Shown here piece by piece: positions 1 through 64,000 of a stretch of DNA of 64,000 bases; within the stretch, counting starts at the first letter, position 1; every line of letters starts with the position of its first letter. Made by a program: the position numbers and the translations under genes. The notes beneath the pieces were generated by a model that was not told where the DNA came from, searched no databases, and saw nothing but the letters and a program-made list of their open reading frames with translations. The DNA is from Bacteroidota bacterium (GTDB lineage Bacteria > Bacteroidota > Bacteroidia > NS11-12g > UBA955): the NCBI GenBank assembly GCA_018333525.1, contig JAGXTF010000118.1, forward strand, positions 248,001 through 312,000, given 5' to 3'.

Positions 1-1
1 T

Positions 2-2020
2 TCTGTACCAACCGGCTATTCCAATACAGGCCACAATACGGATTGGAAAGTAGCGAGTGTTTGGATGGTTTCCAATGGTGGTAGAAATGTTACCTCTTTT
101 AGCTGGAGCGATCCGGATGATGTGAACGATGTAAATGGCATGTTAAAATATACTCCTACAACAACTGATATTGATTCTGTTGTGATGGTAAAAGTGAGAA
201 TTCAGCAAATTGGAGGTTCCAATTGCGATACTTTCCTTACTCACTATATTTATGTTGCTCCATTGCCTGTCCCCGACTTTCAAAGACCTGCTAAAATTTG
301 TGACGGAGATCCGGTGGAATTTACCAACAAATCCTCTATCCAAAGCGGATTTCTGGAATACAAATGGTACTTCGGTTCAGGTGATTCATCTGAAGCACAG
401 GATCCTATTTATCAATACCCTGCTTTTGGAACTTACTATGCGAAACTCAATGCGATTTCCAGCATATATGGTTATGTAAGAAGCAAGATCGATACGATTG
501 TAATTACACAGATTCCAAATGTTGCATTTACCATTCAAAATGCATGTGAAAGTAAAACACACCAGTTCATCAACAAGAGCACTGTGTCCGGTGGAACACT
601 AACCTATATTTGGGATTTCGGTGATAATTCTTCCGCGAGTTTCATCAAAGACCCTTCCCATACTTATGCCAATGTTGGTCAATATAAAGTAACCCTCAAA
701 GCAACCGCGAATGGTTGTCAGGCGGCATTGACCAAAACAGCATATCTGTTCCCAAAACCAAAAGCGGACTTTACATTCCCAAGTTCAGGTATAAAATATT
801 GCACCAATACACCAGTAACTTTCACCAGCACATCCACTATTTCCAGTGGCAACATGGGTGTAATCTGGTCATTTGAAGCGGGTGAATTTGGCACTGTTCC
901 AAAAGCAACACATGAATTTGATGATGCAGGAACTTTCAACATAAAACTTACTGCTATATCCGAGTTCGGTTGCCAGGACTCCATCAAAAAACCAATTACT
1001 ATTTTCGAAGCTCCAAAAGTGAGTTTCACACATGGTCAGGTTTGTGATCAAACACCTACTGTATTTAACAATACTACACCCGTGGTTGCAGGTAGCACCG
1101 CTAACACCAAATGGGATTTTGGAGATGGCACCGGAAGCACTGCAAACAGCCCAACGCACCAATACACAGTACTCGGACCTAAAACCATTAAACTGGTTGT
1201 GAGTCAGGACAATGGTTGTAAAGACAGCGCCACCACTACAGTGAGTGTTGGAACACAGGCTGTGGTTGATTTTGCAGTTGAAAATACCTGCTCAGGCAAA
1301 GAAGTTCAATTTGAAAACAAAACCAATTACAAACAAGGTAAAATCACTTACAAATGGTTGTTTGGTGGCGTAGATTCTACCACTGCCAGCGATCCGAAGT
1401 ATACCTTTAATGTTGCGAACAGTACTACCTATAACATTACCTTAAATGCTACCGTAGATGGTGGTTGTGTTTCCACACTTACCAAAGCAATGACAGTATT
1501 TGAATTGCCTGTTTGCGGATTCACCCTTACCGATGACTGGACTCCTGGCGACGGCTGGCGTACAGTGAAGGTAGAAGCTACAGACAAGACTCTTCCTTTC
1601 TATCGTTACAAATTCTCAGATGGCGGTAATTTAAGTACCCATACCGGAATTTACCAATTCCCTTATGATGGTGACTTTACTGTAACCCTGGTAGCTAGAA
1701 ACTCAGTAGATTGCGAATGCAGCCTTACCCAAAACAAATCCATCAGAAACTCCCTGAATACGGCTTCTTTGAACAACGAAGAAATTCGCTTGTTCCCGAA
1801 CCCAAGTACGGGTGTAGTTAATGTAGAAACCAACACCAACAGTGTTATTCAGGCTATCGAAGTTTATGATGTACTTGGAAACAAAGTAATCGTAAACAGC
1901 AAAATCAATAGCGCCAACAAAGGTGTGATTGAATTTAACAATGCAAGTAACGGTATCTACCTGGTGAAGGTGACCACAGTAAATGGAAGTATCACCAAAC
2001 GCATTACCATTAACAAATAA
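2..2020 (+). CDS. Multi-PKD-domain secreted protein with T9SS type A C-terminal sorting domain (5'-truncated by window edge)
   Basis: Frame is open from base 2 upstream of the listed M at 65. Repeated PKD-like motifs (YIWDFGDNSS, TKWDFGDGTGS, YKWLFGG). C-terminus EEIRLFPNPSTGVVNVET...GIYLVKVTTVNGSITKRITINK is typical of Por/T9SS sorting domains. Confidence 0.9.
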   Translation, partial: SVPTGYSNTGHNTDWKVASVWMVSNGGRNVTSFSWSDPDDVNDVNGMLKYTPTTTDIDSVVMVKVRIQQIGGSNCDTFLTHYIYVAPLPVPDFQRPAKICDGDPVEFTNKSSIQSGFLEYKWYFGSGDSSEAQDPIYQYPAFGTYYAKLNAISSIYGYVRSKIDTIVITQIPNVAFTIQNACESKTHQFINKSTVSGGTLTYIWDFGDNSSASFIKDPSHTYANVGQYKVTLKATANGCQAALTKTAYLFPKPKADFTFPSSGIKYCTNTPVTFTSTSTISSGNMGVIWSFEAGEFGTVPKATHEFDDAGTFNIKLTAISEFGCQDSIKKPITIFEAPKVSFTHGQVCDQTPTVFNNTTPVVAGSTANTKWDFGDGTGSTANSPTHQYTVLGPKTIKLVVSQDNGCKDSATTTVSVGTQAVVDFAVENTCSGKEVQFENKTNYKQGKITYKWLFGGVDSTTASDPKYTFNVANSTTYNITLNATVDGGCVSTLTKAMTVFELPVCGFTLTDDWTPGDGWRTVKVEATDKTLPFYRYKFSDGGNLSTHTGIYQFPYDGDFTVTLVARNSVDCECSLTQNKSIRNSLNTASLNNEEIRLFPNPSTGVVNVETNTNSVIQAIEVYDVLGNKVIVNSKINSANKGVIEFNNASNGIYLVKVTTVNGSITKRITINK

Positions 2021-2042
2021 TAATCTGTTAAACAATAAAAAA

Positions 2043-2070
2043 AATCCCTCAATTTGAGGGATTTTTTTTT
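2043..2070 (+). terminator. Rho-independent terminator
   Basis: aatccctc-aattt-gagggatt stem followed by a T-run, just after the stop at 2020. Confidence 0.85.
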
Positions 2071-2103
2071 GTACAGAACAATAGAATTAATTTTGAAAAC
2101 ACA

Positions 2104-2748
2104 ATGGAAAAGGATCGCATTGCTTCACTAAGAAGCGAATATCAATTGCACACTCTGGATGAGGCTCATTTGCCGGAAACCCCCTTCCTGGCATTCCAAA
2201 ACTGGTTTAAAGAGGCAATGGATTGCGGATGCAGGGAAGTGAATGCAATGGTGCTTTCCACAGTGAATCAGGAGCATAAACCTTCTTCCAGGGTAGTGTT
2301 ACTGAAAGAATTGGATCAAAATGGTTTCGTTTTTTTTACCAATTACCAATCCAAAAAAGGAATGGATTTGAAAATAAATCCGCATGCTGCTTTGAACTTT
2401 TTTTGGCCGGAATTGGAAAGACAGGTTCGAATTGAAGGTACAGTAGAAAAGATAAGTGATGGTGAAAGTGAGGCATACTTTGTATCCAGACCCAGACTAA
2501 GCCAGGCCGGGGCCATTGCAAGCAATCAAAGCCAGGAAATTCCGGATCGTACGGAATTGGAAAATCGAATGAAAAAATTGACGGAATTGCCTGAATCTGA
2601 AATTTTGCAAAAACCTGAATCCTGGGGAGGGTATCGTTTAAAGCCGGTATATCTGGAATTCTGGCAGGGCAGACCGGGCCGGTTACACGACAGAATTGCA
2701 TATGAATTATCCAATGAAATCTGGCGTAAATTCAGACTTTCTCCCTGA
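2104..2748 (+). CDS. pdxH: Pyridoxamine 5'-phosphate oxidase
   Basis: Full-length PdxH-like protein: SSRVVLLKELDQNGFVFFTNYQSKKG, ALNFFWPELERQVRIEG, EFWQGRPGRLHDR, terminal RLSP. Confidence 0.95.
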   Translation: MEKDRIASLRSEYQLHTLDEAHLPETPFLAFQNWFKEAMDCGCREVNAMVLSTVNQEHKPSSRVVLLKELDQNGFVFFTNYQSKKGMDLKINPHAALNFFWPELERQVRIEGTVEKISDGESEAYFVSRPRLSQAGAIASNQSQEIPDRTELENRMKKLTELPESEILQKPESWGGYRLKPVYLEFWQGRPGRLHDRIAYELSNEIWRKFRLSP

Positions 2749-3931
2749 TCTCCAATTTCAATCCGAAATACCGGATTCCATTTCACTTGCTATTTGTATT
2801 CCCGCATGCAACGAATTGAGTTTAATTCCGGTAATACAAAGTCTAAAATCATGTATTCCGCAAAAAGGCACCTTAGTTTCTATTGCCATTAATGCATCTG
2901 ATTCGGCAGATAATTCTGTAAAAAATACGAATGAAACTGCCTTTTTAGAATTGAAGAAATTTATCCAAAAAGATATTCCATGGTTTGCAATAGACCTGTG
3001 TTTATATAATCAATTACCGGATAAAAAAAGTGGTGTGGGGCTTGCCAGAAGACTTGCTATGGATCGGGCTTGCACGCATCTGAAATCGGAAAGTTCTTCG
3101 GGAATTTTATGTGGATTGGATGCGGATTGTACTGTAAAAAATAATTATTGTACGGAGCTTTTTCAATTCTTTAAAATGAATCCGGAAATATATGCTGCAT
3201 CCATTTATTTTGAACATCCGGAACCGGAAGACCGGAAATTAAATTCCGCCATTTATTTATACGAAATGCATTTGAGATATTTAAAGAATGCATTGCAATG
3301 GTGCGGGTATCCCTGGTATTATCACACTGTGGGAAGTTCAATGGCAGTGCGGGCCAGAATCTATCTTGAAAATGGTGGAATGAATACCAGAAAGGCGGGA
3401 GAAGATTTTTATTTCTTGCACAAATTTATGCCAATGGGTTTTGGCGAAATAACCGGAACTACAGTTTTTCCCGAGGCCAGATACAGTGACAGGGTGCCGT
3501 TCGGAACAGGCAGAAGCATGTTGGAGATGCGAAATAATTCAGCGGAAAAGCAGAGTTATAATTTTGAAATTTTTAAAGAATTGAAATTGTTTTTCCTGCA
3601 TATTTCAGAAAATAAATCGCTGAAAATAAAGGAATTGGAAACTGAAATTAATCCGGTGTTATTTGAATTTTTATGGAATCAGGGAATACCAAAAGCATGG
3701 GAAGAAGCTGTAAAAAATACCAGCAATGAAAAACTGGCATTGCGGCGGTTTTACAAGTGGTTCTCGGGGTTCTGGATAATTCGGTGTCTTCATTTTTTGA
3801 GGGATAATCTGTATCCCGATGTTGAGGTAGAGAAGGCAGTAAATGATTTTTTGAGTGAGCTGGATATTCCCAATGTGAAACCATTAACGGTTTTGCGTCT
3901 GCTGGATCAAAAAAAAGAAATCCCGCAATAG
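2714..3931 (+). CDS. Glycosyltransferase family 2-like protein
   Basis: LAICIPACNELSLIPVIQSL start, GLDADC (DxD-like) and GEDFYFLHK motif. Likely start ATG at 2714 (ORF track 2696), overlapping the pdxH 3' end. Confidence 0.7.
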   Translation: MKSGVNSDFLPDLQFQSEIPDSISLAICIPACNELSLIPVIQSLKSCIPQKGTLVSIAINASDSADNSVKNTNETAFLELKKFIQKDIPWFAIDLCLYNQLPDKKSGVGLARRLAMDRACTHLKSESSSGILCGLDADCTVKNNYCTELFQFFKMNPEIYAASIYFEHPEPEDRKLNSAIYLYEMHLRYLKNALQWCGYPWYYHTVGSSMAVRARIYLENGGMNTRKAGEDFYFLHKFMPMGFGEITGTTVFPEARYSDRVPFGTGRSMLEMRNNSAEKQSYNFEIFKELKLFFLHISENKSLKIKELETEINPVLFEFLWNQGIPKAWEEAVKNTSNEKLALRRFYKWFSGFWIIRCLHFLRDNLYPDVEVEKAVNDFLSELDIPNVKPLTVLRLLDQKKEIPQ

Positions 3932-3937
3932 CGGGAT
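3919..3937 (-). terminator. Intrinsic terminator hairpin for the fabI-THX transcript, overlapping the 3' end of the opposing GT gene
   Basis: aatcccgc-aat-agcgggatt hairpin. On the minus strand it is followed by ttcttttttttgatcc. Confidence 0.75.
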
Positions 3938-3942
3938 TACCT

Positions 3943-4062
3943 TCATTTTTTTGATTTTTTTGCTACAGGTGCCGAAACTTTCTTCAATCGAGCCGGCCTC
4001 CTCTTTCCATATGTTCCAATATGGATTTTACCTTTTTTGGATTTTCTATCGCCTTTTCCCAT
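3943..4062 (-). CDS. 30S ribosomal protein THX (39 aa; not in supplied ORF track)
   Basis: Minus-strand translation MGKGDRKSKKGKIHIGTYGKRRPARLKKVSAPVAKKSKK*, matching the short basic THX family (MGKGDxKxxKGKIxxGxYGxxRP). Confidence 0.9.
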   Translation of the reverse strand: MGKGDRKSKKGKIHIGTYGKRRPARLKKVSAPVAKKSKK

Positions 4063-4085
4063 AAGGCAAAAATATTCAATCTGAT

Positions 4086-4913
4086 TTATTTTCCCAAAGC
4101 ACTATCGCCTATTGATTCCACCAGTTCCTGAGAAATTCCGGTAAAGCTAAAACCCCCGTCGTGGAAGAGATTTTGCATGGTAATCATTCGTGTATAATCG
4201 CTGAACATGGCTACACAATATTCCGCACAGCTTTCAGCGCTTGCATTCCCAAGAGGAGACATTTTATCTGCATAATTATAAAAGGCATCAAATCCACCTA
4301 CACCGCTTCCTGCAGTGGTATATGTCGGGCTTTGTGAAATGGTATTGATGCGCACTTTTTTCTGTTTTCCGAAATGGTATCCGAAACTACGTGCAATACT
4401 CTCCAACATCGATTTGGCATCGGCCATTTCCGAATAATCAGGGAATACCCTTTGTGCTGCGATATAGGTTAAGGCAACGATGCTGCCCCATTCATTCATG
4501 GCATCATGCTTCCATAAAACCTGACCAAGGCGGTGCAGTGACATGGCGGAAATATCGATTGTGGTATGCATCCAGTCATAATTCAGTTCTGTATACGGAA
4601 CCTTTTTACGAACGTTCAGACTCATACCTACGCTGTGTAACACAAAATCGAGTTTGCCTCCCAACAATTCTATACTTTGGGTAACCAGTGCGTCCAGATC
4701 TTCCATTTTGGTAACATCTGCATAGATGAGGGGGGCATTCAGTTTTTGAGCCAAAGCTTCTGTTTGGCCAACTCTGGCTGCAACCGGTGCATTGGTCAAC
4801 ACAATACTGGCACCTTCTGCAACGCATTTTTCAGCTACCTGCCAGGCGATGGAATTCTCGTTTAGTGCTCCGAAAACAATACCTCGTTTTCCTTTTAGAA
4901 TATTATTTGCCAT
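4086..4913 (-). CDS. fabI: Enoyl-[acyl-carrier-protein] reductase (NADH)
   Basis: GKRGIVFGALNENSIAWQVAEKC, LDFVLHSVG, YSEMADAKSMLESIARSFGYHFGKQKKVRINTISQSP. Confidence 0.95.
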   Translation of the reverse strand: MANNILKGKRGIVFGALNENSIAWQVAEKCVAEGASIVLTNAPVAARVGQTEALAQKLNAPLIYADVTKMEDLDALVTQSIELLGGKLDFVLHSVGMSLNVRKKVPYTELNYDWMHTTIDISAMSLHRLGQVLWKHDAMNEWGSIVALTYIAAQRVFPDYSEMADAKSMLESIARSFGYHFGKQKKVRINTISQSPTYTTAGSGVGGFDAFYNYADKMSPLGNASAESCAEYCVAMFSDYTRMITMQNLFHDGGFSFTGISQELVESIGDSALGK

Positions 4914-5103
4914 AGATTCTGGGCTTCAAAGGTATGGTATTTATTTTGGTGATTACAGTTCAGAATAACAGCCAAACCACCGGGTATTTATCTCATAAAA
5001 AAACATACTTAACTGATTCGCGCATTCTGTTTCCTGACATTAGAGAAACACAGAGTTGACAGATTTCTCCTGAAAATTGATAAATTTACACAAATATTCT
5101 GCA

Positions 5104-7827
5104 ATGAAAAGATTTTTACTGTTTCTGTTTTCAGGTTTGTTATGGATGACTCAGGCTGATGCCCAATTATCTTCTGATGGCCGCAAATTCACAGGGGAGA
5201 GAGCCCAGAAAAGGGTGATCCATTCAAGCAGTAGAAATGCGCAAAATCCTGCTAAATGTGGCTCGGATACCTCCTATTATCCTTCTTATGGCGCAACAGC
5301 ATATAATAGCGTTACCATCAAATCCGGAAGCAGTCTTGGACAGTTTTTTGGAGCTAACCAAAATATCACAGTTTCGGGTTTTCGAATGTATGCTTACGCA
5401 GTTACTCCAAATCCCGCTCGTGCAGTATATATACGGCTTCGTTGTAATTTATACAAAGCCGGTGCAGATTCGCTTCCCACCGGGCTGCCGCTGGCAAGTG
5501 ATACCATTGTAGTCGATACGGTTATGGGGAGCTCCATTCCGCTGGCGAGAATTGAACGCGATGCTGTGTTTCAGAAACCGGTAACGCTAAACTACGGGTA
5601 CATCATCGCAGTAGAATGTGATAGTAGCAATGTTAGCGCAGCAATTGTCACCAATTCGTGGAGCGCCGGAAATGGGAAAAAGAAAAATATCGGATGTGGT
5701 TCTGTAAGTGGCAAATGGTACCGCTGTCTGCAACTGAATATCAGCGGAGCAACCTTTGATGCAGACATGCAATTATATCCATTTGTTCAATATGATTTTG
5801 GTACTGATTTTAGCATCGTTAATGATTGTTATACATTCGGAGATACAGTGAAATTTGCCAATGCGGCAAAAAATAATGTGAGCAGTCTCCCATATTACAA
5901 TTATTACGTCTATTTCAATTTACCACAATTCAGCCACCGCTGGTATTACGACAATAGCACAGGATATACCTATTCTGTTGATGGCAATTACAGGCCTTTA
6001 ACAAAAAAGAATTTTAATGTCAGACTGATATCTACCATATACGCTTACACTGCGAGTCAATGTTATGACACTACTGATAAAGTGGTGTATTTCAAACCGG
6101 ATCGTCCCGTTTTAAAAAAACCGGCAAATGGCTGTATCGGGGATACCGTAACCATCAATCTGGGAGCTGATGTTGGAACTACTGTAAACTGGTACCACAA
6201 ACTTGGAGATCCTAATCCATTTCAAACAGGAAATACATATACCATTCAGAATGCACAAAACAATGATACGTTTTTCGTACAAGCTGTGAATGTGGATTGT
6301 AAATCTGCTTTTTTGCGAATTGATTTTACAGTAAATGCCTATCCCAATATTCCCACAGTATCCAATGACAGTATTTGTATTGGTGCGGTAGCGAATTTGT
6401 CTGCAACATCCAATCTCGGCAAAATGGAATGGTATTCCAACATTACGGGTGGATCATTTATTTATCTCGGTAATACCCTGCAAACAGGAAAGCTAACCAA
6501 AGATTCCGCTTTTTATGTTCAGGCGAACAATAACGGTTGTATTAGTAAAGGCGGCAGGGTAAAAGTGCAGGCATTTGTAAACAATTCTTTCGCACCGGAT
6601 AAACCTCAGGTTATTTCGGATACTTTTATGTGTCTGCATCCGACATCAACTTTAAAAATAGTAGCGACACAAGGTGGAACGGATACATTGCGCTGGTTTG
6701 ATGTACCATCCGGTGGGAAACCTGTTTTCAGAGGAGATACATTTTCATTTACACCGGCTTTCAGAGGGGTAGAAACTTATTATGTGGAGACTTGGAATGG
6801 CTTATGCGGTAGTGGTAGATCTGCGGTAAATATTGAAGTTTCTGATTATTCCCAAATATATGGTTTGCGCGGAGATACCATATGCGGCGGAGAAGACGCA
6901 ATTCCATTTTTGGCTGTTCCCTGGGGAACGGTTAACTGGTATGATTCAAAATCAAATAATACGCCCGTTTTTGTAGGTAAATCTCCTGTTTTTAGTGGCC
7001 TGATTTCTAATACCACCTATTATCTGGAAACCGAAGAAAATGGATGTAAAAGTGGCATCATAGATAGCGTACTAATTTTGGTTTATTCACCGCCAACTCC
7101 AACATCTATTGTTGCAGATCCGGTTTGTGCCAAAGGAATTGGCAACATGAAAGTAAATATTTCAAGCGGTAAAGTAAACTGGTATTATAATGCTGCAGAT
7201 GTGAATCCATTTTACATCGGTGCACAGGTAAGTACCGGGTTGTTGTTGGGAAGTGTGACCTATTATTTTGAAACAGAAAACAATGGTTGTAAAAGTCCGA
7301 AATCACCGGTAACGGTAATAATGAAACCCAGACCTACTGCCGGTTTTACGTGGGTATTGCAATGGCAGTTTAAATTGGTTTGCACGCCAATTACAGTGTC
7401 TGATTTGAGTATTTCCTGGGATTGGGGTGATGGAAATAAAACCAATGGCGCACCATACATACATCAATATGTAGCAAAGGGAAATTATACCGTGCGCATG
7501 ATTGCCACAAAAAATTCTAACGGATGTAAAGACACTGCAGATATTCCTGTAATTATAGATCATACCGGAATCCGAAATATATCGAATACGGAAGTTTCAA
7601 TTTCTCCCAATCCGGTGCATCACGGGGAGTGGATTACCATAGACGGACTGCCTCATGGAACCAATCGGTTACAGATTTTTGGATTAAACGGGAATTTGGT
7701 GGAAGATCGCAACCTCACAGAATCCGGATTTCTTATACCTCCATTCTGGTCAGATGGGATTTATTTTATCCGAATTCAAAATGGAGATGTAGTATTGAAT
7801 AGCAAATTGGTGCTTGCTGCTGAATGA
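5104..7827 (+). CDS. Large secreted protein with Ig-like/PKD repeats and T9SS sorting domain
   Basis: Signal peptide MKRFLLFLFSGLLWMTQADAQ (start 5104; ORF track 5077), repeated V-NWY-...-YYVET-NGC units, a PKD (SISWDWGDGNKT) and C-terminal VSISPNPVHHGEWITIDGL...GIYFIRIQNG. Confidence 0.85.
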   Translation: MKRFLLFLFSGLLWMTQADAQLSSDGRKFTGERAQKRVIHSSSRNAQNPAKCGSDTSYYPSYGATAYNSVTIKSGSSLGQFFGANQNITVSGFRMYAYAVTPNPARAVYIRLRCNLYKAGADSLPTGLPLASDTIVVDTVMGSSIPLARIERDAVFQKPVTLNYGYIIAVECDSSNVSAAIVTNSWSAGNGKKKNIGCGSVSGKWYRCLQLNISGATFDADMQLYPFVQYDFGTDFSIVNDCYTFGDTVKFANAAKNNVSSLPYYNYYVYFNLPQFSHRWYYDNSTGYTYSVDGNYRPLTKKNFNVRLISTIYAYTASQCYDTTDKVVYFKPDRPVLKKPANGCIGDTVTINLGADVGTTVNWYHKLGDPNPFQTGNTYTIQNAQNNDTFFVQAVNVDCKSAFLRIDFTVNAYPNIPTVSNDSICIGAVANLSATSNLGKMEWYSNITGGSFIYLGNTLQTGKLTKDSAFYVQANNNGCISKGGRVKVQAFVNNSFAPDKPQVISDTFMCLHPTSTLKIVATQGGTDTLRWFDVPSGGKPVFRGDTFSFTPAFRGVETYYVETWNGLCGSGRSAVNIEVSDYSQIYGLRGDTICGGEDAIPFLAVPWGTVNWYDSKSNNTPVFVGKSPVFSGLISNTTYYLETEENGCKSGIIDSVLILVYSPPTPTSIVADPVCAKGIGNMKVNISSGKVNWYYNAADVNPFYIGAQVSTGLLLGSVTYYFETENNGCKSPKSPVTVIMKPRPTAGFTWVLQWQFKLVCTPITVSDLSISWDWGDGNKTNGAPYIHQYVAKGNYTVRMIATKNSNGCKDTADIPVIIDHTGIRNISNTEVSISPNPVHHGEWITIDGLPHGTNRLQIFGLNGNLVEDRNLTESGFLIPPFWSDGIYFIRIQNGDVVLNSKLVLAAE

Positions 7828-8315
7828 GAATTCTGAGAAAATCAGTTTTCATTTTACTTTTTTTTATTCAGGCGAAAGCATATTCTCAAGACACTACAGA
7901 GCCCTGGTTTCCGGGTGGTGATCCCGGATTTTATCGTTATCTGGAAGATAGACTTATGACTCTGGGCTCCCAGAAACCCGCACTTGACCGAACCGGTGAA
8001 GCCGTAATTATAGAATTTTGGATTACGGATTCCGGATATTTTGACAGCGTAAAAATTGGGCAGTGTTTTAATTTTCAATTGTGTTTTCAGTTGCGACAGA
8101 TTTTAAATACCATGCCCAGAGCAAATGCCACGGTAGTGGATGGGAAAACAGTTGCAGAGAGAAGGGTTTATGCCCTGGATGTAAGGCGATTTCGCGATGG
8201 CTATACCATAGAACCTTCCTTTTATGTGCCTACTACCGGTAGTGCACCTTCTAAATTCAAATGGGGAATTGCTATTATTGCAGTAGTGGCAATTTTTGTT
8301 GTCATATTTAAATAG
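7824..8315 (+). CDS. Hypothetical exported protein with TonB-C-terminal-like segment and C-terminal TM
   Basis: Signal peptide, EAVIIEFWITDSGYFDSVKIGQC resembling energy-transducer C-terminal domains, terminal hydrophobic helix. Overlaps the preceding gene by 4 nt. Confidence 0.5.
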   Translation: MRILRKSVFILLFFIQAKAYSQDTTEPWFPGGDPGFYRYLEDRLMTLGSQKPALDRTGEAVIIEFWITDSGYFDSVKIGQCFNFQLCFQLRQILNTMPRANATVVDGKTVAERRVYALDVRRFRDGYTIEPSFYVPTTGSAPSKFKWGIAIIAVVAIFVVIFK

Positions 8316-9745
8316 TGTCCCGCAAAAAAATCATTTTCATCTGTATTGCTGCTGTAATCGCAGTTTGGAATTCTACCTATAAGTTGGATGTACAACCCAT
8401 GTTTCTGTGGGATGAGAGCCGGCAGGCGAATAATGCGCTGGAAATGCTGGAAAGTGGAAATGTAAAATATACCACTTATGAAAACCAACCGGATTTCTGG
8501 AATACAAAACCGCATTTGCTGGTTTTTCTACAATGGATATTTTTTAAAATATTGGGTCCCGGATTGTTGGCATTGCGCTTGCCATCTGCATTAGCAATTG
8601 CTGCAACTGTTATTATTTGGATGGTATTTTTTCTGAGAAAAAACTTATGGGTTTCCGCAATATTATTTCTATTGATTGCATTTTGCAGCCGGGGGTTAAA
8701 CATATACCATGTAGGTAGAACAGGGGACTACGATGCGCTTTTGACGCTATTTCTGAGTATTGCTTTTCTGCAGTTATATACCCTTTTGTTTGAAAACGGA
8801 AATAAGAAAAACAAAATCATTTTTTCTATTGCAGTTGGCATGGCTTTGCTCACAAAATCCTTTGCGGCAGCGATTTGGATGCCCATTTTTGCAGCTTTAT
8901 ATTTTGTTTTTACGAAAGACAAAAAATTGCGAATTACGGGTATGGTACTTCCATTGCTCATCCCTATTCTGGGTGTGATTCCGTATTATTTACTGCATGA
9001 ATATTGGACCCCGGGGTATTTAAATGCAGTTTTTGAAAACGAAGTGCTGGGTCGCTATTTTCAACAAAATGAAGGCCATGAAACCCGCTGGTATTATTAT
9101 TTTTCGGAATTGTTTTCAAATTATTTTGAAGGATTCATTTTAGTGATAATTCCTGCTTATTTTCTAATGAAAAAGGTTGATCCACAAAAAGAGAAATCAA
9201 TACGTTTTTTCTGGATTCTGATTCTTTTGTTCTTAACGATTCTATCCATTTCGGCTACCCGCATACATTGGTATATGGCGCCTGTAATTCCGGTATTCTG
9301 CGCAATTCTTGCATGGTATTGCGGAGTGTCTTTGCAAGCCCAAAACAAAAACTTGAAATACGCAGCCTGGGGTCTGAACATGATACTTTTGGGAATTTGT
9401 TTCTGGCAATTTCCCAAATTATGGAAGGACAATTTATCAGCGGAAGGTGTCAGGCCGCAATATGTATTACAGCAGGCAGAATTAAAAGGGAAAATGCCAT
9501 ACACCGGTTATTGGATGTTTGAAAATTACAAAGCAATAGAGAACTATTATTCCGGTATTTTTAGACGAAAAAATCTGGCATTTCGGATAACGGATAAATT
9601 TCATTTCCATGCAAAAGATACGGTGATGGTTTACCATTACAACCAATTGGATTCCATAGGTAAGTATTACGAATGCCGGCAATTGGCAGCACCTGATAAC
9701 GATTTGCCCATTTGGGTAATGGTAATCGACCGGCCTAAGCTTTAG
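8315..9745 (+). CDS. Glycosyltransferase family 39 / ArnT-like integral membrane protein
   Basis: GTG start. PMFLWDESRQANNALEML and multiple TMs with WYMAPVIPVF, typical of GT39-type mannosyl/dolichol-like transferases. Confidence 0.75.
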   Translation: MSRKKIIFICIAAVIAVWNSTYKLDVQPMFLWDESRQANNALEMLESGNVKYTTYENQPDFWNTKPHLLVFLQWIFFKILGPGLLALRLPSALAIAATVIIWMVFFLRKNLWVSAILFLLIAFCSRGLNIYHVGRTGDYDALLTLFLSIAFLQLYTLLFENGNKKNKIIFSIAVGMALLTKSFAAAIWMPIFAALYFVFTKDKKLRITGMVLPLLIPILGVIPYYLLHEYWTPGYLNAVFENEVLGRYFQQNEGHETRWYYYFSELFSNYFEGFILVIIPAYFLMKKVDPQKEKSIRFFWILILLFLTILSISATRIHWYMAPVIPVFCAILAWYCGVSLQAQNKNLKYAAWGLNMILLGICFWQFPKLWKDNLSAEGVRPQYVLQQAELKGKMPYTGYWMFENYKAIENYYSGIFRRKNLAFRITDKFHFHAKDTVMVYHYNQLDSIGKYYECRQLAAPDNDLPIWVMVIDRPKL

Positions 9746-10487
9746 GTTGCCTTGTAAATTGAAATATTTTTAATATATATTTCATCCAAACCAACAGAAT
9801 ATTACTGTAATACCCGTTGCCTTTTATGGATTGGTTTACCTCGCGATTCGACCTTGAAATATTTCGCAGTCCCTTTTGACTGGCGCCTCCACTGCGCATG
9901 GATACGCTAACCCAGGGATGGTATTCTGTTTTGGCTTTGTTTTTGAAAATAAATCGCATTAACAAATCAAAATCGGCGGCGAGTTTAAATTTTGTATTGA
10001 AATTGCCCCATTTCAGGTAACAATCTTTTTTTGCAAAAAAACCGGGATGCGGTGGTTGGTGACCAATGCGAAACATCCAGGGTTTCCATGTGGTGCAACT
10101 GTAGTATCGGATTACATTTTCCGGTGAATTTTCAAATATTTCCACATCGGTGCAAATACATTCCTGGTCGTTTTGGAACAATGCCACAATTCTCTCTAAA
10201 ACATCTGGTTTTTTATAGATATCGTCGCTATTCAGAATTCCAACAATATCTCCTGTAGCCAAAGCCAGACCTTTATTCATGGCATCATAAATTCCGGAAT
10301 CGGGTTCAGAAATAAAATGTGAAATACGCGGCAAATACCTCTGAATAATTTCTTTGGTTCCATCATTAGAATTGCCATCCACCACTATATATTCCACATC
10401 GGAGCAGGTTTGTACCAGAACACTTTCTATGCATTCTGCAATGGTTGCGGCGCTATTAAAACAAACAGTAATTATGGAAATTTTCAC
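9735..10487 (-). CDS. Glycosyltransferase family 2
   Basis: MKISIITVCFNSAATIAECIESVLVQTCSDVEYIVVDGNSNDGT...GILNSDDIY; GT-A fold motifs. Confidence 0.9.
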   Translation of the reverse strand: MKISIITVCFNSAATIAECIESVLVQTCSDVEYIVVDGNSNDGTKEIIQRYLPRISHFISEPDSGIYDAMNKGLALATGDIVGILNSDDIYKKPDVLERIVALFQNDQECICTDVEIFENSPENVIRYYSCTTWKPWMFRIGHQPPHPGFFAKKDCYLKWGNFNTKFKLAADFDLLMRFIFKNKAKTEYHPWVSVSMRSGGASQKGLRNISRSNREVNQSIKGNGYYSNILLVWMKYILKIFQFTRQPKA

Positions 10488-11035
10488 GATTCCATTTCCC
10501 TTTCGCGAACGAACTGGGCCGGATTTCCGCTATATATTTTTCGGGCTTCCAAATTTTTAGTTGCCGTACTTTGTGCATAGAGTATGCTGTGTGAACCGCA
10601 ATGAATTCCCGGACATACCAGTGCCCGGGCACCAATCCAAACACCTTCTTCCAGAGTTATGTCACCCACCATTAAATCGAATCCTGATTTTTTATAATTG
10701 TGGTTTCCACACAGGAGCATGGCTCCCTGTGAAAGACAACAATTGGCTCCAATATTAACATCTCCCAAATTGTCAATCCATACACCTTCTCCAATCCATG
10801 AATTTTCACCTATTGTAAGCCTCCAGGGATATTTGATGCGAACTCTGGGTTTGATTACAACACGCTTTCCAATTTCCGCGCCAAACGCATTTAAAAGCAT
10901 TCTGCGCCACATACTGCCCGGCAACCAACTCTCCAGTATAACTTCAAATACAAACCAAAGAGACCTTGCGAAAACCCCTCTTCCCGGATGGTACCAGGAA
11001 TTATCGAAAGCCTGCAGATTGGTGTTCTTTTTCAT
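10484..11035 (-). CDS. WcaF-family putative acetyltransferase (left-handed beta-helix)
   Basis: Hexapeptide repeats (IGENSWIGEGVWIDNLGDVNIGANCCLSQGAMLLCGNHNY...VWIGARALVCPG). Confidence 0.85.
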   Translation of the reverse strand: MKKNTNLQAFDNSWYHPGRGVFARSLWFVFEVILESWLPGSMWRRMLLNAFGAEIGKRVVIKPRVRIKYPWRLTIGENSWIGEGVWIDNLGDVNIGANCCLSQGAMLLCGNHNYKKSGFDLMVGDITLEEGVWIGARALVCPGIHCGSHSILYAQSTATKNLEARKIYSGNPAQFVREREMES

Positions 11036-12238
11036 TTATTTACTGAGTTGTTTTACCTGGCGGTGGGCTGAAAAACATCCAATGCCTGCCATGAGCAGCG
11101 AAATTACGAAACCAGCAAGCAATGCCCAAGCCGGTGATGGGTTACTGATTTCAAATCCCCTGCTTAAAAATACCTTTTCCAAAACCAATTGTAATATCCA
11201 GACCGCTATTCCGGCAAGAATAAAGGTTATGGAAACCGATTGCAAAATAAACCGGATATAAGGCATGGAAATTTGTATAACCCTGAAGCCCAGCCAGTGC
11301 AAGGTTTGTATTTCATAGGCTGAGCGGTAAGCCATTAACTGGTTGTATTGAATAAATCCGAGTATTGCCAGAAACACAATCAGAATTCCAACTCCGGTAA
11401 CAATAGACATCACTATTTGTAGAATATTATTGATTTCACTGGATCTTAGTTTTTCTTCATTCAATTCATAACCTTTGCTTCTCATATCCCGGGCAAGCCT
11501 TGGGGAAGTTGGATCAGCGCTGTGCAATATCAATCGCGAGGGTTTTCGATCTTGTGCATTCCCATAATTGGCATTGGCAAAATCCATAAAAGATTGCGGA
11601 ACCAATATGGTACTGATGCGTTCAGAAAATCCGGCAATGCGACCATTGGTAGCCCATTCTTTTCCCTTTCCATAAATGCGTAACTGAAATGTTACGGATT
11701 TTATGAGTGATTCCGGAATCAAGGGCAAATTCTGGCTTTGTGCAAATGCATTGTTGTAAAGTTTCATATAATCCGATGGGATAATCACGGGGACTTCATC
11801 GCTGGCAGAATTCCACTTCCAGGCTTCTTTTTCTATATCCACAAATCCGTCGGGTACAGATTCCAAAAAGAAATCGCTTTTTAAAGCGGGCCCTGCAAAT
11901 GCGGCCATGTTCGGATCCATTTCAATTTTAGTTCTGAAGGTTCCAACCGAGAATTTCCCTACGCTTTCCATCCCTTGCATTTGTTGCAATTCCTGAATTT
12001 CATTTTCCGAAAAAGAAGGAGATTTTCCGGTGATGGTATTCACCAATTGAATTTTTTTGCTCACCACCAAATAATCACCACCAAGCATATCTTTCTTTTC
12101 GATCAACCGGTTTATATTCAGATATACCTGCACGCCTCCCATAAAAATAAGCAAACCCAAAAATGCTCCGGTAAGCGTTAGCAGCAGTTGAAGCGGTCTT
12201 TTTTTTGCAAGTAAAAGGGCAGCTATTTTATTTTTCAC
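11036..12238 (-). CDS. ABC transporter permease (FtsX/MacB-like)
   Basis: N-terminal TM, large periplasmic domain, C-terminal TM bundle; overlaps ABC ATPase gene by 4 nt. Confidence 0.65.
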   Translation of the reverse strand: MKNKIAALLLAKKRPLQLLLTLTGAFLGLLIFMGGVQVYLNINRLIEKKDMLGGDYLVVSKKIQLVNTITGKSPSFSENEIQELQQMQGMESVGKFSVGTFRTKIEMDPNMAAFAGPALKSDFFLESVPDGFVDIEKEAWKWNSASDEVPVIIPSDYMKLYNNAFAQSQNLPLIPESLIKSVTFQLRIYGKGKEWATNGRIAGFSERISTILVPQSFMDFANANYGNAQDRKPSRLILHSADPTSPRLARDMRSKGYELNEEKLRSSEINNILQIVMSIVTGVGILIVFLAILGFIQYNQLMAYRSAYEIQTLHWLGFRVIQISMPYIRFILQSVSITFILAGIAVWILQLVLEKVFLSRGFEISNPSPAWALLAGFVISLLMAGIGCFSAHRQVKQLSK

Positions 12239-12867
12239 AAGTCGATAATTTGAAAATGGTCAAAACCGTTTTGATCGCCCAGGCTTGTTGCAAGAATACC
12301 GGCTTTCATCGGACCGCATCTTTCCATGATACATTCCATCGCGATCATCGCATTATTTTTGTCCAGATGGCTAAATGGCTCATCCAAAAATAACCACTCA
12401 AACCGCTGCGATAATGCTCTTATCAGGGCGATGCGCTGCTGTTGTCCCAAACTTAATTTGGAACATGGTTTTTTTAATTGGTTGCTTACACCCAATTTAT
12501 CTGCATAATATTCTATTTCATTTTTGTATAAAATATTGCCGGGTTTCAATTGAATATTTTCCATAGCGGTAAGTGCCGGAAACAAGCGTAAATCCTGAAA
12601 TAAATAGGAAATTTCCAAACTGCGGATTTTGCTCCATTCATCGTCAGAAATTTTATGAACTTCATGATTTCCATAATTGGCATGCCCGGTATAATCCTTT
12701 CGAATTCCGTACAAAATATTCAATAAAGTACTTTTACCTTTCCCTGAATCGGCGCGCACCAAATAGTGGGCAGAGGGTTCAAAAACTGTATCCCGGTTCC
12801 AAACTGAACCATCACCCAATTGCTCCTTTAGTGGAGCCGGAATAATGTGATGCAGATGAATTTTCAT
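12235..12867 (-). CDS. ABC transporter ATP-binding protein (atypical signature LSLGQ)
   Basis: Walker A-like ADSGKGKSTLL, YLFQDLRLFPALTAMENI, LSLGQQQRIALIRAL, WLFLDEPFSHLD. Confidence 0.85.
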   Translation of the reverse strand: MKIHLHHIIPAPLKEQLGDGSVWNRDTVFEPSAHYLVRADSGKGKSTLLNILYGIRKDYTGHANYGNHEVHKISDDEWSKIRSLEISYLFQDLRLFPALTAMENIQLKPGNILYKNEIEYYADKLGVSNQLKKPCSKLSLGQQQRIALIRALSQRFEWLFLDEPFSHLDKNNAMIAMECIMERCGPMKAGILATSLGDQNGFDHFQIIDL

Positions 12868-12872
12868 CAGAA

Positions 12873-14534
12873 TTAATAATCTGAATTATCTTCCACACCC
12901 ATAGACTTTAACAATTCTTTTGTTTTGGCCTCCATTTCCTTTTCATGCTTAAAGCTCTCATTCAATACCCTTAAATATTGGATTAATGGATGTGTTTTGG
13001 TATCTCTGAAATTTACAGAATATTGAAACTTCCCGTTCTCTACATAACCCTCTACAGGGCCTGAATAGAGTTTTTCACCAAGATCCGCTCCGGGAATATT
13101 CCCGATGCCTGTTAAGGCACTGATTGTTTTGTTTAAATTAGAGGCTATTCCAATATAGAAGGGAGATTTCAGGTGTTCTTTCAAACCTAAACTTTCCTTT
13201 GGTTTTGGAGAGTGAAAAGTATTCGATGCCAGCTGTTGCAGAGTTTCCATATTGTCTGATAATACCAGTTCATCTCCAATAATTCGCGCTTTAAATGTCC
13301 AATTCAAATAAGGGATGATTAAGGTGTAATTACCACTTTCATCTTTTGGCAAATTCATCAAATTGTTTTCCAACTTCGCTTTTTGGTCAGGTTGAATACT
13401 GATATACGCAATAATTCCCAATACGGATCCAATATCCGACCTTTCATATGTATTGTTTTTTACAGCATTGGAATCCGGAAGGAGTGCGGATCTGAGAGAA
13501 ACTCCAACCACCATGTCACCTTGCAAAATGCCAAGATTTTCCTTCAATTTTTCTTTTCGCAATTTGGTATCTTCATCCATATTTTCATTATCATCCGAAC
13601 CTGACATGGATTCCACTAATTTTATCACTTTTGGAATATCCAGGGATACGGAATATGCGGCAATTTCCTGGTCGCCGTTAAACAATGCGTCTTTGTGTTT
13701 TCCCAGTCGCCCTTCTTTTTTGAAAATCGTAATTTCATTCAGCTTCTTTTCATTTAAAGATATCAATGAAGCTTCCGCTTTTAAATGGCTGTTTTGCAAA
13801 TACAAATTCGCCAATATTGCGGTTCCGGCTGGAAGTGGATTTTTTACTGCACCGGCAGCTGGTGCCATGCGGGTTAACGCATGGGAAGAAGTGAGTTCAT
13901 CCAAAATAAATATGGCGGAAACAATTCCTTTTTGTTCTACAATTCTGCTCAACAATAAATTACCTCTGGCCCCGGGATTTTTTTTGTTCAGTATATTTTG
14001 AAAGTAAGATTTATCTTCTGTCTTTTGATTGGTAATTAATACCACCGAACTGTTCCAGGAAATCCAATTTCCGGTTCCTGATTCCGCAAAATGTACCTCT
14101 TTTTCCTTTCCTGTTTCCGCACCGGCAGCAATATTTTTCGACATATATTCTGAAAACAGGGATTCATCTTCCAGTTTTAATATAAATGCTGAAGCATCTC
14201 CACGGCTCCTGCTTTCCATATAAAACATTGCAGGTACTTTAAAATCAATTCCTGACTTTTGAGGATCTTTCAAAATATTCATGGTGGTTTTGAAAAGTAC
14301 ATCCTGATTTTTCAGGTCTTTATCTTTGAACATTTCCAATTCCAGAATTTCTTTTTTGTGAGGCTCTAGCGCCTTTCCAATTTCCGGTAAATCAAACTTT
14401 ACCAGTACACCCACATTATTTGGAACATAAGTTAACAACTCATTTCCGCTATCATTTTTGAGAAAGTAATAAACCGTGCTGCCAACGATACCAATGCCGG
14501 CAGTAATAAGACTTGCTTTTAACCAGGTTTTCAT
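12873..14534 (-). CDS. Membrane-anchored protein of unknown function (DUF4836-like)
   Basis: N-terminal TM anchor then YVPNNVGVLVKFDLPEIGKAL...; layout resembles DUF4836 proteins. Family assignment tentative. Confidence 0.45.
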   Translation of the reverse strand: MKTWLKASLITAGIGIVGSTVYYFLKNDSGNELLTYVPNNVGVLVKFDLPEIGKALEPHKKEILELEMFKDKDLKNQDVLFKTTMNILKDPQKSGIDFKVPAMFYMESRSRGDASAFILKLEDESLFSEYMSKNIAAGAETGKEKEVHFAESGTGNWISWNSSVVLITNQKTEDKSYFQNILNKKNPGARGNLLLSRIVEQKGIVSAIFILDELTSSHALTRMAPAAGAVKNPLPAGTAILANLYLQNSHLKAEASLISLNEKKLNEITIFKKEGRLGKHKDALFNGDQEIAAYSVSLDIPKVIKLVESMSGSDDNENMDEDTKLRKEKLKENLGILQGDMVVGVSLRSALLPDSNAVKNNTYERSDIGSVLGIIAYISIQPDQKAKLENNLMNLPKDESGNYTLIIPYLNWTFKARIIGDELVLSDNMETLQQLASNTFHSPKPKESLGLKEHLKSPFYIGIASNLNKTISALTGIGNIPGADLGEKLYSGPVEGYVENGKFQYSVNFRDTKTHPLIQYLRVLNESFKHEKEMEAKTKELLKSMGVEDNSDY

Positions 14535-14572
14535 AAAGAATATTCAAATATGCGGATTTTCAATCTGAATTC

Positions 14573-15631
14573 TCAATAGGAATTCAAACGGGTATCAAAA
14601 GCATCTCGAAGACCCATACTCATAAAGTTGAAGCCCATTACCAGCAGCATGATTGCTGCACCTGGAATAATAGCGAGATATGCACTGTCCAGAACCAGAT
14701 TTCCGAGATGTTCTTTTACCATAATGCCCCAACTGGGTGCTGGAGGAGAAATTCCCAAACCCAGAAAACTGAGACCGGCTTCCAATAAAATGGCAGATGC
14801 AAAATTGGTGGTTGCCAAAACGGTTAAAGTGCCTTTTAGATTAGGCAGTATATGGCGGAATAAAATCCGAAGTGTTGAAAATCCGGAAATTCTTGCGGCG
14901 AGAATAAATTCTTTTTCACGCAACTGCAAGGTTTGGCCACGTACTACCCGGGCAACTTCTACCCATGTGGAAAGCCCTACCGCTATCAGTACCTGACCAA
15001 TGCCGCGTCCAAAAACAAAACTCAAACCGAGTGCAATCAGCAGGGTTGGAACAGACCAAAAAACAGCTATCAGCCAGCTCAGAATGGAATCGGTCTTTCC
15101 GCCACTATATCCTGCAAACATTCCTATTGTTACACCCAATAAAATGGAAATAACTACAGAAATAAAACCAACAAAAAGAGAAACTCTTGCACCCAATATC
15201 AATCTGCTAAGTACATCCCGTCCGAAGCGGTCGGTACCTAAATGGTATTTTCTTTGAAAAGCATAACCGGATTTGTTTTTAACCAATTTTGTAACCGGAA
15301 ACGTTCGAATTTCATTTTCCAATGTCTGAATACGCATGGAATCTCCTTTGGAAGTAAGGGAGGATTTTTGAAACGGGATAAGGTTTCCTGCTGGTGTTTC
15401 TCCATGAAGCCAGGTAGTAAGCATGCTGTTTTCATTTGAATTCTGAGTATTGGATATTCGAATAAAATTGCAAATAAATCCGGGCTTTCGGTTTGCAATT
15501 TCCGGTACAATTTCATTTGCATCCGGACTATTATCCGGTGCAATTAAATATCCGGGAATAGCGGGTAATAAGAATAAAATGGTGAGTATGAAACCAATGG
15601 AAAAGGCGGGTATGCGAAACAACCTTTTCAT
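14573..15631 (-). CDS. ABC transporter permease, OppC/DppC family
   Basis: HLGTDRFGRDVLSRLILGARVSLFVGF, EFILAARISGFSTLRILFRHILPNLKGTLTVLATTNFASAILLEAGLSFLGLGISPPAPSWG. Confidence 0.9.
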   Translation of the reverse strand: MKRLFRIPAFSIGFILTILFLLPAIPGYLIAPDNSPDANEIVPEIANRKPGFICNFIRISNTQNSNENSMLTTWLHGETPAGNLIPFQKSSLTSKGDSMRIQTLENEIRTFPVTKLVKNKSGYAFQRKYHLGTDRFGRDVLSRLILGARVSLFVGFISVVISILLGVTIGMFAGYSGGKTDSILSWLIAVFWSVPTLLIALGLSFVFGRGIGQVLIAVGLSTWVEVARVVRGQTLQLREKEFILAARISGFSTLRILFRHILPNLKGTLTVLATTNFASAILLEAGLSFLGLGISPPAPSWGIMVKEHLGNLVLDSAYLAIIPGAAIMLLVMGFNFMSMGLRDAFDTRLNSY

Positions 15632-17088
15632 TTTACCGCTACAATTGCACTTTCTTTTTTCAGATAAAAAATATCCAATGCCACAATGACGGCCATAAAT
15701 GTCCAGAGCGGAACAGCAATCTTATCGTACTGGCTGTAATTGTTTAACAGTGCATGAAAATAATAGGTTACCAACCCCAATAAAACCATCATTGCGGTAA
15801 TTTTAACCTGTCGGGAATTGGTTTTATAAATAATTTTAAATGCTGTCCCCATGGTAATTAAAACCATGGTAATCCAAAGTGCGAATCCGGGAATTCCCAT
15901 TTCGGCAAGTGCCGAAAAATATTCGCTGTGTGCATCACCAAGATCACCACTGTTGGTGCTGATGATGGTCATTTCATTGCTCTGCTGAAAGACACCGTAA
16001 TTAAAAACAAAGGTTCCCGGACCATATCCGAATACCGGTCTTTTTTGTACCATTCTCATGGCACATTTCCAACGGTTTATTCGTTCCATATTACTGGGAT
16101 CGGTAGATATATTACTTACAGATTTTACATGCCCTTCCAACTCATCACTGCTTCCTTGTTTGTTGGCTTCCAGGTTGTATAAAATTTTATCCTGATTGAT
16201 TACGGCATACACAGAAACCACTGCTAAAAAGGCAATAATCCAGGAGAATTTAATTTTAAAGCGTAAAAGCAGGAATACACCTAATGCCGCTACCAGACTT
16301 AACCAGGTTGCACGGGTATAGCTCACCACGATGCCAAATAACAACACCAGCAAAAAGAAACCCACTATAGGTAACCAGATATAATGGAAACGAAAAACCC
16401 TACCATTGAATGTGTAAAATGCGAGAATTGGAACACAAAATGCAATTGCCGCCGCGTACATTCCATGATCGGGGAAGAACGGCCATGAGACACTGTAACT
16501 GGAACTCCTCACAAATCCTTCGGTGCCATGTTTGGTTAAAGTAAATATTACCAATACCAATGTGCAAAATGATATTGCTTTTAAAAAGAAATGAATATTT
16601 TTCATTCTTCTAAAAATCAAAATAGCCGCTATAAAAAATACAACAATAAACCAGGTTCTTGCCAGGCTGTATTTGAAGCTTACCATACCCATGGTGCTGA
16701 ATCCGGAACTAATCCACAGCCATGTTAAATACACAAAAACACAAATGGTTAATGGATGTTGTAATAATGATTTTTCAATTTTTCCCCGATAAATAAAATA
16801 GAAAAGCAAAAAAATAAAAACCATCATTATCAACGGTTCTGTGGGTAGCGCAATTCCCAATCCGGCGCCTATATCATTGATATTTACAGACAGAGGTGCA
16901 ATAGCGCCAACCAATAAAATAAACTTTTCTGTTCTGTAAAGAGAATAAATTACAATAGCGAGAATTACAGGAATTGCGAATACAAAATAGAAATGATGCA
17001 GGGCAGCCCAACAGGCAACAATCCCCAATAATACAGACAGGAGGTAAATCCAGGAAACAGGTGTATGAATTACACTTGCTTTACGCAC
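15628..17088 (-). CDS. O-antigen ligase/polymerase family protein
   Basis: Polytopic protein with Wzy_C-like region NRWKCAMRMVQKRPVFGYGPGTFVFNYG...GDAHSEYFSALAEMGIPGF. Confidence 0.85.
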   Translation of the reverse strand: MRKASVIHTPVSWIYLLSVLLGIVACWAALHHFYFVFAIPVILAIVIYSLYRTEKFILLVGAIAPLSVNINDIGAGLGIALPTEPLIMMVFIFLLFYFIYRGKIEKSLLQHPLTICVFVYLTWLWISSGFSTMGMVSFKYSLARTWFIVVFFIAAILIFRRMKNIHFFLKAISFCTLVLVIFTLTKHGTEGFVRSSSYSVSWPFFPDHGMYAAAIAFCVPILAFYTFNGRVFRFHYIWLPIVGFFLLVLLFGIVVSYTRATWLSLVAALGVFLLLRFKIKFSWIIAFLAVVSVYAVINQDKILYNLEANKQGSSDELEGHVKSVSNISTDPSNMERINRWKCAMRMVQKRPVFGYGPGTFVFNYGVFQQSNEMTIISTNSGDLGDAHSEYFSALAEMGIPGFALWITMVLITMGTAFKIIYKTNSRQVKITAMMVLLGLVTYYFHALLNNYSQYDKIAVPLWTFMAVIVALDIFYLKKESAIVAVK

Positions 17089-18142
17089 TTTGTTTTCTTT
17101 TCAAAAAAACAATTTCGTATATCAATAATAAAACACTACCAGCTGCAAATGCTGCAAGCAATGACACCAGCACTACAAGCGATCGCTTAGGCCAGGCTTT
17201 GATTTCAGGCTTCGACGCTGCGCTTACCGTGAATTTATGTGAAAGCGCTTCTTTTACGTCTACTTGTCTTTTTTCAAATTGTGAAATCAGATCACTTTCC
17301 TTTTCCTCTTCCAGCTTTATTAATTCATTTAATGCAATAAAGTCACCTCCACTGGCCACCAGAGTTTTTTGCTGGTCCAGCAATTGGCTCATGGTGCTCA
17401 TTTTCCCAGAAGATTGTGCTTTGTAAATTTCTTCAGCCAGTGCACGGCTTTGTTCTTCATAGTTGGTAACGCCTTTTTCACCCAAACTGCGCAACTGATC
17501 TTTCAGGTTTTGAATTTTGGATTGTTTGTCGTGCAATGCACGCTCAACAATATTCAAAGCAGGAATAGCCAATTGTTTTTGAATTTCCGTTTTGATGGTA
17601 TCATACAAAGCGGCGATACCATTGGCCAATTTTGCTGCCATTTCCGGATCTTCATCCAGCACTTCAATATTGATGCTGAGGTATCTGGTGCGTTCAAATG
17701 AAATATTTTCCTTGATTTTATAATCCAGTGCGGTTTGCGGATGTCCCTCGGTTTTTGGATCAATTCTATAGTGCTTCATCAGGTTGAAATTTCGCACCAG
17801 CCTGCTGGTTAATTCCGATGATTGCAAAACTTGCAATGCCTTTTCTGCTTCTTCATCTTCGCCGAACTCCAGCGGGTCTTTTTGTCTTTGATTGAGTTCC
17901 GTTAAAAGCGCATTGGAAATGGAGTTATTTGTGGTTGGATAAAACACATGAACTGCCTTGTATTTTGGTTTGGTAATTAAAGGGCTGCTGATGATTGCAG
18001 ATGCAATTATTGCGATGGCACAAATAATCATCAATGACTTCTTCCACCGCCAGAAGAAATTAATAATATCTACCAGGCGAATGGGTTTATCGGAATAACT
18101 TTCGTCCAGCAGGTTGCGGTTTTCACCAGAATCGACTTTCAT
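17081..18142 (-). CDS. Wzz/chain-length-determinant-like polysaccharide co-polymerase
   Basis: Two TMs flanking a coiled-coil region; IRLVDIINFFWRWKKSLMIICAIAII and C-terminal KPEIKAWPKRSLVVLVSLLAAFAAGSVLLLI. Confidence 0.8.
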   Translation of the reverse strand: MKVDSGENRNLLDESYSDKPIRLVDIINFFWRWKKSLMIICAIAIIASAIISSPLITKPKYKAVHVFYPTTNNSISNALLTELNQRQKDPLEFGEDEEAEKALQVLQSSELTSRLVRNFNLMKHYRIDPKTEGHPQTALDYKIKENISFERTRYLSINIEVLDEDPEMAAKLANGIAALYDTIKTEIQKQLAIPALNIVERALHDKQSKIQNLKDQLRSLGEKGVTNYEEQSRALAEEIYKAQSSGKMSTMSQLLDQQKTLVASGGDFIALNELIKLEEEKESDLISQFEKRQVDVKEALSHKFTVSAASKPEIKAWPKRSLVVLVSLLAAFAAGSVLLLIYEIVFLKRKQSA

Positions 18143-18246
18143 AGTTTAAGGGGCAAAGGTAGTAAACGAAATGCTTACGTCACTATTTTACGCCGGCTGG
18201 TAAAAGCAGCACGATTTACAGAGGGATGACAGTTGTCGGGAATTCC

Positions 18247-18906
18247 TCAAATGTCAAAAAACCGGAGTACTGACTCAAATTCCCTTTCGGAACCGTTATC
18301 GAAATCTTCGGCCATAAAGCAGCCTGTCACTTTCATACCAAAGCGGTTAAAAGTAGCTACGATATTCTTCACCCGTGTCGTATTGAGTTTTAAATTAATC
18401 CGGAGCGAATTTTCTTCGGTATTGTCTACCATCATTCCTAAAACTTTTGCTCCGTTTTCTTCGACCATTCTGGCAATATGGGAAGGTGCAAAATCATTGG
18501 GCTTTACCTCCAGCACCACTACTGCCCCAATACCTTTATAGGTGAGAGATTGAGAAATATTTTTATGAATGCTTTTTTGATCCACAATGCCGGTAAATTC
18601 ATTTTTTTGATTGAAAACCGCCAGCACCTGCAAATCATTAGCCGCGAATACGGGAACTATTTCATACAAATGTGCATCCATGGAAACCCTTGGTGCATGA
18701 GGATTGTAAGGTATTATTTCCTCCAGTTTGGTGTCGCCCGGAACATCCGTCAGTAATACTGTTCTGGCGTAATTGTATAAATCCAGTTTATCCAAAACAG
18801 GCAATTCCGTAACCCCCTGTTCAGCCATAAATGACCTTGCAGCCGATACGGTATCGGTTTTGCGCAAAGCTACCAGCGCTTCATTCAACAGGTCCATGGC
18901 TTTCAT
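18247..18906 (-). CDS. CBS-domain protein
   Basis: TVSAARSFMAEQGVTELPVLD and paired CBS-like segments followed by an ACT-like tail. Confidence 0.75.
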   Translation of the reverse strand: MKAMDLLNEALVALRKTDTVSAARSFMAEQGVTELPVLDKLDLYNYARTVLLTDVPGDTKLEEIIPYNPHAPRVSMDAHLYEIVPVFAANDLQVLAVFNQKNEFTGIVDQKSIHKNISQSLTYKGIGAVVVLEVKPNDFAPSHIARMVEENGAKVLGMMVDNTEENSLRINLKLNTTRVKNIVATFNRFGMKVTGCFMAEDFDNGSEREFESVLRFFDI

Positions 18907-18959
18907 ACAATAGAAACGGAATACCCTCCAGTTTGTTTCCCTGCAAATATACGCAGAAT

Positions 18960-19352
18960 TTATTCCTTTTTCCGGATCAGCAAGGAATCGTCATTTATCA
19001 GTCCCAGCTTGTATTGAAACATCCACCCCAACTCATTGGATTTGCCAATCCATTTTTGAGCATTCGGGCCCTGAAACTTTCCGGTAATGGTATGGTGCAA
19101 ATACTCCAGCCATTTGGTGAAATGCGCAGCGGTGAGACCCAATTTGGTGTGGGGTTCAAATGCACTTCCTCTGTATGGGTTATGTGCTGCATCTATGTCC
19201 AGTACAAAAGACCAGAATGTAAAAATTTTAGGCAAATGAACCTCTAATTCCAGGTGTGCAAAAACCGGTTGTGTAAATGGATCTTCGAGCAATAACCGAT
19301 ATTGTTCGCGCACCACATATTCAATATCGGATTTTGAAATAATATCATTCAT
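18960..19352 (-). CDS. Group III truncated haemoglobin
   Basis: FYDxL-type N-terminus, LPKIFTFWSFVLDIDAAHNPYRGSAFEPHTKLGLTAAHFTKWLEYLHHTI. Confidence 0.85.
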   Translation of the reverse strand: MNDIISKSDIEYVVREQYRLLLEDPFTQPVFAHLELEVHLPKIFTFWSFVLDIDAAHNPYRGSAFEPHTKLGLTAAHFTKWLEYLHHTITGKFQGPNAQKWIGKSNELGWMFQYKLGLINDDSLLIRKKE

Positions 19353-19355
19353 CTT

Positions 19356-20327
19356 CTACCATCCCAAAATCCAGGCAAAAATCAATGGAGCAACTATGGT
19401 TGCATCGCTTTCCACAATAAACTTTGGGGTATGTATATCCAATTTTCCCCACGTTATTTTTTCGTTGGGAACCGCGCCACTATAGCTTCCGTACGATGTG
19501 GTGGAATCACTAATCTGACAGAAATAACTCCAGAATGGAATATTCTCCATCTCCATATCCTGGTACAACATTGGTACAACACAAATTGGGAAATCACCAG
19601 CTATGCCGCCACCTATCTGAAAAAATCCAACTCCTTTCCCTTCACTGTTTTTAACGTACCAATCTGCGAGCCAGGCCATATATTCAATTCCGCTTTTCAT
19701 TGCCGATGCCCTAATCTCATTTTTTATGACATAACTGGCGAAGATATTTCCCATGGTACTGTCTTCCCATCCTGGTACTACTATTGGCAAATTTTTCTGT
19801 GCAGCAGCGAGCATCCAGGAGTCCTCCGGGTCTATTTCATAATAGGGTTCCAGCTCTCCGCTCAATAGAATCTTGTACATATATTCATGTGGAAAAAAGC
19901 GCTCATTTTTTTCATCCGCATCTTTCCAAATTTTATGTATGTGTTTTTGCAATCTGCGAAATGCTTCTTCTTCAGGAATACAGGTATCTGTAACCCTGTT
20001 GTAATGGTTCTCCAAAAGGTCCCATTCATCCTGCGGACTCAGGTCACGGTAATGCGGCACCCTTTTGTAGTGGCTGTGGGCTACCAGATTCATGATATCC
20101 TCTTCCAGATTAGCGCCGGTACAGCTGATGATATCCACCTTGCCCTGACGAATCATTTCAGCCAAACTTTTTCCCAACTCCGCTGTGCTCATAGCACCAG
20201 CTAAAGTCACCATCATTTTACCACCTTCGGTAAGATGGGTTTCATATCCCTTGGCAGCATCTACCAAAGCTGCAGCATTAAAGTGCAGATAATGTTTTTC
20301 AATAAATTGAGATACCGGTCCTTTCAT
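19356..20327 (-). CDS. Deoxyhypusine synthase family protein (bacterial DHS-like)
   Basis: GGKMMVTLAGAMSTAELGKSLAEMIRQGKVDIISCTGANLEED, GFFQIGGGIAGDFPI, NEKITWGKLD (matching the WGK catalytic-lysine region of DHS). Confidence 0.88.
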   Translation of the reverse strand: MKGPVSQFIEKHYLHFNAAALVDAAKGYETHLTEGGKMMVTLAGAMSTAELGKSLAEMIRQGKVDIISCTGANLEEDIMNLVAHSHYKRVPHYRDLSPQDEWDLLENHYNRVTDTCIPEEEAFRRLQKHIHKIWKDADEKNERFFPHEYMYKILLSGELEPYYEIDPEDSWMLAAAQKNLPIVVPGWEDSTMGNIFASYVIKNEIRASAMKSGIEYMAWLADWYVKNSEGKGVGFFQIGGGIAGDFPICVVPMLYQDMEMENIPFWSYFCQISDSTTSYGSYSGAVPNEKITWGKLDIHTPKFIVESDATIVAPLIFAWILGW

Positions 20328-20350
20328 TTCGTCCGCGAATTTAATAGTTA

Positions 20351-20403
20351 GTGACCGAGTTACCGAGTAACCGGGTCACTGAGTGAATGAGTGGCCGGTA
20401 ACC
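20351..20403. repeat. Degenerate 8-bp tandem repeat, consensus GTNACCGA (about 6.5 units)
   Basis: gtgaccga|gttaccga|gtaaccgg|gtcactga|gtgaatga|gtggccgg|taacc in intergenic DNA. Confidence 0.75.
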
Positions 20404-20531
20404 AAAACCAAGAATCTCTCAACATTTTTCACCCCAATCCCTGACCCTAACTCCTAAAGCCTTATAAAATCAAATTCTTATGTAACCTCAGTCATCTTTA
20501 TCTGATTTTTCGCTTCGTAAATTTGTTATTC

Positions 20532-21224
20532 ATGAGAAAACCTTTTTACAGGCGAGGGACATTTCAAATTGTATTTGCGTTTGCTGCAATAATTGCTTCA
20601 ATTATTTCCTGTGAACATGAACCGATTTTCAGGGCATTGCCATCCGATGATTCCACAAACGAAGTGGATACCGGCATATGCTTCGAGAGGGATATTTTAC
20701 CTATTTTTCAGAATAGTTGTGCTACAACCAATTGCCACAATTCCATTACTCAAAAAGATGAATATGTTTTGGATAATTATGACAACATCACCAAAAAGGG
20801 AATTGTGAAGGGGAGTGCCGCCTCAAGCAAAATTTACGAGGTTATCCGCAAAAATGAAATGCCTCAGAATCCGGTTCCAAAACTTACAGACGCCCAAAAG
20901 AATTTGATAAAAAGATGGATTGATGGAGGGGCAAAAAATGGCACCAACTGCCCGATAAAATGTGATACAGCAACATTCACTTATACGGATGCTGTAAAAA
21001 AAATAACTGCTAATTATTGTACCGGTTGTCATAATTCTCTGGATTCACAAGCCGGTATTAATTTGAGTACATATTGGGGTACACGCAATGCAGCGCTTAA
21101 TGGAAAATTATGGAACAGCCTAAACAGAACTACTGCCTGGATGCCACAAGGCGGAAACAGATTGTCGGATTGTGAATTGACACAAATTAAGAAATGGACC
21201 AATGCAGGCGCACCAAATAATTAA
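20532..21224 (+). CDS. Lipoprotein with c-type-cytochrome-like motifs (CX4CH and CXXCH)
   Basis: Lipobox IISCEHEP; NSCATTNCHNS and NYCTGCHNS; MPQGGNRLSDCELTQIKKWTNAGAPNN. Start ATG 20532 (ORF track 20523). Confidence 0.75.
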   Translation: MRKPFYRRGTFQIVFAFAAIIASIISCEHEPIFRALPSDDSTNEVDTGICFERDILPIFQNSCATTNCHNSITQKDEYVLDNYDNITKKGIVKGSAASSKIYEVIRKNEMPQNPVPKLTDAQKNLIKRWIDGGAKNGTNCPIKCDTATFTYTDAVKKITANYCTGCHNSLDSQAGINLSTYWGTRNAALNGKLWNSLNRTTAWMPQGGNRLSDCELTQIKKWTNAGAPNN

Positions 21225-21582
21225 GGCAGTATTTATTACTGCTGCAAGCTTTTTGTTGCTGCATTCCTGTTATTACGACAATAAAACGGAACTTTATCCG
21301 GCAGGGGCAGCCTGCGATACAGCAAATGTGAGTTTTGCTACATTTGTAAAACCCATGATTGATAAAGAATGTAAATTGTGCCACAGTGGTACAAACCCTA
21401 GCGGAGTAATTTTACTTACCAATTATTCAGAAATTTCGGCTTCTGCAAATTCCGGAAAATTGTATGGGTCACTTTCCTGGACATCCGGTTATAAACCAAT
21501 GCCACAGGGAGGAAATAAGTGGAGCAGTTGCGATTTATTGAAATTAAAAACCTGGATACAAAACGGTGCAAAAAACAATTAA
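21202..21582 (+). CDS. Small c-type-cytochrome-like lipoprotein (CXXCH)
   Basis: Lipobox LLHSC, ECKLCHSG, MPQGGNKWSSCDLLKLKTWIQNGAKNN; overlaps upstream gene by 23 nt. Confidence 0.75.
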   Translation: MQAHQIIKAVFITAASFLLLHSCYYDNKTELYPAGAACDTANVSFATFVKPMIDKECKLCHSGTNPSGVILLTNYSEISASANSGKLYGSLSWTSGYKPMPQGGNKWSSCDLLKLKTWIQNGAKNN

Positions 21583-22510
21583 AAATTTATTTCTTCCGAT
21601 AATTGTTTTTGTCACATGTACACTCGGTGCACAAACAGATTCAACCTATTCCGATTCTATCGCAATAACAGTCCCGGATACTGTTATTTATCCGGAGAAT
21701 GCCGAGATTCCCATTCAAAATATTGCTGAAAATCAGGAGAACAATTCCAATTCAAAATCTTCCAACAACTGGTGGGGAAATGGATTGCGTATAGTTAATT
21801 TTCAAAGCACAAAAGTGCTGGAAAAAGGGCAACTCGATTTTTGTATTCAACATCGTTTTGGTTATCTCAGCCAGGGCAAATCGAATTTTTTTGGATTGGA
21901 TGAAAGCAATTATCGCCTGGGATTTGATTATGGCTTAATAAATCACCTTACTATTGGTGTGGGTAGAAGCAATGTCGGGAAAATTTTGAATGGCTATTTT
22001 AAATGGGAAATTGTAAAACAAAACGAAACGGTTCCTTTTTCTGTAAGTCTGCTGGAGGATCTCGGGGTATCTCTTGCACACCCTCCTTCCGGGTTGGAAC
22101 CCTATTACTGGACGCATCGTTTAAAATATACCAGCCAGCTCATTATTGCCCATGTTTTTGGAGACTCCAGATTTATGATTCAAATCGCACCAACCGTGGT
22201 GCATCGCAATTTCACAGATTCTGCCACAGAACCCAATGATTTGTTGAGTTTAACATCCGATTTGCGATTTAGAATTACAAAAGGGATTTCTATTACGGGC
22301 GAATATGGATTTTTATTTCCAAGAGATTATAGAAACCAACTGCGCACCGCAGCCGGAGCGGGTGTTGAATTCTATACTGCAAGACATGTTTTTCAGTTAT
22401 TGGTTTCTAATGCATATTACATGAACGAAGCCAATATTCTTACCATGCAAAATGGAAATATTTCCAAAGGAGAAATCCGTTTTGGATTTAATGTAGTGAG
22501 AAGTTTCTGA
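21566..22510 (+). CDS. DUF5777-like outer-membrane beta-barrel protein
   Basis: RIVNFQSTKVLEKGQLDFCIQHRFGYLSQGKSNFFGLDESNYRLGFDYGLINHLTIGVGRS; amphipathic beta repeats. GTG start overlapping previous gene. Confidence 0.75.
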   Translation: MQKTIKNLFLPIIVFVTCTLGAQTDSTYSDSIAITVPDTVIYPENAEIPIQNIAENQENNSNSKSSNNWWGNGLRIVNFQSTKVLEKGQLDFCIQHRFGYLSQGKSNFFGLDESNYRLGFDYGLINHLTIGVGRSNVGKILNGYFKWEIVKQNETVPFSVSLLEDLGVSLAHPPSGLEPYYWTHRLKYTSQLIIAHVFGDSRFMIQIAPTVVHRNFTDSATEPNDLLSLTSDLRFRITKGISITGEYGFLFPRDYRNQLRTAAGAGVEFYTARHVFQLLVSNAYYMNEANILTMQNGNISKGEIRFGFNVVRSF

Positions 22511-22516
22511 TATAAA

Positions 22517-23254
22517 TCAACCTTCTCCCAGCCACCATTTCGGTTTGATATGCACTACCGGTGGAGCATATCTGTTTATTCTGTCCGCCAAAAATTCCAT
22601 GGCTTTTTCCGGATCATCTGTTACCAATAACATTTCATCATCTTCGGGAGAAATAGTTTTGTGATAGTCCATCACATCCAGTTGTTCTATGGTATCTTTC
22701 CAATACTCGGTACCCATTAAAACTACCGGAAACCAGGGCATTTTTTTGGTTTGAATCAAGGTAAGCGCTTCAAACATTTCATCCAGAGTTCCGAATCCTC
22801 CGGGTAAAATGATAAAGCCAAATGAATATTTAAATAAGAATACTTTTCGAACAAAAAAATGTTTGATCTGAACCATTTTATCCAGATACGGATTTGGATT
22901 TTGTTCAAATGGCAATTCAATATTTACACCAATACTTTTTCCGCCTATATCTTTTGCTCCACGGTTTGCGGCTTCCATTATTCCCGGCCCGCCACCGGTT
23001 ACAACAGCAAAACCAAGCTCAGCAACCCTGCGCCCCATGATGCGAGCCAAATCATAAAAGGGATGACCTTCTTTAAACCTGGCAGAACCAAAAATGGTAA
23101 TACTCGGTCCCAAAAAGTGCAGTTTTCTGAATCCATTGATAAAATCATAAAAAACCTGAAATACAAATCGGAATTCGTAACCTCTGCTGTGTGGGCCTTT
23201 GAGGTAATCTAAACCCTGAAATCTGCGATTCCCGTTATTGTTGGTCTCGGACAT
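22517..23254 (-). CDS. LOG-family protein (TIGR00730 Rossmann fold)
   Basis: SITIFGSARF, AVVTGGGPGIMEAANRGA, ILPGGFGTLDEMFEALTLIQT. Confidence 0.93.
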   Translation of the reverse strand: MSETNNNGNRRFQGLDYLKGPHSRGYEFRFVFQVFYDFINGFRKLHFLGPSITIFGSARFKEGHPFYDLARIMGRRVAELGFAVVTGGGPGIMEAANRGAKDIGGKSIGVNIELPFEQNPNPYLDKMVQIKHFFVRKVFLFKYSFGFIILPGGFGTLDEMFEALTLIQTKKMPWFPVVLMGTEYWKDTIEQLDVMDYHKTISPEDDEMLLVTDDPEKAMEFLADRINRYAPPVVHIKPKWWLGEG

Positions 23255-23278
23255 AGGTGCAAATGTGAGAAAAAAAAT

Positions 23279-23300
23279 GGCCGGTAATACATTACCGGCC
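23279..23300 (-). terminator. Intrinsic terminator of ndk (minus strand)
   Basis: Perfect 10-bp stem GGCCGGTAAT-AC-ATTACCGGCC followed on the minus strand by a T-run. Confidence 0.85.
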
Positions 23301-23335
23301 GAATTGATTTTTTAAAAATTTATGATTCTTATGGG

Positions 23336-23755
23336 TTAGAAACGCTCCAGCATGCTGAAGAAAAAATTGCCTTCAATGGCTGCGTTCTCATCGCTGTCGC
23401 TTCCGTGTATGGCATTGGCATCAATGCTCTTTGCATACAAATTGCGTATGGTTCCCGGATCTGCTTTTTGTGGATCAGTCGCACCAATTATTTTTCTGAA
23501 ATCTTCTACTGCATTTTCTTTTTCCAAAATTGCGGCATAAATCGGACCGGAGGTCATAAAGCTCACCAGATCATTAAAAAATGGGCGCTGGCGGTGAATA
23601 TCATAAAACAACCCTGCCTGCTCATCGCTCAAACGGGTGTATTTCAGTGCAATAACTTTAAAGCCGGCGGCAGTAATGTGATCCAGAATTTTACCCGCAT
23701 GGCCATTAGCCACTGCATCGGGTTTTATCATGGTGAATGTACGATTGGTAGTCAT
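23336..23755 (-). CDS. ndk: Nucleoside-diphosphate kinase
   Basis: [24 protein letters not shown] ... [20 protein letters not shown]. Confidence 0.96.
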
Positions 23756-23881
23756 ATTGTCAACGCGCCATGCACAAAAACCATGCCTGAATATTAGCGC
23801 CTTCCTGCTGAAGCGCGTTTGTCACAGAAAAGTCAAGCCCTTGTCATTGGCTTACCAATACAGCTTAATTGCATAAATTCG

Positions 23882-25240
23882 ATGCAAGAACCCATGGTTA
23901 AAAAATACTTTTTGATACTTATTTTGGCAGTTTGCCTGACAGGGGTACAGGCGCAAACCAATATACCCTCGATAATTTCCTCTGATCAAAGTTGGACTGC
24001 AGCAAACTCCCCTTATTATCTGGTTTCAACTACTCTGATACAGCCCGGAGCAGTAGTAACTGTAGAACCGGGAGTTAGAGTAATCAGCACCGGCAATTTT
24101 AATATTACGGTTAACGGTTGCTTGCGCGCACTTGGTAAAGAAGATTCCATGGTTTCATTTGAATCGCTAACCATTGATTTTAACGCTTCTGCCCTGGAGT
24201 ACAATTCGTCAACGGGCCTGGGTTCCAAATTTGAATATACCCGTTTCACGTCTTATGCGCAAACCGGCAATATTGTGACTACATACGCTATTGATTTGTA
24301 CTTCAATAAATGCAGTTTTGATTTTGGTTTATACTGCATCTATAATAAAGCTACTACCGGTACATTTCAGCTGTGGGTTTCCAATTCCAATTTTAATTTC
24401 CGAAGTGGCGGTTATCCGGTTTACGGGGCATACCAGAATTCCAATTTGACTTTTACAGGCAATTATTTTGATAAGAGTTCATACTTATATCTGGGTGAAA
24501 AAAATTATATTTATAACAACTATTTCAATGGCGGAACCTATGGCATGTATTGGCAGTATTATACCAAAGTAGTGGATGCGCAGTGTAATAATTTTAAGAA
24601 CTTAAATATAGCAGCTTACATTGCCTCCTTTAATAGTACTGGCATCACAAAAATGAATATCCGCAACAATATTTTTGATTCCTGCAATACAGCAGTGTAC
24701 TTTGTTTGCAGCAATAACATGTTGGATAGTTTTCATGTGAGTGAAAACAATTTTATTAATATCAGAATTGCATACGTGAACTTTGCCAGTTGTACTAATT
24801 CCGGCCTGATAAAATCAATTGATTTTACCGGTAATTTTTGGGGAACCAAAGACAGCACCAAAATATTTCCCAAAATTATGGATTACAGAAAAAACACGCA
24901 GGTTCCATATATCATTGACATTACAAATTTTAAATCGGAAAAAACCGGAGTGTGCTGGCCATTGAATCGTGAGGAAACAACCGGGGTAATGCAAAATGCA
25001 AGCACTCCGGGTTATATTTTTTATCCAAATCCGGCACAAAACGAGTTGCATATACAATGCATAGAAAATGATTATTATGAGGTGAAAATTCTGGATGTGA
25101 ACGGGAAGAAACTAGGGGAAAATGCCTTCACCGGAAACAGTTTTCGCTGGAATATAATTGATGTTCCGGGAGGTGTTTATATGCTGGTGTTGGAAAGTAA
25201 ATCAATCCGAAGCAGCAACAAAATTCTGATTCAAAAATAA
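23882..25240 (+). CDS. Secreted right-handed beta-helix-like protein with T9SS sorting domain
   Basis: Signal peptide KKYFLILILAVCLTGVQAQ; VTVEPGVRVISTGNFNITVNGCLRALGKEDSMVSFESL; C-terminal GYIFYPNPAQNELHIQ...GGVYMLVLES. Confidence 0.8.
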   Translation: MQEPMVKKYFLILILAVCLTGVQAQTNIPSIISSDQSWTAANSPYYLVSTTLIQPGAVVTVEPGVRVISTGNFNITVNGCLRALGKEDSMVSFESLTIDFNASALEYNSSTGLGSKFEYTRFTSYAQTGNIVTTYAIDLYFNKCSFDFGLYCIYNKATTGTFQLWVSNSNFNFRSGGYPVYGAYQNSNLTFTGNYFDKSSYLYLGEKNYIYNNYFNGGTYGMYWQYYTKVVDAQCNNFKNLNIAAYIASFNSTGITKMNIRNNIFDSCNTAVYFVCSNNMLDSFHVSENNFINIRIAYVNFASCTNSGLIKSIDFTGNFWGTKDSTKIFPKIMDYRKNTQVPYIIDITNFKSEKTGVCWPLNREETTGVMQNASTPGYIFYPNPAQNELHIQCIENDYYEVKILDVNGKKLGENAFTGNSFRWNIIDVPGGVYMLVLESKSIRSSNKILIQK

Positions 25241-25291
25241 AATCAGCCAAACATATCCATAGTACATATTTTTCAGTTTATTTGATGTTTT

Positions 25292-26641
25292 ATGCGTGTA
25301 TTTAGAATTTTCATTATATGGTTTCTTGCCGGAATTTCCGGTTCGCTTTTCGCAAGTACCAATGTTTCGGGATATATATATCAAAAAGTTACCTGGACAG
25401 CAGCTGGTTCACCTTATTATTTAACAGATAATGTCATTGTTAAAGATACTGCGGGCATTACGGTAGAACCGGGTGTGAGGATCATTGCAACAGGCGATTA
25501 CCACCTGCAGGTTTTTGGACAGCTCAGGGCTTTGGGCACAAAAGACAGCATGATTTCATTCGAATCCATGACTGTGGAATTTGCATTGGGTTCGAAACCA
25601 TATCAGGTATCAGACAATTCCGGAAGTATGTTTCGTTATTGCAGATTTACCGCATTCGCACAAAGCGGACACAATATCATTACTGCCAGTATAGGTTTGA
25701 ATTTTGAAAATTGTATTTTCGATTTTGGTTACATTTCGGTTTACAATATTTCATCGTTTCCGGGTATACATCTGCGGGCTACAAATTGTTTATTTTATTA
25801 TAAAACATCCGGCTATCCATTTTATGGGAATACCCAGAAATCCTCCTTGTATCTGGTGGGGAATACATTTAAAAGGTTAACTGTATTGAATTTGCTCGAG
25901 AGTAATTTTATTCATGATAATTACTTTGAAACAGGTTCAGATTTAATGAACTGGCAAACCAGTACAAAAAATGCAGACATTCAATGCAATAATTTTTACC
26001 ATGGAAATATTGGTATAAATTTTCACAGCAATGTCCCGTGGACGGGAAAGGCGGTAGTTAAAAATAACCTTTTTGATTCATGCAGAATAGCGATAAGATT
26101 CGATTGCAGGATTACCAATACCGATAGCTTCGATATTCAAAATAATTGGATTATTACCAAAGAAAAAGCGATCGAATTTAATGAATCTTGTTCGGGAACC
26201 GGTAGTTATCAATGGGTATATTTTGGAAAAAATTATTTCGGAACAACCGATACCAATAAAATATTAGCGGTTATCACGGATTACAGAAAGGCACAGACCA
26301 TACCTTTCAAAGTGCAAATTTCAGGATTTTTAACGGTTGCTCCCGTGGATTGCTGGCCGGATACACCGCTTACAATTACAACCAATAAAATTACCCAACC
26401 AGATTATATCGAATGTAATGTGTATCCCAATCCGGCATCTGGTGGTATTCATTTGGATTTTGCGCATCCCGGGAATTATTTTACCCAACTTTTGGATTTA
26501 AAAGGAAATATTTTAGTTGAAAAAAGCATATCAGGAATGAGTTGCGAATTTAACTTATCTGATATTTCAGAAGGAATTTATTTACTCCGGATATCCGGAG
26601 CAGGGATTAGCGAAACCAGACGAATACAAATTCAACATTAG
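25292..26641 (+). CDS. Secreted right-handed beta-helix-like protein with T9SS sorting domain (paralogue of preceding gene)
   Basis: ITVEPGVRIIATGDYHLQVFGQLRALGTKDSMISFESMTVEF parallels the 23882-25240 product; C-terminal YIECNVYPNPASGGIHLDF...GIYLLRISG. Confidence 0.8.
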   Translation: MRVFRIFIIWFLAGISGSLFASTNVSGYIYQKVTWTAAGSPYYLTDNVIVKDTAGITVEPGVRIIATGDYHLQVFGQLRALGTKDSMISFESMTVEFALGSKPYQVSDNSGSMFRYCRFTAFAQSGHNIITASIGLNFENCIFDFGYISVYNISSFPGIHLRATNCLFYYKTSGYPFYGNTQKSSLYLVGNTFKRLTVLNLLESNFIHDNYFETGSDLMNWQTSTKNADIQCNNFYHGNIGINFHSNVPWTGKAVVKNNLFDSCRIAIRFDCRITNTDSFDIQNNWIITKEKAIEFNESCSGTGSYQWVYFGKNYFGTTDTNKILAVITDYRKAQTIPFKVQISGFLTVAPVDCWPDTPLTITTNKITQPDYIECNVYPNPASGGIHLDFAHPGNYFTQLLDLKGNILVEKSISGMSCEFNLSDISEGIYLLRISGAGISETRRIQIQH

Positions 26642-27834
26642 GTGGAAATATAGTCTTCCAGATATTGGTAATGGGGCATCAATTCACCATTACCGGTAAT
26701 GGTAGCTTCCAATATCATGCGACTTTCTGGTTTTAAAAATTCCGGGAAAACATAATGAAGTAGGTTTTCTCCAAATTCCTCACTGGCATCGCAGGGCAAT
26801 TCATTTGGCAAATTGGAAACCGCCATTACGTCAATGGAATTTTCTGTAAAAGGTAGGCAGGTTTGTTGGGTTTTTCTGTCCCAGCCAATTACCGGATCCT
26901 GAATACTGGTTGCCTTATATGTAATAGGTACAGAACCATCCACATCACAACTGATATCTGCAATTACCCGAATTTTAAATTCAGGTTTTCCGGTATCTTC
27001 TTTCTTAAATAAGGCGGGCAAATCGGCAGTCCAAAAAACACCATTGATGAGTAAATCTGTTACGGGTAAAAAATCAGAAAAACTGCTTTCAAATTCCTTA
27101 TGGTGCGAATAAAAGTATTCTGTATTCCAAATCATTCCCTCGCGGTGGCGATAAATTTCAGGGCTGTTTAAATGAACAAAAACGGGCTCATCGTATTGCC
27201 GGTGTAAAAATTGGTAAGGTGTAATTTCACGAATACGAAGGTTGCGCAAGAAATCCAATGCGCCATTGGCCACACGGCCACCACCGGTGAGCACCATTCG
27301 GATATTCCCAATATCCACTTTTCCAGCTTCCTGCAGCAACTCTCTGTAATCTTCACATTGCCAGGCAGACTTTAATTCAAATTTCTTACTCTTTATTCCC
27401 CATGTCCGCAGCCCATTGTAACTTCCTACAATTCCTGCAAACCGTCCGAAACCCAAAACGCGTTGTCCATTTTCCCAACGCAGGGTTTCATAATCAATCA
27501 ATTTTATTTTTTTGCTGATGATGTCTTTCAGAATTTCCCTGTTTGCAGGTTGTTTTTTTATGGTATGGCTGAAAAAGAAATAGGTTTTATTCGCAATCAG
27601 ATAAGCCGGTGGAATTTCTTTAATCCCTAAAAGTACATCTGCAACAGAAATATCCTGTACTACTTCTATTCCCGCTGCAATATATTCTTCATCAGAAAAA
27701 CAGCGATCCGGTGACGATTCCACATAAATTTTCACTTCCGGAAACCGGTTCATCAATGCGGTGCATTGCACGGGAGTTAAAGCTACACGTGTATCTGCAG
27801 GGACTTTATGTTCTTTGATAATACCGATTTTCAT
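26638..27834 (-). CDS. Saccharopine/alanine dehydrogenase-like NAD(P)-dependent oxidoreductase
   Basis: MKIGIIKEHKVPADTRVALTPVQC (AlaDh/PNT N-terminal signature), RFAGIVGSYNGLRTWG, RMVLTGGGRVANGALDFLR. Confidence 0.75.
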   Translation of the reverse strand: MKIGIIKEHKVPADTRVALTPVQCTALMNRFPEVKIYVESSPDRCFSDEEYIAAGIEVVQDISVADVLLGIKEIPPAYLIANKTYFFFSHTIKKQPANREILKDIISKKIKLIDYETLRWENGQRVLGFGRFAGIVGSYNGLRTWGIKSKKFELKSAWQCEDYRELLQEAGKVDIGNIRMVLTGGGRVANGALDFLRNLRIREITPYQFLHRQYDEPVFVHLNSPEIYRHREGMIWNTEYFYSHHKEFESSFSDFLPVTDLLINGVFWTADLPALFKKEDTGKPEFKIRVIADISCDVDGSVPITYKATSIQDPVIGWDRKTQQTCLPFTENSIDVMAVSNLPNELPCDASEEFGENLLHYVFPEFLKPESRMILEATITGNGELMPHYQYLEDYIST

Positions 27835-27924
27835 TTATGCAATAATAAGCCAAAGCCATGAGATTGAAATTCAAAAAATAGCACGCAAAAAGGTAATGTT
27901 TGTTCTATTCCGCGTTACACAAAC

Positions 27925-28554
27925 ATGAGATTATCGGGTTTCATAGGCATATTTTCAATGTATTTTTATACTACTTTGTGTTTTGGGAATGATACTTCTG
28001 AATATTATTTGCAAGTACATTTTCTTTATGGATCCAAACCTTCCAAAGCTTTAAAAGACCTGGAACCCAAATGGTTTGGCGGCATCCATGGCGGGCATGT
28101 TGGACTTGGTCTGGATAGCAATAAAATCCTGAATTTTATGCCTTCCGGGAAAATTAAAATATTTGGCACTAAATCAGGGGATCACGGCGTTTTTATTGTG
28201 GATAATTTGAAAGAGTTCCGGGAATCTGTAGGTGGAGAAACAGATAGCAACCATTGGGTAACTTTCTTAATTCCAATTACATTAAAACAAGCCCGGGTTT
28301 TCGATAGTATTTTTAACGAATATTTAAAGGTTACTCCATATGACTACGCTTTTTTTGGTATGCGATGCGGAGCTGCAGCATATGATGTCGCTGCCAAATG
28401 TGGAATCGTAAAAGAATATTCTTATTCCGGCACATGGATACGCATTTTTTATCCGAAAATATGGAGACGAAAGTTATTTAAAATGGCGAAAAAAAATAAC
28501 TGGCAAATTCAAAGCCATTCCGGAACACCCAGAAGGGTATGGGAGAAAGATTGA
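27925..28554 (+). CDS. Hypothetical exported protein, possible permuted papain-like (YiiX/NlpC-P60-like) fold
   Basis: Signal peptide; GGIHGGHVGLGLD (His) and YDYAFFGMRCGAAAYDVA (Cys). Fold assignment is inference. Confidence 0.5.
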   Translation: MRLSGFIGIFSMYFYTTLCFGNDTSEYYLQVHFLYGSKPSKALKDLEPKWFGGIHGGHVGLGLDSNKILNFMPSGKIKIFGTKSGDHGVFIVDNLKEFRESVGGETDSNHWVTFLIPITLKQARVFDSIFNEYLKVTPYDYAFFGMRCGAAAYDVAAKCGIVKEYSYSGTWIRIFYPKIWRRKLFKMAKKNNWQIQSHSGTPRRVWEKD

Positions 28555-28596
28555 AATGCAGATACATTTAAATCCGGAATTATAGTATTTTGCAAT

Positions 28597-29475
28597 GTGA
28601 AAATACCCGGATTCATTGTATTATTTGTATTGCTGTCTTGCACCTTTAAACCTGAAAATTCAAAGGGTATCATCCGGAATTCCAACGCTTCCGCAAAAGA
28701 TACAGTGGTTTTAATTGGGGGTTTTCAAGTGCGGATACAAAGACCAGAAACTGAATTGTCTACTAACAACACACTGCTTATTTTGCCCGGATGGAATTTT
28801 GAAAATACGGTTTGGTGCGACAGTACAGATTTGTGTAAATCAGCTCTGGAGAAGGGGATAGCTGTTGTAGCTCCACAAATGAAGCGCAGTATTTATGCAT
28901 CTCAATATTATACAGAAACAAGAGCGGATTTGAAATTAAATCCTACCCTGACATGGTTGGATTCTGCATTGGATTTATTGCAACAAAAACATGGGTTATT
29001 TTCAGGCAGAAATTATGTACTTGGCCTCAGTACCGGAGGACGCGGAGTTGCATTGATCTGCGAAAAAAAACCGGGATTCTTTACTGCTGCAGCTGCACTC
29101 AGTGGAGACTTTGACCAGTATGTTTTACCCAATGACAGATTAAGTACATTGGTCTACGGACCATTCGCGCAATTTTCGGGACGCTGGCGGACTATAGATA
29201 ATCCGGTATTTCTCATCCAAAACATGAAAACACCCATTTATATGGGGCATTCCATTCCCGATAAAATTGTTCCCTATACCCAAACAGTAGAATTTTATGA
29301 CAGCCTCGTGCACAGATATCCCGGTGGATTTATACCCAAATCAAAGAGGAGTGCAATTTCTGTGGTGTCCAAATATCCGGATATTTATATGCATCTGGAT
29401 TCTGCATTGGGGCACCAGTTTCAATATTGGCGCAGTGAATTGCCCGCTGTTTGGGAGTTTTTTGAATCGCGGTAA
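28597..29475 (+). CDS. Alpha/beta-hydrolase-like lipoprotein
   Basis: GTG start; lipobox LLSC; NTLLILPGWNFENT; nucleophile elbow YVLGLSTGGRG; late His LGHQFQYW. Confidence 0.65.
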   Translation: MKIPGFIVLFVLLSCTFKPENSKGIIRNSNASAKDTVVLIGGFQVRIQRPETELSTNNTLLILPGWNFENTVWCDSTDLCKSALEKGIAVVAPQMKRSIYASQYYTETRADLKLNPTLTWLDSALDLLQQKHGLFSGRNYVLGLSTGGRGVALICEKKPGFFTAAAALSGDFDQYVLPNDRLSTLVYGPFAQFSGRWRTIDNPVFLIQNMKTPIYMGHSIPDKIVPYTQTVEFYDSLVHRYPGGFIPKSKRSAISVVSKYPDIYMHLDSALGHQFQYWRSELPAVWEFFESR

Positions 29476-29535
29476 TACTCCCAAATTGGCAATTTTCTTT
29501 TGCTATGTGCACAGTATATTTGCACCCTTTTATTT

Positions 29536-30717
29536 ATGAATTTTCTGCGGTATTTACCGATTGCCGGCCTGGTAATCCTTTCCTGCAACAGCACCGGCAA
29601 CAAACAAAATCCTGAAAAAAGTGAAACCAAGATAGATAAGGATTCCTTCAACAGGCGTTTGGAAAGCAGCATCCCCAAGCTCGAGAAAGACAGCCAACTC
29701 ACTGCCTTTTCCAGATTCATCGGTGGTAAATCCTATGGTTTGAGTTTCAATTCCAACAGCAGCGTTTCATGGAAAAATTATGCCGCCGGAAATGCAAAAA
29801 ACTGGAGTTTCCTGGATGCCCGAATAGGTAAAAAGATTCGAACATGGGTAAAGGATACGAAACCGGAAGTTGAAAACGAACCAGCTACATTGTTTTACCC
29901 ATTTGCCGGTGGTGATTTTTATTATGCGGATCTCTTCTTCCCCAATCAGGATACCATCATCATGATTGGTTTGGAGCCATGTGGGAGCATATTTAATCCG
30001 GATACGGCAAACAGAGATACACTAAATAAATATTATTCGGTTCTGCAACACAGTATGTTTTTCCCACATCAGCTTGGGTTTTTTAGAACCAAAAGCATGA
30101 AGAATGATTTTAACAATGCATTGTTAAATGGCACTATTCATACCGTTTTATTTTATCTGGCAGAAGCTGGTTACGATATACATTATATTGAATATTACAA
30201 CCTGGATAAGGATGGAAATCCTATACAAATTACTCCTGCTGCAAAAGTGGGAAACCGTAAGTTTAAGTCTTACCGCGTAGGATATAGCCGTGGAGGTAAA
30301 GGGCAAATTCGCGAAGTGATGTATTTTAGCCAGGATGCCAGTGATGGAGCGCTGAACGCGCAAAAAGGAATGATGGCGTTTATGAATAAAAGAAACCAGG
30401 TGGTTACATTTTATAAAGCAGCGAGTTATTTGATGCATTACGACAGATTTTCTGTTATTCGCAATTACGTGCTGAAACACGCCACCAGAATTTTGCAGGA
30501 TGATAGTGGTATTCCATATAAATATTTGATTTCCGGTGGATTTGATGTAAAATTATACGGAAAATTTACTGCGACATTGAACATGTTTAAGGAAGAATTT
30601 CAACCGGATTTAAAAGAGGCGTACGAGAAATCTACTCCTGATTCACTTCCGTTTCTGATTGGGTACATGGCACCAAAAAAGGAATGCAACCTGCAACTTG
30701 CCGTGCGTAAAAAATAG
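29536..30717 (+). CDS. Hypothetical lipoprotein
   Basis: MNFLRYLPIAGLVILSCNSTG lipobox; start ATG 29536 (ORF track 29500). Confidence 0.6.
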   Translation: MNFLRYLPIAGLVILSCNSTGNKQNPEKSETKIDKDSFNRRLESSIPKLEKDSQLTAFSRFIGGKSYGLSFNSNSSVSWKNYAAGNAKNWSFLDARIGKKIRTWVKDTKPEVENEPATLFYPFAGGDFYYADLFFPNQDTIIMIGLEPCGSIFNPDTANRDTLNKYYSVLQHSMFFPHQLGFFRTKSMKNDFNNALLNGTIHTVLFYLAEAGYDIHYIEYYNLDKDGNPIQITPAAKVGNRKFKSYRVGYSRGGKGQIREVMYFSQDASDGALNAQKGMMAFMNKRNQVVTFYKAASYLMHYDRFSVIRNYVLKHATRILQDDSGIPYKYLISGGFDVKLYGKFTATLNMFKEEFQPDLKEAYEKSTPDSLPFLIGYMAPKKECNLQLAVRKK

Positions 30718-30719
30718 CC

Positions 30720-31574
30720 TTGGAAAATTATATTGAAATTACTTTTATTCCACTGGAACCAGCAGCGGAAAACCTGGAAATCATAGCAGCATTTCTGGAG
30801 GAATTTCCATTGGAGACATTTGAAATCCGCGATGGAATTTTATATGCGTTCGGAAAAGAGAAACTTTGGAACAACTTGCAATTAAATGCTGCCGCAGAAT
30901 TGGTTTCAAACTTTATTCAACAAGCCCCAACTTCGCGAATCATCCCCGGGCAAAACTGGAATGCAGTTTGGGAAGAAAATTATTTTTCTCCAATTAATAT
31001 CCGGAATATATTTGGTATTCGAGCAGAATTTCATCCAATTGATCCTCAGGTAAAATATGATCTGGTAATACAACCCAAAATGAGTTTTGGCACCGGACAT
31101 CACAGCACTACCAGATTGATGTTGCAGGGGATATTGGAATTCAGTGATTCTGTGCAGCATGCAAATGTTCTGGATATGGGAGCAGGTACAGGAATTTTGG
31201 CAATAGCTGCTGAAAAACTGGGAGCAGAAAGCATTCAGGCCATAGATATTGAGACCTGGGCAGCGGAGAACATTATCGAAAATTGTATAAGAAATTCCTG
31301 TAAAAATATCACATCCCATTGCGGAGATGCAAATATGTTGCGCGAATTAAATTTGCATTTCGATATCATTTTCGCCAATATTCAGAAAACTGTTTTGTTG
31401 GAAGATGCTGAAATTTATTTGAATTATTTAAATCCCAATGGACTTATTTTTCTCAGCGGATTTTATTTTGAAGATCTCGCAGATATACGCTTGAAATACG
31501 AGTCACTGGGTTGTACCTATTTGAATTCCGAGACCGAAGAGCGCTGGTGTGCCGCCGTATTTAAAAAGAATTAA
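30720..31574 (+). CDS. prmA: Ribosomal protein L11 methyltransferase
   Basis: WNAVWEENYFSPINI, PKMSFGTGHHSTTRLMLQ, VLDMGAGTGILAIAAEKLGAESIQAIDIETWAAENIIEN. TTG start. Confidence 0.92.
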   Translation: MENYIEITFIPLEPAAENLEIIAAFLEEFPLETFEIRDGILYAFGKEKLWNNLQLNAAAELVSNFIQQAPTSRIIPGQNWNAVWEENYFSPINIRNIFGIRAEFHPIDPQVKYDLVIQPKMSFGTGHHSTTRLMLQGILEFSDSVQHANVLDMGAGTGILAIAAEKLGAESIQAIDIETWAAENIIENCIRNSCKNITSHCGDANMLRELNLHFDIIFANIQKTVLLEDAEIYLNYLNPNGLIFLSGFYFEDLADIRLKYESLGCTYLNSETEERWCAAVFKKN

Positions 31575-31606
31575 AAAAGGCACATCGCGTGATGCACCTT
31601 TTTTAA
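31575..31606 (+). terminator. Probable intrinsic terminator after prmA
   Basis: aaaaaaggcacatc-gcgt-gatgcaccttttttaa; imperfect stem with T-run. Confidence 0.65.
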
Positions 31607-31711
31607 TTCGAATCTCAAAAGAAATTTTCAGCATTTTTACTTTCAAATGGATAAGAACCTAAACCACAATTTGAAAGTTACTTTTGAAAAACGTAATACA
31701 AAACCTAAACC

Positions 31712-32395
31712 TTATTCATTAAAATAGAAGTTAAACGACAATTTTGTATAAGTAGGCGAAATCGCTGCACTTTGTTTGGTTGTGCGTTTGGATTGAATAT
31801 AAGTACTCTGGGATGGGTCGTACACATCTACAATGCGCTCACTGGAATTTTTGCCACTGATAATCCGAAATCCAAATTCACCGCTTAAACTGAATTGATC
31901 GGATATAAAATACTCTGCGCCATAACCCAGTTGTACACCGTTGATATTTGTCTCCTTCAGGGATTTCTGAAATTCTTCATTGGCATTGGGGTCTGTATTA
32001 TCGGATACTTTTCCACTTAAAAAGACTTTTGAATAGCAAATGCTACCATAGGATTTTAGTTTATCTCCTTTACCGAAAAAATACTTGATACCTATGGTTG
32101 GAATAGACGCTCTGACCTGCGCCTCATATTTGTCTTCATAAAATACAATTTGTCCCAGGTCATTGTCGAACCGTTGCCCGGATTCACTCCAGTTCATTTT
32201 AGTTCCCAGAGTTTGGAATCCAATAAAAGGTACAAAATTTTTGGCGCGATATCCGAATGTGGCACCGTTTAAATGAAGTCCCGGACTTACGCTAAATGTA
32301 AATTGTGCTTGTGCATTTCCCGCAAAAATCAGGAGAAACGCAATGGTGGTTGTTTTCATGAAGTTTTTCATTTCTATAATTATTTTCAAATTCAA
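31712..32395 (-). CDS. Outer-membrane beta-barrel protein
   Basis: Signal peptide MKTTTIAFLLIFAGNAQAQ then OMP beta-strand pattern ending SFNFYFNE; start likely 32371 or 32359. Confidence 0.65.
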   Translation of the reverse strand: MNLKIIIEMKNFMKTTTIAFLLIFAGNAQAQFTFSVSPGLHLNGATFGYRAKNFVPFIGFQTLGTKMNWSESGQRFDNDLGQIVFYEDKYEAQVRASIPTIGIKYFFGKGDKLKSYGSICYSKVFLSGKVSDNTDPNANEEFQKSLKETNINGVQLGYGAEYFISDQFSLSGEFGFRIISGKNSSERIVDVYDPSQSTYIQSKRTTKQSAAISPTYTKLSFNFYFNE

Positions 32396-32669
32396 ATCTA
32401 TCAGAATTCTGAGATGAAATGAATCAATTTTTCCTACCTACGGAATTATTGTTGTGGTTTGAGCCAAATTTGTTGAATTTTATTGTGTTTCACCAATTTA
32501 TTCCGAATAAGTGAAACGATTTGAATGGAATTTGCATTTTTTCAGTTCACTTGTTGGCTGACTTTGCATAAAATGCAAGAAGAATGATACAAAGGGTTTG
32601 GAAAACTTCCTGAGCTTGGGCAATTCTTCAGTTCAGCACTTGCGGATTACTTTGTATTTTTGTGGGTTC

Positions 32670-34484
32670 GTGGCAGATGTGATCAAGTTATTACCGGATT
32701 CAGTAGCGAATCAGATCGCGGCAGGCGAGGTTGTGCAAAGGCCGGCATCCGCAGTGAAAGAGTTGTTGGAGAATAGTCTGGATTCCGGCGCAACCAGCAT
32801 TAGGCTGCTCATTCAGGATGGTGGAACCAGCCTCATTCAGGTAATGGATGATGGGAAAGGGATGAGTGAAACGGACGCACGAATGTGTTGGGAGCGCCAT
32901 GCCACATCTAAAATAGAAACTGCAGGTGATATTTATTCTCTTCGCACTTTTGGATTTCGCGGTGAAGCCCTTGCCAGTATTGCGGCTGTTGCGCAGGTTG
33001 AATTAAAAACCAAAAGAAAAGAAGATAAATCAGCCACTTTTATTCGAATAGAAGGGAGCAGGGTGTTGGAACAATCTTATACCAGTGCCACAGATGGAAC
33101 ATCCATCAGCATTAAAAATTTATTTTACAATATTCCTGCCCGGAGAAATTTTTTGAAATCCACCACGGTGGAAAGCAAACATATTTTAGAGGAATTTCAA
33201 CGCCAGGCATTGGGGCATCCTGAAATTGCATTTCAGTTTTTTAACAATGGAAGCGAAACTTACAACCTGTTATCTGCCGATTTGGAAACCAGAATTAAAG
33301 AGGTGCTCGGTGTTAAAAAACCCATGCTGGAAGTGCGCGAACAAACTGAAATTGTAGGTATTGAGGGTTTTGTGGGGATGCCGGAAACTGCCAGAAAAAC
33401 ACGAGGGGATCAATTCTTTTTTGTGAACGGCAGATTTATCAAAAGTCCTTATTTCACTCACGCTGTTCAGGCTGCATATGCGGGTGCCATGGATGAAGGT
33501 AGTTTTCCTCTTTTTGTGTTGAATTTATCTATTGATCCTTCCAAAATCGATGTGAATGTGCATCCCACAAAAACAGAAGTAAAATTTGAAGACGAGAGGC
33601 ATATTTACAACATCATCAAAGCCGCTGTGAGAAAAGCTTTGGGGCAACATATTGCCCAACCTGACATGGAATTATTTGGTTTGGGCGGCCTGGAAGATTT
33701 TTTGAAATCCGTACCGGGAAATACCCAAAATTCCGGCTGGAATAACCATACCATGAAAATGGGCACAGGCGGAGTTCCCACATTTAATCCATTTGAATCA
33801 GGCAAAAAGCCCGACAAACAAGATTGGGCGAGAATTCTGGGGCCAATTGATGAAACTTCGGATATCGGAGATTATCGCACCATAGCGCAAAACGAAAATA
33901 AAGTAGCAGGTGAAGTTGAAATTCAAGAACTTTTTGGATTGGAAAACCGTTATTTATTTGCAAAAATTCAGGAACAATTATTTTGTATGGACTTTAAACT
34001 CGCGCAGGAAAAAGTATTTTATCACACCTTTCGCGAGCGGCTTTCCAAACAGAAAGGGGTTTCTCAGCAATTGCTGTTTCCCAGAACCATAGAACTCAAT
34101 CCTGCACAATTGCATTTATTTCTGGATTTGCAAAATGACTTTCAATCTCTGGGTTTTGATGTTGGATATTTTGGAGGAAATTCGGTTTTGGTAAATGGAT
34201 TGCCCGCAGAAGTCAGCAATTCCGATGAAAAAATGCTCATCGAAAAAATGCTCGACGAGCAGGAGAGAACACAGGGAGAATTGAAAATAGACAAACACGA
34301 CAGTTTGGCATTAAACCTGGCGCGTCAGGCCACCATGCTGCGAATGGTAAATATGGACCGTCAAAGCAAAGAGAATCTGGTAAAGGCGCTGTTTGCAATG
34401 CCTGAACCTTTTCTGCCATTTCGGAATAAAAAAGTTATTGTTAAAATTGGTACGGATTTATTAGATCAATATTTTATCAGATAA
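32670..34484 (+). CDS. mutL: DNA mismatch repair endonuclease MutL
   Basis: VIKLLPDSVANQIAAGEVVQRPASAVKELLENSLDSGATSI, GFRGEALASIAAVA, NGRFIKSPYFTHAV, DVNVHPTKTEVKF. Probable GTG start 32670 (ORF track 32598). Confidence 0.97.
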   Translation: MADVIKLLPDSVANQIAAGEVVQRPASAVKELLENSLDSGATSIRLLIQDGGTSLIQVMDDGKGMSETDARMCWERHATSKIETAGDIYSLRTFGFRGEALASIAAVAQVELKTKRKEDKSATFIRIEGSRVLEQSYTSATDGTSISIKNLFYNIPARRNFLKSTTVESKHILEEFQRQALGHPEIAFQFFNNGSETYNLLSADLETRIKEVLGVKKPMLEVREQTEIVGIEGFVGMPETARKTRGDQFFFVNGRFIKSPYFTHAVQAAYAGAMDEGSFPLFVLNLSIDPSKIDVNVHPTKTEVKFEDERHIYNIIKAAVRKALGQHIAQPDMELFGLGGLEDFLKSVPGNTQNSGWNNHTMKMGTGGVPTFNPFESGKKPDKQDWARILGPIDETSDIGDYRTIAQNENKVAGEVEIQELFGLENRYLFAKIQEQLFCMDFKLAQEKVFYHTFRERLSKQKGVSQQLLFPRTIELNPAQLHLFLDLQNDFQSLGFDVGYFGGNSVLVNGLPAEVSNSDEKMLIEKMLDEQERTQGELKIDKHDSLALNLARQATMLRMVNMDRQSKENLVKALFAMPEPFLPFRNKKVIVKIGTDLLDQYFIR

Positions 34485-34486
34485 TT

Positions 34487-35173
34487 ATGTTCAACAACAT
34501 CACACCAGGGCTCAAAAATCTTCTCATTCTCATGGGATTGTTTTATGTGTTGCAAATGGCATTGGAACAACGTTTTGGCAATTATTGGATGTTGGCCGCA
34601 TTCTACCCCGACAGCAGTTTTTTCCGCCCCTGGCAATTGCTCACCCACATGTTTAGCCATGGTTCTTTTATGCATCTGCTTTTTAACGGTATCGCACTGT
34701 TCACTTTTGGGATGGTGATGGAGCGAAAATTGAGAACCAAACGGTTTCTTATTTTATTTTTCGTAAGCGGTTTGGGAGCTTTATTGTTGCATTTTATCAG
34801 CGTGGGTTTTATGGTGTATCAAAAAACAGGTTCCTTATTTCCGTTGCATGAAGGCCTTTTGGTAAACACCGGTCCTACGGTTGACTTTCTTTTGGGTTAT
34901 TTTCCTGTAGTTGGTGCCAGTGGTGCGTTGTACGGGGTATTAATCAGCTTTTTGTTGTATTATCCAAATGAAGAATTGATATTTTTATTTATCCCCTATC
35001 CTATAAAAGCAAAGTATCTGATTCCAATTATTTTAATTATTGATATTGTAATGGCAATCGGACAATTTAGTTGGGATCCTATCGCACATTTCGCACACTT
35101 GGGCGGTGCTATTACCGGATATTTTTTGGTGAGATATTGGTCATGGAACAGAGTAAAAAATCGCTGGAGTTAA
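34487..35173 (+). CDS. Rhomboid-family intramembrane serine protease (1)
   Basis: FSHGSFMHLLFNG, VVGASGALYGV (Ser), FAHLGGAITGY (His). Confidence 0.92.
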   Translation: MFNNITPGLKNLLILMGLFYVLQMALEQRFGNYWMLAAFYPDSSFFRPWQLLTHMFSHGSFMHLLFNGIALFTFGMVMERKLRTKRFLILFFVSGLGALLLHFISVGFMVYQKTGSLFPLHEGLLVNTGPTVDFLLGYFPVVGASGALYGVLISFLLYYPNEELIFLFIPYPIKAKYLIPIILIIDIVMAIGQFSWDPIAHFAHLGGAITGYFLVRYWSWNRVKNRWS

Positions 35174-35174
35174 A

Positions 35175-36044
35175 ATGGCATATACGTTTTTAGGAAATGA
35201 TTTAAACCCGCTTTCCCGCCGCAATAAGGCAGTGGTGAATATTATTTTGTGGTGTACTGCAGTTTTTGTTTTAACCGCAATACTGAGTTTTACCACCTTA
35301 GGACAGTTGATTCTGGACAATTTTAAATTGAATACAGAGCCTTCCTATTTCCTTTGGAGACCCTGGACTTTTATTACTTATATTTTTCTGCATGATGGAT
35401 TCTGGCATCTTTTCGGCAATATGCTCTGGTTGTTTTTTATCGGAATTATTCTGGAAGATCTTACCGGAAAAGTACATATATGGAAATTGTTTATAGGGGG
35501 TGGTATTTGCGGTGGAATATTATTTTTAATTTGTTATAACCTGATACCATATTTCAACAACCACGGTGGTACATTTATAGTTGGTGCTTCCGCAGGTGTT
35601 ACGGCAATCATTGTTGGTACTGCTGCTTTTGTTCCAAATTACAGGGTATATCTGTTTGGAATTATTGGAATTGAATTGGTATGGATTGCATTTTTTCGTG
35701 TATTGTTTGATTTTATGGGTGCGGCAGGAAGTTTCAACCAGGGTGGCTATATTGCACATTTGGGGGGTGCTGCTTTTGGACTTTTGTACATATTACATAT
35801 CAAAGGAAATATTCATATTCCCCTTGTAGACTCCATTTCCAGGTTTGTTCGAAATCTGCGTTCAGGTAAAAAAAACAAACCCATGCGTAGTGCTACTGTA
35901 AATATTAACAAAACCCCGGGAAGAAATGCAAAGGCTCCCAATCAGGATGAAATAGACCGCATTCTGGATAAAATCAATAAAAGTGGCTACGAAAGTTTAT
36001 CTAAAGAAGAGAAGGATACCTTGTTCAGAGCCGGAGATAAATAG
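35175..36044 (+). CDS. Rhomboid-family intramembrane serine protease (2)
   Basis: FLHDGFWHLFGNMLWL, IVGASAGVTAI (Ser), YIAHLGGAAFG (His), C-terminal cytosolic tail DEIDRILDKINKSGYESLSKEEKDTLF. Confidence 0.92.
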   Translation: MAYTFLGNDLNPLSRRNKAVVNIILWCTAVFVLTAILSFTTLGQLILDNFKLNTEPSYFLWRPWTFITYIFLHDGFWHLFGNMLWLFFIGIILEDLTGKVHIWKLFIGGGICGGILFLICYNLIPYFNNHGGTFIVGASAGVTAIIVGTAAFVPNYRVYLFGIIGIELVWIAFFRVLFDFMGAAGSFNQGGYIAHLGGAAFGLLYILHIKGNIHIPLVDSISRFVRNLRSGKKNKPMRSATVNINKTPGRNAKAPNQDEIDRILDKINKSGYESLSKEEKDTLFRAGDK

Positions 36045-36052
36045 AAAATAAT

Positions 36053-37123
36053 TTGAGAATTGTAAATATCATTTTATTTCCTGTGACTTTGGCGGTGGGT
36101 CTGATTCTCACAGCTGCCGGACTTGCCATGTTTGTTCCACCTGCAATCTCCAGTTGGTTGCAATTTCTGGGCCTCATGTTTCCGTTTCTGTTCGTGTTGA
36201 ATATATTGTTATTGATTTATTGGTGGGTTCAACTCAAATTGAAATTAATCATTCCACTTTGTTTTGCAATATTTAATTTGATTCACGTTTCCAAATATGT
36301 GCAATACACTGCAAATAAATCAGGTTTGAAAACTGATTTTCGATTGGCCAGTTTTAATACACAATTGTTTGGTGTGATGGATGGAAAAGACAACAGGGAA
36401 ATGGTAATGAACCGGATTCTGAAAGAGAGTTTTGATATTGTATGTCTGCAGGAGTTTTATTCCAAAAACGATTTGAAAAAAATTCTGGTAGATTTTAGAA
36501 AAGCGGGCAAATTCAAGATGTACAGTTTTTTTCGTCTGCAACCGGATCGTCCTTACGGAATGGCCATTTTTTCTAATTTTGAAATTGTAGGTTCAGGAAA
36601 AGTTGGCATAGGTCAGAATACCGGAAATATGGCGGTATATGCAGATTTGCTGATGGGTGGTGACACGGTACGTCTTTACAATGTCCATTTGCAATCCATC
36701 CGGTTTAATCGCAAGGATTATGAATTTATTCGGCAGAGCGACAAGAACAATGAAGGGAGGATTGCAGGGTCTAAAAATCTTTTGAAACGTATCCGGGAAG
36801 CCTACGTGAAACGAGGTATGCAGGCAGATTCTATAGCGGAACACATGAAAACCTGCCCTTATCCCATTATTGTTGCCGGAGACTTTAACGATGTTCCCCT
36901 GTCTTATGCATACCATGCTTTGGGAAAGGATTTGCTTGACGCCTTCCGCGAAAGGGGCAGCGGATTTGAACGCACTTATACCGGTCCGTTTCCGAATTTT
37001 CGAATTGATTATATTTTATACGGTAAAAGATTTATTTGTACGGATTACAAGAGTTTCAGCGATATTCCAGGGGACCACAAACTGATTTCTGCTGCTTTTA
37101 ATGCTCCTTTAAAGGCAGATTAA
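36053..37123 (+). CDS. Endonuclease/exonuclease/phosphatase family protein
   Basis: N-terminal TMs; RLASFNTQLFG, DIVCLQEFY, YNVHLQS, IVAGDFNDVPLSYAYHAL, RIDYILYGK, SDIPGDHKLISA. Confidence 0.88.
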   Translation: MRIVNIILFPVTLAVGLILTAAGLAMFVPPAISSWLQFLGLMFPFLFVLNILLLIYWWVQLKLKLIIPLCFAIFNLIHVSKYVQYTANKSGLKTDFRLASFNTQLFGVMDGKDNREMVMNRILKESFDIVCLQEFYSKNDLKKILVDFRKAGKFKMYSFFRLQPDRPYGMAIFSNFEIVGSGKVGIGQNTGNMAVYADLLMGGDTVRLYNVHLQSIRFNRKDYEFIRQSDKNNEGRIAGSKNLLKRIREAYVKRGMQADSIAEHMKTCPYPIIVAGDFNDVPLSYAYHALGKDLLDAFRERGSGFERTYTGPFPNFRIDYILYGKRFICTDYKSFSDIPGDHKLISAAFNAPLKAD

Positions 37124-37159
37124 TTTGCCTCTAAAGTAGTATATTTGCGCCCCGAAAAT

Positions 37160-38458
37160 ATGCCGTATTTTTTTACCTCAGAATCCGTATCCGAAGGACA
37201 TCCAGATAAGGTAGCCGATCAGATTTCCGATGCACTCATCGATAATTTTCTCGCTTATGATGCAGAAAGTAAGGTTGCTTGTGAAACACTCGTCACCACT
37301 GGTCAGGTTGTACTGGCTGGAGAAGTGAAATCCAGAGCTTATCTCGATGTTCAGGAAATTGCAAGGGAAGTGATTCGCAAAATTGGATATACCAAAAGCG
37401 AATACATGTTTGAGGCAAATTCTTGCGGAATCTTTAGTGCCATACACGAGCAGAGCTCCGATATCAATCAGGGTGTAGACCGCAAAAAGCGAGAAGAACA
37501 AGGTGCCGGAGATCAGGGTATGATGTTCGGTTATGCTTGTAATGAAACGGACAATTACATGCCAATTTCCATCAGCATAGCACATTTGCTGTTGCATGAA
37601 CTTTCTGATATCCGCAGGGAAGGCAAAAAAATGAAATACCTGCGCCCGGATGCCAAAAGCCAGGTTACCATTGAATATTCAGACGATCACAAACCCATGC
37701 GCGTGGATACCATTGTAATTTCCACCCAGCATGACGATTGGATAAAACCAAAATCTGCTAAGGCTTCGGATATTAAAAAAGCCGATGATGCCATGTTATT
37801 GGCCATACAGGAAGATGTGAAGAAAGTATTGATTCCAAGAGTGCTGAAAAAACTTCCCAAGCGTGTGCAGAATCTTTTTGGGAAAGACATTTTGTTCCAT
37901 ATCAATCCAACCGGAAAATTTGTAATTGGCGGACCGCATGGGGATACCGGATTAACCGGTCGCAAGATTATTGTGGATACTTATGGCGGTAAAGGAGCTC
38001 ACGGCGGTGGTGCATTCAGTGGCAAAGATCCCAGCAAGGTGGATCGCAGTGCGGCGTATGCAACCAGACATATTGCAAAAAATCTTGTAGCAGCGGGTGT
38101 ATGCGATGAAATTCTGGTTCAGGTTTCTTATGCTATAGGTGTTGCAGATCCGGTTGGTGTTTATGTAAATACTTACGGCACTTCCAAAGTAAAAATGCAC
38201 GACGGACAAATTGCGGATACCATTTTAAAAATGAAAGAATTCAGCCTGCGTCCTTACGAAATTGAAAAGCGTTTTCAACTGCGCACGCCTATTTATCTCG
38301 AAACTGCAGCTTACGGGCATATGGGAAGAAAATCTGAAACTGTAACCAAAGTCTATAACAAGGGCAAGGAGAATGAAATAACCGTGAAGGTAAAGCTATT
38401 CCCCTGGGAAGAATTAAACGCCACAGCCGCCGTTAAAAAGGCATTTGGGTTGAAATAA
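37160..38458 (+). CDS. metK: S-adenosylmethionine synthetase
   Basis: [94 protein letters not shown]. Confidence 0.97.
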
Positions 38459-38484
38459 ATTGCAGTAATCATTTATTGTTATTC

Positions 38485-38532
38485 GTCGTTGGTCCTCGTG
38501 CCATGCTGGCGAAGCGCATGGCGACCAACGAC
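38485..38532. repeat. Long imperfect palindrome (17-bp stem with 5-nt bulge, 9-nt loop)
   Basis: GTCGTTGGTC[CTCGT]GCCATGC-TGGCGAAGC-GCATGGCGACCAACGAC downstream of metK. Confidence 0.8.
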
Positions 38533-38641
38533 CTCTTACTTTGCGTTTATATGATAATTGCGAAAATGGGAAATCACCAGATAAATAACAATTACTAAGG
38601 ATTTGCAAGTGAACCAAGGAATGCACTAAATTCCTGAAATG

Positions 38642-38664
38642 GAGCTCCGTAGGAGCGATATCTT
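38642..38664 (+). repeat. REP-like hairpin plus tail unit
   Basis: gagctcc-gta-ggagcgatatctt; 5-bp stem GCTCC/GGAGC then GATATCTT. Confidence 0.75.
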
Positions 38665-38690
38665 CTAATTTTTACTAAGAGCAAAATCTA

Positions 38691-38715
38691 AGCGCCATGG
38701 GCGCGACATATCTTG
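38691..38715 (+). repeat. REP-like hairpin plus tail unit
   Basis: agcgcc-atg-ggcgcgacatatcttgt; stem GCGCC/GGCGC then GACATATCTTGT. Confidence 0.75.
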
Positions 38716-38751
38716 TTTCTTAATATATTGATACAAAGATATCACAGGTTT

Positions 38752-39213
38752 TTATTCAGGTTCTTTAAATAAATAATCCGAATGAAAATCGATATTATGT
38801 TCCACAAGCAACTGCAGATATTCTTCCAGAAATATTGTTTTTCCATGGTGTTTTTCCTGATCCTGTACATACCTTACCAAGGTGTCCATTTGGGAATATC
38901 CAAAGGTAAATGCACCAAAGCCTACCTGCCACTCAAAGCGCCTCTTAGTTAGGTTTCGTTGGTTAATAAATCTGGAAGAATTTGCCTTGATATCCCGCAC
39001 GATATCGGATAAGCATATATCGGGTTTTTGTCCAATCAAAATATGCAGATGATCTGGCATTCCATTGATGGCAATTATTTTTTGTTTCTTATTATTTGTA
39101 ATTCCACAAATGAATTTATACAATTCCACTTTCCATTTTGGTGAAATAAGTGAAGCTCTGAATTTTACTGTAAGTATTACATGAAAATATAATTGGGTGT
39201 AAGTATTTGCCAT
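38752..39213 (-). mobile_element. Y1/REP-associated tyrosine transposase-like protein (IS200/TnpA_REP superfamily)
   Basis: MANTYTQLYFHVILTVKFR, INGMPDHLHILIGQKPDICLSDIVRDIKANSSRFIN (HxH), FEWQVGFGAFTFGYSQMDTLVRYVQDQEKHH (catalytic Tyr region). Confidence 0.93.
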
Positions 39214-39280
39214 AATAAAAAATGAGAATTTAATTAAATAAATTTAGCTTTCGAAGCTACGAAGTAATGAATAAGCAAGT

Positions 39281-39298
39281 CGATTTTAATCGGATATA
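39281..39298 (+). repeat. Possible degenerate REP-like unit
   Basis: cgatt-tt-aatcggatataa; stem CGATT/AATCG followed by GATATAA. Confidence 0.35.
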
Positions 39299-39390
39299 AT
39301 CGATTATTTTAGGCTAATGTGTGAATTAGAAATATATGGAGAAATCGGAATGTGGTCTTCCTGAGACATATTACTGGTATGGTAAAGTAT

Positions 39391-39412
39391 ACATATATCG
39401 CTGCGATGCAGC
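39391..39412 (-). repeat. REP-like hairpin plus tail unit, inverse orientation
   Basis: Minus strand reads gctgc-atc-gcagcgatatatgt; stem GCTGC/GCAGC then GATATATGT. Confidence 0.7.
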
Positions 39413-39493
39413 TATGCATCAATCATTAAAATATTAGACATAGAAAATGCATTTCAATTAATTTAATAAAATTAGATTGAAATGATCCAATCT

Positions 39494-39518
39494 GAGCACC
39501 GTAGGTGCGATTTCTTGT
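39494..39518 (+). repeat. REP-like hairpin plus tail unit
   Basis: gagcacc-gta-ggtgcgatttcttgt; stem GCACC/GGTGC then GATTTCTTGT. Confidence 0.75.
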
Positions 39519-39718
39519 AATATCTAAAATATAAAGTACGCTATAGGATAATTGCTAAATCACCCTCAACAAAGCAATTCAGTGCAGAAAGCACCGTCGA
39601 TTCGAAATGTCTTGCAGAATACGCAAATCCAATATAATCTCGCCTCCTAAAACCACATTATTCCTTGCATGTGGATTTCATATGCGCCATGGCTTGAGGG
39701 AAACCCGCCTTTTCCTTG

Positions 39719-39726
39719 TAATTTTG
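39719..39726 (+). promoter_or_regulatory. Candidate Bacteroidota -7 promoter box of glmS (TAATTTTG)
   Basis: Exact TAnnTTTG 15 nt upstream of the glmS ATG; a TTG lies 22 nt further upstream. Confidence 0.45.
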
Positions 39727-39741
39727 TAACAGGAATTAAAC

Positions 39742-41583
39742 ATGTGCGGAATTGTTGCTTACATCGGGGAAAAAGAAGCTTTCCCCATTTTAATAAAAGG
39801 GCTTAAACGACTGGAATACCGCGGCTACGATAGTGCCGGGGTTGCATTGATGGATGGCACCATGCATGTTTATAAACAGAAAGGCAGGGTTGCGGAACTG
39901 GAAGCCACAATTCATGAAAGCCAGAGAATTGGAAATATCGGAATGGGTCATACACGCTGGGCTACACATGGTGTACCTAATGATGTAAATGCACACCCAC
40001 ACCAAAGTCAAAGCGGAGACCTCGCTGTGATTCACAATGGAATAATAGAGAACTTTCACACCCTGAAAGAAGGCTTACTTCAACGCGGGCACCATTTTAC
40101 CAGCGATACAGATACCGAAGTTCTTATTCATCTGATTGAAGATATCATGAACAATGCAAACCTCAGCCTGCAAGAAGCTGTGCGTGTTGCTCTCAAACAG
40201 GTTGTGGGCGCCTATGCCATTGTAATCATGTCCAAAAACCATCCGGAACACCTGATTGCTGCTAGAAAAGGTAGTCCGTTGGTGGTAGGTATCGGGGCAG
40301 ATAGAGGCGAATTTTTCCTGGCCAGCGATGCTACACCGATTGTAGAATATACCCGCCAGGTAATCTATTTGAATGATGGTGAAATTGCCATTATAGAAAA
40401 TCAGGAACTCACCATCAAAACCATCGACAACCAAATTCAAACTCCCTATATCGTAGAGTTGGAAATGAATTTGGAACAATTGGAAAAAGGCGGATACGAG
40501 CACTTTATGCTCAAGGAAATATACGAACAACCCAAATCCATACATGATAGTTTTCGTGGCCGTATAGAGCCTATGTCGGCGGAAATTCACATGCAGAGCA
40601 TTCGCGATTATGGCGACAAATTAAAAAACATCAACCGCCTGATTTTAATAGGCTGCGGAACAAGCTGGCATGCCGGACTGGTGGCTGAATATCTTTTTGA
40701 AGAATATGCGCGCATTCCTGTAGAAGTGGAATATGCTTCAGAATTCCGTTACCGCAATCCCGTATTGTATCCGGATGATTTGGTAATTGCAATTTCACAA
40801 AGTGGTGAAACCGCAGATACATTGGCAGCAATGGAACTCGCTAAATCTAAAGGGGCAACAGTTTTTGGAGTGTGTAATGTGGTGGGAAGCAGTATCCCAC
40901 GCATGAGTCATGCCGGCGCATACACCCACGCGGGTCCGGAAATTGGAGTAGCGAGTACCAAGGCATTTACTGCACAGGTGACGGTATTATCCATCATCGC
41001 TATTGCCATGGCAAAATTGCGTGGTTCCATGGGGAGCGATAAAATTCGCAGCCTGATGTATGAACTGGAAAGCATTCCGGAAAAAGTGGAAAAAGCACTT
41101 TTACTCAACGATGAAATTATTAAAATAGCAGAATTATATAAGGATTCCGGAAACTTCCTCTACCTGGGTCGTGGATACAATTTCCCGGTGGCATTGGAAG
41201 GTGCATTAAAATTAAAAGAAATCAGTTATATCCATGCCGAAGGATATCCTGCAGCTGAAATGAAACATGGTCCAATCGCACTTATTGATGAAGAAATGCC
41301 GGTGGTTGTTATTGCAACCAATAGCGCACATTACGAAAAAGTAGTGAGCAATATTCAGGAAGTAAAAGCGAGAAAAGGTAAAATTATCGCATTGGTTACA
41401 GAAGGAAATACTGCTCTTAAAAATATGGCAGATCATATCATAGAAGTTCCCGCCACTGAAGAGAGCCTGAGTCCTTTGATCAATACGGTTCCTTTGCAAT
41501 TACTCAGTTACCATATTGCGGTAATGCGTGGATGCAACGTAGATCAGCCCAGGAATTTGGCGAAAAGCGTTACCGTTGAATAG
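39742..41583 (+). CDS. glmS: Glutamine--fructose-6-phosphate transaminase (isomerizing)
   Basis: MCGIVAYIGEKEAFPILIKGLKRLEYRGYDSAGVAL, GHTRWATHGVPNDVNAHPH, two SIS domains, C-terminal QPRNLAKSVTVE. Confidence 0.98.
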   Translation: MCGIVAYIGEKEAFPILIKGLKRLEYRGYDSAGVALMDGTMHVYKQKGRVAELEATIHESQRIGNIGMGHTRWATHGVPNDVNAHPHQSQSGDLAVIHNGIIENFHTLKEGLLQRGHHFTSDTDTEVLIHLIEDIMNNANLSLQEAVRVALKQVVGAYAIVIMSKNHPEHLIAARKGSPLVVGIGADRGEFFLASDATPIVEYTRQVIYLNDGEIAIIENQELTIKTIDNQIQTPYIVELEMNLEQLEKGGYEHFMLKEIYEQPKSIHDSFRGRIEPMSAEIHMQSIRDYGDKLKNINRLILIGCGTSWHAGLVAEYLFEEYARIPVEVEYASEFRYRNPVLYPDDLVIAISQSGETADTLAAMELAKSKGATVFGVCNVVGSSIPRMSHAGAYTHAGPEIGVASTKAFTAQVTVLSIIAIAMAKLRGSMGSDKIRSLMYELESIPEKVEKALLLNDEIIKIAELYKDSGNFLYLGRGYNFPVALEGALKLKEISYIHAEGYPAAEMKHGPIALIDEEMPVVVIATNSAHYEKVVSNIQEVKARKGKIIALVTEGNTALKNMADHIIEVPATEESLSPLINTVPLQLLSYHIAVMRGCNVDQPRNLAKSVTVE

Positions 41584-41596
41584 GAAATAATATTCG

Positions 41597-41628
41597 GTAA
41601 CCGAGTGGCCGAGTAACCGAGTTCTCAG
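41597..41628. repeat. Degenerate 8-bp tandem repeat, consensus GTNACCGA (about 4 units)
   Basis: gtaaccga|gtggccga|gtaaccga|gttctcag; same unit as 20351-20403. Confidence 0.7.
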
Positions 41629-41641
41629 TCGTACTTTGTCA

Positions 41642-41668
41642 GTAGCGACAAGTCATGACTTGTCGTAC
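41642..41668. repeat. Loop-less palindrome, 20-bp perfect core
   Basis: gta-g-CGACAAGTCATGACTTGTCG-tac; core 41646-41665 is its own reverse complement. Confidence 0.85.
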
Positions 41669-41739
41669 TCCAAAAATCAGACAGGCAATTTCAATAACAA
41701 CCAGAAGAATAAAATCTCCATCAAAGGAAATATTATTTC

Positions 41740-41792
41740 AAAAAAAAACGGGTTACAAATTTGAGTTTTATTCCACTCAAATTTGTAACCCG
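41740..41792 (-). terminator. Intrinsic terminator with 17-bp perfect stem (minus-strand gene 41824-42855)
   Basis: CGGGTTACAAATTTGAG-ttttattcca-CTCAAATTTGTAACCCG; an A-run on the plus strand left of the stem is the minus-strand U-tract. Confidence 0.85.
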
Positions 41793-41823
41793 CAATCCGT
41801 AAAATGCGGAAATTATCTTTTAA

Positions 41824-42855
41824 TTATTTTTTGAAATGCCTGCTATTCCAATGGTTTGCAGTGAATAAAGCGGTAAGCGCTTCTGCTGCTTCATTGATGC
41901 GTTTGCCATCTTTAGCATCGTAATCATTGGTAATTAATCCATTGCCTTCAATTCCGGCTTTGTCTGGCATATCCAATATCATATACAATTGGGCATTGTT
42001 GTAATAACATGCGTAACGAATTTTTTTATCTGCTTTTTCGTCTTTGTTATATGTGGTTTTCAATCCATCGAAATACTTTATCATTTCGTTGATTTTGCTC
42101 TTCGCATCTTCAGATAATTCATTTGCAGTAATACCTTCCAAAACCAGCTTTAATGCCTTCCAGCGTGCATTCATCGCTTCATATTCCGGATGTTTTTTGT
42201 TATCTATCAGCCACAAGTAATTATTGATATCGGTAACCGGATATCCGAAATACAAATTCACATGTCCGTTAATGCTGCCGATTGCTTCATTTATTCTTTC
42301 GCGAATCAGGTTATTCATGATAGCGCGTTTGTTGTTGTAATAATAGGAACTCGCTTCGCTTCTGGTTTTATAGGAAGAACTGTTCCAGTTATAGGAGCTG
42401 GAAAATAACGACATTCCTTTTTTCAATTCGCTTCCGTCTCTTCCATAAAAATCTGCACGACCACGAATGGAATAGGTTACAGCTACATAATAGGAATAGT
42501 TTTTAGTTACAGAACCATCTTTATTCTTGGTTTCAGTAGAATTCTCAATGATATCGTATTTCTCAATGATTAAATCTTCCACGGAGATAGAAATGGAAAC
42601 ATCCCCTTTGCGATCCACGCGTGAAAAACCTTCTAAAATTATTTTAGAAGATACTGCATCTGCAGTCATTGCATTTTCAATATCCGCAGAAACATCGGTT
42701 TTTACAGAATAAGTTTTATAGGTTGTATCCAATGGAGTGGAAGGCAGATTCCTGTATTGGAATTTAAAATTGTAAGGATCCAAATCTACCTTTTGTGCAT
42801 TTAAGGTGAGGCTGCCTGCAAACATTGCAAGGGCAAACAAACTGAGCTTCGTCAT
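41824..42855 (-). CDS. Hypothetical exported protein
   Basis: Signal peptide MTKLSLFALAMFAGSLTLNAQ; start ATG 42855 preferred over TTG 42864, which overlaps a TACCTTTG box. Confidence 0.6.
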   Translation of the reverse strand: MTKLSLFALAMFAGSLTLNAQKVDLDPYNFKFQYRNLPSTPLDTTYKTYSVKTDVSADIENAMTADAVSSKIILEGFSRVDRKGDVSISISVEDLIIEKYDIIENSTETKNKDGSVTKNYSYYVAVTYSIRGRADFYGRDGSELKKGMSLFSSSYNWNSSSYKTRSEASSYYYNNKRAIMNNLIRERINEAIGSINGHVNLYFGYPVTDINNYLWLIDNKKHPEYEAMNARWKALKLVLEGITANELSEDAKSKINEMIKYFDGLKTTYNKDEKADKKIRYACYYNNAQLYMILDMPDKAGIEGNGLITNDYDAKDGKRINEAAEALTALFTANHWNSRHFKK

Positions 42856-42910
42856 ATGCCGCAAAGGTAAACGAATGCGAATGAATATTCAAATACAACT
42901 TAGTACCTGA

Positions 42911-45367
42911 TTACCAGCTGTTTAAACGTCTGTCGTAATATTCAAAATTGATTTTAAAGCCAAATCTGGGTTTCTCAAACAAGTTGGAATAGCCACCAGT
43001 ATAATAAATTCCAATTTTAAATCTCTCGCGCCAAACTTTAATTAATTTATCAAATCCGGCATAAAATTCATAAAAAAACATATTGCGTCTTTCCGGTGCA
43101 TAAAGCAGATTTACTCCTGCAGATTCTCTTAACCCAAGTGGTTTTAAAAAGATTAATTTGTTGAACAAAGCACCGTTAAAATGGTGTCTGTAATGCACCT
43201 CATAAAAACGTTTAAATGTAACAAAAGTGCTATCCATGGTTTGATATGCCCACATTGGAGGTGTAAATAACCAGATGTCGCCGCGCCTTTGATACCTAAA
43301 ATCCATTAAACTCAATTCCTTTTTTCTGGTAAACGCACCACTAATGGCGCGTATTTCACTTCGGCCCATTAAACCAAGTCGGAAATCATGGTCGAGCCCA
43401 TATTCCAGATATGTGTAATCAATTACGGAATTGAAAACATTGGGGATTCCTTGTTTCACCTGAACAAAAAAAGTGGGCCATAAACTGCCTAATATTACTT
43501 TTTGTTTGGGTTCGCGAATATACTTTTGAAACGGGGTATAGGATACCCTGAAGCTACCGGTAAATGCTCTGTTTTCATTGAATGTTGCCGGATTGTTATT
43601 TTCCAGAATTTCAGTTGAAATATTATCGAATTTATAGGTAGAAATATCTTTTCTCTGTGCAAATTCAGATTCCAGTTTAAAAAACAAACCATTGATAATT
43701 TCTCTGCGCAGGTAGATAGAAATATGTTTGTTTTCGTAAAAATTTCCGCGGTTAGCCAGGTCAAGAAACGCGGCATATGGATTGATAAAATTAAAATCCC
43801 TGCCTGCAGAAATATAGATATTCCCCCGGTGAAAAGGGTCGTACAATGTACTAAAAATAAGGGTGCCTTTTAAATCAGTATTATTAATTCCATAAGATAA
43901 ATTTTCAACGAAAGTGATGGATTTTTTATTTTTAAATTCTTTTTCTATGGTGTTCCACAAATTGATTCTTGTGCCTCCCGGGTACCAGGGCTGGGCAATA
44001 AATATGAGCGGTTGAAAATCCAGTTGCAGCCCTTTTTCGCGGTTGTGGTATTCCTGCCCTTTAAGAAATAATTTGTAAAAAGTTACATGGTTGGTTTCCT
44101 TTTCCATACTATCTAAATATTCCTTGCTGGACCGAACTCTTTTAATGGAATCTGCTCTGGTAATAAATTTAATTTCAGTAGAATTTAATGGTACCGCCCT
44201 GTTCTTATCCCAATAAGCGCTGTCGTGTTCATAAGCCTCTGCATGGGTCGCACTTATTTCCATTCCAAAATAATTCTTTTCAAAGGTTTTCGGCATTACA
44301 TATCCCGAATAATTTACTAAAGTATATCCGGAATATTTTCCTTTGCCTGCTTTCGCATAATAATCAAAGCGCTGTGTTTTTATCTGAACAAAACTGTCCT
44401 TAGTAATTTGATATTCCTGGCTGATAATAAAATCATTGTATTCATTCAGTTGGTTTGAAGGGAAGTGAAGATCCAGTCGGTATATAGCGTATAGCGTATC
44501 AACCAAATGAATTTCACCGGAAAATACTGAATTAGATACCAGTCGTGGTGTGACTTTAATTTTCAATATTCGCCTGCCGAATTCATCTTTATATGCACCT
44601 AAAAAAGAAAATTTATATGCAGAAATAGCAGTTGAACTTAAAGGTGACATCACAGGCATTTCGCTAAGCGAACTTATGCGCACCAGATTGTTATAAAAAT
44701 TAAATTCCCCTTCTGTGGTGCTGGTATAAAACAAACCGGAAATATCTCCCCGTAACGAAACTGCATTGCGTACTTCTTTCAATTTATTTGGGGGATTCCA
44801 GTCGCGCTTTAAAATTATTTCTGCCAGATTAGCTGAAACCTCATTGTCCTTTTTATTTTTTTTCTGTGCTGAGCTATCCTTTTTTTCAACCCATGCTTTC
44901 GCATGTTTTTTTGGTTTTTGGTATTCTTCAAATGCGCGTATATATACCTCACAGGAATGCGCAGGAGTTCGGCTGTTCCAATATTCTTTGCGCTCTATGG
45001 CCTTGCGCATCATGTCATTCCCCGGATCTTTCCATCTGGCTGAAATGGTTACCTCAGATATGTTTTTCACCAAACCGGGTAAGATTACATTTACGGTATC
45101 ATTTTGTTTCTTTAAAACTACTTTAATTCTCACCTGTTGGTAATCGCGATGTGAAAAGACCAATTCATATTCGCCCTCCCGCAATTCACAGGAATAGTGC
45201 CCATTGGCATCTGTTCTGCCAACTACGGAACCATTGGTAATAAAAATATTTACCTCCGGTATGGGTGCCATAGAACTATCGGCTACCATACCGGAAACGG
45301 TCTGATATTGGCCGAACGACTTCAGTGAAGTGATCAGAAGAAACAGAAGAGCTGGAACCTTATTCAA
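42911..45367 (-). CDS. DUF5686-like/carboxypeptidase-regulatory-like-domain outer-membrane protein
   Basis: N-terminal SGMVADSSMAPIPEVNIFITNGSVVGRTDANGHYSCELREGEYELVFSHRDYQ (CarboxypepD_reg-like) and C-terminal OMP region. Confidence 0.8.
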   Translation of the reverse strand: MNKVPALLFLLITSLKSFGQYQTVSGMVADSSMAPIPEVNIFITNGSVVGRTDANGHYSCELREGEYELVFSHRDYQQVRIKVVLKKQNDTVNVILPGLVKNISEVTISARWKDPGNDMMRKAIERKEYWNSRTPAHSCEVYIRAFEEYQKPKKHAKAWVEKKDSSAQKKNKKDNEVSANLAEIILKRDWNPPNKLKEVRNAVSLRGDISGLFYTSTTEGEFNFYNNLVRISSLSEMPVMSPLSSTAISAYKFSFLGAYKDEFGRRILKIKVTPRLVSNSVFSGEIHLVDTLYAIYRLDLHFPSNQLNEYNDFIISQEYQITKDSFVQIKTQRFDYYAKAGKGKYSGYTLVNYSGYVMPKTFEKNYFGMEISATHAEAYEHDSAYWDKNRAVPLNSTEIKFITRADSIKRVRSSKEYLDSMEKETNHVTFYKLFLKGQEYHNREKGLQLDFQPLIFIAQPWYPGGTRINLWNTIEKEFKNKKSITFVENLSYGINNTDLKGTLIFSTLYDPFHRGNIYISAGRDFNFINPYAAFLDLANRGNFYENKHISIYLRREIINGLFFKLESEFAQRKDISTYKFDNISTEILENNNPATFNENRAFTGSFRVSYTPFQKYIREPKQKVILGSLWPTFFVQVKQGIPNVFNSVIDYTYLEYGLDHDFRLGLMGRSEIRAISGAFTRKKELSLMDFRYQRRGDIWLFTPPMWAYQTMDSTFVTFKRFYEVHYRHHFNGALFNKLIFLKPLGLRESAGVNLLYAPERRNMFFYEFYAGFDKLIKVWRERFKIGIYYTGGYSNLFEKPRFGFKINFEYYDRRLNSW

Positions 45368-45445
45368 AATACTGCCTACAAAAAACGGACACCGCTAGCA
45401 AAAGTTACACGTAATGCAGATGAGTGCATGAAATAAACGACAAAA

Positions 45446-47002
45446 TCAGGATTTTCGTTTGCGCGCGTTTGCCACCTCGCTCCTTCGCGAAGGCAACGGA
45501 GGAATTTGAAATCCGGGTACAAAGGAAGATGCTTCCGGCCTGTTTTCGGGGTCCCAAATAAAGCCCGGTAATATTTTTTTGTCCGTCGGTATTTGATCTA
45601 CGGGGTATATGTTACCAACCGGTTTCAAATAAAAACGCACATTATCCACTTTTCCGCTGTCAAAATAAATGCCCATATTTTCGCAGGCAACCACGTTTAC
45701 GGAGCTTACTACGCTGTCTTTCTCCTTGGCATAATAAACACTCTTTCCATTGCGATTCACCTTCACCACCTGCAATTTGTGGTCATCTCCAAAAAAATTA
45801 TCGAGATCTGTACCGGATATCTGGCTAAAATGCATTTCGTCTTCCTGAATGGAAACAAAGCTGTTATTTCTGGTTTCCATCTTGGAAATTCTGGAATTGC
45901 GCATCAGAATTCTCATGGTGTCGGAATGAATTCTGGTGTTATCATTCCACAAAACCGGATGACCAAACAGACGGAACATACTGTCTTCAACGATATAAGC
46001 CAAACTGTCGGAATTTCCGCTGAAATCGGGGCGCCACATCTTTACGTGATGGAATGCCTGCAGGGTGCGGATATGTAAAACAGTGTCTTGAGAATAAATA
46101 AATGTGTCAGCCCGCAACATCAGGCTGTCCCCATTGCTCTCATATTTTTTTGCCAATGGCCGCCCCGCAACCCGGGTGTATTTTTGTTTTTTATCGTAAT
46201 AACCCCTTTGCCCGTAAATGGTGATTTTCTGGTTGGTGTCCTTCACCCAAATATTGCCAAATCCTTCGCCTATTCCAGTGTTACGGTCAAAACTCAGGGT
46301 ATCTGCACGTATGATATTTTCTTTGGATAAAATGGCGGCATTTTTGGTGAAATAAGATTTGCCGCTTTCTGCATTGTATACCCCATAATTGCACAAAATG
46401 GTATTGCTGTCATTTTCTATTTCGGTGTAGGAATAGAAATATGATGTCTGGCTTGGGGTATAGTATTTTAATGTGTCTGCACGAAGCTTGTAATCCGGAT
46501 GGGTGAGTACAACATTGTGCCGAAAAAAGAGCATTTTTTGATTGGGATCATAGCTTCCCGTGCCACTGGTAAGAACCATTTCCTTGTCAACAATTCGGCC
46601 TCCGGCACCATACCATCCTATTTTGGAATCGGTATGATATTGAATCCAGGGAGTAGTCAGAGTCATATCCTTATCCGTTAATTTTACCCCACCTTCTACT
46701 CTGGCAATTTTGGTATTATTGTTAAAAATAAGATTGCTGCCTGTAATTACCACCCCGTCAGTGCTTGTAATTCTCACATTCCCAAAACCGGTAAGTTCTT
46801 CTTTGGATACGTCATAGTCGGCTTCGTCACAAAAAACAGTGTTTCCACTTTGTTCAAACTGAACATTGCCTTCCAGGTGCTGAATTTCTTTGCCTCCGCG
46901 TTTTATACCCTTCATTTTTCCTGCAGAAATACTGATTGGCTGACTAAATACAGCAAATGCCGGGACGCTGAGCAGTAAGAGTATAAAAATGCGTTTGACC
47001 AT
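45446..47002 (-). CDS. OstA/LptA-like organic solvent tolerance family protein
   Basis: Signal peptide; repeated beta-jellyroll units HLEGNVQFEQSGNTVFCDEADYDVSKEELTGFGNVRITSTDGVVITGSNLIFNNNTKIARVEGGV. Confidence 0.82.
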   Translation of the reverse strand: MVKRIFILLLLSVPAFAVFSQPISISAGKMKGIKRGGKEIQHLEGNVQFEQSGNTVFCDEADYDVSKEELTGFGNVRITSTDGVVITGSNLIFNNNTKIARVEGGVKLTDKDMTLTTPWIQYHTDSKIGWYGAGGRIVDKEMVLTSGTGSYDPNQKMLFFRHNVVLTHPDYKLRADTLKYYTPSQTSYFYSYTEIENDSNTILCNYGVYNAESGKSYFTKNAAILSKENIIRADTLSFDRNTGIGEGFGNIWVKDTNQKITIYGQRGYYDKKQKYTRVAGRPLAKKYESNGDSLMLRADTFIYSQDTVLHIRTLQAFHHVKMWRPDFSGNSDSLAYIVEDSMFRLFGHPVLWNDNTRIHSDTMRILMRNSRISKMETRNNSFVSIQEDEMHFSQISGTDLDNFFGDDHKLQVVKVNRNGKSVYYAKEKDSVVSSVNVVACENMGIYFDSGKVDNVRFYLKPVGNIYPVDQIPTDKKILPGFIWDPENRPEASSFVPGFQIPPLPSRRSEVANARKRKS

Positions 47003-47092
47003 GAGGAGCAGCAATTCGGATGCAAATAACGAGCCATTTCATCAAACCTGAAAACACTATGAGTTTCATTTGCAGGACAATACCTTTGCCTT

Positions 47093-48427
47093 GTGTTAGT
47101 ATCGCGGCTTTTGCAATTTGATAAGCAATTTCAGTCCAGACTAAAATCCGGCCCATCTCTGCTTGCGGTGAGCGGTGGCGTGGACTCTATGGTGCTGGCA
47201 CATTTGTTTTTGAAAGCGAAATTTCCGTTTTCCATTGCACATGTAAACTTTGGTCTCAGAATACCCGATGCAAATCTGGATCTGGATTTGGTTAAGGAAT
47301 TTTGCGAAACCAATAGTATTACCGCTTATTTTCACCTACCGGAAACAACCAAATACGCAGAGGAAAAAGGCATTTCAATTCAAATGGCGGCAAGAGAATT
47401 GCGGTATCATTTTTTTGAAAAATGCATGGTAGAAAATCACCTGAATTATTTGATTACCGCCCATCATTCATCAGACAATCTGGAGAATTTTTTTATTTAT
47501 CTGCTGCGCAACAACACAGAAGGGGCGCTGAAGGGAATTGCAAAAGTTTCAGGTAACCGAATTCGGCCCATGTTGGATTTTACCAAACAGGAAATAGTAA
47601 ATTATGCAACCGCCAATAATATAACCTGGAGAGAGGATTCCAGTAATTTAAAGACGGATTACCTGAGAAATAAAGTGCGGAATTTGATTATTCCGGGGTT
47701 GATGGAATACTATCCGGAAGCGGGAAAAGACTTTCTGTATCTTTCAATGGATTTTCAGAACTATTTTGAAAATAAAAAGAAAAATGCGGAAGAATTTCTG
47801 AAGACTTATTGGAGAAGTGATGGGAATAAAAAATGGATTTCTGCAGAAATATTGCAGCATAATATGGGTTCTGCAGCCCTGAATTATTTTTTCAGAGAAA
47901 AAGGATTTCATAAAAATACCATTGCCAAAATGCTTGCATCAAAGCGTATTGGAAGCAAGTTCAGCAGTGCATTGGCTGATGTTATGTTAGAACCTGCAGG
48001 ATTCTGTGTGATGGACAAAGAATCCAAAATTCAGGAAGTAGAATTTATTATTTCTGAAACCGATTTGCCCTTGCAGATTGAAGCTGGGAAATTCGAAATT
48101 ACCCTGGAAGAAAAACCCTTAGGGAATGAGGGTGGGGAATTTGGGGAATACTGGCAATTTGATATGGATAAACTCAAATTTCCATTAGTGATCCGCACCT
48201 GGAAAATAGGCGACAAAATGGAAATATTTGGATCCGGAAAGCATAAAAAATTATCGGATATACTGATAGATGCGAAGGTGGGAATCAGCTCTAAAAATTT
48301 GCACCCGGTTCTGGATTCTTCTGCAGGTATTTTGGGGCTGACAGCCTTGAAGCGCAGCAATCTGGCAAAGGTTTCCGGGGAAAGCAAACGGATACTTGCC
48401 ATAAAATGGCATATACAAAACATTTGA
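47093..48427 (+). CDS. tilS: tRNA(Ile)-lysidine synthetase
   Basis: LLAVSGGVDSMVLAHLF (PP-loop), AHVNFGLR, AARELRYHFFEKCM, TAHHSSDNLENFFIYLLR, C-terminal MEIFGSGKHKKLSDILID. GTG start. Confidence 0.95.
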   Translation: MLVSRLLQFDKQFQSRLKSGPSLLAVSGGVDSMVLAHLFLKAKFPFSIAHVNFGLRIPDANLDLDLVKEFCETNSITAYFHLPETTKYAEEKGISIQMAARELRYHFFEKCMVENHLNYLITAHHSSDNLENFFIYLLRNNTEGALKGIAKVSGNRIRPMLDFTKQEIVNYATANNITWREDSSNLKTDYLRNKVRNLIIPGLMEYYPEAGKDFLYLSMDFQNYFENKKKNAEEFLKTYWRSDGNKKWISAEILQHNMGSAALNYFFREKGFHKNTIAKMLASKRIGSKFSSALADVMLEPAGFCVMDKESKIQEVEFIISETDLPLQIEAGKFEITLEEKPLGNEGGEFGEYWQFDMDKLKFPLVIRTWKIGDKMEIFGSGKHKKLSDILIDAKVGISSKNLHPVLDSSAGILGLTALKRSNLAKVSGESKRILAIKWHIQNI

Positions 48428-48457
48428 TGGAAATAAAGAGATAAATTTGCATCCTGT

Positions 48458-49459
48458 ATGAAGGCAATAATTCCGGTTGCGGGTATAGGTAGCAGAATGA
48501 GACCGCATACTCAAACCCAGCCGAAGTCATTGATTCCGGTGGCGGGAAAACCAATTTTGGGCCATATTATCGACAGTCTCAAAAAAGCAGGTATTAATGA
48601 GTTTGTGTTTATTATCGGATATCTGGGTGATAAAGTAGAGCAATATGTTTCGCAAAACCACCAGGATTGCAAAAGCAGTTTTGTAATCCAAACCCTGGGA
48701 AAAGGAATTGGTCATGCCATTTGGCTGGCCAGAGAAGAAATTTCGGATGACGAACCCGTTTTAATTGTATTGGGAGATACCATTTTTGAAGCGGATTTGC
48801 AAAAAGTTATACGGGAAGGTAAAAGTTCACTTGGTGTAAAAAAAGTGGAAGATCCACGACTATTTGGAGTTGCAGAACTGGACGATACCGGGAATATTTC
48901 GAGAATGATAGAAAAGCCCAATATTCCCAGGTCCAATCTGGCTTTGGTTGGTTTGTATTTTATCAGAGAGACATCTGTGCTCAAACAATGTTTGGAATAC
49001 AATATCGAAAATGAAATTCGAACTCAGAATGAATTTCACCTCACAGATGCCCTGCAATGTATGATTACCAAAGGGGTGGAAATTGGAACATTTACCGTGG
49101 ACAGTTGGTTTGATTGTGGTAAAAAAGAAGTGATTTTGCAAACCAACAGAAATTTGTTAAAAGTAATTACCGATAACGGAATTACACAGGAAACAAAGGA
49201 TAAGAACATCATCATTCCACCCGTATATATATCGGCGAAAGCTAAGGTTGAAAACAGCATTATAGGACCGGATGTGAGCATTGGAGATGAGGCGATAATT
49301 ACCAGATCTGTAATTAAAAACAGTATTATTGGTCAGCACGCCGAAATACGAAACGCAATTCTGGAAAATTCTCTGATAGGTAGCGACAGCACCTTGGTGG
49401 GCGCTGTGCATAGTCTCAATATAGGGGATAGTGCAGAAATAAATCTGGGAAATAATTGA
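48458..49459 (+). CDS. Sugar-phosphate nucleotidyltransferase with left-handed beta-helix tail
   Basis: MKAIIPVAGIGSRMRPHTQTQPKSLIPVAGKPILGHIID; C-terminal hexapeptide-like VENSIIGPDVSIGDEAIITRSVIKNSIIG. Confidence 0.88.
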   Translation: MKAIIPVAGIGSRMRPHTQTQPKSLIPVAGKPILGHIIDSLKKAGINEFVFIIGYLGDKVEQYVSQNHQDCKSSFVIQTLGKGIGHAIWLAREEISDDEPVLIVLGDTIFEADLQKVIREGKSSLGVKKVEDPRLFGVAELDDTGNISRMIEKPNIPRSNLALVGLYFIRETSVLKQCLEYNIENEIRTQNEFHLTDALQCMITKGVEIGTFTVDSWFDCGKKEVILQTNRNLLKVITDNGITQETKDKNIIIPPVYISAKAKVENSIIGPDVSIGDEAIITRSVIKNSIIGQHAEIRNAILENSLIGSDSTLVGAVHSLNIGDSAEINLGNN

Positions 49460-49480
49460 TTTATTTCTAAAGCCGGAAAC

Positions 49481-51937
49481 ATGCATTATAGCGCAATACA
49501 AATTCAGGAAATTTTGCAGAGTGCGGAAACTTTGCCATATCCTTCCGCTGTGCTGATGCATGTTAGCTTTGATACTCGCCGAATTCACCAGCCCGCAACC
49601 ACTTTGTTTTTTGCACTATCCGGATTTGTTCGCAGCGGGGAAAATTATATTTCTGAAGCGTATGAAAGGGGAGTGCGAAATTTTGTAATTCCACTGAATT
49701 ACAAAGAGAAATTCTTTGCGGACTCCAATTATTTTCAAGTTCCGGATGTGCGTATTGCAATGCAGCAACTGGCACGTTTTCACAGAGAACAATTCAAGGG
49801 TTTAATGGTTGGAATTACCGGTAGTAATGGCAAAACCATTGTGAAGGAATGGTTGTATCAACTATTGAAAAACGACTTTGAAATTGTGCGAAGTCCCAGA
49901 AGTTTTAATTCATCTATTGGTGTTCCTGTGAGTTTGATGGGAATAGAAAAATGGCACCAACTGGCATTGATAGAAGCAGGAATTTCCGGTTATCATGAAA
50001 TGGAAATTCTGGAAGAAATGATTTATCCGAGTATGGGAATTTTAACCCATTTGGGATCCGCACACGATGAGAATTTTAGCAGCAGACGAGACAAAGCCAG
50101 GGAAAAATTGAAATTGTTTCGCAATTGCGATGTGATTGTATATCCTTACGATACAGAGGAAGTAAGAGAAGAAATTCAGGAATTGAAGGGAAAAAATCCA
50201 CTATTGAAAACCTATAGCTGGGGATGGGGAGAAGGTGCCGGTTTCTGCATTCAACATACCGAAACAAATGGACTTGAAACCACCATTCAATTTCGTAACC
50301 GTTCAATTACACATGAGATTGTTATACCTTTCGCAGATAAAGCGGGTATAGAAAATGCGATGACCTGCCTTTGCGCATTGTCTGCCTTGGAGCGCTGGGA
50401 TCCCGAACATATTCTGGCTTTCAGAAATCTGCAAGGACTGGAAAACCGTTTGGTATTTACCGAGGGAAAAAATGGAAATTATCTGGTGAATGACAGTTAT
50501 TCCAATGACCTGGACAGCCTGGAAGTCGCATTGGATTTTTTGCTGCGACAACAGCCGGATAAGCAGCATATGGTGGTTCTTACGGATTTGGAACAATCGC
50601 ATCCGGATAAAGTGAAATTGTATGAAAAAGTAGCTGAAATGCTCATTTCCAAAAACACCTCCAAATTAATTGCAGTGGGACCTGAAATGGAATTGCATGC
50701 TGCGGCGTTTCAACAGATTCCAACGGTTTTTTTCAGGAATACGGATACTTTAATTAAATCGGCAATACTGGATCGTACTTCCAATATGGCTATTTTGTTA
50801 AAAGGAGCCCGATCCTACAAAATGGAACGCGTATTTGAAAGAATGCGCAAACAAATGCACAAAACCTGGCTGGAAATAGATTTAAATGCTTTAAAAAATA
50901 ATTTTAATTATTTCCGGAATAAAGCCGGAGTCGGCAAAAAAATGATGGCCATGGTAAAGGCTTTCGGATACGGCAGCGGATCTTTTGAGGCGGCCCGTCT
51001 GCTTCAATTTGCCGGTGCAGATTATCTCGCAGTTGCATATACAGATGAAGGAGTTCAATTGCGTCAAAACGGAATTCGATTGCCAATTATGGTAATGAAT
51101 TGCGGAATAGACGATTTGCAGGCATTACTGGATTACAATTTGGAACCGGTGGTTTATAACAAAGAGGGATTGGAAGCTTTTGTTGCGCAATCTGCCGAAA
51201 TAGATATTCATCTTGAAATAGATACAGGAATGCACCGACTTGGATTTGCTCCTGAAAATGTAAATGAATGGTTACATAAATTGCCGGTGCATGTCTCCGT
51301 CGCAAGTGTCTTCAGCCATCTTGCGGCTTCGGAAGCTTTTGAGCATGATGCATTTACACAACGCCAAATGAACCGATTTGAGCAGGTTTGTAAACGCATT
51401 GAAGAAATATTGGGGTACCCGGTTATCAAACATATTTCCAATACCGGAGGAATTTTAAGATTTGATAATTCCAATTTTGATATGGTTCGTTTGGGAATTG
51501 GTTTATACGGAATTGATCCGTCCGGAATTTCCAATCCCGAATTGGAAACGGTGGTAAGTTTAAAATCTACGATATCCCAGATTCGCAAAGTGGATTCCGG
51601 AGATAGTGTTGGTTACGGAAGGCGGGCTGTGGAAATGCATGAGAGAGATATTGCGGTAATTCCCATTGGTTACGCAGATGGAATTATGCGTTTGCTCGGA
51701 AACGGAAATGGAGCGATATGGATAAACGGAAAGCAGGCTTTTTATACCGGAAATATTTGTATGGATATGGCCATGTGCGATGTTACCGGTATGGAATGTA
51801 AAGAAGGAGATGTGGTTGAAATTTTCGGTAAACATATTCCAATTGAAGAAATCGCATCCAAATGTTCTACCATTCCTTATGAAATTCTTACCTCAATTTC
51901 ACCGCGGGTAAGACGTGAATTTGTAGGGGAAAATTGA
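49481..51937 (+). CDS. Bifunctional UDP-MurNAc-tripeptide:D-Ala-D-Ala ligase / alanine racemase
   Basis: N-half Mur ligase (GITGSNGKTIVKEWLYQLL, AGISGYHEMEILEEMIYPSMGILTHLGSAHDENF); C-half Alr (TWLEIDLNALKNNFNYFR, MMAMVKAFGYGSGS, GYADGIMRLLGNGNGAIWINGK, CMDMAMCDVTG). Confidence 0.95.
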   Translation: MHYSAIQIQEILQSAETLPYPSAVLMHVSFDTRRIHQPATTLFFALSGFVRSGENYISEAYERGVRNFVIPLNYKEKFFADSNYFQVPDVRIAMQQLARFHREQFKGLMVGITGSNGKTIVKEWLYQLLKNDFEIVRSPRSFNSSIGVPVSLMGIEKWHQLALIEAGISGYHEMEILEEMIYPSMGILTHLGSAHDENFSSRRDKAREKLKLFRNCDVIVYPYDTEEVREEIQELKGKNPLLKTYSWGWGEGAGFCIQHTETNGLETTIQFRNRSITHEIVIPFADKAGIENAMTCLCALSALERWDPEHILAFRNLQGLENRLVFTEGKNGNYLVNDSYSNDLDSLEVALDFLLRQQPDKQHMVVLTDLEQSHPDKVKLYEKVAEMLISKNTSKLIAVGPEMELHAAAFQQIPTVFFRNTDTLIKSAILDRTSNMAILLKGARSYKMERVFERMRKQMHKTWLEIDLNALKNNFNYFRNKAGVGKKMMAMVKAFGYGSGSFEAARLLQFAGADYLAVAYTDEGVQLRQNGIRLPIMVMNCGIDDLQALLDYNLEPVVYNKEGLEAFVAQSAEIDIHLEIDTGMHRLGFAPENVNEWLHKLPVHVSVASVFSHLAASEAFEHDAFTQRQMNRFEQVCKRIEEILGYPVIKHISNTGGILRFDNSNFDMVRLGIGLYGIDPSGISNPELETVVSLKSTISQIRKVDSGDSVGYGRRAVEMHERDIAVIPIGYADGIMRLLGNGNGAIWINGKQAFYTGNICMDMAMCDVTGMECKEGDVVEIFGKHIPIEEIASKCSTIPYEILTSISPRVRREFVGEN

Positions 51938-51960
51938 CGTCAATGTGCTCATTGACGTCA
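51935..51960. repeat. Perfect inverted repeat overlapping the murF-alr stop codon
   Basis: TGACGTCAATG-TGCT-CATTGACGTCA; each arm contains the palindrome TGACGTCA. Confidence 0.85.
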
Positions 51961-52049
51961 GGAAGGAAGGTTTGCACATTGTGGGGGAGAACTGACGTAA
52001 AATTATGTTAAAAAGTCACATTAGTATCGAATCTCAAATATGATCGCAA

Positions 52050-52706
52050 ATGAGAAAGTTAACCATCTTCATTAGTTTATTTTTCATTTCTTTAAAATAT
52101 GAAATGCTTTTAGGACAAGATACTTTAGTTTTGTCTGCCCCCTTTACTAGTCAACGATTTATCATTGATGAAAATGGCCGATTTACATTTAGATATAGAG
52201 ACTGTACCGGAGTGTCTCTTGGAAAAGGAATCGTAAAAAAAGGGATTTTCAAATGGAAATTTGTTTTCGACAGTGCAATCACTCCAAAGAAACCATTCTT
52301 TGTATGTGATAGCGCATCAAAATATAAGAAATTTCAAATTCTATTTAAATCCATTCAGGATAGCACAGAAATTCAGGATTTTTCATTATATATTAATGGA
52401 CGTTCAAGTATGCTGGTGCTGGATGATCATGGATTTGATCATAGCGGTGATTTGGCAATCGCCGATACAATTGTGGTTGAATATTGGAACGATACAATTA
52501 GAATAGTAAGAGACAAATTGAATTGTAAAAAATTGACTGTATATTTATATGAGTTTCCTGTATATAAAGAAAAAGATAAAGGAACAGTAAAATATCGCAA
52601 ATCTATTTTTTCGAAACGCAAGTTAACTAATCGTTTGGTGCATAAAAGAAGTCGCAATAAGAAACATATTTTAAGATTGTATTTTGGGTTTAAAAGGATT
52701 CACTGA
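52050..52706 (+). CDS. Hypothetical exported protein
   Basis: Signal peptide MRKLTIFISLFFISLKYEMLLGQ; no recognised family. Confidence 0.55.
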   Translation: MRKLTIFISLFFISLKYEMLLGQDTLVLSAPFTSQRFIIDENGRFTFRYRDCTGVSLGKGIVKKGIFKWKFVFDSAITPKKPFFVCDSASKYKKFQILFKSIQDSTEIQDFSLYINGRSSMLVLDDHGFDHSGDLAIADTIVVEYWNDTIRIVRDKLNCKKLTVYLYEFPVYKEKDKGTVKYRKSIFSKRKLTNRLVHKRSRNKKHILRLYFGFKRIH

Positions 52707-52716
52707 TAAATGTGCA

Positions 52717-52750
52717 TAAAAAAACCCCTCCGGCAGTGGAAGGGCTTTTG
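52717..52750. terminator. Probable (possibly bidirectional) intrinsic terminator
   Basis: aaaaaaacccctcc-ggcag-tggaagggctttt between convergent genes; one internal mismatch in the stem. Confidence 0.6.
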
Positions 52751-52796
52751 AAAGGGAACACAAAAGCATAGTTTTATTAGGTGCTGGCAGTCACCT

Positions 52797-53612
52797 TTAT
52801 TTTACCAAAGCGGTAAAATCATTTTTCAAATTCTGATATCCTGTGATATCTACTTTTATGGACCCCACTTGTATAGCTGTTTGTACCCGAATCGGAATTT
52901 TATTGTCGTCATCACTGATCCAAACTGTCATATCGTTTGAGTTTTTGAACACGCGGTCTACTACTAATTTTGGACGCAATTTGATACATCTCACTTTTCC
53001 AATATCTGATTTGATGGTTTCTTTACCCAAATAAGTAAAGTTCAAATTGTAAATTTTGTTATCCAAATAAATATCTATTGGGAAAACCTGATTGGTTTTT
53101 GCATTTTTAAAATCGATGTTTCTGGCATAATAAAGTGCACTTGCTATATCCTGTGTGTATACCGGAATAGTGAGTTCACCATCGGAATTGCGCATTTTTT
53201 TCTTGTCGTGCATGTATATCGCCAAATCTTCATCAAAATATTTATCTTCTCTTACAGTTTTTGCGTAACGCAAAGGGGCAAGACTTTGGTCATCTACCCA
53301 ACTTTGAAATTTATCGCGCACTTTGTATGCCCAGTCGAATGATTTCAGGGTTTCTCCATCCACTTTCATGGAATACGCATTACGGTTGCCAATTTTCGTG
53401 GTTTTTTCGTCTACCGACATGGTAATCAATCCTGCGTTGATAATGCCATAGTGCACCCTAAAATTGAGTTTCTCGCCCGGTTTAAAGGCATTATTCACCA
53501 TCTTTCGATAGGTGAAACCCTGAGTCTCCTGATATTTATCGCGGGTACCAAAGCTCATTGCGGCTGTGGCCAATGCGGCTGCTATCAGGGTTAATGTGAT
53601 ATTCCTTTTCAT
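52797..53612 (-). CDS. DUF3108 domain-containing protein
   Basis: NNAFKPGEKLNFRVHYGIINAGLITMSVDEKT, ALYYARNIDFKNAKTNQVFPIDIYLDNKIYNLNFTYLGKETIKSDIGKVRCIKLRPKLV; start likely MKRNITLT at 53612. Confidence 0.85.
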   Translation of the reverse strand: MKRNITLTLIAAALATAAMSFGTRDKYQETQGFTYRKMVNNAFKPGEKLNFRVHYGIINAGLITMSVDEKTTKIGNRNAYSMKVDGETLKSFDWAYKVRDKFQSWVDDQSLAPLRYAKTVREDKYFDEDLAIYMHDKKKMRNSDGELTIPVYTQDIASALYYARNIDFKNAKTNQVFPIDIYLDNKIYNLNFTYLGKETIKSDIGKVRCIKLRPKLVVDRVFKNSNDMTVWISDDDNKIPIRVQTAIQVGSIKVDITGYQNLKNDFTALVK

Positions 53613-53702
53613 GTGCTGTCCTTTCATGTATACAATTTCCAAAGCTCGTGCCAAACTGTTTACAATAATGAACACAACGAAAAGGGGGGCATCCCCCAAA
53701 AA

Positions 53703-55772
53703 TTATTTGATATGTTCGTAGCTGGCTGCTCCGGAGTTGTCGATATTACTCTCCTGCGGATCTCCCTTTAATTTTAGGGAACTGCCTCCCGATATGCGCG
53801 CATGTATACTTTCAGTGGTCCAGACCTTTACGGAGGAAGCGCCGCTGGCATGTACATCTGCTCTGTTGGATTCCAGATCCAAACTGCTGTAATCGCTGGC
53901 ACCTGAAATATCTAAATTCAAGGATTCCACTTTCCCCTTAAGTTCCGATCTGGATGCACCTTCCAAATCCAGATTCAGCTGGTGAATACGCACCGTTCCC
54001 ATAATTTTTGTTGCACCGGTACATTCTATATCCAGATTTTCAGATTTCCAGTTTTTGAAATGTATTTCTGCAACTCCATTTGCTTCTATTTTCTGCAGGT
54101 CTTTTAAATAGATTCTGATAACTGAAGTTTTATCGAGAAAATCTCCAAAATCTTCATCAATTTCCAAACTGTTTCCATCTGTTTCTATCCAGTCAGGGTG
54201 ATTTAAAATCGGACCTGAAACCAATTCCAGTTTATTACTACCCGATGGAATAATCTGTACATTGAATTTTCCTGAAATCTTTATCCGCTCCAATTGATTG
54301 TCCAGTCTTTTTGTTTGTCCGGAACGACCGTTGTATATACCGGTACCGGTGCTGTCCATAAAAACCGCATCACCAAAAGCAAATAAATTGGCATAATTAT
54401 TTTCAGAAAAATACATGTTCTTTTTGCATTTCACCCATTTCCCTTTCGGAACATAAATGGTATATTTTACCCAATTTAATTCCGAATTTTCCAGGTTTTT
54501 TACATCCGTTCCGGGTTGCAAATTCAATGTATTGTTTCTGATGGAATACGTTTTCGGGAAGTTGGAATGGTTTGGTGCGCCGTAGTATTTGCGGGGACCG
54601 AAGATTTTGTTATGTTGTTCAATATGAAAAAAACTATCATCCGATTGTTCGATATCTTCCAGATAATTTAATGTAAACAAACCGCTCTTTTCTGTATTTA
54701 ATTCTGTGGATTCCAAATACAAAGTATCCCCGGAAACAGGGATCATTTCCTGAAACATGATTTTCTCGGTTTTGTTTCTGAAATTACGTGCGGCATCAAA
54801 TACAAAGGCAAATAAAATCAGAAAAACGATAGTGGTAGCCCAGCTCAGATAACGGCGAGGCATGCGCATTCTTTCGCGGTTTCTGGAATTTCTGAACACG
54901 GCAATTGCAATTACCGCAATAACCAAAAGCAACCAGCTTACCAATGCGATTTTTATGGCAAGTGCATTGCCTCCGGCATTCAATAAAATATCCAATCCAC
55001 TTTGACCGTTTAAAATAAAATTATTGAATTCGGCATGTATATTATCTGTAAAAAATGCGATTAATAATGCAATCAAACACGCTATTAAAAGACCACCGAT
55101 AACAGACATGGCGACATTTACGGCAAACAGCACTACTGCCACAATGGCTTTTGCAATTCCCTGAACAAATGCTGCAAATCTGCTCCTGGTTTGTGTGTTT
55201 TTAAATCGGGATTTTACCTCTGAAAATTCAGATTTAATATTGTCTTCAATATTTTGCAAAGTTGGTCTTTGACCGCGCATCATCAGTTTTTCCGCGGTTG
55301 TCCGGGCTTCCGGCATTACAATCCAAAGGATGATATATAAAGGAATTCCAAATCCAAAAACAAATACAGAAATTGCCCAGCCTACACGTAAGATTACAGG
55401 ATCAATATCAAAATATGCGCCGATTCCACTCCATACCCCAGCCAATATTTTATTATCGGGATCGCGGTACAACCTGCGATGCGGTTCATTATAGGTGAAG
55501 GTTTGTTCCTGGCTGGCTCCATCTAATGGACCCATTTGTGCAATCACATCTTTTACATCTTCCAGGGTGGTAAAGGATCGGTTATTTTCTTTTTGTTTTT
55601 TGTCCAGCAATTCACCAATGCGTTCTTCTATATCACCGACAATTTCGGCAGCACCATCTTCACCGGCGTATTTTTGATGTAAGGCATCGGTGTATTGCCC
55701 AGCAGCAATTGCAGCGTCTTCATCGGCCGTAAGCACATAATGGCCCAGTCGGATATTTACTACTTTATTCAT
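53703..55772 (-). CDS. PspC-domain protein with C-terminal auto-transporter-adhesin-like (DUF2807) region
   Basis: RRLYRDPDNKILAGVWSGIGAYFDIDPVILRVGWAISVFVFGFGIPLYIILWIVMPEA; C-terminal LEANGVAEIHFKNWKSENLDIECTGATKI repeats. Start MNKVVNIRLG at 55772. Confidence 0.88.
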   Translation of the reverse strand: MNKVVNIRLGHYVLTADEDAAIAAGQYTDALHQKYAGEDGAAEIVGDIEERIGELLDKKQKENNRSFTTLEDVKDVIAQMGPLDGASQEQTFTYNEPHRRLYRDPDNKILAGVWSGIGAYFDIDPVILRVGWAISVFVFGFGIPLYIILWIVMPEARTTAEKLMMRGQRPTLQNIEDNIKSEFSEVKSRFKNTQTRSRFAAFVQGIAKAIVAVVLFAVNVAMSVIGGLLIACLIALLIAFFTDNIHAEFNNFILNGQSGLDILLNAGGNALAIKIALVSWLLLVIAVIAIAVFRNSRNRERMRMPRRYLSWATTIVFLILFAFVFDAARNFRNKTEKIMFQEMIPVSGDTLYLESTELNTEKSGLFTLNYLEDIEQSDDSFFHIEQHNKIFGPRKYYGAPNHSNFPKTYSIRNNTLNLQPGTDVKNLENSELNWVKYTIYVPKGKWVKCKKNMYFSENNYANLFAFGDAVFMDSTGTGIYNGRSGQTKRLDNQLERIKISGKFNVQIIPSGSNKLELVSGPILNHPDWIETDGNSLEIDEDFGDFLDKTSVIRIYLKDLQKIEANGVAEIHFKNWKSENLDIECTGATKIMGTVRIHQLNLDLEGASRSELKGKVESLNLDISGASDYSSLDLESNRADVHASGASSVKVWTTESIHARISGGSSLKLKGDPQESNIDNSGAASYEHIK

Positions 55773-56101
55773 TTTGGGGTTGTTTTTAAATTTTTGACGG
55801 TAAGAATAAGTTCTTCCCAATTCGCATCCAATTCCTTTAAATATTGAATGCCGGTTTCTGTAATCTGAAAATATTTTCTGGGAGGACCCTGGGTGCTTTC
55901 TACCCATTTGTAAGTCACCAGTCCACTGTTTTTCAATCTGGACAGCAATGGATACAAGGTGCCTTCTGCAACCAACAATTTGGCATTGGTGAGCATATCG
56001 ATAATATCAGAGGAATAAATCTCTCCCCTGGCAATTACCGAAAGCACGCAATATTCCAAGACTCCTTTGCGCATCTGACTCTGTGTATTCTCCGTTGCCA
56101 T
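55769..56101 (-). CDS. PadR-family transcriptional regulator
   Basis: MRKGVLEYCVLSVIARGEIYSSDIIDMLTNAKLLVAEGTLYPLLSRLKNSGLVTYKWVESTQGPPRKYFQITETG. Confidence 0.95.
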   Translation of the reverse strand: MATENTQSQMRKGVLEYCVLSVIARGEIYSSDIIDMLTNAKLLVAEGTLYPLLSRLKNSGLVTYKWVESTQGPPRKYFQITETGIQYLKELDANWEELILTVKNLKTTPK

Positions 56102-56112
56102 AAATTCCTATG

Positions 56113-56150
56113 CAAAGATATATGTATTATTTGGTATTATGCAATACATA
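56113..56150 (-). promoter_or_regulatory. Candidate PadR-gene promoter (-7 TATCTTTG) and dyad operator TATGTATT-N14-AATACATA
   Basis: 56113-56120 reads TATCTTTG on minus; 56121-56128 and 56143-56150 are perfect 8-bp inverted repeats. Confidence 0.55.
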
Positions 56151-56314
56151 GTAGTAAAAAAGTAAAATATCTCGATAAACATTGGATGAAATGCCATGAA
56201 AGCGAGGGGGATAACATTCCATCCATAATAGTTTGGGGTCGCAAGTGGCATCTATGAGCCAAAAATTCAACACCCTGATCCCTATTCCCTAACCCCTTAT
56301 ATTACCTTCGCGGC

Positions 56315-57334
56315 ATGTCTTCCAACATAAACCTTTTATCATTTAGCAAAGGCAGTGGCTGTGGGTGTAAAATCAATCCCACAGAATTGAAAAGCCTGAT
56401 TGGAGATATCGTGATTCCGGATCATTTTCCGGGATTGGTAGTTGGGAATTCTTTGGCCGATGATTGTTCTGTATTTGATTTGGGAAACGGGAAATTTCTC
56501 TTGCAAACCGTTGATTTTTTTACTCCCATTGTAAATGATGCGTATATTTTTGGAGCTGCAGCAGCAGCGAATTCGCTTAGTGATATATGGGCAATGGGAG
56601 GCAAACCCATTATGGCAAATGCAGTTTTTAGCTGGCCATTAGACAAATTGCCTTTGGATCTTGGAAAAGAAGTACTCCAAGGTGCTTCTGATGTTTGCAA
56701 CAAAGCAGGTGTAGCATTGGCCGGCGGACATAGTATTGACGGGCAGGAACCGCTTTTTGGTCTGAGTGTTACCGGTATTTGCAATGCAGAAAATTTAAAG
56801 CGAAATAACGGTGCGCAAAATGGCGATTTCATTTATCTTACAAAACCTCTGGGTATAGGAATGCTTTCTGCAGCACATAAAAGAGGAGTTTCTACAGAAG
56901 GTCAGGATAAAGCGCTGTTTAATTATTTGCAGGAATTAAATCAAATTGGTGAATCATTGGGTGAAATGGAAGCAGTGCATGCGATAACAGATGTTACCGG
57001 TTTCGGACTTGCAGGACATTTGTTGGAGATGTGCACTGCATCCGGTTTAGGTGCTGAAATAGAGGGGGATAAAATCCCAAAAATTGCGGAAGCAGAAACA
57101 CTTGCATCGCAATTTATTTTACCCGATAATGCGATGCGAAACTGGAATGCATATGAAAAGGAAATTGTATTGCAAAACCAGGTGATTTTCCCCTGGTTGG
57201 TAGACCCGCAAACCAATGGGGGATTACTTTTAGCAGTGGACCCTTTGCAAAAAGAAATTCAGGAATATTTAAAATCTAAAGCAAATTTTATCGGAATATT
57301 TTCCAATAAAATAAATGGATTAAAAGTGAATTAA
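56315..57334 (+). CDS. selD: Selenide, water dikinase (selenophosphate synthetase)
   Basis: SKGSGCGCKINPTELKSLI, DDCSVFDLGNGKFLLQTVDFFTPIVNDAYIFGAAAAANSLSDIWAMGGKPIMANAV, AGGHSIDGQEPLFGLSVTG. Active-site position is Cys, no in-frame TGA. Confidence 0.96.
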   Translation: MSSNINLLSFSKGSGCGCKINPTELKSLIGDIVIPDHFPGLVVGNSLADDCSVFDLGNGKFLLQTVDFFTPIVNDAYIFGAAAAANSLSDIWAMGGKPIMANAVFSWPLDKLPLDLGKEVLQGASDVCNKAGVALAGGHSIDGQEPLFGLSVTGICNAENLKRNNGAQNGDFIYLTKPLGIGMLSAAHKRGVSTEGQDKALFNYLQELNQIGESLGEMEAVHAITDVTGFGLAGHLLEMCTASGLGAEIEGDKIPKIAEAETLASQFILPDNAMRNWNAYEKEIVLQNQVIFPWLVDPQTNGGLLLAVDPLQKEIQEYLKSKANFIGIFSNKINGLKVN

Positions 57335-58311
57335 TTTTTATAGCTCACCGCTTTTACCGCTTTCACAATTCTCTCTACGCTAGGCAAATATTCCTCCACA
57401 AAAGTTGGAGCATATGGCAGCGAAGTATCGTGGCTGGTAACGCGGTGAATGGGCGCATCCAAATAATCAAAAGCACGGCGCTGAACCATATGGCTGATTT
57501 CGCTGGAGATACTTGCCAAAGGCCAGGCTTCTTCCACAATTACCAGGCGGTTTGTTTTTTGTACACTGCGAATAACCGTATCGTAATCAATGGGTCTTAC
57601 TGTGCGCAGGTCTATCAGTTCTGCATCAATACCCTCTGCCGTTAATTCTTCAACTGCTTTTTGTGCGCGAAGCATCATTTTTCCAAAGGATACTATCGTT
57701 ACATCTTTCCCTTCCTTTACCACATCCGCAACCCCAATTGGAATGGTGTATTCGCCATCAGGAATCATTCCTTTGAATCCGTACATTTGCTCGCTTTCCA
57801 TAAAAATTACCGGATTCTCATCGCGAATGGCAGATTTCAACAAACCCTTGGCATCGGCAGGATTGCTGGGAACCACCACCTTTAATCCCGGGGTATTGGC
57901 ATACCAGTTTTCAAAATTCTGGCTGTGTTGTTGGGCAAGTTGTCCGGCGCTGCCGGTAGGTCCGCGAAACACCATGGGCGCCAGGTACTGACCATTGCTC
58001 ATGCTGTTGATTTTAGCTGCGGCATTAATTACCTGGTCGATGGCTACCAGGGAAAAGTTGAAGGTCATGAATTCGCAAATGGGTCTTAGTCCATTCATGG
58101 CTGCACCTACGGCGATACCTGCAAAACCGAGTTCAGCAATTGGAGTATCAATAATCCGTTTGGGACCAAATTCATCCAACATGCCCTGGCTTACTTTATA
58201 TGCGCCATTGTATTCTGCCACTTCTTCTCCAAGAAGAAAAACCTTTTCATCGCGTCTCATTTCTTCCTGCATTGCCTCACGCAGGGCTTCCCTGAACTGA
58301 ACTTCTCTCAT
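57331..58311 (-). CDS. pdhB: Pyruvate dehydrogenase E1 component beta subunit
   Basis: MREVQFREALREAMQEEMRRDEKVFLLGEEVAEYNGAYKVSQGMLDEFGPKRIIDTPIAELGFAGIAVGAAMNGLRPICEFMTFNF. Confidence 0.93.
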   Translation of the reverse strand: MREVQFREALREAMQEEMRRDEKVFLLGEEVAEYNGAYKVSQGMLDEFGPKRIIDTPIAELGFAGIAVGAAMNGLRPICEFMTFNFSLVAIDQVINAAAKINSMSNGQYLAPMVFRGPTGSAGQLAQQHSQNFENWYANTPGLKVVVPSNPADAKGLLKSAIRDENPVIFMESEQMYGFKGMIPDGEYTIPIGVADVVKEGKDVTIVSFGKMMLRAQKAVEELTAEGIDAELIDLRTVRPIDYDTVIRSVQKTNRLVIVEEAWPLASISSEISHMVQRRAFDYLDAPIHRVTSHDTSLPYAPTFVEEYLPSVERIVKAVKAVSYKN

Positions 58312-58447
58312 GATTATTTATGGGGCAACAAAAGTACATAAAAACCAATCATCTGAGGGTATACCGCAATCTTGATGTAATAATTATAAGGGGTATAAAA
58401 TAAAACTACCCCAAATCGAGTTTAACACGTAACAGAAAGGAACAGGC

Positions 58448-59614
58448 ATGAAAAACACACTACTCATAGCCGTCTGCAGTTTAATCCGCATATGCTCCGC
58501 CGCGACAGAAATCAAACAATTTGATTTTTACGGGCGCACGGTGATGGTGCCTTTGGATCCCACCCTGCAACATCTCCGATTTGACAGTAAAAACATTAGT
58601 TTTATCAAAGTGAGCACCCAGTTGAAGGCCATGCACAAACTGGATTTGCCCAATACTTTCCGCCAATTGCGCCAGGAAGCGAAAAAAATGAAACTGGATC
58701 GCGTAGGATATTTTCAGTTAATTAAAGTCTTCAGTATGAAAGCATTTCCGGAACAAAGTGCGGATTTTAGAAAAGCAATTGCATGGTATGGCTTGCGCGA
58801 TGTTGGTATAGATGTGATTCTGGTTGGCAGTCATGATTATTTCAATCTTTTTGTTCGGCTCGATCAGGAACCCGATGGATGCTATTCTATGTCGAGCGGA
58901 GGAAAAAAATATTTCAGCGTAACCAAGGGTGAAATTCCCTACAACAAAATGGAAGTTTTCAGGCCACTTTTATTGCAGGATTCCGCCATGGATCCCCTGA
59001 GTCTGGACATAAGTTGTTTGCCTGAATTGGGAAATTCAATTGTAGGCAGAAGCAGGGAGTTTGAATACAACAACCGAAACTATGTTCTCAATACCAGATA
59101 TAACGCAAATTTGGTGAGTTATATGAATGACCTTCCCAGATTCCGAATCGGTACTCATTTGTACAATCTGAGACCCAGTGAAGAAGCGGGAAAATCGCTG
59201 GATGACAGTTTAAAAATTTGGATGCTGGGTATGAGTTACAGCGAAAAATTGAGTTTTATTCTCAATATGGTACAAAGAGCATTTCCATACAAAGCGGATC
59301 GCGACTATCGCCCAAGAGAAAAACGCAATTTTATTGAGCAAACATTGGCAGATGATTATACGGATTGTGAAGATAAGGCAGCTTTGTTTTGTTATCTCGC
59401 AAAAAATTATCTGAACAGCAATACTATTTTAATTTATAGCCAGAGTGCAACCCATGTTACTGCTGCATTAGAACTGGAAAAAAACGCACCTGGATATACT
59501 TTTAAACTCAACAACAAAGGGTATTTAATTTGTGAAGCAGCATGCACCGGATATAAGCCGGGTGCAACAATTCTAACGCAAAAGCAAATTAAAACAGCTG
59601 AAATTTATCAGTAA
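58448..59614 (+). CDS. Hypothetical exported protein with transglutaminase-like C-D/H motif
   Basis: LADDYTDCEDKAALFCYLAKNYLNSNTILIYSQSATHVTAALEL resembles transglutaminase-like Cys/His catalytic segments. Confidence 0.55.
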   Translation: MKNTLLIAVCSLIRICSAATEIKQFDFYGRTVMVPLDPTLQHLRFDSKNISFIKVSTQLKAMHKLDLPNTFRQLRQEAKKMKLDRVGYFQLIKVFSMKAFPEQSADFRKAIAWYGLRDVGIDVILVGSHDYFNLFVRLDQEPDGCYSMSSGGKKYFSVTKGEIPYNKMEVFRPLLLQDSAMDPLSLDISCLPELGNSIVGRSREFEYNNRNYVLNTRYNANLVSYMNDLPRFRIGTHLYNLRPSEEAGKSLDDSLKIWMLGMSYSEKLSFILNMVQRAFPYKADRDYRPREKRNFIEQTLADDYTDCEDKAALFCYLAKNYLNSNTILIYSQSATHVTAALELEKNAPGYTFKLNNKGYLICEAACTGYKPGATILTQKQIKTAEIYQ

Positions 59615-59616
59615 AT

Positions 59617-60183
59617 TTAGTCAAGACGGTTGGATATAATTCTCTCTACCTGATCCATCAATTGACGTGGAGATAATTTGCGCCAGTTTATATCGTCCAG
59701 TTCACCGCCAAAATTGACATAATAATCAATTCCTGCGCGGCGAAACTCTTCCAAAACATGGTCGCGGAAATTCAACATTACTATCCAACCATCTTCCACT
59801 TCCTGAAACCATTCTTCGTAATAACTATCATCGGAAGCGTGAAAATTCAGTACATTTTCTCCAATTAAAATGAATTTGTTGATTCCCTCCTCCGTCATCA
59901 ATTCTATCACATCCCGTTTCAGATTCATAATGTCATTGTATAAGGCATCGTTCCATTCACCAATCATTTCTATTATGGCATAGCCCTCCGGATAATCTAC
60001 ATAGAGAATTTTGATATACAGGGTTTGGGATCCAAAATCATCCCATTGCGGATGAATGAGATAATTGTATACGGCATGTTCAAAAACAAATTCGCTGTAT
60101 TCCCTTTCAAAGAAAGGAGACCGGTTATCTTCATTCGCCTGATAGATGTGCAACCAATTGTAATATGGCTCTATATAATGCAA
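59617..60183 (-). CDS. Conserved hypothetical cytosolic protein
   Basis: 188-aa ORF, TTG start, TAACTTTG box 8 nt upstream; no family recognised. Confidence 0.6.
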   Translation of the reverse strand: MHYIEPYYNWLHIYQANEDNRSPFFEREYSEFVFEHAVYNYLIHPQWDDFGSQTLYIKILYVDYPEGYAIIEMIGEWNDALYNDIMNLKRDVIELMTEEGINKFILIGENVLNFHASDDSYYEEWFQEVEDGWIVMLNFRDHVLEEFRRAGIDYYVNFGGELDDINWRKLSPRQLMDQVERIISNRLD

Positions 60184-60190
60184 AGTCGCT

Positions 60191-60223
60191 GCAAAGTTAT
60201 TAAACGAAACTTTGCTTTTTTTT
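60191..60223 (+). terminator. Plus-strand intrinsic terminator, overlapping the minus-strand promoter of 59617-60183
   Basis: GCAAAGTT-attaaacga-AACTTTGC followed by TTTTTTTT. Confidence 0.75.
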
Positions 60224-60299
60224 ATCCATTACAAAACTATTTCAATAAATAATTTACAGGACAATTACACAATCCACGGGTTTTTGCCATCTTTGCCCT

Positions 60300-61739
60300 G
60301 TGCAGCGCAAGTTTCTCGGTAATTTGTTTTTGCTTCAGGCACTGAATTGGCTGGTGAAACCGGTGTGGATTTTTTGGATAGACAGGCTGGCACAAGTGAA
60401 ACTCGGCGACCATTGGTATGGGAAATATTATGTAATTTTCAGTTTTGCCTTACTTTTTAATATCTTGTTGGATTTTGGCCTCAATAGCTTTTTAACTTCC
60501 AATATAGCAAAAACCGGCAGCATTGGCATAGCCAAAAAAGTGATCCGGTTTAGGTTGATGCTCGCAGTTTTGTTTATTCTTCTGGTATTGGTTATTGGCC
60601 TGCAACAAAAGCTGGATCCTGATATTTTAGGTCTGGTGATTCTCAACCAGGTGCTTGCAGGGTTTCTACTTTTGGTTCGATCCATATTACAGGGCAGGCA
60701 TTTATTTAGAACGGATAGTATAATATCTGTAACCGATCGGTTAATCGCTATTTTGCTTTGTTCATTTTTCATTTATAGCCAGAATTTTTCAGCAAGAACC
60801 GGCGTTTTTATTTTCTTAATCGTACAAACAGCAGGATACATTGGTGCCTTAATCCCGGCCTCCATTGCGGCATTTCGCAATACCAAAACTTCCGTAGGTA
60901 ATGCTATTAGTCCAGGATATCAGGCTCTGATAAAGCAAGCAGGTTGGTTTGCGGTGCTGGCATTTGCCATGTCTGTTTTCACCAGAATAGACGCATTGAT
61001 GATTCGCAATTTTTCTAAAGGTGGGTATGTGGAAGCAGGAATTTATGCCCAGAGTTTTCGTTTGCTCGATGCGGCATTGATTTTTTCTTCACTGATCAGT
61101 ACTTTATTGTTACCTGTATTTAGCAAAATGATTGTGGCAAAGGAAAATACCCATACTATGGTATGGCTGAATATTCGTATCATTTGGTTTGTAGCGCTTC
61201 CGGCTGCTCTGGCAGCTTATTATTTTGGAGCAGAAATTTTGCAATTTTTGTACCGGAAAACTTATAAAGACAGCGTAGAATTATATTATTCAGCTTCCAT
61301 ATTTTTTCCGGTGATGTTCAGCTTTTTGGTAATGGGAACTGTACATGTTTTTGGAACCTGGCTCACTGCCGCTCACAGGGTTAAATGGCTGGCATTTATT
61401 GCATTTTTTTGTATCCTGTTTAATGTTGCATTTAATTATTATTTTATACCACAATATGGTGCGCTTGCCGCGGCATGGTCTTGCTTTTTTACCCAACTTT
61501 TGTTCGCAGGTGCATGTATGGCAGGAACCATGCTGCTGAAGGGATTCACACCCCAAATACAACAGGTTGCTTTAACCATTATCTGGATTTTTGTCTCAGT
61601 TGCTTTGTTTGGAATAGCAAGGTATTTTTTCGATGGAATTCAGGCGCTTTTTATTGCCGGAATTTTTTATCTCTTCGGAACTTTTGCAGTTGGTATTTTC
61701 AGGGCAGAATTGAAAAAAATGTTAGCGAATAAAAAATAG
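60300..61739 (+). CDS. Polysaccharide biosynthesis/flippase (Wzx/MATE-like) protein
   Basis: GTG start; polytopic protein with FGLNSFLTSNIAKTGSIGIAKKVIRFRL and FAMSVFTRIDALMIRNFS...GIYAQSFRLLDAALIFSSLIS. Confidence 0.82.
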   Translation: MQRKFLGNLFLLQALNWLVKPVWIFWIDRLAQVKLGDHWYGKYYVIFSFALLFNILLDFGLNSFLTSNIAKTGSIGIAKKVIRFRLMLAVLFILLVLVIGLQQKLDPDILGLVILNQVLAGFLLLVRSILQGRHLFRTDSIISVTDRLIAILLCSFFIYSQNFSARTGVFIFLIVQTAGYIGALIPASIAAFRNTKTSVGNAISPGYQALIKQAGWFAVLAFAMSVFTRIDALMIRNFSKGGYVEAGIYAQSFRLLDAALIFSSLISTLLLPVFSKMIVAKENTHTMVWLNIRIIWFVALPAALAAYYFGAEILQFLYRKTYKDSVELYYSASIFFPVMFSFLVMGTVHVFGTWLTAAHRVKWLAFIAFFCILFNVAFNYYFIPQYGALAAAWSCFFTQLLFAGACMAGTMLLKGFTPQIQQVALTIIWIFVSVALFGIARYFFDGIQALFIAGIFYLFGTFAVGIFRAELKKMLANKK

Positions 61740-61742
61740 TTA

Positions 61743-62117
61743 TTATTCCACATCCAAAATTTCTTCATTATTTCGTTTGACCGGTTTGATAAATTGCTGA
61801 ATAAAAAACCATATAAAGGAGATAAGAATACAGGCCAGCAATATAAAATACGAATACTTGAAATCGTATACCCTGAGTATGATGGCCACCACCAGTAGCA
61901 GTTTGGAAAATACACCCATTAAAAACACTCCCAATAATTGTGTTCTGGACCGGTAAGGAATTCGGAAATAAAAATTAATTTCAGCAATATTTCCGGCTAT
62001 AGTAAGTACGATACCAATCCAAAAAAGAATATGGAGGGCATCCAGTTTAACTGCAATAAAATGGAAAAGCAACAACACAAAGCCCAGGGGCTGCAGGAAG
62101 CGTAAATAACCTTTCAT
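61743..62117 (-). CDS. Small integral membrane protein, hypothetical
   Basis: 124 aa with about four predicted TM segments. Confidence 0.55.
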   Translation of the reverse strand: MKGYLRFLQPLGFVLLLFHFIAVKLDALHILFWIGIVLTIAGNIAEINFYFRIPYRSRTQLLGVFLMGVFSKLLLVVAIILRVYDFKYSYFILLACILISFIWFFIQQFIKPVKRNNEEILDVE

Positions 62118-62133
62118 GGATGGATTCCGTTAC

Positions 62134-63435
62134 TTAGGCATATAACGGAAATTTCTGCATTAGCTTGTGCACGTCGTTTTTAACCTCTGATAAAGTAATT
62201 TCATTTTGGTGGTTGGACAGTGCTCTGTTAATCAAATCTGCAATGGTTACCATTTCGGTTTCCTTTAGTCCTCTGCTGGTTACCGCGGCTACCCCAAGAC
62301 GAATGCCGGATGTAACAAAAGGGCTTCTGCTTTCAAACGGAACGGTGTTTTTATTGATGGTAATATCGCAAGCTACCAATGTATTTTCTGCTAATTTTCC
62401 GGTAAGCAAATCATCGCCTTTTGGCCTCAGGTCTATTAACATCATATGGTTATCGGTTCCCCCGCTAATCACAGCATAACCGTGTCTTACCATTTCTTCT
62501 GCCAATATGGATGCATTTTTCTTTACCTGCTGTTGGTACAATTTAAATTCAGGTTGCAATGCTTCGCCAAATGCAACTGCTTTTGCTGCAATTACATGTT
62601 CCAGAGGTCCACCTTGTGTACCCGGGAAAACAGCACCATCCATCATGGCGGACATCATTTTTATTTCACCTTTAAGAGTTTTTTCACCCCATGGATTTTC
62701 AAAATCTTTTCCCATCATAATCACACCACCACGAGGCCCGCGCAGGGTTTTATGTGTAGTAGTGGTTACAAAATGACAATGTGGAATAGGATCATTCAAC
62801 AAACCGGCCGCAATTAACCCGGCAGGGTGTGAAATATCGGCGAGCAATAATGCGCCAACCGAATCTGCAATTTCCCGCAAGCGTTTATAATCCCAATCTC
62901 TGCTATATGCACTTGCACCGCAAATAATTAATTTCGGTTTTTCCAATGTGGCTTTTTCTGCGACTTTCTCCCAATCAATCCGACCTGTTTCATGCTCTAC
63001 ACCATAAAACGATGGCGAATAAAGTTTGCCACTAAAATTTACCGGAGAACCATGGGTTAAATGACCGCCGTGGCTCAAATCAAAGCCCAGAATTTTATCA
63101 CCTGGTTTTAAACAACCCAACATTACAGCGGCATTTGCCTGTGCCCCGCTATGGGGTTGCACATTGGCCCACACAGCACCAAATAATTTTTTCAGGCGAT
63201 CTATGGCCAGTTGTTCAATTTTATCAACCACCTGGCAACCGCCGTAATATCGTTTTCCGGGAAGTCCTTCGGCGTATTTATTGGTAAGCACAGAACCCAT
63301 TGCCTCCATTACCTGTTGGCTAACGAAATTTTCGCTGGCTATGAGTTCAATTCCTTCCTGTTGTCTGTGTAATTCGTCCTGTATAAGTGAAAAAACCAAT
63401 TCATCTCTACCGGCTTGTTGGTTACCTGCATTCAT
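62134..63435 (-). CDS. glyA: Serine hydroxymethyltransferase
   Basis: [77 protein letters not shown]. Confidence 0.97.
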
Positions 63436-63643
63436 GTTAAAAATGCAATTTTAGACTTTTTTATTGATAACTGTATGGCAGAATCGTTGGTAATCGAGGA
63501 GAACTTGTTTGCCGTGTAAAACTTACTTGCTCCTGGTGGATTCTGAGGCCAGGAATGGTAATGAATTTCCTGTAAACATTGTCATTAGAAAAAGTCCCTG
63601 GTTTTGGAATACAACCCAAATCCCCGAAATTCGCCCGCATCCT

Positions 63644-64000
63644 ATGAATTTGAATAAATCATTTGCAAAGCAGGCCGGCATTTTTTTGCTGTTTGTTTTG
63701 GGTTTTTGGGCCATTTCTTCCATTTATCTCAGTCCGGCAATTGGCGGTGAAATGGCATTGGCTCAGGGCGATATGAATCAGGTGCGGTATATGACCGCTG
63801 AAGCCAAACAATACAAAGAAGTTCATGGAGAATATCCGGGTTGGGTAGATGGTTTGTTCAGCGGTATGCCAACCAGTCTGATTACCGGTATTTCCTCCGG
63901 AAATCTGGTATATCTGAGTGGTATTTATGAATTGTTTCACATGGTACATACGCCTTTTAATTTCTTGTTTCTGGCTATGTTATCCATGTTTATTCTGCTG
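63644..64000 (+). CDS. YfhO-family integral membrane protein (3'-truncated by window edge)
   Basis: MNLNKSFAKQAGIFLLFVLGFWAISSIYLSPAIGGEMALAQGDMNQVRYMTAEAKQYKEVHGEYPGWVDGLFSGMPTSLITG..., open to base 64000; absent from the ORF track because it has no stop in the window. Confidence 0.75.
   Translation, partial: MNLNKSFAKQAGIFLLFVLGFWAISSIYLSPAIGGEMALAQGDMNQVRYMTAEAKQYKEVHGEYPGWVDGLFSGMPTSLITGISSGNLVYLSGIYELFHMVHTPFNFLFLAMLSMFILL

Follow-up and report, generated by a model that had tools for sequence, protein, structure and literature searches.

A probable REPtron-like system of short hairpin units around a TnpA_Y1 subclass 1.2 transposase in Bacteroidota

A Y1-type transposase gene surrounded by short hairpin repeats in both orientations raises the question of whether gene and repeats belong to one system, and of whether such a system is an ordinary insertion sequence or one that works like the REP elements. 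We addressed this for a locus in a window of 64,000 nucleotides (the whole stretch of DNA analysed) from a Bacteroidota genome of 3.7 Mb in 118 contigs.

A Y1 transposase gene among four hairpin units

The gene lies between neighbours readable as S-adenosylmethionine synthetase (ending at 38458) and glucosamine-6-phosphate synthase (starting at 39742). A sequence-only reading had placed four hairpin units around it, and all four are present at, or no more than 2 bp from, the positions it assigned, each with a 5-bp stem and a 3-nt loop:

38643..38668, (+): unit 1, A + GCTCC-gta-GGAGC + tail GATATCTTCTAA, hairpin from 38644; outer unit on the gene 3′ side, facing the gene (covariance model E = 2.2e-5)
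38691..38716, (+): unit 2, A + GCGCC-atg-GGCGC + tail GACATATCTTGT, hairpin from 38692; inner unit, facing the gene (E = 0.0067)
38752..39213, (-): intact Y1/HUH transposase gene, 153 aa (Pfam Y1_Tnp E = 2.8e-27)
39388..39413, (-): unit 3, A + GCTGC-atc-GCAGC + tail GATATATGTATA, hairpin at 39412; gene 5′ side, facing the gene (E = 0.0014)
39495..39520, (+): unit 4, A + GCACC-gta-GGTGC + tail GATTTCTTGTAA, hairpin from 39496; gene 5′ side, facing away (E = 0.0022)

Units 1 and 2 are 48 bp apart and both face the gene from its 3′ side, and units 3 and 4 stand back-to-back on its 5′ side, unit 3 toward the gene and unit 4 away from it. Against the whole 3.7 Mb genome each unit reaches E = 2e-5 to 7e-3 with a covariance model whose training set included these four. 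A fifth unit, offered earlier as a weaker candidate at 39281 (CGATT-tt-AATCG), was rejected; it has a 2-nt loop and gives no model match up to E = 3. Separately, a long imperfect palindrome (CGTTGGTC...GACCAACG) occupies 38487-38532, between the SAM synthetase gene and unit 1, and falls outside the unit family.

The protein passes the NCBIfam IS200 model NF033573 (72.2 bits against a cut-off of 55) and fails the curated model for REP-associated transposases, REP_Tyr_transpos NF047646 (38 bits against 80). Among solved structures, the family profile matched the TnpA proteins of ISDra2 and ISHp608 (E 1e-16 to 1e-14), and REP transposases gave no match up to E = 0.01; the transposase sequence itself matches ISDra2 TnpA at E = 7.7e-16. 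Its motif residues are the HUH pair H55/H57, WQ at 95-96, Y115, Q119 and HH at 122-123, and in an alignment of 26 relatives H55, H57, W95, Q96, Y115, Q119 and H123 are invariant, with H122 nearly so. The motifs read YVQDQEKHH, FEWQ and DHLH, the last with L in place of the I/V of DH[IV]H. Judged by its Y---Q--HH, WQ and DH[IV]H-like motifs, and not by a tree, the protein is of the TnpA_Y1 subclass 1.2 type. The label RAYT-like, given from the sequence, thus needs dividing: the REP-like working it implied is seen in multi-copy intergenic units that occur in both orientations and are linked to the gene, whereas the protein is no RAYT, as it fails the RAYT model, is IS200-type and carries the subclass 1.2 signature.

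The genome holds five transposase copies that are mutually 30-49% identical, which is unlike a recently spread insertion sequence. On the 3′ side of one paralogue (L033:800-1450, contig C60) the hairpins belong to another family, in which AATCCC-gaa-GGGATT + TATATGTTCTTAAAAAA is paired with CGACCC..GGGTCG; further copies of it are found on contigs C43, C88 and C90. Among the loci compared, L010:997-1319 holds a tandem defective copy of the transposase gene whose middle is swapped for unrelated sequence; a MITE (gene-deletion derivative) adjoining L010 was considered and rejected, the tandem copy with its replaced middle not being a clean MITE.

A common unit design across relatives

A common design was found in Bacteroidota, Ignavibacteria, Verrucomicrobia, Poribacteria and others: an A, the 5-bp hairpin, GRYAT, and T(A/G)TAG exactly 9 nt past the hairpin, with units pointing inward from both sides of the gene in steps of about 50 bp. 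The 3-nt loops include GTA, GAA and ATA, the conserved tail across relatives is GRYAT-N-TTT-RTAG, and T(A/G)TAG at +9 is present in many outer units. On the 5′ side of the hairpin, column information is near zero apart from the A at -1. A layout of outer hairpin, GRYATNTTTRTAG, about 20 nt, inner hairpin, gene and then the mirror image is repeated at several loci (e.g. L111, L114, L127 and L130). The idea of a conserved tail as a possible recognition signal holds in kind, with GRYAT and T(A/G)TAG at +9 as the constant part. The tail originally proposed, GAYATNTCTTGT, is a local variant and was replaced as a general signal, the string alone not being enriched in the window; shuffles contain GATATATCTTGT with up to two mismatches at least as often as the window does.

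The 300-bp flanks of 31 orthologous or paralogous genes from the same order contain 37 strict units, whereas shuffles average 0.44 and never exceed 4, and 49 kb of more distant control DNA holds 2. We extended the comparison to 80 relatives from named genomes, mostly of Bacteroidota, together with Ignavibacteria, Verrucomicrobia, Poribacteria, Acidobacteria and Neomarinimicrobiota. Generic 3-nt-loop hairpins occur in their flanks at 5.7 per kb versus 0.56 in control DNA, with two or more flank hairpins in 64 of the 80 and fewer than two in the other 16. Strict units in these flanks point inward in 120 cases and outward in 20, and 38 were counted in 252 kb of control DNA. The hairpin-to-hairpin distance peaks at 48-51 bp near genes and is 48-53 bp in dispersed arrays.

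Hairpin and tail also predict each other, in two selections neither of which selects for the feature then reported. When units were picked by the hairpin only, T[AG]TAG began at +9 in 49 cases and at any other offset in three at most, and the GRYAT foot emerged as well. When sites were picked by the tail only, the preceding 13 nt were fully paired in 28 of 42, compared with a mean of 10.4 and a maximum of 16 for shuffled arms. The covarying stems and conserved tail noticed at the window locus are borne out by these paired sites and by compensatory stem changes among the units of relatives; both-sided changes occur in all five stem pairs, although, as these units had been pre-picked for pairing, this shows variety and is not proof. 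Between loci, unit similarity follows protein identity (Spearman 0.41, permutation maximum 0.21), a correlation that shared ancestry alone could also give. One divergent gene relative (G002, L038:1200-1460 and 2170-2190) has a different, longer palindrome on both flanks (GCTCAAGGC-gtt-GCCTTGAGC).

Units co-occur with the gene across genomes

Three or more units were found in 16 of 22 genomes with the gene and in 5 of 35 without it (57 relatives, p = 1.3e-5). A second model, trained on the named genomes only, served to survey the class; of 247 genomes at least 90% complete, 142 carry the gene. Three or more units occur in 80 of these 142 and in 3 of the 105 gene-free genomes (p = 2e-21), and the model matches at most two sites in each of the other 62 gene-bearing genomes; per-genome counts near 29 in this survey mean at least that many. 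The link runs in the same direction in 17 of 19 families (p = 7e-4), a within-family comparison that draws its gene-free genomes from among those listed, where ones with matches are over-represented, so that its bias is against the claim. Gene-free genomes seldom hold units, so the outcome that would have counted against a link, units equally common where the transposase is missing, did not occur. Three near-complete genomes (G116, G122 and G258) bear 3-12 units with no subclass 1.2 gene detected; they may have lost the gene or use a more distant enzyme.

Units away from the gene and their turnover

In the genome of the window, the covariance model, from which the copy counts are taken, matches 20 sites at E ≤ 1; these fall into several hairpin types, and few are close copies of the four units. 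Among them are a three-unit array 104 kb from the gene (C118:182300-182424) and hairpins of other types, close to another paralogue and at other sites. A pattern search of this genome with GCNCCGTAGGNGCGA returned only 3 matches, the pattern being too narrow. Since the model search finds further copies outside the locus, the units are not confined to it, an outcome that had been raised as possible.

A dozen sites spread over the chromosome of G110, a single-contig genome, carry units. Often these are two-hairpin ends paired back-to-back in the order inner-outer-outer-inner, the reverse of that around the gene. Intergenic placement, which had been put forward for checking, was confirmed in 40 stretches from eight genomes, where 121 of 145 units lie outside ORFs though 79% of the DNA is ORF. 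Dispersed units take the form of singles, direct arrays and back-to-back pairs.

Comparison of related genomes, proposed as a way to find empty sites, gave a partial answer. One G110 composite, which matches at least 8 other places in G110, is absent from the orthologous spacer in both sister species, the spacers being otherwise not identical. A second G110 site has no conserved far flank. In relatives of G036 and G047 the flanks are too diverged or full of other repeats, and none of these comparisons yielded an empty site with precise, clean ends. Array length differs at orthologous gene sites (L012/L016/L018 and L144/L160), for which replication slippage could be an alternative source. In G036 a 53-bp unit stands alone on several contigs and the gene survives only as a weak trace.

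Other repeats were seen in the same genomes. G036 has a dispersed repeat of ~330 bp next to a unit (L193:1922-2250), with copies on three or more further contigs. A palindromic repeat of very high abundance, ending GTAGAGACGCAAT/ATTGCGTCTCTAC, is found at L194:1740-1810 and many sites in G042, G044 and G047 and resembles a canonical GTAG REP family. A ~30-bp repeat at L237:2271-2300 has many copies, genus-wide, at many sites in G069, G110 and G295.

Discussion

We regard as probable a REPtron-like system with a TnpA_Y1 subclass 1.2 protein at its core, in which the transposase would recognise the units and spread them as single-stranded DNA. In this model, whose chemistry we infer, the gene product would act as a Y1/HUH single-strand-DNA endonuclease on units of about 50 nt, each a 5-bp hairpin with a 3-nt loop, a GRYAT foot and often T(A/G)TAG. 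The hairpins would be extruded on single-stranded DNA such as the lagging-strand template, bound by the enzyme and cut at or near the CTAYAAA motif. Units freed in this way may be re-inserted in trans, giving solitary units, direct arrays of about 50 bp and back-to-back pairs.

On the opposite strand a unit reads 5′-CTAYAAANATRYC-hairpin-T, with the foot directly 5′ of the hairpin and the second motif upstream. Substrates of IS200/IS605 and REP systems generally have this arrangement, with a tetranucleotide-like foot 5′ of the hairpin and a motif upstream; in both, as established for IS608 and E. coli TnpA_REP, the foot guides the enzyme to its site of cleavage (background in PMC6006769, PMC8266576). 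By analogy, TRYC may serve as the guide and CTAYAAA as the region of cutting, and successive cuts in an array may fall one step, about 50 nt, apart. The window tails, which on the opposite strand read ACAAGATATGTC and TTACAAGAAATC before the hairpins, fit this scheme loosely.

An ordinary autonomous IS200-type insertion sequence, with the hairpins as its left and right ends, would account for a protein nearest to IS200/IS605 TnpA, for hairpins at both ends of the gene, and for loci L010, L100 and L102, which share the element only and differ in their flanks. We nevertheless consider it unlikely. IS200/IS605 ends lie on one strand, whereas the ends here are inverted two-hairpin modules on both strands; the gene copies are few and divergent, and the units far more numerous (1-5 genes versus up to 77 units per genome); and orthologous gene sites are retained across species (L012/L018 and L144/L160/L169). 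It is less probable still that the units are an unrelated repeat family collecting in gene-free spacers, with the transposase a mere neighbour. The units are indeed intergenic and the genomes hold other palindromic repeats too, but inward orientation and distance to the gene are fixed across phyla, the units are enriched ten-fold over other DNA of the same loci and rare in gene-free genomes, and unit sequence correlates with protein sequence. Least probable, by a slight further step, is a role as RNA (terminators, attenuators or mRNA stabilisers for the transposase transcript or its neighbours), which would suit short foldable hairpins closely flanking genes but not units without a U-run, in a region with no Rfam family above threshold, whose GRYAT and RTAG at +9 stand on one strand upstream of the gene and on the other downstream of it, as the inward excess indicates, so that a single transcript would hold two different RNAs.

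The REPtron-like reading can be set against known systems. As in the class 2 RAYT/TnpA_REP systems (REP, BIME, REPIN), one or a few genes accompany many short intergenic hairpins that are gene-linked, species-specific in sequence and found in single, paired inverted and arrayed forms. In contrast to them, the protein here is on the IS200 side, with Q--HH and without the class 2 NP motif, and the units have no 5′ GT[AG]G guide, carrying instead a GRYAT foot (TRYC on the other strand), a 5-bp stem, and two-hairpin ends with the RTAG motif in steps of about 50 bp. IS200/IS605 TnpA (IS608, ISDra2) provides the nearest solved structures and has the same catalytic residues, whereas there is no multi-copy near-identical element here, the ends are inverted two-hairpin ones and gene-free units are dispersed. 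Class 3 TnpA_Y1 proteins have REP-like high-copy hairpins and were described as between IS and REPtron (PMC6006769); they resemble the present case in these hairpins and in a Y motif related to class 1, but have a CnGA foot, occur in other phyla and differ in the Y motif itself.

Subclass 1.2 was described as carrying Y---Q--HH, with no REP and generally no terminal hairpins (Quentin 2018; PMC6006769). The present proteins agree with it in the DH[ILV]H, WQ and Y---Q--HH motifs, a length of about 150 aa, few divergent copies per genome and occurrence in Bacteroidota; they differ in that units accompany most of the members sampled, including those from outside Bacteroidota and Cyanobacteria. The automatic search in that study accepted a hairpin only if its basal stem reached 7 bp and its 5′ foot was GT[AG]G (PMC6006769), rules under which 5-bp units would have gone unnoticed. 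The hairpins found here thus call for a revision of the subclass 1.2 description rather than for exclusion from it. We found no published description of such units in the open-licence literature searched, and one may exist elsewhere.

For a branch of Y1 transposases on record as lacking a DNA substrate, these units are a candidate substrate with a clear sequence grammar, in a class where more than half of the genomes sampled carry the gene. If so, many unexplained intergenic hairpins in Bacteroidota and other phyla would tie to one enzyme family. We put at even chances the broader proposition that class 1 (IS200-side) transposases have a REP-type amplification of their own, independently evolved or ancestral, with its own grammar of 5-bp hairpin, TRYC foot, CTAYAAA cut-site motif and steps of about 50 nt. 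If true, such a system would be a second REP world that has gone unrecognised, frequent in Bacteroidota and extending to several other phyla, and would mark a step from insertion sequence to domesticated REP transposase. A system that stands between insertion sequences and REP/RAYT offers a way to ask how a transposase becomes domesticated.
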